Source of the DNA: a virus
DNA: 20,232 nt
Reading direction: 5' to 3' (one strand)
Virus record (IMG/VR): IMGVR_UViG_3300025138_000506
Coordinates: 1 to 20,232 of that record
The notes under the pieces are model-generated. The model worked only from the letters and a program-made list of their open reading frames with translations, was not told where the DNA came from and searched no databases. Of the stretch, positions 1 through 20,232 are shown piece by piece. The position numbers were made by a program, and so were the translations under genes. The stretch's first letter is position 1; each line of letters starts with the position of its first letter.

Positions 1-212
1 GTGAAGAACTTGACGAGAAGCACGACAAGGGCGTGTGGCAAGACATGAAATCACGCTTGCGTCAGATGAAGCATGTCAATAATGTTCATACTCTGTTTGA
101 GGATATGAAGCCTAAAATACAGGAAATTAAACAACGTAATCCAGAGGCAGCGCAGCACATTGTTAAGCTGTTCCTTGATGCTGAAGATAAACTGACAACA
201 GGAGAAGCCTAA
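1..212 (+). CDS. C-terminal fragment of an early-operon protein, possibly a ssDNA-annealing protein
   Basis: This reading frame is open from the left edge (first full codon at base 3) and ends in TAA at 210-212, giving the last 69 residues of a charged, helical, soluble protein. No domain can be named with certainty. The tail has evenly spaced hydrophobic residues, a Trp near the start of the fragment and a pattern of two or three amphipathic helices, which resembles the C-terminal tails of phage ERF/RecT-type annealing proteins. The next gene encodes a protein with an SSB-like tip, and annealing proteins and SSBs are often neighbours, so this is a reasonable guess, not an identification. Its stop overlaps the next start by one base (TAATG at 210-214), showing that the two genes are in one operon. 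Confidence 0.7.
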   Translation, partial: EELDEKHDKGVWQDMKSRLRQMKHVNNVHTLFEDMKPKIQEIKQRNPEAAQHIVKLFLDAEDKLTTGEA

Positions 213-544
213 TGGCCTTGAGAAAAATCACTTCTATTCGCTGCTTTGCGAATGACCCAGACAAGAAAGCAACTCATAGCAATTCAAACTGGAAGCCCTA
301 TGTAGGCAAGGAACCAGGCGATGTTGTTCTAAGCAAGGACACACGGCATCAAATCTCTGTCTTTGCGAATGAGGATGGTTCTATTGACGTAAGCATCAGT
401 GAACGCATTGCAGAGGATTACACAAGCGGTGAAAGCATTGCTGCTAACGTAAGACAGGGCGGCATGCGTAAGATTGCCGAGTCAATGGAAACACCACCCG
501 CACCTAAGCAACAGATTGTCCTTGATGATGAAGTCCCTTTCTAA
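212..544 (+). CDS. Putative single-stranded DNA-binding protein with SSB-type acidic tip
   Basis: This encodes 110 residues. The start is ATG at 212, with a good Shine-Dalgarno AGGAG at 200-204, seven bases upstream. The C-terminus is LDDEVPF, which closely matches the acidic tip of bacterial SSB proteins (DDDIPF in E. coli), the peptide through which SSB recruits replication and repair partners. A Pro- and Gln-containing linker precedes the tip, and the body (about residues 5-90) reads as mixed beta strand and helix, compatible with a small OB-fold, although I cannot confirm that fold by eye. The neighbours upstream and downstream fit an early DNA-metabolism operon. A phage SSB is the likeliest role. 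The alternative is another small protein that has acquired the tip to bind host SSB partners. Confidence 0.6.
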   Translation: MALRKITSIRCFANDPDKKATHSNSNWKPYVGKEPGDVVLSKDTRHQISVFANEDGSIDVSISERIAEDYTSGESIAANVRQGGMRKIAESMETPPAPKQQIVLDDEVPF

Positions 545-839
545 TCTGGAAACTGCCTTTCATGCTTTAGACCATTGCAAGGACATACTCTTGGAAAGGT
601 CTAAGTATGGAACGGTAGGTGATAACTTCCGGCAAATCAGTGAAATGGGGTCTATGATTACAGGCCACAAGATGACTGAAACACAGGTCTGCGCCTTTAT
701 GATAGCTGTAAAATTATCTAGGTTATCAGCCAAGGATGAGTTTGGTTTAAACTGTAACCACATAGATTCATTCGTAGACATCATAGGCTATGGCGCGATT
801 GCTTTAGAACTGCTGGAAGATGGCAAAGAAAAAGTTTGA
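525..839 (+). CDS. DUF6378 family phage protein
   Basis: This encodes 104 residues from ATG at 525 (a second ATG follows at 528). A longer reading frame opens at a TTG at 474, but that start would overlap the previous gene by 71 bases, so the ATG pair, which overlaps it by 20, is preferred. No Shine-Dalgarno is visible, so initiation is probably coupled to translation of the upstream gene. The protein matches the pattern of DUF6378 as I know it: an N-terminal helix, an R-x-x-YG-x-x-GDNF motif at about residues 23-32, an all-helical core with K-x-SRL, and a closing DSFVDIIGYG motif near residue 85. The family is widespread in phages and its activity is unknown. Its all-alpha, acidic build recalls MazG-like nucleotide pyrophosphatases, but that link is my inference. 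Confidence 0.75.
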   Translation: MMKSLSNLETAFHALDHCKDILLERSKYGTVGDNFRQISEMGSMITGHKMTETQVCAFMIAVKLSRLSAKDEFGLNCNHIDSFVDIIGYGAIALELLEDGKEKV

Positions 840-1050
840 TTCACGGCAGATTGCATGTGCTGTATGTGGTCACAAACATTATATAAAAGATGGTGGATGG
901 GTAATACTTGGGAGTAAGCAGCCCATCTGCTATTCGCTAAACAGGAGGGAATGTTATGGAAAGATGCGAGTGTTGTGGACAGCCAAAGCTGGGCAAGCCA
1001 GCAAAGAAAAGAGGAAGGTGGACATTCTTAAAGAGTTTGAAAGTTGGTGA
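820..1050 (+). CDS. Small Cys/His protein, zinc-ribbon-like N-terminus
   Basis: This encodes 76 residues from ATG at 820, overlapping the end of the DUF6378 gene by 20 bases. The N-terminal half has C13-x2-C16-G-H18-x-H20, then C37 and C45, a spacing that could bind one zinc ion. I do not recognise the family. The last third (after about residue 45) overlaps the next gene for 95 bases in another frame and looks less protein-like, so either the two genes truly overlap or the product is altered at the tandem AGG AGG codons at 943-948. There is no convincing Shine-Dalgarno, and coupling to the upstream gene is likely. The N-terminal part is probably coding. The C-terminal part is less certain. 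Confidence 0.5.
   Translation: MAKKKFDSRQIACAVCGHKHYIKDGGWVILGSKQPICYSLNRRECYGKMRVLWTAKAGQASKEKRKVDILKEFESW
943..948 (+). promoter_or_regulatory. Perfect AGGAGG Shine-Dalgarno inside the upstream gene; also tandem AGG AGG codons
   Basis: AGGAGG lies seven bases before the ATG at 956 and is the strongest ribosome-binding site in this operon, so it decides that start. In the frame of the upstream gene the same six bases are read as two consecutive AGG arginine codons. Tandem AGG codons are known to promote +1 frameshifting in E. coli when the cognate tRNA is scarce, and a +1 shift here would enter exactly the frame of the downstream gene. Independent initiation is the simpler reading. Confidence 0.7.
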
Positions 1051-1177
1051 AGCACTTACATTTGATAACTGGCTTGAACATGAAAGGGCAAGGGATGCTG
1101 CGCGACACTACAACATCCCTTACAAATCATTCAAACACAGAGATGGCTCTGGCTATAGTCTAGTTATTTCTTCTTAG
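956..1177 (+). CDS. Small phage protein with CxCC knuckle and VGE motif
   Basis: This encodes 73 residues, starting at ATG 956 behind a perfect AGGAGG and ending in TAG at 1175-1177. The N-terminus has C4-E-C6-C7-G, typical of a small zinc-binding turn, followed by a basic stretch. Residues 25-73 follow a pattern I know from small phage proteins: L-K-V-GE, then an alanine-rich helix with R-x-AA, then a FKHRDGSGY-type beta end. No function is known for such proteins. It is the last gene of the plus-strand operon. Its final 14 bases overlap, tail to tail, the last gene of the minus-strand late operon. Confidence 0.75.
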   Translation: MERCECCGQPKLGKPAKKRGRWTFLKSLKVGEALTFDNWLEHERARDAARHYNIPYKSFKHRDGSGYSLVISS

Positions 1178-1195
1178 ACTTCTTAATCTTTTTTT
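1157..1195 (+). terminator. Weak candidate rho-independent terminator for the plus-strand operon
   Basis: AGTCTA at 1157-1162 pairs with TAGACT at 1175-1180 (six base pairs, loop of 12), followed by a pyrimidine-rich run ending in seven T at 1189-1195. The stem is short and AT-rich, and the T run begins eight bases after it, so this is a poor match to a strong intrinsic terminator. It is the only candidate at the convergent junction. On the minus strand the stem has no following T run. Confidence 0.25.
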
Positions 1196-1286
1196 GCAAA
1201 GCGGTAGGCAATGTCTTCTGCTTTGCAGTTAGTTTCTTTGCTGGTCGGCCCATTTTTGAACCGTAAGTTCCTTTTCCCATCGGCAT
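1164..1286 (-). CDS. 40-residue lysine-rich mini-protein
   Basis: The frame runs from ATG at 1286 to TAA at 1164-1166 and encodes 40 residues. It begins MPMGKGTYGSKMGRP, contains 13 Lys and 1 Arg with no acidic residue, and ends in a lysine run. The MPxGKGTYGxKxGRP start is one I recognise from very small conserved proteins in marine phages, which argues that it is a real gene despite its size. Its ATG follows directly after the stop of the upstream gene (TAAATG), so it is coupled to it. ATG at 1280 is an alternative start. It is the last gene of the late operon and overlaps the opposing gene by 14 bases. The function is unknown; the charge suggests binding to nucleic acid or to a membrane or cell-wall polyanion. 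Confidence 0.75.
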   Translation of the reverse strand: MPMGKGTYGSKMGRPAKKLTAKQKTLPTALQKKIKKSKKK

Positions 1287-1556
1287 TTAACAATCCCACT
1301 TCCTTAATGCTTTGTTGATACGACTATTCGGGTCACGCGCTGTCTTCTTACTTGTCAGCTTCTTCTTCATGCCTTTCATTCTAGCACAAAAACTCTTACG
1401 CCTAGCTGCTGACTTGGGCGATTTCTTTGCCTGCTTACGAGATACAGGGGCTTTTAGATTCATACCTTGGCGTTTGGCAGATGCACGGCCTTTAGCGTTC
1501 AGACCACCTGACTTACTCTTGCCTGCCTTGCGCTGCCATGCTGGTGACTTAGCCAT
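1287..1556 (-). CDS. DUF6321 family basic protein
   Basis: This encodes 89 residues. The start MAKSPAWQRKxGK, the GGLNAKGRAS motif at about residues 17-26, the FCARMKGMKKK segment at 56-66 and the DPNSRINKALRKW end at 75-87 match the DUF6321 family as I know it from many phages. It is extremely basic: 20 Lys and 10 Arg against 2 Asp. The function is unknown. The family is usually carried near structural or lysis genes, as here. It overlaps the endolysin gene by eight bases (start ATG at 1556, endolysin stop at 1549-1551) and abuts the following mini-gene without a gap. A nucleic-acid-binding or virion-packaged role is my inference from charge only. Confidence 0.85.
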   Translation of the reverse strand: MAKSPAWQRKAGKSKSGGLNAKGRASAKRQGMNLKAPVSRKQAKKSPKSAARRKSFCARMKGMKKKLTSKKTARDPNSRINKALRKWDC

Positions 1557-2004
1557 CTTTCTTTAGCCCGTGGGTATACCCGTCTTGCTTATTATATGTA
1601 AGCGACTCACCTCTACCGCCTTCAATGTAGCTACAATGTATCCAGCCAGAGTTGCCGCCAGTATAACACTCAAGAATAAGCTGGTCATATTCTAGGTTGT
1701 CCTCAATCCACTTAGCCAGGTCATAGTTATCTATGCCTGCTACCTCAAAGTCTGCTGCCTCACCCTTGGCATGTTGGCTGTCTAAGCTACTGCCAATTGC
1801 AACGCATAACTCTGGGCTGCGGTAGCCTGACGAAACCACAAACGAACCAAACTCATCTCGGATAGGCTGCAATATCTTTTCACACAACAGTTCCATAGCC
1901 TCTATGTGATGCAGTTCTGGGGCGTTAGGAATACCCTTACGTTCAGCAATCTGAGACTTCACCATTTCTTCTAATGAGAAGTTAGGAGACAATGGAAAGG
2001 TCAT
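1549..2004 (-). CDS. Endolysin, peptidase M15 family (D-Ala-D-Ala carboxypeptidase-like)
   Basis: This encodes 151 residues with the Peptidase_M15_3 layout. The N-terminal FSLEEMVKSQ region leads into a conserved VSSGYRSPELC segment (about 57-67), the zinc motif S-x-H-x2-G-x-A-x-D with ligands H78 and D85, and the second zinc motif WIHCS with H123. These three ligands are the ones expected for an active zinc metallopeptidase. Family members cut peptide bonds in the cell-wall stem peptides. No signal peptide is visible, so the enzyme would depend on a holin, and a 3TM holin is encoded two genes upstream. The start ATG at 2004 overlaps the preceding stop as ATGA. It is the only clear peptidoglycan-degrading enzyme in the window. 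Confidence 0.9.
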   Translation of the reverse strand: MTFPLSPNFSLEEMVKSQIAERKGIPNAPELHHIEAMELLCEKILQPIRDEFGSFVVSSGYRSPELCVAIGSSLDSQHAKGEAADFEVAGIDNYDLAKWIEDNLEYDQLILECYTGGNSGWIHCSYIEGGRGESLTYNKQDGYTHGLKKDG

Positions 2005-2153
2005 TTCTTTTTCTTCTTTGCTGTCTTCGCGCTGCGCCTAAAGTTAGCAGCAGTCGGCGCACCCTTGCTTCCAGGCTTGCGCATCTTCTCACCAGACCCA
2101 GCAGCAATACGTTTCTTTTTTGCATGAATGTTAGAATATAATCCGCGTTTCAT
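2001..2153 (-). CDS. 50-residue basic mini-protein of a conserved phage family
   Basis: The frame runs from ATG at 2153 to TGA at 2001-2003 and encodes 50 residues. It begins MKRGLYSNIHAKKKRI, contains a GSGEKMRKPGSKGAPT segment at about residues 19-34, and ends in five lysines. I recognise this RGLYxNIHAKxxRI...GSGExMRKPGSKGAPT pattern as a recurrent small protein of marine phages with no known function. It has 13 Lys and 5 Arg against one Glu. Both ends overlap neighbours as ATGA (2150-2153 with the holin stop and 2001-2004 with the endolysin start), which fits a coupled gene exactly. It lies between holin and endolysin, so a part in lysis or in late virion assembly is possible but unproven. 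Confidence 0.85.
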   Translation of the reverse strand: MKRGLYSNIHAKKKRIAAGSGEKMRKPGSKGAPTAANFRRSAKTAKKKKK

Positions 2154-2545
2154 TTTGTCAGCCCCTTTGATTTTTCAAAACTACGCATTCCACCTAGTCC
2201 TAATAATCCTAATAATACAGTCATTAGGCTATCCATGTCAAAAGATGGATAAGCCACAGCCTCTATGCCCATGTAGGCTGTCACTACATCCATAGTCGGG
2301 AACACTAGAAAGTGGGCGAATAAAGCTAGGCTACAGCACCAGCCAACACTAGGCCGCCAGCCTGACACAAACAGGTTTTTTGACTTGGCTTCCTCAGCAT
2401 TGACAGCTAACTGGCCCTTGGCTAGCTCTTGCGCGTGACGTTCAGCCATTGTAGCTATTTCGTGAGCCAGCTTGTTTTTCTGGTCTTTGTCCTCGACAAA
2501 CTTGCCAATTAAATCAGTAGCTGGGCCGATTAGTGCTTGTAACAT
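2150..2545 (-). CDS. Holin, 3TM family (gene-transfer-agent holin type)
   Basis: This encodes 131 residues. The N-terminal 55 residues are a charged amphipathic helical region (DQKNKLAHEI...), followed by a WRPSVGW motif at about 63-69, a hydrophobic segment at about 68-90, a polar link, and a Leu/Gly-rich second segment near 104-121 ending in GGMRSFEK. This layout matches the phage holin of three membrane helices also found with gene transfer agents (PF11351). The protein would form lesions in the inner membrane that release or activate the endolysin. It starts at ATG 2545 with a TAATG overlap on the upstream gene and ends with an ATGA overlap on the next, within the lysis block. Confidence 0.85.
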   Translation of the reverse strand: MLQALIGPATDLIGKFVEDKDQKNKLAHEIATMAERHAQELAKGQLAVNAEEAKSKNLFVSGWRPSVGWCCSLALFAHFLVFPTMDVVTAYMGIEAVAYPSFDMDSLMTVLLGLLGLGGMRSFEKSKGLTK

Positions 2546-2835
2546 TACCTTGCCTCTAACATAAGTTTAAGTTTTTCTATCTCAATTTCTAAATCATGCA
2601 CCCTGGTTACAGTATCTTGGACGCTTTTAGGTGGTTCAAACTCATCAATCCAGTTGTCGTTCTCCTCAACTTCTTCCATTGTCAGTTCAAGATTGTGTTC
2701 AAGAAAACTAATGCGTTCTGTCAGCCCAAAATAAACCCAAACACTGACCGCTGTAAAAGCAATCATGCTTATAAGATTCCGCAATGGAATTGTTATTTCG
2801 CTTGCTTCGTTTAACTTTGTCGCTGCTTGTTTCAT
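2545..2835 (-). CDS. Single-pass membrane protein with coiled-coil tail
   Basis: This encodes 96 residues. A short N-terminus is followed by one membrane helix (about residues 18-38, IPLRNLISMIAFTAVSVWVY) and then a long acidic helical region with heptad-like Leu/Ile spacing (about 43-95), including ENDNWIDEFEPPKSVQD. I recognise this as a conserved but uncharacterised marine phage protein. The topology (an N-terminal membrane anchor followed by a periplasm-length coiled coil) and the location beside holin and endolysin make an i-spanin-like role worth considering, but no partner outer-membrane lipoprotein is visible, so this is only a suggestion. The start overlaps the upstream stop as TAATG at 2833-2837. 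Confidence 0.75.
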   Translation of the reverse strand: MKQAATKLNEASEITIPLRNLISMIAFTAVSVWVYFGLTERISFLEHNLELTMEEVEENDNWIDEFEPPKSVQDTVTRVHDLEIEIEKLKLMLEAR

Positions 2836-3251
2836 TATATATCTCTACGTCCTCTTACTGCCGCCAACGCTTTATTAAACGAGTGCAGTTCCGCTTTAGG
2901 CGCATCAAAAAGCTGGTGCGGCATGCGCTTCGACTTTTGTTGCACCTGTTGAATGGGCAAGAACAACGCTTTGCGGTGTTCCAGGCCGACACAGCATAAA
3001 ATGTCATAGTCTCTCTCATTTGGTAAAACTTTATTCTTTTGTCCACTGCCAAATTGAAAATGGTACACCGGATTTCTAGCCTCTTTGTCGCCAGATAGCT
3101 TCGCAGTCTTAACTTGTATCCTGATATATTCATTTTCTTTCCACGCTAATAAATCAACCTTGTCTTGCTGACACATAGACACTCGCCAACCTAATGATAA
3201 CACAACGGCAGCGGCGTGATACTCACCGATAAGCCCTGTTGTCGTACTCAT
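2835..3251 (-). CDS. PD-(D/E)XK family nuclease, Holliday-junction-resolvase-like
   Basis: This encodes 138 residues from ATG at 3251. The frame extends upstream to 3314, but ATG 3251 forms an ATGA overlap with the preceding stop, as elsewhere in this operon, and starts just before the conserved fold. The motif series is GLIGEY with E10, then D33 in VDLL, then the IQVK pair Q46-x-K48, matching the E ... D ... (E/Q)-x-K catalytic pattern of the PD-(D/E)XK superfamily and the layout of small archaeal-type resolvases. These enzymes cut branched or double-stranded DNA using Mg2+. The replacement of the usual acidic residue by Gln46 is tolerated in some family members. A nuclease between membrane proteins and a holin is unexpected by function. 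It may resolve DNA branches before packaging or degrade host DNA. Confidence 0.75.
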   Translation of the reverse strand: MSTTTGLIGEYHAAAVVLSLGWRVSMCQQDKVDLLAWKENEYIRIQVKTAKLSGDKEARNPVYHFQFGSGQKNKVLPNERDYDILCCVGLEHRKALFLPIQQVQQKSKRMPHQLFDAPKAELHSFNKALAAVRGRRDI

Positions 3252-3748
3252 CCAACGCCAATCGCTTTTGCTGTTTTTACCATCACCGTGATAAACAGCC
3301 CGATTACTACGCAAGCAAGCGCAAGGACAGCCAATCCAACCTTCATGTTATCAATCATTTCTTGCTGGGAAAGCGCCGCTTCTCTACGCGCCTTGGCATG
3401 GGCTTCCCTGGCCTCTCGTATTCTCTTAGCACGTTCATCTAGTATAGACTGCCATGTGCCAGCGCCAAATCTGTGGTCTGTTAAGCGCCTGACTTCAGCC
3501 ACCTGTTCGGCAGCCAACCTTGCATCTATCATTTCCTTTGCAACATTCTGAACGCCAAACTGGTCTGCTATACCCATGCCAGTTTTCTTGTTGCTTGCGG
3601 CTTGAACTTGCTGTTGACCGTTAAGCAGCGCGTCTATGTCGCCTGCAATAGCGCCAACGTCCTTGGCTGTGCCAATGGCTGACTTAATCCCGTCCACACT
3701 TGCTTTCACAAGCGCAATGCCAGCTAATGCAGTGCTAATCGGTTCCAC
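3248..3748 (-). CDS. Conserved marine-phage protein with helical body and C-terminal membrane anchor
   Basis: This encodes 166 residues if it starts at GTG 3748, which I prefer. That codon overlaps the upstream TAG as TAGTG and gives the usual (M/V)EPIxTALAG start of relatives I recognise. An ATG at 3787 would add 13 residues and overlap the upstream gene by 40 bases. The body is alpha-helical: an Ala/Ile-rich start, a GMGIADQFGV segment near residue 70, an FGAGTWQSILDERAKRI motif near 95-110, a highly charged Ala/Arg/Glu helix, and a membrane helix at about 136-158. The function is unknown. A membrane-anchored helical protein beside lysis genes might act in lysis timing or in the virion, and I cannot decide between these. 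Confidence 0.75.
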   Translation of the reverse strand: MEPISTALAGIALVKASVDGIKSAIGTAKDVGAIAGDIDALLNGQQQVQAASNKKTGMGIADQFGVQNVAKEMIDARLAAEQVAEVRRLTDHRFGAGTWQSILDERAKRIREAREAHAKARREAALSQQEMIDNMKVGLAVLALACVVIGLFITVMVKTAKAIGVG

Positions 3749-3951
3749 TAGGACAGCATACCCTTCTTCAATGTCTGACATCGCCACATTTTTGGCTGCA
3801 TGCCGTGAACCATCTCGCCAATATCACGGCCCATTTCCATTGCACGTTGTTCGCATTGGCGTTGAGTAGGCCACGGCCCACGATAATCCTCAAAGGTTAT
3901 GCAAGCAGTAGGGTCGGCAATCGCGCAGGCAATGACGACAGCCTTAAACAT
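3748..3951 (-). CDS. Small cysteine-containing, possibly exported protein
   Basis: This encodes 67 residues from ATG 3951, overlapping the upstream gene by eight bases. A short hydrophobic N-terminus (MFKAVVIACAIA) is followed by an ACITFEDYRGPW motif, then C34 and C58 in a helical C-terminal part. The CxTFEDxRGPW pattern is one I have seen in small proteins of marine phages and bacteria. The paired cysteines and the hydrophobic start suggest export and a disulphide, but the hydrophobic stretch is too short for a standard signal peptide and I cannot confirm export. The stop TAG overlaps the GTG of the next gene. Confidence 0.65.
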   Translation of the reverse strand: MFKAVVIACAIADPTACITFEDYRGPWPTQRQCEQRAMEMGRDIGEMVHGMQPKMWRCQTLKKGMLS

Positions 3952-4120
3952 CGCCCTGTATCTTTTTTAATATTGATTGCACGGTCTTGGTCTCCCAAAT
4001 ACGGATGCAAATCCACACGCCGGTAAACAAAGCAACGACATCAGGAACCATAGCCATGTAAGCAGCGGCAGTGCCAGTGCCAGCAACTACGTCAAGGATG
4101 ACTTTGGTTTCATCGTTCAT
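3944..4120 (-). CDS. Small membrane protein, holin-like
   Basis: This encodes 58 residues from ATG 4120, which overlaps the upstream TAA as TAATG. An ATG at 4138 would add six residues inside the upstream gene and is less likely. A charged N-terminus (MNDETK) leads into a hydrophobic region spanning about residues 10-45 with a small break (AMVPD), giving one long or two short membrane helices, and then a basic C-terminal tail (WETKTVQSILKK). The pattern resembles very small membrane proteins common in marine phages that are sometimes called holins. With a clear 3TM holin downstream, this could be a second holin, an antiholin or a pinholin, but nothing in the sequence decides it. Confidence 0.65.
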   Translation of the reverse strand: MNDETKVILDVVAGTGTAAAYMAMVPDVVALFTGVWICIRIWETKTVQSILKKIQGDV

Positions 4121-4695
4121 TAGATTGTCTCCGGCCAATCGTTAATCGGCGCATTGCCAGTTGGCTTGCCATCGCTATCAACAGGCGTATCATACAACGC
4201 CATGAAAGCAGCAAGGTCAGCAGCATTGGTAATAGCTGTGCCAATACTGTTGCTGGCAGTGCGAACCGCAGCCCTATAAGTTGTAACGGTTGAAGGCACA
4301 GAATAAGAATCAACCTCTGTTGCTTTGATAACTTGCCAGTCATGAGGCGCAAGCAGTCCAGCCGCTTGTGTCTTGGCTAAGGCTATGGCGTTGGACTTCA
4401 GACCAAGTGTAACAATTTGATTGCCATCAGCATCGTTGACTGCCTTACCATCCTCATCAACTACATCAATGTCTGTGAGTGAGCGAGGGATTAACGTGCC
4501 GTCAGTCTGTCTGCCCCAATAAAACCTGTTATCAAATGCAGCTTCACTAGCTGGTGCATCTTCCCAAGAAACACCCCAACTTTTTTTATCATCATCAGAC
4601 CAAGCAGATGCCCAATTATAGGGATGCTTATAACCGTTATTATCAACCCACGCTTTGCCAGCGCGAATGATAGTATTGTTATATTTCCAAGGCAT
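4120..4695 (-). CDS. Tail-fibre-assembly-like protein
   Basis: This encodes 191 residues from ATG 4695, with a good Shine-Dalgarno six bases upstream. The N-terminal region (MPWKYNNTIIRAGKAWVDN, KHPYNW) leads into a GVSWEDAP segment, an FDNRFYWG motif near residues 54-61 and an acidic VDEDGK turn. The C-terminal part has YRAAVRTASNSI at about 140-151, a motif also seen near the end of phage fibre-assembly chaperones, followed by a short helix and a Pro-rich tail. The gene sits directly after the large adhesin-like gene, where fibre chaperones are usually found. I infer a chaperone or accessory role in folding or attaching that protein. A minor structural component is the main alternative. Confidence 0.55.
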   Translation of the reverse strand: MPWKYNNTIIRAGKAWVDNNGYKHPYNWASAWSDDDKKSWGVSWEDAPASEAAFDNRFYWGRQTDGTLIPRSLTDIDVVDEDGKAVNDADGNQIVTLGLKSNAIALAKTQAAGLLAPHDWQVIKATEVDSYSVPSTVTTYRAAVRTASNSIGTAITNAADLAAFMALYDTPVDSDGKPTGNAPINDWPETI

Positions 4696-4701
4696 TTCTA
4701 T

Positions 4702-4706
4702 CTCCT
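4702..4706 (-). promoter_or_regulatory. Shine-Dalgarno of the fibre-assembly-like gene
   Basis: Read on the minus strand this is AGGAG, six bases before the ATG at 4695. It overlaps the TAG stop of the preceding gene (4705-4707). It marks one of the few places in the late operon with a strong independent ribosome-binding site rather than a simple stop/start overlap. Confidence 0.7.
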
Positions 4707-7179
4707 ATTCTGCATTAACAAATTTGAATGGCTGGTCAGCAAAGGCGAGATAGATGTAAGTTGCACCACTGGTGTTGTAATTACCGATAGCATCTCTAGG
4801 TTTGAAACCATTTGACAAGAAGTCTACACCGTTTGTTGCGTCGGCTTCATTGCGTGATAAATCTGGAAACAGTAATGTTTTTCTTCCATTAAAAGCGTTT
4901 CGTTTATTATCAACTATCTGCCAATTTTCAGTGCCATCGTCACTGCGTTTTAGCATAATCCAAGCTGGCCTGAACCCTGTGTAGACAAACGGATTAACTG
5001 ACCCGCTTCCGATGTAGCTACCAGCCTTTGAGTAGCCTTCGGTGCTTGCGAAACAGTAAGCAATGTAACCTTGACTCGTACCAAAGCTAGCAGTATTACC
5101 AGAAACAATGCTGGAAGAAGGATGGGTGTTTTGTAGAAAAGTTGTGTTTCCTAGTGCTTTAGAAGTTGAAAAAGATATAATCTCGCCAGCCCCGAGTGAA
5201 CGATGATAAATAATCCAACTATAGCCATCATTATCCCGACCTTTGGCAATCATCATATCGGGCTGGACACCTAGGCCGTGACCAAACGTAAATGTGCCAG
5301 TACTCGGAGTTGTCAAACTTACAATACTAAACCCAGCCGTTGTGTTAGCCGATACGCTTGACGCTATGCTTGGCACACCGCTGCTAATCGAACCAGCGGC
5401 GATTGTTGATGCGCTGCCGCCAGCTTTCCAGTTCCAACTAACCATAGATTTACCACTACCATCATCATTAGTACCGTTAGTGCCAGCTTGTGTTCCTAAA
5501 GAAAAACCATCGGAGCCAAAAGAGGTTAAGCCACTTTCTGTGTATTCTTTCCCTGCGCTTTCAGGGGAAAGCCCCTTCGTAGCCCCTCTTACAACATCAT
5601 AAAAACGATGACCAGACGCATCACCTCTGGACTTCAGCCAAACCCAATCTGGAGAAAGCCCAACCCCTGAAATAGAACGTGCTGTGGCATTGCCAGTGTA
5701 AAGCAACGTATTGAAATGCTCAGTGCCATCAATGATTGCTGGTTCTGGAAGGTTGGCAGAACAAACCGCAAGATGTCCCGACGGTGGCGCATAGTAAAAT
5801 TCACCTATGCCATTGTCATCTGCCGCATTAGCAGAGCCGCTTGTTTTTGTGTTAGCAAACGAACTGTCTTGGCCGAAGTTGGCTACGATTGCAGTGGTGT
5901 TATAAATGGCACAGCCAAACACAAAAGTACCACTTAAACTAGAGGCGGCTGCAGTGCCAGAGTTTTGTACTGTATTGTTTTTATAAAATTTTACTGTGCC
6001 AGCATCTAGGTCTAATGCTATACCAAGAATATCACCCTGCCCCCAAGTATTTCCATAGGCACCTGAGGTTGATGATACATATTTAACACCATTTGAACCA
6101 TAATAACTGACTGAATTTGCCTCATTACCTATAAAATTACCGGAATCCACAGCGTTATTCGCACCAATATCTAGTATCCCCACAGCAGCTACAGAAGCAG
6201 GGCTGGCACCGACAGCTATAAAAAACTCAGCATACCATTTTCCTGAGGATACTCCCATACTTCCAAGAGTGGTCGCCCAGTAATTGCTTGCAGTGTAAGT
6301 TCTTAAATTTCCTTCGCTTATAGTTGGCGGATAAGAAGGGTTCCAATATTCATAAAGGGGATTTAGCGTAGAAAAATTATTAGTCGGGCTGTCTGGCACG
6401 ACATCGCTTGCGACTAAAGTAGGTGAGCCACCACCCGAAACAGTAAAATCATTGTTTTGACCAGACACATCATTGCCAATAGCAGAGCTGTCTGCGAAGT
6501 CGAGGTGAAACCCGTTATCTCCGTATGAACCTGAGTAGGCTTTTGGTATCCAGATGCCGTCCTTAGTCTCGCCAAAGCTGTTGGCAGTCAGGGCTTGACC
6601 GTCAATCAGATTTACTTCGGCTATGTAGCCATCGAAATAGCTATTTAATGTCGCGCTTGAGTTAGGTCTTTGTACCCCTATCAACGCACGCACAGTATTG
6701 TTTACTGAAGTATCATAATTTTGAGTTGAATAGTTAGTCGTTGAGGCGAAACTGGTAATTCGCTCACCGTTCACATAAAGTTTTGCACGGTCTGCGGCTG
6801 TTCCATCAGTCGTATCTACCGCAGCAACAATGTGATACCAAGCAGATGCATCCCTGAACAAAGCATTTGTGTCAAGAAGCATTGAATTACCACCCGACCC
6901 CGGTTGGTCAAGTAGTCTAAGGTTATTGCCAGACCGAAATTGAAGTAAAAATTGTTGAGAGGTATTAGCATCATTTCGTTGCTGAAAAATGCCTGTATCT
7001 ATACCCAAGTTCCCACGCTTTACCCAACAACTAAAAGTAAATGTCTTGCGATTGCTAGCAGAAGAGGGTGTTCGATGTAGATACGCACTGTCGTTATCAT
7101 TAAACCGCAGAGACTGGCCGATGGTGTGCGGATAAAATCCGGTGCTAGGATTAGCTAACCATTTATCAGGGCTAAACAT
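4705..7179 (-). CDS. Large adhesin-like tail protein: LamG domain, SPRY-like domain, triple beta repeat
   Basis: This encodes 824 residues. Residues of about 25-210 form a laminin-G/concanavalin-type domain, with FTFSCWVKRG at 47-56, WYHIVAAVD at 114-122, KLYVNGERI at 133-141 and FDGYIAEVNLIDG at 182-194. Residues of about 310-435 resemble a SPRY/B30.2-type sandwich (SGKWYAEFFI, GDILGIALDLDAGTVKFYKNN). Residues of about 490-820 hold three degenerate copies of a repeat centred on a PDWxWLK-like motif, similar to DUF7483 modules of phage tail proteins. Such proteins are carbohydrate-binding appendages, so host-surface recognition is the probable job. No enzymatic site is visible. Its stop precedes the fibre-assembly-like gene, and its ATG overlaps the fibre stop as TAATG at 7177-7181, linking it to the adsorption apparatus. 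Confidence 0.8.
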   Translation of the reverse strand: MFSPDKWLANPSTGFYPHTIGQSLRFNDNDSAYLHRTPSSASNRKTFTFSCWVKRGNLGIDTGIFQQRNDANTSQQFLLQFRSGNNLRLLDQPGSGGNSMLLDTNALFRDASAWYHIVAAVDTTDGTAADRAKLYVNGERITSFASTTNYSTQNYDTSVNNTVRALIGVQRPNSSATLNSYFDGYIAEVNLIDGQALTANSFGETKDGIWIPKAYSGSYGDNGFHLDFADSSAIGNDVSGQNNDFTVSGGGSPTLVASDVVPDSPTNNFSTLNPLYEYWNPSYPPTISEGNLRTYTASNYWATTLGSMGVSSGKWYAEFFIAVGASPASVAAVGILDIGANNAVDSGNFIGNEANSVSYYGSNGVKYVSSTSGAYGNTWGQGDILGIALDLDAGTVKFYKNNTVQNSGTAAASSLSGTFVFGCAIYNTTAIVANFGQDSSFANTKTSGSANAADDNGIGEFYYAPPSGHLAVCSANLPEPAIIDGTEHFNTLLYTGNATARSISGVGLSPDWVWLKSRGDASGHRFYDVVRGATKGLSPESAGKEYTESGLTSFGSDGFSLGTQAGTNGTNDDGSGKSMVSWNWKAGGSASTIAAGSISSGVPSIASSVSANTTAGFSIVSLTTPSTGTFTFGHGLGVQPDMMIAKGRDNDGYSWIIYHRSLGAGEIISFSTSKALGNTTFLQNTHPSSSIVSGNTASFGTSQGYIAYCFASTEGYSKAGSYIGSGSVNPFVYTGFRPAWIMLKRSDDGTENWQIVDNKRNAFNGRKTLLFPDLSRNEADATNGVDFLSNGFKPRDAIGNYNTSGATYIYLAFADQPFKFVNAE
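4726..5703 (-). repeat. Three protein-level repeats in the C-terminal third of the adhesin-like gene
   Basis: Residues of about 493-595, 617-712 and 722-818 each show the order Gly-x(2-3)-PDW-like motif with a trailing Lys (LSPDWVWLK at 509-517, VQPDMMIAK at 638-646, FRPAWIMLK at 736-744), then an aromatic-rich YD/RG-like strand, then a GxFxxG turn and a closing strand with aromatic residues. The copies are diverged in sequence, so the repeat is visible only in the protein. It suggests three stacked beta modules, each possibly a binding unit. Confidence 0.6.
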
Positions 7180-8894
7180 TAGCTAAACGCCAACTGCGGT
7201 GCGCCAAGTAAAATAGCATTATCAGCTTTGATAATGTAAGGCACTACATCGTAAGCATTATTGGCAGATGATATTGTAATACTCGTGCCGCCCCCTGCAA
7301 TTTGATAATCTCCATGAAGCGTCAATGTTGCAGCGGAACCTGATGATGGCTGAATGAGTATTATAACGCCTGTCTGTCCAATCTGGCTGGCTTCAGTCGT
7401 TGGTGCATCAAGAGTGTTTGAACCAGCAGCCAGTGTAATTATAAAGTTCTGATATGTATCATAGTCAAGCACACCGGATGTTGCTGATAATGCCGCTGTG
7501 TACACGCTTGGCAGTTGAGCCTTTGTAAATGTGTTCTGGGCGTTTGTGCTTACAAGAGTACCATCTCCACCAGCCGGTAAAGTCAGTGTATTAGTCACAC
7601 CAGCAGCATGAGGCTGCGGCTGTATAGTCTGTGCGTGTTGATTGCTGGACTCACAGTACAATTTAATTTGTGAACGACTGCCAGTGCCTGTTCGTATATC
7701 TATTAAGCCATCTGATATGGTCACACCGCCGCTAGAACCATTGCCGTCAAGATTGACCTTGCCGGAACCGTTAGGCAACAAGTCAATATTACGATTGCTA
7801 CTAGACACAATATCTCTGGCTAAAACATCAAGGTCGCCACCTAGTTCTGGACTTGTATCGTCAACCACATTAGTCATGCTGCCGGAGCCATCTTGACCAC
7901 TATAGCTAAAATCAACACGGATGCCATCGGCGTTGCTAAACGAACCGTTGCTGGCAAGATGACCGACAGGAACCTTGGAGTATCCTGATGCGTCTGTTAC
8001 TGCGCCTGTCACTTTAAACAAAGCAAAGGTGGCTGGCGTGCCTTCTTTTTCAATATGTATAATGCCTCTTGCTGTTGTATTAGACACATCATCAAAACTT
8101 TGGACAAATGTGGCTATTGCTGCTGAATTGTCATCAACATCATCAAAGTACATTTCAGTGACGGATGCGACGGTGCCGTTGTTTAGTGCCAGCTTGCCAG
8201 CGCCAGGGTCAGCATCAGATGTGCTGTTGCTGAAAGTCATCTGAATACCAGCAGAGTTGCCTGTTGCACCTGTTGCACCTGTGGGTATTCCAAGGGCTAG
8301 TGCCAATGCGCCGCTGGCGACAGTGTATGTTGCGGAAGCCGTTGGGCTACCACCAGCCGATACAGCAGAAGCGGATGCTGTAACCGTATCAACTTTGCCC
8401 TCAGTGACCGTTAAATCGCCACTACCGTCAAAGCCAAGTATCTTGTTAGCGCGGGCTGTTGCGTCAGCGGTAAACTCAGAGGTAGCAATCACATTAGTTT
8501 GTGACACTTTTAAAGAACGTCCAAGCTGTTCTTCTAGTTCCTGTGTAATAAAGGTTAGCTTATCAAGCGCATCTTCATGGCTGTCAGCAGGGAACGGGTC
8601 ATTCGCCACATAATCTGTTAGCTGGGTACGGGCTGTATTTCTAATTAAAACAACAGTTTCACCAGATGCAGGGATATTGCCTGATGTAAACGTAACATTA
8701 CCACCACTTGCACTACCAACACCTGATACAGCATAATGCGTGGTTTTTGTCTTTACTGTTTCAGCACCAGTCGAATCAGTACGGATAATAACCGTAATAT
8801 CGTCATCATCGAATATCTTAAAATTATAAGAAAATTCGTCATTGCTGCCATCGCCGTTGGCGCTTTTCCTGGTTGTGGTGCTACTAACTGTCAT
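7179..8894 (-). CDS. Tail fibre protein with T7 gp17-like N-terminal domain
   Basis: This encodes 571 residues (T7 gp17 has 553). The N-terminal region of about 150 residues matches the phage T7 tail-fibre adaptor domain: a STTTRKSANGDGSNDEFSY start, the DDDDITVIIR strand, TTHYAVSG, and then NTARTQLTDY and the ALDKLTFITQELEEQLGRSLK helix at about 108-129. This domain anchors the trimeric fibre to the tail. A short collagen-like stretch PTGATGATG lies at 204-212, followed by Gly/Ser/Thr-rich beta modules. The C-terminus (about 480-571) is a compact hydrophobic beta region ending LLGAPQLAFS. The ATG at 8894 has a good AGGAG at 8901-8905. The fibre probably carries or cooperates with the LamG protein encoded next. 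Confidence 0.88.
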   Translation of the reverse strand: MTVSSTTTRKSANGDGSNDEFSYNFKIFDDDDITVIIRTDSTGAETVKTKTTHYAVSGVGSASGGNVTFTSGNIPASGETVVLIRNTARTQLTDYVANDPFPADSHEDALDKLTFITQELEEQLGRSLKVSQTNVIATSEFTADATARANKILGFDGSGDLTVTEGKVDTVTASASAVSAGGSPTASATYTVASGALALALGIPTGATGATGNSAGIQMTFSNSTSDADPGAGKLALNNGTVASVTEMYFDDVDDNSAAIATFVQSFDDVSNTTARGIIHIEKEGTPATFALFKVTGAVTDASGYSKVPVGHLASNGSFSNADGIRVDFSYSGQDGSGSMTNVVDDTSPELGGDLDVLARDIVSSSNRNIDLLPNGSGKVNLDGNGSSGGVTISDGLIDIRTGTGSRSQIKLYCESSNQHAQTIQPQPHAAGVTNTLTLPAGGDGTLVSTNAQNTFTKAQLPSVYTAALSATSGVLDYDTYQNFIITLAAGSNTLDAPTTEASQIGQTGVIILIQPSSGSAATLTLHGDYQIAGGGTSITISSANNAYDVVPYIIKADNAILLGAPQLAFS

Positions 8895-8948
8895 TTCAAA
8901 CTCCTAGAGTATATATACCTTATTTTGATGGTTTAAGAAAGCACTGGC
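8895..8948 (-). other. 54-base AT-rich spacer with palindrome and Shine-Dalgarno; possible weak promoter
   Basis: This is the largest gap in the late operon. It holds AGGAG (8901-8905) for the fibre gene and the perfect palindrome GTATATATAC at 8909-8918. Read on the minus strand, TATACT (8908-8913) resembles a -10 box, with a poor -35 (TTAAAC at 8931-8936, spacer 17). A start there would leave a leader of only about seven bases and cut into the Shine-Dalgarno, so a sigma-70 promoter is doubtful. A phage-specific promoter or a processing site is possible. No terminator hairpin is visible. Confidence 0.3.
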
Positions 8949-11474
8949 TTACCTGACGTACTGAGAGGGTGGAAAGTAAAACTCTTGGTCGGTGTCTTTT
9001 TTCATTCTTCTTTCCATTCTTTTAAAGTAACCAGGGTTCACAAACTCTGTTAGTTCATATGCAAACAAATAATCTACCGCTAACTTTCCATAAAACAAAT
9101 TCATAAACGGCGTGTTTCTTAGCATTAGCTGCGCGGCACTCCCAGCAGTGTCATCCCCATCTCTGAACCTAGCCCACAATTTTAATACATCACCAGCCGT
9201 GCCAAGCGTAGGGCCAGCAAATGTTTCTAACGGAGACTGCCCGTATCTGTTGAACTCACCAAATATAAAGTCACCGTATATCCCTGCGCCGCCGCCTTGC
9301 GTAAACGCCCTGATAAACGCATCTTTGCTTTTGGTAAAATCGTCAGAAAATACTTCCTGTGGCTCTTTGCCCTTTAATATGTCCTTGGTGGCTACTGAGA
9401 TGTAGCCCATAGCAGTAGTGCCAAGCATCATTTTAGCAACGCCGAGTTTACCGCCCGACTCTAGCTGCCGCCCTATTCCTTTAGTAACATAAGTGATTGG
9501 GAAACCTTTAAGCTGCATTAACATTCGCACAGCCTCGCCTGCCACTGTGCCACGCGGCAAGCCTTGGTTCATTATTGCACGTTCACGCGCACCTGGCGTT
9601 GGTATGGCTGTGTCGGCGCTGTCTGAATAATAAGCCCCTATCTTTGTGCGCAACTCATCTTTGTATTGCTGACGCATATCGTCAGTAACGTCCAGCGTTC
9701 CACGCAAGTCTCTGATAATAGGGTCTATTTTCTGGTTGTCTATACTGTCTATTATGTCAGTAGTAAGGTACTGCCGCCCGTCTGCCATTGTTAAATCTAA
9801 GTCACGAAACAAGGGCCACTCAGTTTCACCAATGTTATACAAACCCAACAAACGCTGGGTAGCCGCTGGCACTTGTGAAAAGTCTTTCTTGCTGTAGTTG
9901 GCTAGGTCTGCCGCAAGCATACGGGCAACGCCCACTTTTTGCGTGTGGTTCCACCATTGCATACCGTTTAACTTAAAAAATACTTGCTGCGCTTTTGATA
10001 TTTGCCCAGGCGCACTGTCGTTTGCGCTAAACCTAGAATGTATTTCTGCCAGTTCGTTCTCAACGCCAATGTTCAAAAGCAGTGCTAGTTCTTTTTGTTC
10101 TTCGCTATTGAATATTCTAAACGTATCTCTTAGCGCAGTGGCGTATGCGCCAAATACACCGCGTTCTGTGTTTGAGTTTATAAACGCAGCCTTTGTAGCT
10201 ATATCAGAAAATGATGATATTGTTGCCATGCCTAATTTAGACATTGCTTGAAACGCCCTAAGTCCAGACGCTATACCAGACCAAGTAACGCTTGTTCCCA
10301 ATATTGGCGCACCAGCACCAATAGCCCTGGTTGTTCCATCTAGTTCAGCAAATTGATTTCTTAAAGCCCGTTTACTAAACTTCTCAAACAGTTTTGGTTT
10401 TGCTTTTAGCGGCATTGGTGCATCTTTAACTATCCTATCAAACATGGCTTTTGGGTTTGTGCCAAATGTTTCTATTAAACCAATGTTCTGCGCATCATGG
10501 CCTAATCCAGAATACACAGCTTCCCGCAAAGGTTGGCGGCTGAATTTGTTGGCATACTGAAACGCTGACTCACCATTCTTAAAGTGTATCAACCTTTCGG
10601 CACTCATTTTCTTGGCAAGGTTAGCGTATCCTTTGTAGCCACCAAGAGGGTCTAAGCTACCATCTTGCCCATAAATACCATCCGCCTTCATATGGTTGCC
10701 AGACACTAGGTTGTCATACATAGCGCCTAAGAAATCGTCCTCTGACATATCTTCTGGCTTGTTCATGTAAGTCTTCTTGGTATCTATACGTTCCTTAACA
10801 AAGTTAATCCAATCTGTCTTGTCCTGTTCAAGCCCTTTACCGCGTAACAGTAGCGGGTCATGGTTCTGCCTTACGACATAATTAGACAATTCCCGAATAG
10901 CTGCACCAGCACGGTTTTTTCTTTTTAACATGCGGGTTTGCACTTTTTGTATAGCTTCAGCAATTTGCCTAGCCTCTTTATTTTTTGACGAACCAAGACC
11001 ATCAAACATCTCTTGGTATATCTTCCCGTCCAAATCGCCGCTTTTAAAAATGTCTAGGTTGTCGTAACGCTTTAACTCAGCTACTAACCCTTGAGCATGG
11101 TCAAGAAGAATGGCCTTTTGCTGCGCATCCACACTAAACAATCCACGCCTTGCATCGCCCACCATTATAGCTGACAAAACTCTTTGCGGGTTATCGGGGT
11201 CTGACTTTAAAGCAGTCATTACCTTGCCGTATACACGGGCATTGATTAGTGCGTTGCGCTTCTTGATAGCCGCGTTGACTTTTGCCTGTGTTGATATTTC
11301 CGTCTGGGCTTCCAAGATAAGCTTTTGTAACTCAGTTTCCCCATCAACAGCCCCACGCCCATCAATTTTTCTTTTGACAGATTTGAGTATGTCGTTGATT
11401 TCTTCTTTGGGTACTTGGATGCCACCGTCAATAGCAACCCTAAGAACCTCTGCTGCGCAAACTTGAATACTCAT
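8949..11474 (-). CDS. Ejection (internal virion) protein, C-terminal part of gp16-like protein
   Basis: This encodes 841 residues, starting at ATG 11474 with an ATGA overlap on the preceding gene. The protein is mainly helical, with charged N-terminal helices, several Ala/Gly-rich amphipathic or hydrophobic stretches in the middle (for example the RAIGAGAPILG segment) and a closing NPGYFKRMERRMKK...QEFYFPP motif that I recognise from the ends of large internal virion proteins of T7-like marine phages. Its position after the gp14-like and gp15-like genes and before the fibre is that of T7 gene 16. Together with the upstream 627-residue protein it totals 1468 residues, near the 1318 of T7 gp16, so I infer a split gp16 equivalent. 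Such proteins leave the capsid at infection and form the trans-envelope DNA channel. Confidence 0.7.
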   Translation of the reverse strand: MSIQVCAAEVLRVAIDGGIQVPKEEINDILKSVKRKIDGRGAVDGETELQKLILEAQTEISTQAKVNAAIKKRNALINARVYGKVMTALKSDPDNPQRVLSAIMVGDARRGLFSVDAQQKAILLDHAQGLVAELKRYDNLDIFKSGDLDGKIYQEMFDGLGSSKNKEARQIAEAIQKVQTRMLKRKNRAGAAIRELSNYVVRQNHDPLLLRGKGLEQDKTDWINFVKERIDTKKTYMNKPEDMSEDDFLGAMYDNLVSGNHMKADGIYGQDGSLDPLGGYKGYANLAKKMSAERLIHFKNGESAFQYANKFSRQPLREAVYSGLGHDAQNIGLIETFGTNPKAMFDRIVKDAPMPLKAKPKLFEKFSKRALRNQFAELDGTTRAIGAGAPILGTSVTWSGIASGLRAFQAMSKLGMATISSFSDIATKAAFINSNTERGVFGAYATALRDTFRIFNSEEQKELALLLNIGVENELAEIHSRFSANDSAPGQISKAQQVFFKLNGMQWWNHTQKVGVARMLAADLANYSKKDFSQVPAATQRLLGLYNIGETEWPLFRDLDLTMADGRQYLTTDIIDSIDNQKIDPIIRDLRGTLDVTDDMRQQYKDELRTKIGAYYSDSADTAIPTPGARERAIMNQGLPRGTVAGEAVRMLMQLKGFPITYVTKGIGRQLESGGKLGVAKMMLGTTAMGYISVATKDILKGKEPQEVFSDDFTKSKDAFIRAFTQGGGAGIYGDFIFGEFNRYGQSPLETFAGPTLGTAGDVLKLWARFRDGDDTAGSAAQLMLRNTPFMNLFYGKLAVDYLFAYELTEFVNPGYFKRMERRMKKDTDQEFYFPPSQYVR

Positions 11475-13354
11475 CCTCTGTAATTCCTATTCATACAAAC
11501 TACACCAGCCCGTGTCATATCGTCATAAACTGTGTCTGCTTTTGTTACCAAGTCGTTAGCATCATCAATAGCATCAATGAAATCTTTAGGGATAACAACG
11601 CCAGCATCTGCCATCTGGTCAACGTCATTCTGCAATAATTCATTCTCACGATTCAAAACAACAGGGTCAACGTCAGGTGGTGTTATGCCATCTTTATCCA
11701 TTTCATCAAGAATAGGTTTTGCATCAGCATCTTCACCCAAGTTGTAATCGTGTATCTGTGACTCTTGCTGTAGCTTTACAGCCTCGGCCTCTGTCAGTTC
11801 GCCGCCATCGTATACAGGCATTGTGTTGGCATCTTCCACACGCCCTTCTACTGCACTTGTATTAAAATCAATATACTCTTGATTATCTGCGGCCTCTTGC
11901 ACTGCCCTTAAAAAAGAATCGTCATCCAAACCCTTGGGGTCTATGCCGAACTGTCTGGCTGCGGTTTCAAGTTGGGCTGCGTCTTCAAACGCTTGGACTT
12001 GCCCGACATCAGCATCAGAATATTGTTTGACGCCATCACGCGCCTCCAACTCAATCAATTCAAGTAAGTCGTTGATACCTACATCGTCTGGCACACCTTC
12101 CATTGCTGGTGGTAAAAAACCTTCTTCTCTCGCCATTGTAAGCATATCGTCCAAGGTCTTTCCACCTGGCCTGACTTTTTCAGTGACTTTCTTTTTGCCG
12201 CGAACTTGTGTTGTTGCCGCTTGGTTTTTGTTTGCAATCCCCTTGTACCGAACACCAGCAGCCCGTTTAACTTCTGTAATAAGTTTTTCACCAGTCCATA
12301 TTCCACCCATGTCGGATATGAATTTTAACAGTGACCGAGGTTCTTCTGCCTTTAATATCTTAGGAAGCGCCGTTCCCTTGCGCTGAACATCTGGGGTGTC
12401 TGGCTTGGCCTCTCTACGGGCAGTAACCTGTTCGCTGGTAATCTCTCCCGTGTCAGGGTCTACAACTCGTTCAACAGCAGCAACGTCTGGCTTTTCTCTG
12501 GCTATTCTTTCGTTTGCGCGTTGAAGCGTATCTTCCAAAGATTTGGCTTCAGTCTGCGCTATAAGCTGTCCTACTTGTATTGGTTGACCTGATGCAGCTT
12601 GGGCTACTGACCTTGCTAAAGCCTCGTCTTTTGCAGCGGATGCCTCAATTCTGTCGGAAAGTTTGCCTACGCCGTAATGTATACCACCGCCCAGAACACC
12701 GCCAAACGTCAAGTTTAAGAAGCTGTCCATCAAACCATAGTCAGCGTCCATAGATGCAGCCATGCCAAAACCGTACTGTTCTGAAGCGGCCTGACCAATA
12801 ATCAATGGCTCTAGTATAGCCGCACCAGCAGTACCGTTCACAGCGCCTGCGGCAAGCCTACCGCCAGCTTTGCCATACTTGGCTGTCATTCGGGCTGTCA
12901 TTGTTGCCATTCTAGCCGCGCCAAGGGCGGGTATAAAACCACTTGCCACATTGAGTGGGTCAACTAAAGAACCAGCAAAACCAACGCCAAACTGCGCTGC
13001 CATTAATCCAAACCCGCCTTTTGACCTGGACAACGTAGAGTTTATAACCCCTCTTTTATCACTACGGTCAGCCATTATCTGCGCTAGACCTTCAGTGATA
13101 CCTGTCTCATCAACTGTAATACCTTCACGATAAAACTGGCTTTCTGCCCATTCCTCTGGGGTCAGCAATTTTCCGGCCTTGGCCTTTCCATCATACTGTT
13201 CAAAAAATCTATTTGCTGCTGCACCAGGGTTGTAATAAAGAGTGTCATCCAAAGTTGCGCCAAGCACATCTAACGTGCCTACCTTTGAGTTACTGTAGTA
13301 GCTATCGTGAGAAGCTCTATCAAAACTCTGCTCTGGAATATACATATCAACCAT
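11471..13354 (-). CDS. Ejection (internal virion) protein, N-terminal part of gp16-like protein
   Basis: This encodes 627 residues, starting at ATG 13354 with a TAATG overlap. The first 110 residues are polar with many Tyr (SHDSYYSNSK, RFFEQYDGKAK). Residues of about 112-152 and 167-232 are long Gly/Ala-rich hydrophobic regions (FGLMAAQFGVGFAGSLVDP, FGGVLGGGIHYGVGKL) that could insert into a membrane. The remainder is charged and strongly acidic towards the C-terminus. No lytic transglycosylase signature, as in the N-terminus of T7 gp16, is apparent. Gene order and the combined length with the next gene support a role in the ejected DNA-translocation complex. A specific enzymatic function cannot be assigned. 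Confidence 0.65.
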   Translation of the reverse strand: MVDMYIPEQSFDRASHDSYYSNSKVGTLDVLGATLDDTLYYNPGAAANRFFEQYDGKAKAGKLLTPEEWAESQFYREGITVDETGITEGLAQIMADRSDKRGVINSTLSRSKGGFGLMAAQFGVGFAGSLVDPLNVASGFIPALGAARMATMTARMTAKYGKAGGRLAAGAVNGTAGAAILEPLIIGQAASEQYGFGMAASMDADYGLMDSFLNLTFGGVLGGGIHYGVGKLSDRIEASAAKDEALARSVAQAASGQPIQVGQLIAQTEAKSLEDTLQRANERIAREKPDVAAVERVVDPDTGEITSEQVTARREAKPDTPDVQRKGTALPKILKAEEPRSLLKFISDMGGIWTGEKLITEVKRAAGVRYKGIANKNQAATTQVRGKKKVTEKVRPGGKTLDDMLTMAREEGFLPPAMEGVPDDVGINDLLELIELEARDGVKQYSDADVGQVQAFEDAAQLETAARQFGIDPKGLDDDSFLRAVQEAADNQEYIDFNTSAVEGRVEDANTMPVYDGGELTEAEAVKLQQESQIHDYNLGEDADAKPILDEMDKDGITPPDVDPVVLNRENELLQNDVDQMADAGVVIPKDFIDAIDDANDLVTKADTVYDDMTRAGVVCMNRNYRG

Positions 13355-15954
13355 TAAAATATTGGCCTTTGCGCCTGTGCCTTAATAACTTTAGTGGCCT
13401 CTTGTCTAGGTACACCGAAAACTGGACGCTCTTTGTCTAATAAATTAGCCTCATCAACATTTGCCTTAACGTCAGCAAAGTTAACCATGACAAACATATC
13501 CTGTGGCTTCATAACAGCCCCAGCAAAATCTTCTATTGGCGTCTTCCTCGGAACCATATTACCATTCTGGTCTACCAGGTAAGCGCCTTGGTTGTCTGAT
13601 GTAGTCACCCAATACCCTGAGTTAGCCAACTCAGAAGCATACGCTTGTTCAGCTTGGGCTGGTGGTAGGTTTCTACTAAACGGCGAATCGGCTGGCACAT
13701 CTACGACAGAACCTAGATACTCAGTATTGGATAAAGAACTCTGTAGCTTTTTAGATACTCCAGCAGCATCAGAAGCCATGCCACTTGGAAAACGTAATGG
13801 CTTACCGTTCACATTACCAAAAGAAAACTGGCTACTTACAACCGTGTTGATTGCCTTCTCTACAGCGTCATCATCGCTCATGTTTGTGTCTACTGATTTA
13901 TAATAAAGCGCAGTGTTAGCAATTATTGAGTTCATAGTTGTTGCGTGAAGCATACGCGCCGCTGTAGCGCCGCGACTAACCATACCTTCTATTTGGCCTC
14001 CAATCACGCTACCAGTGTAATCAGTATTTTTTGCAGCAACTAATGCAGTTATGTCTTTTCGTTCTGTAGGCGTGAACAAAGCAGATATAGCCTTTGCACT
14101 TTCTGGGTTGTTTCCAGCGTCTACAGCAAACATTGCTGCTTTGCCTGGGTTGGCAATAATCATAGAGTCAACAAGAGTGATTGCATCTGACTTTATCAAA
14201 TTACGCATAATCCTGTTTTGGTCAGCGGGATTGTAGGCTGATAAAAAATTAACAGCGTAATCAGATTTATCGGCATAGGTCGTCAAGCCCTTATACTGAG
14301 TTTGAAAGGCGTTAACTTGGGCATCCGACAATATGCGTATGTCGCCATCAGGAATATTCATAGCAACTTGTTTTTGTATAAGCTGCTTTGTTGTCAGGCT
14401 TGCTTCCTGGTCGCGCAAATCACTCCTGTTTGCAGACTGTAAAAAGTCAACTGGGTCGTTCTGGATGTTTTGCTTTCTATTCGCAGCCATAGTGTTAAAA
14501 GCGGTAAGCGTTGCCTGCGCTTTATTTACTTCTTCTACGGTTGCGCCAGGGCGGGTTATCTCTTGTTTCAATGCCTGTTGGGCGTTTAGTATAGCGGCAT
14601 CAGTCTTGTACTTTACTGAAGAATACAAAGCGCCAGCAGAAGAAATACCCTCTACTTCTGCCGCAAATTTTGCTGCACCAGCCTCATCCCCTAAGGAATT
14701 AAAAAGCTCTACAGTTTCTTGAATATCATCAGCGGTGTTTTCGTCAGGAACGCCGTTAGACAAACTTAGTCGTGACTTTATAGCTGATGTATTGCTAGCT
14801 ATCTGTGATGTAACCATCGGCACACGGTCTCGAATTTGTGTATTAACTATACTTTCAAGAGATGTGCGCACACTTAGGCTCATACCTTCAGCAAAGCCAG
14901 TTCCAGCGCGTAAATCGTCTAAATCACTTTGAAGCGCTGCGGGGCTTTTATTAGCAAATGTTGTTGAGTGCAATTCGATAGTCGAACGTTCTTCTTCGCT
15001 AAGTTTAATATTTCGCTGTGTTCTAAGTGACGTTACAATATTAAGGCGCTCATTATTTGGCAAACCAGAAAGCGAAATTGCAATCTGTTCGTCATCACGG
15101 TTGATTACAATATCGCCTGTTGACGCCTGCTTCATTGCCTCGTTGAACTCGTCTTCAGTTAGCATTGCGGCAAAAACCTTGCCGACTACGCGCTTTTTCT
15201 CAGTAGTAATAAAGGCTGACTGCTTCGTAGCAATGATTGCTTCTTGCTGCGCTTTTTGAACTTCGGTGTAGCCTGTATTGCTACGGACATCTTTTTTAGC
15301 ATCCTCAAAATGCTGGTTAGAAGTAGCTGAATTGACGCGAGTTGCCACATCCTCGGATACCGCCCCATTGCGCCAAGACTTAGCATTGTAAGTTATTCTG
15401 TCGCCAGTAAGCTGTGCCTCTGTAATTAACTTGGCTGCCTCGGCGCTGTGTATCTCTTTCATCACAGGGTCTGATGATGTCGCAAAATCTTTTTGCAATG
15501 CAGCGAGTCTCTCGTCTATTAGGCCACCACGCACAATTTTACCGTTGTTTGCTGCTTCTTGCTGTACGGTTAAAGAACCTTTTGCTAACTGGCGCTGTAG
15601 GCGTGTCCTAACATCGCGCTTTTGATTCGGTGTCAAATCCATAGCGTCCAGTTTTTTTAATGCAGGGGCAGCTACCTGGTCATTGTACCTCTGTTTTGCG
15701 GCTGCTGTTGTTGTGTCTTGGTTTTGTTGCTTAAAGTCATTTGTGGTCTGGACAACTCCATTTTCAAAATCCGCTGCTGTCGCCTTGACTTCAGCTTCTT
15801 TCTCCATCATGCCGTACTTGAAAGCAACATCGCCAACCTGTTTCCCAAAACTAGCCAATGCTTGCCCAGGCGCTTCTAGCCCAGCCCCTGCGCGTGGGCC
15901 AAGCGAACCCGATGCCATCTTTACTTGCTGTTCGTATACTGGAATCTTTGGCAT
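13354..15954 (-). CDS. Ejection (internal virion) protein, gp15-like
   Basis: This encodes 866 residues (T7 gp15 has 747). The N-terminus, MPKIPVYEQQV followed by Gly/Ala/Pro residues and FGKQVGDVAFKYG, is typical of gp15-like internal virion proteins in marine podoviruses. The rest is almost wholly alpha-helical with many Ala, Gln and Asn residues, suiting the tubular gp15 assembly that spans the periplasm after ejection. The C-terminus has a compact region (about 740-866) ending KVIKAQAQRPIF. The start at 15954 is preceded by GAGG inside the upstream gene's stop region and lies seven bases after that stop. It overlaps the next gene as TAATG. The assignment rests on position, length and composition more than on a strong motif. 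Confidence 0.7.
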   Translation of the reverse strand: MPKIPVYEQQVKMASGSLGPRAGAGLEAPGQALASFGKQVGDVAFKYGMMEKEAEVKATAADFENGVVQTTNDFKQQNQDTTTAAAKQRYNDQVAAPALKKLDAMDLTPNQKRDVRTRLQRQLAKGSLTVQQEAANNGKIVRGGLIDERLAALQKDFATSSDPVMKEIHSAEAAKLITEAQLTGDRITYNAKSWRNGAVSEDVATRVNSATSNQHFEDAKKDVRSNTGYTEVQKAQQEAIIATKQSAFITTEKKRVVGKVFAAMLTEDEFNEAMKQASTGDIVINRDDEQIAISLSGLPNNERLNIVTSLRTQRNIKLSEEERSTIELHSTTFANKSPAALQSDLDDLRAGTGFAEGMSLSVRTSLESIVNTQIRDRVPMVTSQIASNTSAIKSRLSLSNGVPDENTADDIQETVELFNSLGDEAGAAKFAAEVEGISSAGALYSSVKYKTDAAILNAQQALKQEITRPGATVEEVNKAQATLTAFNTMAANRKQNIQNDPVDFLQSANRSDLRDQEASLTTKQLIQKQVAMNIPDGDIRILSDAQVNAFQTQYKGLTTYADKSDYAVNFLSAYNPADQNRIMRNLIKSDAITLVDSMIIANPGKAAMFAVDAGNNPESAKAISALFTPTERKDITALVAAKNTDYTGSVIGGQIEGMVSRGATAARMLHATTMNSIIANTALYYKSVDTNMSDDDAVEKAINTVVSSQFSFGNVNGKPLRFPSGMASDAAGVSKKLQSSLSNTEYLGSVVDVPADSPFSRNLPPAQAEQAYASELANSGYWVTTSDNQGAYLVDQNGNMVPRKTPIEDFAGAVMKPQDMFVMVNFADVKANVDEANLLDKERPVFGVPRQEATKVIKAQAQRPIF

Positions 15955-15961
15955 TACTACC

Positions 15962-16414
15962 TCACGCGCCTATGGTTGCTGCTTGCGTACCGCCAGCTAA
16001 CAAAGATTGATATGATGCCATTTTATAAGCAGATGACTTGGCTGCGCCTGTTGCACGAGTTAGTGCAGCTTCAGATGCCTTGGCTGCTTGCTCTATGTCA
16101 CCAGCATACTGTATTTTTAATGCGTCCATCTCAGTGTTAAAATAAGAGTCTTCGGCAGCTTGCAGTGCGTTACCTGACATTTGTATGCCGGAAGCAGCGG
16201 TTGCCACATTTGCAGTAGCAATCAATCTTTCTGATGACTGACGCATACTTGCTTCTTGGTCAACTTTTTGTCGGGCTAATACAATAGCTTCGTTCTCTGC
16301 AACCTGTGCATTAAACTCAGCCGTAGCCTTGGCTTGTTTGGCAGCGGCCTGATTGCCCTTAAAGCCTAGAAATCCACCAAGGAGTGAGCCGCCTTGTGCT
16401 AATTCAGCAGACAT
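15962..16414 (-). CDS. Small ejection (internal virion) protein, gp14-like
   Basis: This encodes 150 residues (T7 gp14 has 196). The N-terminus has a short Gly/Leu hydrophobic stretch (GGSLLGGFLGFKG at about 8-20), followed by a long Ala-, Gln- and Glu-rich helix (about 22-75), the motif ATAASGIQMSGNAL at 71-84 and another helix with AAEDSYFNTEMDALKIQY. This MSGSAL/NAL-type turn between long helices is characteristic of the small internal virion proteins that form an outer-membrane pore in T7-like phages. The gene overlaps the upstream stop as TAATG at 16412-16416. Position between the gp13-like and gp15-like genes supports the call. Confidence 0.78.
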   Translation of the reverse strand: MSAELAQGGSLLGGFLGFKGNQAAAKQAKATAEFNAQVAENEAIVLARQKVDQEASMRQSSERLIATANVATAASGIQMSGNALQAAEDSYFNTEMDALKIQYAGDIEQAAKASEAALTRATGAAKSSAYKMASYQSLLAGGTQAATIGA

Positions 16415-16836
16415 TACACCACCCTTGCCATGCGGTAATAGTCACTACCGTCTGGCCCAAACTTGTACATAATACCTTCATCTTCAAATCCCATCCATCT
16501 AGCAAACCTAATCGCCTCTGGGTCGCCCATGTGGATACTAGCTTGCACACGATGTAAACTCGTTGTCGCCAGTATACTATTAAACAGTGTCTTAGCATAC
16601 CTAGCTAGTGACAACTTCCATTTCGGTGCATGCCTGGACAAAACAACCCAACCTTCGCCAACACCAGCCCACATCTCATGTATGCCACCAACAGCAACAA
16701 CGTCCTTGTCGCCCATGATTGCATAGCCCACCACTTGCTGCCCGTTGTCAAAAGCAGCCCTCATGCTTTCTGGAAAGTCAAAGTCAGTCTCAATGCTGTT
16801 AATAAGACTAGAGTTAAATGGCACAATCCTAAGCAT
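16414..16836 (-). CDS. gp13-like protein with GNAT acetyltransferase fold (DUF2833 type)
   Basis: This encodes 140 residues from ATG 16836 (T7 gp13 has 138). A TTG one codon upstream is not needed. The sequence follows a GNAT-like plan: a VVGYAIMGDKDVVAVGGIHEMW strand pair in the middle, a Trp-rich segment, an LARYAKTLFNSIL helix, and the ending HRVQASIHMGDPEAIRFARWMGFEDEGIMYKFG, as in the last strands of acetyltransferases. The RxxGxG/A acetyl-CoA loop is not clear, so catalysis is doubtful. In T7 the protein in this slot is needed for assembly of the internal core and is not retained in the mature virion. It overlaps the nozzle gene stop by eight bases. Confidence 0.75.
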   Translation of the reverse strand: MLRIVPFNSSLINSIETDFDFPESMRAAFDNGQQVVGYAIMGDKDVVAVGGIHEMWAGVGEGWVVLSRHAPKWKLSLARYAKTLFNSILATTSLHRVQASIHMGDPEAIRFARWMGFEDEGIMYKFGPDGSDYYRMARVV

Positions 16837-19561
16837 CAAAAGTGTTTGACCTCCGCATGATTGCCAGCAATGTCATAGGTAAGGGCTGTGATTGCCGTAC
16901 AATAACTCGCGCATCAGTCTCGTATCCAGATGGAAAGTATATTTCTTTATCGCCCGTAAACAACGGCACAGCTTTATCCATAAACATGCTACTGTCACGG
17001 AATGGCAGCCTGTCTAGGTTATCTGTATCTGGCCCTAGTTCTGCGCCGACTGTGTTAAAGAACCGTGCTGTCACGCCATGAATACGTTTTATCTTGCCTT
17101 GCGCAATGCCATCGTCAGCGCCAGCTTCTAATCGCAATGTTTCTACTGTCGAGGTATATCCATATCCTACATGCACCTTTGATGCTGTGCGGTCTAAAGA
17201 AATTGCGCCAGCAGATACTGTTCTGTCTGGGTGGGTTGCGCCATCAGCCAGAATAGACACCACTTCACCTTCTAGGTGGTTCAGTCCTGTAATTGTGCTA
17301 GTAGCCGTGCTGTCGTAGGTAAGGCCACTATCCACAAAAAACGCATTATTTACATCATCGCCAAACTCAATAGTCTTGATAAACTCAATATGGCGTACTG
17401 TGCTGCCATCAATTACACGCTTTACAGAAACATACACTTGGTCTTCTGCCCCGCTAGGAATTGCGGTAATGCTTTCAACTATAGCACGGGCTTCATTTGT
17501 AGTCGTTAGCCTAGCTGTATCTGAACTTTTGATTGTAAGCACTCCACCGGCTGTTGGCGATGCTTCCACTATAGTAACAACAGCGGCTGCTGGGTTAGCC
17601 ACAATAAAGTCAGCATGTGCATTAATAGCAGTAAATATATTATCCGCTGTGGTGTTGTTGTTTGAGTGGGGTCTAAAGCCTAATGCTGACGATGGCGATG
17701 AAGCGCCAGCAGCTTCAGACGTAAATGTTACAGTCTCACCATTAGATTTTGTCAATACAAGCGTAGTGCCTGTAGCAATGTTAGCGTAGTCACTGACTGT
17801 AATCGTAGCATGTGCGCTAGTTCCGCCAATGTCATGGTCATGCCAGCCAACAGCAGCGTTTGCACGGTCATAGGTAAGACCAACCAGCCGCCCGTCACTA
17901 TGCACAAACCATAGTATTAACTCAGGCTCTTGCTGCCATACCATATCAGTAAGGCCACCACGAGGAATATGGTCAGCTAAAATCGTCAAGTCGATGCCCA
18001 GCAATCCATCAGTGTCCAAGTTAAATGTAATCTCTTTAACTTTTTCTTGGCCTTTTTGAACAAGAATGGTGCTGTTACCAGCGCGAACTGGTCTAATGTC
18101 AGATGTTCCAAATGTTGTTTCACGCAATACGTTCACGTTTGTAGGCGTAACTGGCTGGGAACCTGTACCACCAGATAAAGTAAACTCTGAACTTGTGGTT
18201 AGGATTTGCAAAAACCTAGCTGGCAATAGATGCCTAATTACATTTACTTTATCAGATGCAATCGTTAGGTTTACCGCGTCATCATCTAATATGCCTGGTG
18301 TGTGGTTCTCAAAGTCTGCCGATACACTGCCAAATATTGTCTGTGGCTGGCCTGTAGTGCCAGCAAAGTATAATCGTTGCTCATAGAAGCCAACAGCCCG
18401 TGGGAAACCTTGGTCTCCATCAAATGCGCCTAATGACCAGTTAGTTGTTGTGTTACTAGAACCTACAACACTAGCTGGGATAACTCCTTCATCATTTTTA
18501 AAGGTAGCCGTAACCGCTGTTGCGCTTGTAAATCCTGTTATCTTCAGATAAGCCGAACCACTATGCTGGTATTGCCACTCAAGGCTACCGTATGTTTCTG
18601 TTCCCGACAAATGCACTGGCGGTGTGCTGCCACTTGTTTCTGAACCGCTGTCTGTTTTTTTATAAACATTGTTGCCAAATCTTACTAAAGCATTTTGAGC
18701 GTAACTTGTACTTGCCTCCCACACATCGTGGGCAACCTCTATAACTTCTCGCACCCTTATAAGCCTGCCCACATCAGTAGCTGCAAACAGGTCTGCTGAT
18801 GCAGTAACTGTCACACTTCCTGTGTTTGCCGAAATGTAAATTGTAGTATCAGTAATGTTCTCATCAAGGTATGGCCCATCAACAAAATCAATGTCGGCTA
18901 TTGTAAAGCTAGTCGCTGTTGTCCTTGTCAGCTTTGCTGGCTCATGGCTTTTATGCGCTAGGTAAACAACATCAGCAGATTGCGTATGATTTAATTCAAA
19001 TACCTCTGTGGCGCTGTAAGTCGTAGTAACCTCTACAATCTTACCAGCAGTGCCGCCGCTGCTGTAAGCAGTAAAGCCAGTGCTGTTTACACCTGACAAT
19101 GCAAACGTATTTGTAGCAGTGCTGGCTACAGTAAACTCTCGGTTGTTTAGTTCAGTCATGCCAGCAACTGACTTGATAAACACCCTGTCTCCATTGGAGA
19201 AGCCATGACCGTTAGATGTCACAACTGCTGGGTTAGCTTTGGTAATTGCTGTAATTGTTTTTGTGGCCTCAGTAAGTAAGCCGCCATCCTTGTAGAAACG
19301 GATATAGTTTTCACCCATTTCCAAAACATACGCTTGCTCATCACTGAACTCAAAGTCCATCAAACGAACCTTGCCACCGTCTTTAGAACGCCCAGCAAAG
19401 AATGTGCCTGGTCTGCGCGTCACGCCGCCCGATGGATACACCAACATATTGTTTAGCGTTTGCGCAGCCTCGTTGTATTTCTGTAAATCAATACGGCCTT
19501 CTAGCTTTGGTGATATTTCACCAGCGCGAAAGTTGGTGATGATGCTGGATACACGGGCCAT
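16829..19561 (-). CDS. Tail tubular protein B / tail nozzle, gp12-like
   Basis: This encodes 910 residues (T7 gp12 has 794). The N-terminus (NFRAGEISPKLEGRIDLQKY, NMLVYPSGGVTRRPGT, FEFSDEQAYVLEMGENYIRFYKDGG at about 70-94) is the hallmark of the podovirus nozzle family. Residues of about 104-176 carry an FCCH-like beta module (NPAVVTS...HGFSNGDRVFI), and 280-335 resemble a small carbohydrate-binding WEASTSYAQNALV module. Core nozzle motifs recur at GFPRAVGFYEQRLYFAG (about 385-401) and ILWFVHSDGRLVGLTYDR (549-566). Residues of about 582-690 look like an inserted domain. The protein would form the hexameric nozzle below the gp11 ring. It starts one base after the gp11-like stop. Confidence 0.85.
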   Translation of the reverse strand: MARVSSIITNFRAGEISPKLEGRIDLQKYNEAAQTLNNMLVYPSGGVTRRPGTFFAGRSKDGGKVRLMDFEFSDEQAYVLEMGENYIRFYKDGGLLTEATKTITAITKANPAVVTSNGHGFSNGDRVFIKSVAGMTELNNREFTVASTATNTFALSGVNSTGFTAYSSGGTAGKIVEVTTTYSATEVFELNHTQSADVVYLAHKSHEPAKLTRTTATSFTIADIDFVDGPYLDENITDTTIYISANTGSVTVTASADLFAATDVGRLIRVREVIEVAHDVWEASTSYAQNALVRFGNNVYKKTDSGSETSGSTPPVHLSGTETYGSLEWQYQHSGSAYLKITGFTSATAVTATFKNDEGVIPASVVGSSNTTTNWSLGAFDGDQGFPRAVGFYEQRLYFAGTTGQPQTIFGSVSADFENHTPGILDDDAVNLTIASDKVNVIRHLLPARFLQILTTSSEFTLSGGTGSQPVTPTNVNVLRETTFGTSDIRPVRAGNSTILVQKGQEKVKEITFNLDTDGLLGIDLTILADHIPRGGLTDMVWQQEPELILWFVHSDGRLVGLTYDRANAAVGWHDHDIGGTSAHATITVSDYANIATGTTLVLTKSNGETVTFTSEAAGASSPSSALGFRPHSNNNTTADNIFTAINAHADFIVANPAAAVVTIVEASPTAGGVLTIKSSDTARLTTTNEARAIVESITAIPSGAEDQVYVSVKRVIDGSTVRHIEFIKTIEFGDDVNNAFFVDSGLTYDSTATSTITGLNHLEGEVVSILADGATHPDRTVSAGAISLDRTASKVHVGYGYTSTVETLRLEAGADDGIAQGKIKRIHGVTARFFNTVGAELGPDTDNLDRLPFRDSSMFMDKAVPLFTGDKEIYFPSGYETDARVIVRQSQPLPMTLLAIMRRSNTFDA
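17492..17818 (-). other. Probable inserted beta domain within the nozzle gene
   Basis: This corresponds to residues of about 582-690. Relatives, as I know them, run directly from a GWHxHxIGG motif to a VESIxxIP motif. Here these flank a segment of about 108 residues with the features of a small domain found scattered in phage virion proteins: TITVSDYANIATGTT, GETVTFTSEA, an NNTTADNIFTAINAH helix, and VVTIVEASPTAGG. Its size agrees with the extra length of this protein over T7 gp12. The boundaries are approximate. Confidence 0.5.
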
Positions 19562-19562
19562 G

Positions 19563-20159
19563 TTACAACCTAAAGTTAGTAAAGGTGTCTGCGATTGGCT
19601 GTTCTGGGTATCCTTCCATAGCGTCTATTGATTTGGCCTCTCGTAATCTTTGCTCGTACAATCCCTGCATACCCTGAGCCAAAGTAGAACTGCCTGTAAC
19701 TCCGTAAGCAATTTCAGCAGCCAAACGATGTGCTATCGTAGATGCCAGCAAAGCATCATACTGTTCTGTGTCAGCCTCACGGCCTATGTATATAATCTTG
19801 CAAACATTCTCATTAGACAAAATCTTACGGCCTTCAATCTTGTACATAACATTGCTGTCATAAGCCGCAATCTCATTATTAACACTGGTATCCCAGAACG
19901 ACAAAAGCCGTAAGCAATACGGGTCTGTCGGCAGCGTGTACTGGAAGTTAAATCCGAAAGCTGGCGCATCACTGTCTTGAGGTAATGATTTTCTGGTTAC
20001 AGCTACATTCCAAGGGTGTGCGCGTAACACTGCATCACGAATCAAATCAAAGTTTCTGTTACAAAGCCTAGCTTCTTTAGAGTTTTCTGTTAGGGCTGTA
20101 ATAGTAGCAGCGCCTAGCAAGTCTAGTGATTGGTTACATATATCAACAACTGATGGCAT
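19563..20159 (-). CDS. Tail tubular protein A, gp11-like head-tail adaptor
   Basis: This encodes 198 residues (T7 gp11 has 196). The N-terminus follows the family pattern: VDICNQSLDLLGAATITALTE, then KEARLCNRNFDLIRDAVLRAHPWNVA at about 28-53, then the FQYTLPTDPYCLRLL strand at 72-86 and the IIYIGREADTEQYDALLASTIAHRLAAEIAY helix region near 122-152. The RD-x2-LR-x-HPWN motif is diagnostic. The protein forms the ring between portal and nozzle. ATG 20159 is preceded by AAAGG about ten bases upstream, a moderate ribosome-binding site. It lies directly before the nozzle gene with a TAACATG junction. The portal, scaffold and capsid genes would be expected beyond the right edge. Confidence 0.9.
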   Translation of the reverse strand: MPSVVDICNQSLDLLGAATITALTENSKEARLCNRNFDLIRDAVLRAHPWNVAVTRKSLPQDSDAPAFGFNFQYTLPTDPYCLRLLSFWDTSVNNEIAAYDSNVMYKIEGRKILSNENVCKIIYIGREADTEQYDALLASTIAHRLAAEIAYGVTGSSTLAQGMQGLYEQRLREAKSIDAMEGYPEQPIADTFTNFRL

Positions 20160-20232
20160 GGTTTACTAGCCTTTCAACTCTAATCAGTACGCCCTTGCTT
20201 AAATTCTTTTCGCCGCCCATAACAGGGCCACG
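20143..20232 (-). CDS. Possible C-terminal end of the preceding structural-region gene
   Basis: On the minus strand one frame is open from the right edge to a TGA at 20143-20145, encoding 29 residues with the part VMGGEKNLSKGVLIRVE, and overlapping the gp11-like start by 17 bases. The other two frames stop earlier (at about 20200 and 20182). The composition looks protein-like, but the fragment is too short to name. It could also start at an internal ATG as a tiny gene of 25 codons. I keep it only as a likely partial gene. Confidence 0.35.
   Translation of the reverse strand, partial: RGPVMGGEKNLSKGVLIRVERLVNHAISC

Follow-up and report, generated by a model that had tools for sequence, protein, structure and literature searches.

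Several described phages encode the domains discussed here in the same order. Roseobacter phage CRP-811 gp32, annotated as a virion structural protein, and Methylophilales phage MEP301 gp16, annotated as a SPRY domain containing protein, share the whole domain order with the 824-aa protein of the phage analyzed below (ConA/LamG-like domain, linker, SPRY, DUF7483) and are 43% and 41% identical to it, respectively. Both have a gene of the type of our 191-aa neighbour directly downstream and fibre or tail genes near, as here. They differ in their hosts and genome backgrounds, and CRP-811 also in having a tape-measure type tail gene set. In pelagiphages HTVC011P and HTVC202P the same domains follow one another in the same order, but LamG-SPRY and DUF7483 are two adjacent genes in the former (gp36/gp37), while in the latter the domains are split over three adjacent genes (gp49/gp50/gp51). 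Pfam carries DUF7483 (PF24299) as a single domain without a known function, and the whole of it is matched here. The 824-aa protein belongs to a family that is known but uncharacterised.

Related parts are known from other phages. In the accessible part of a study of jumbo-phage tail proteins, Laminin G3 and SPRY lectin domains are tied to tail fibres, while that part mentions neither DUF7483 nor an insertion hairpin (PMC7824862). The accessible part of a report on the "metaviromic islands" of marine phages places lectin-like and carbohydrate-binding candidates for host recognition near the fibre gene; the candidates are of the C1q and lectin kinds, and no three-module domain is described in that part (PMC3909814). 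DUF7483 is not named in the literature searched. As far as these searches go, the make-up of DUF7483 from three modules and its insertion hairpin are undescribed.

The window analyzed here is a whole virus record, IMGVR_UViG_3300025138_000506, of 20,232 bases. According to the ORF list, Pfam and PHROG, a phage tail gene set occupies most of its minus strand, and the gene order suggests a T7-like podovirus of marine type. The features relevant to the discussion are as follows.

16829-19561, minus strand: large tail protein (phrog_376)
8949-11474, minus strand: internal-virion-type protein (phrog_684, weaker phrog_342)
7179-8894, minus strand: 571-aa fibre-like protein, upstream neighbour (PHROG tail / tail fiber / tail spike, residues 1-159)
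4705-7179, minus strand: 824-aa protein, ConA/LamG-like - linker - SPRY - DUF7483, putative tail-associated adhesin (ORF, Pfam, PHROG)
6535-7122, minus strand: ConA/LamG-like domain, residues 20-215 (predicted-structure match)
5845-6309, minus strand: SPRY domain, residues 291-445, structural match 268-477 (PF00622)
4729-5727, minus strand: DUF7483 domain, residues 485-817 (PF24299)
5416-5721, minus strand: module R1, residues 487-588, with PDWVWLK (hhalign, strands a-h, couplings)
5347-5427, minus strand: R1-R2 linker hairpin, residues 585-611 (couplings; insert position in relatives)
5017-5346, minus strand: module R2, residues 612-721, with PDMMIAK (hhalign, strands, couplings)
4726-5016, minus strand: module R3, residues 722-818, first strand from near 717, with PAWIMLK (hhalign, strands, couplings)
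4120-4695, minus strand: 191-aa conserved protein, downstream neighbour (conserved downstream of fused relatives)
Downstream of the 824-aa gene, same direction: lysis region with a GTA-type holin (GTA_holin_3TM) and a peptidase M15 (Pfam)

An initial annotation had described an adhesin-like protein of 824 residues next to the fibre gene, with a triple repeat at 4726-5703. Both the ORF and the position of the repeat (residues 492-818) fit. The stop TAA of the fibre-like gene overlaps the ATG of the 824-aa gene (TAATG). The PHROG labels of the 824-aa protein, which are annotations, read virion structural / tail fiber. The Pfam scan gave no match for the 571-aa protein, and NCBIfam had no family for the three proteins scanned.

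Two binding-type folds had been proposed in front of the repeat. The SPRY domain is supported both by Pfam (47.8 bits, cut-off 26.3) and by structure: in the full-length model (64-row alignment, pLDDT 86.7, pTM 0.87) this part matches Ash2L (4x8p) with Z 24.6 and rmsd 1.9 over 174 aligned residues. The "LamG" domain stands as a ConA-like fold. Residues 20-267 of the model form a ConA-like beta sandwich (4dqa, Z 19.9; 1sac, Z 18.7), with pentraxins at Z about 18-19 and PAPP-A at Z about 20. Neither Laminin_G_3 (PF13385) nor any other Laminin_G family was found in the 824-aa protein at Pfam E-values up to 0.1; hence this N-terminal domain is named ConA/LamG-like by its fold only.

DUF7483 consists of three diverged homologous beta modules. 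Pfam covers all of them with one full-length match to a single family (332.8 bits, cut-off 27, E 2.8e-99, profile positions 2-330 of 330; 336.3 bits in a six-frame search). When profiles of the modules were compared with each other by hhalign, using an alignment of 38 rows (the DUF7483 of the 824-aa protein and 37 relatives), R1 matched R2 with 98.5% (E 1.5e-15, score 83.8), R1 matched R3 with 98.6% (E 6.3e-16, score 84.1) and R2 matched R3 with 97.4% (E 9.7e-12, score 64.3), while 40 column-shuffle controls per pair gave at most 20.5. With 136 rows the scores were 92.9, 87.4 and 63.9 in the same order, against at most 21.9 in shuffles. The identity between module profiles is 16-24%. The single sequence is less eloquent: R1/R3 scores 59, above all 2000 shuffles (maximum 53), but the R1/R2 score was reached by 559 and the R2/R3 score by 113 of 2000 shuffles, so that these two pairs are not significant. 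With only one significant pair, the repeat is real yet only partly proven by one sequence.

The copies had been described as centred on PDWxWLK. That string is present in R1 only, and what all three share is its spacing, P-x5-K (P510/K516, P640/K646 and P738/K744). This is the strongest conserved shared feature; P and K are each conserved in at least 94% of the 136-row alignment. It is followed by H or W (H524 in R1, W655 in R2, W753 in R3) and, in R1 and R3, by D-x-x-R (D528/R531 and D757/R760).

Other origins and relatives of the modules were considered. Profiles of LamG and SPRY compared with R1-R3 gave at most 3%, which speaks against the modules being diverged copies of either domain. Duplication at the nucleotide level within the genome yielded just chance-like matches of 15-16 nt. 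A possible kinship with the cannulae protein CanA stayed below significance, at E 0.83 in the 38-row and E 0.047 in the 136-row alignment.

The model of DUF7483 alone (136 rows) has pLDDT 92.4 with no segment below 50. Its pTM is 0.92, a value that expresses no more than confidence in how the modules are placed relative to each other and is not by itself an argument for the stacked stalk that the initial annotation had also suggested. In this predicted model the strand order a-h recurs in R1, R2 and R3, with 22 of the 24 expected strands present by hand count. By strand order the modules thus agree in topology, which favours the three-module claim of the initial annotation. Foldseek against the PDB gave no match at E <= 1e-3 among 508 (best row TM 0.24), and among 979 PDB chains re-aligned by VIA the best Z was 6.0, with none at 8 or above. 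Cupins and the C-terminal sandwich of glycosidases, considered as the fold of the module, reached Z 4 to 6 only, a commonly seen range. The lack of a close match in the PDB does not prove that the predicted fold of DUF7483 is new. In BFVD there were 27 matches at E 1e-3 or better, the best named one being a DUF7483 protein. Four of the BFVD rows (18, 19, 34 and 49) are short entries of 110-147 aa with about 105 residues matched; perhaps these are single modules or fragments.

Residue couplings give a second view of the same topology. A mean-field analysis of 324 distinct DUF7483 sequences placed 58 of the top 80 pairs within one module, with couplings of strand a to h and of c to h in every module. 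Three pairs labelled as R2-R3 (717-813, 719-811, 720-810) join R3's own strand a to its strand h, and three truly cross modules (489-739, 485-714, 545-648). The linker between R1 and R2 is touched by the other 16. They outline a hairpin in which 585-593 pairs with 606-610 (585-610, 590-608, 592-606, 593-606), and more of them reach residue 633 of R2. We also transferred the top 30 couplings of each module to the others through anchor residues, some of which were chosen by eye. R1 shares 18 of 30 with R2 (14 in reverse) and 16 with R3 (18 in reverse); R2 shares 9 with R3 (12 in reverse). Among 576 shifted registers the maximum was 11, and only the R2-to-R3 direction was matched by shifts (21 of 576). 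Agreement of the coupling maps is thus found for R1 with R2 and for R1 with R3, and is weaker for R2 with R3. Since patterns of column variability common to the modules may contribute to the sharing, we take it as support and not as proof.

The modules travel together. In 261 of 269 distinct complete ORFs they occur only as R1-R2-R3 sets; this count leaves out identical copies but keeps near-identical relatives as separate entries, and ORFs running off the end of a locus were left out. The first sample of 124 ORFs with at least one module contained 104 with one set and 15 with two sets. Of the remainder, one ORF (L063) is nested, reading R1-R1-R2-R3-R2-R3 plus a further set, and four are pieces of one contig (L043), whose consecutive ORFs resemble frameshift fragments. 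This sample was partly seeded on the R1 motif, for which reason two more were drawn from R3 and R2 DNA patterns. These added 145 new ORFs, with a further 87 running off locus ends and left out in the same way: 135 carry one set, 4 two and 1 three, one is nested (L172) and 4 are odd. Two of the odd ORFs are the two parts of one gene that is split within R1 (L247). In another (L270) R3 is too diverged for the threshold and is visible by eye, and the last (L303) has R2-R3 but not the greater part of R1.

Spacing within the set is uneven. Between R2 and R3 lie 0-9 residues in the first sample (139 pairs) and 0-8 in the later ones (150 pairs); between R1 and R2 the corresponding ranges are 16-243 (134 pairs) and 0-278 (148 pairs). 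In 14 ORFs of the first sample the whole set is duplicated as one unit in the stretch from LamG to the SPRY linker. Where genes are split, the splits lie between domains and never within DUF7483, in the records examined and with frameshifted contigs excepted.

The variable spacing between R1 and R2 marks the place where other domains are found. The hairpin is empty in our phage, at about 23 residues. Among relatives, ORFs cut by a locus end included, there are 26 instances of inserts of 100-278 aa at this position. Seventeen of them form one family with invariant H51, C101, H104 and M107, a pattern that we take to resemble the copper site of cupredoxins. Both scanned members of this cupredoxin-like family match PHROG tail fiber and baseplate families. 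One PDB sequence search with such an insert found nothing, and a second returned four weak rows, one of them a pseudoazurin at E 0.39. Of the ten inserts scanned by Pfam, three contain Laminin_G_3 (L147, L305, L045) and two a sub-threshold CBM_4_9 (L169, L253). LamG occupies the same position in L036 and L046. Finally, in L055, L063 and L172 the order of modules is R1-(R1-R2-R3)-R2-R3; apparently a DUF7483 is inserted here into the hairpin of another DUF7483. Inner copies share about 40-43% identity with outer ones, and, as they are about equally distant, the module order is the main evidence for nesting.

Among 50,697 phage records, 71 contain relatives of the 824-aa protein, and the phages concerned infect Pelagibacter (SAR11), Roseobacter, Methylophilales and picocyanobacteria. 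At least 598 stretches of viral contigs encode a DUF7483 relative. For 107 fused relatives we computed identity to the 824-aa protein by domain, obtaining means of 45.7% for LamG, 34.6% for SPRY and 44.8% for DUF7483; many of these relatives were found by DUF7483 similarity, which biases them toward high DUF7483 identity. DUF7483 exceeds SPRY in 105 of the 107, and the trend is the same in 8 relatives from a whole-protein scan (43.4 vs 36.6). LamG exceeds DUF7483 in 67 of the 107. With LamG as conserved as DUF7483, conservation alone does not tell which part binds.

The gene neighbourhood was counted for 143 distinct relatives whose R3 is encoded by the plus strand of the locus (L001-L147 minus the window's own locus). 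Of 81 fused proteins, 62 are followed downstream by a gene of the 191-aa type, within 60 nt in 58 of these 62 (15 have none, 4 have no room for it). Such a gene is also near 26 of 62 genes encoding DUF7483 only, upstream in 19 cases and downstream in 7, while 35 have none and 1 has no room. Three of 25 members of the 191-aa family contain a weak Phage_tail_APC match at E up to 0.5 (best 0.012), and both relatives scanned weakly match PHROGs for tail fiber assembly / tail assembly chaperone (8e-5 and 0.0024). The protein of our phage itself has no Phage_tail_APC or tail-assembly PHROG match, and a PDB sequence search with it found none. It is probably a tail-fibre-assembly-like, putative helper in the assembly of the adhesin, in whose folding or attachment it would aid.

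The computations reported here establish the three homologous modules, their fixed set, the insertion site and the gene neighbourhood. What might such an arrangement be for? We infer a virion location, an adhesive function and a scaffold role, and consider it probable (about 0.65) that the 824-aa protein is a tail-associated adhesin, with LamG and SPRY binders placed on a DUF7483 scaffold. The ConA/LamG-like and SPRY domains would likely be its N-terminal ligand-binding heads. DUF7483 would be a rigid C-terminal frame whose three homologous beta modules keep a fixed order; in it R2 abuts R3 and a beta hairpin joins R1 to R2, the tip of the hairpin serving as the insertion site. In relatives this hairpin carries extra domains of lectin-like, cupredoxin-like or CBM-like type, or what seems to be another DUF7483. 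Phage lineages would in this way be able to gain or exchange binding domains and leave the scaffold intact.

Other suggestions can be made. The initial annotation raised the idea that each copy recognizes a ligand of its own, the modules being independent binding domains for several surface ligands. Their divergence, with 16-24% profile identity, and the lectin-rich surroundings in the same chain would suit this idea. We nevertheless regard it as improbable: the modules are fixed in number and in sequence across 261 of the 269 ORFs, are duplicated block-wise as a whole and vary less than SPRY, and diversity resides in the inserted domains and not in the number of modules. DUF7483 resembles a scaffold that offers an insertion site more than it resembles three independent binders. 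Another suggestion, unlikely but somewhat easier to entertain, is that DUF7483 is an anchor in the virion or an oligomerisation piece, such as a stalk or collar, that LamG and SPRY do all the binding, and that the hairpin is merely a tolerant loop. In favour of this, the domain is conserved and mostly C-terminal, and in pelagiphages such as HTVC011P (gp37) and HTVC202P (gp51) it is a separate adjacent gene. Parts that anchor proteins in the tail are, however, usually N-terminal, and the hairpin accepts lectin-like or tail-type domains from several unrelated families.

Finally, the protein may act outside the virion, as a lectin that is secreted or periplasmic and produced in the course of lysis. 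The genes for the holin and the peptidase M15, which follow downstream with the same orientation, may be quoted in favour of this. Yet the stop/start overlap with the adjoining fibre-like gene, the PHROG labels and the assembly-like 191-aa neighbour all point to the tail, and we find a lysis lectin very hard to believe in.

Returning to the adhesin with a DUF7483 scaffold, a more specific form of it can be offered, tentatively and with the odds somewhat against it. DUF7483 would be a plug-in scaffold, a single-chain pseudo-threefold beta domain of unsolved fold derived from one ancestral module, with the R1-R2 hairpin as a natural display socket for swappable binders. Into this socket marine phages would place lectins, a cupredoxin-like domain with a metal site, carbohydrate-binding modules and even another DUF7483. 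Having three modules in one chain, a monomer might cap a trimeric fibre, for example the one encoded upstream.

DUF7483 has no assigned function and is without a close solved structure, which makes it worth solving. A three-module scaffold with a defined hairpin is a testable idea of how these phages change their binding domains. If the plug-in scaffold is true, binding domains would be swapped while the DUF7483 frame stays untouched.

The three homologous beta modules of DUF7483 (R1, R2 and R3) are nearly, but not quite, always found together, and DUF7483 is not always fused to the LamG and SPRY domains that precede it in the 824-residue protein. Pelagiphage HTVC202P (locus L052) distributes LamG, SPRY and DUF7483 over three adjoining genes, gp49-gp51, and a 288-residue protein encoded on the minus strand of locus L303, the sole such relative seen, retains R2 and R3 with R1 mostly gone. 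Four viral proteins of 110-147 residues in BFVD (A0A516L4G1, A0A8S0I7N3, A0A8S0I741 and A0A8S5TWQ1) match the DUF7483 model over about one module; perhaps they are single-module relatives, or else fragments. DUF7483 is also encoded on 12 genome contigs, mostly from MAGs (L136-L147), which may be prophages or phage contamination.

Homologues of the 191-residue neighbour (4120-4695) in phages CRP-811 and CRP-406 (L048 and L053) are labelled N-acetylmuramidase/lysin. This label has no Pfam backing among the 25 family members scanned and is likely a misannotation. Elsewhere in the window, a large tail protein (16829-19561) carries an unexpected Pfam label, E1_FCCH (residues 114-172; 45.9 bits, cut-off 29.5), and a PD-(D/E)XK endonuclease-like gene (2835-3314; PF11645, 30.6 bits, cut-off 26.1) lies inside the lysis region.

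The R1-R2 hairpin is empty in the window protein. In L055, L063 and L172 the module order is R1-(R1-R2-R3)-R2-R3, and one DUF7483 apparently sits within another. In many DUF7483 proteins the hairpin houses a cupredoxin-like domain:

L041:2230-2625, cupredoxin-like insert (16 further inserts of the same family)

A histidine and a C-x2-H-x2-M motif are invariant in all 17 inserts, and both members scanned matched PHROG baseplate and tail-fibre families. Possibly, the insert provides a metal site within a phage adhesin.
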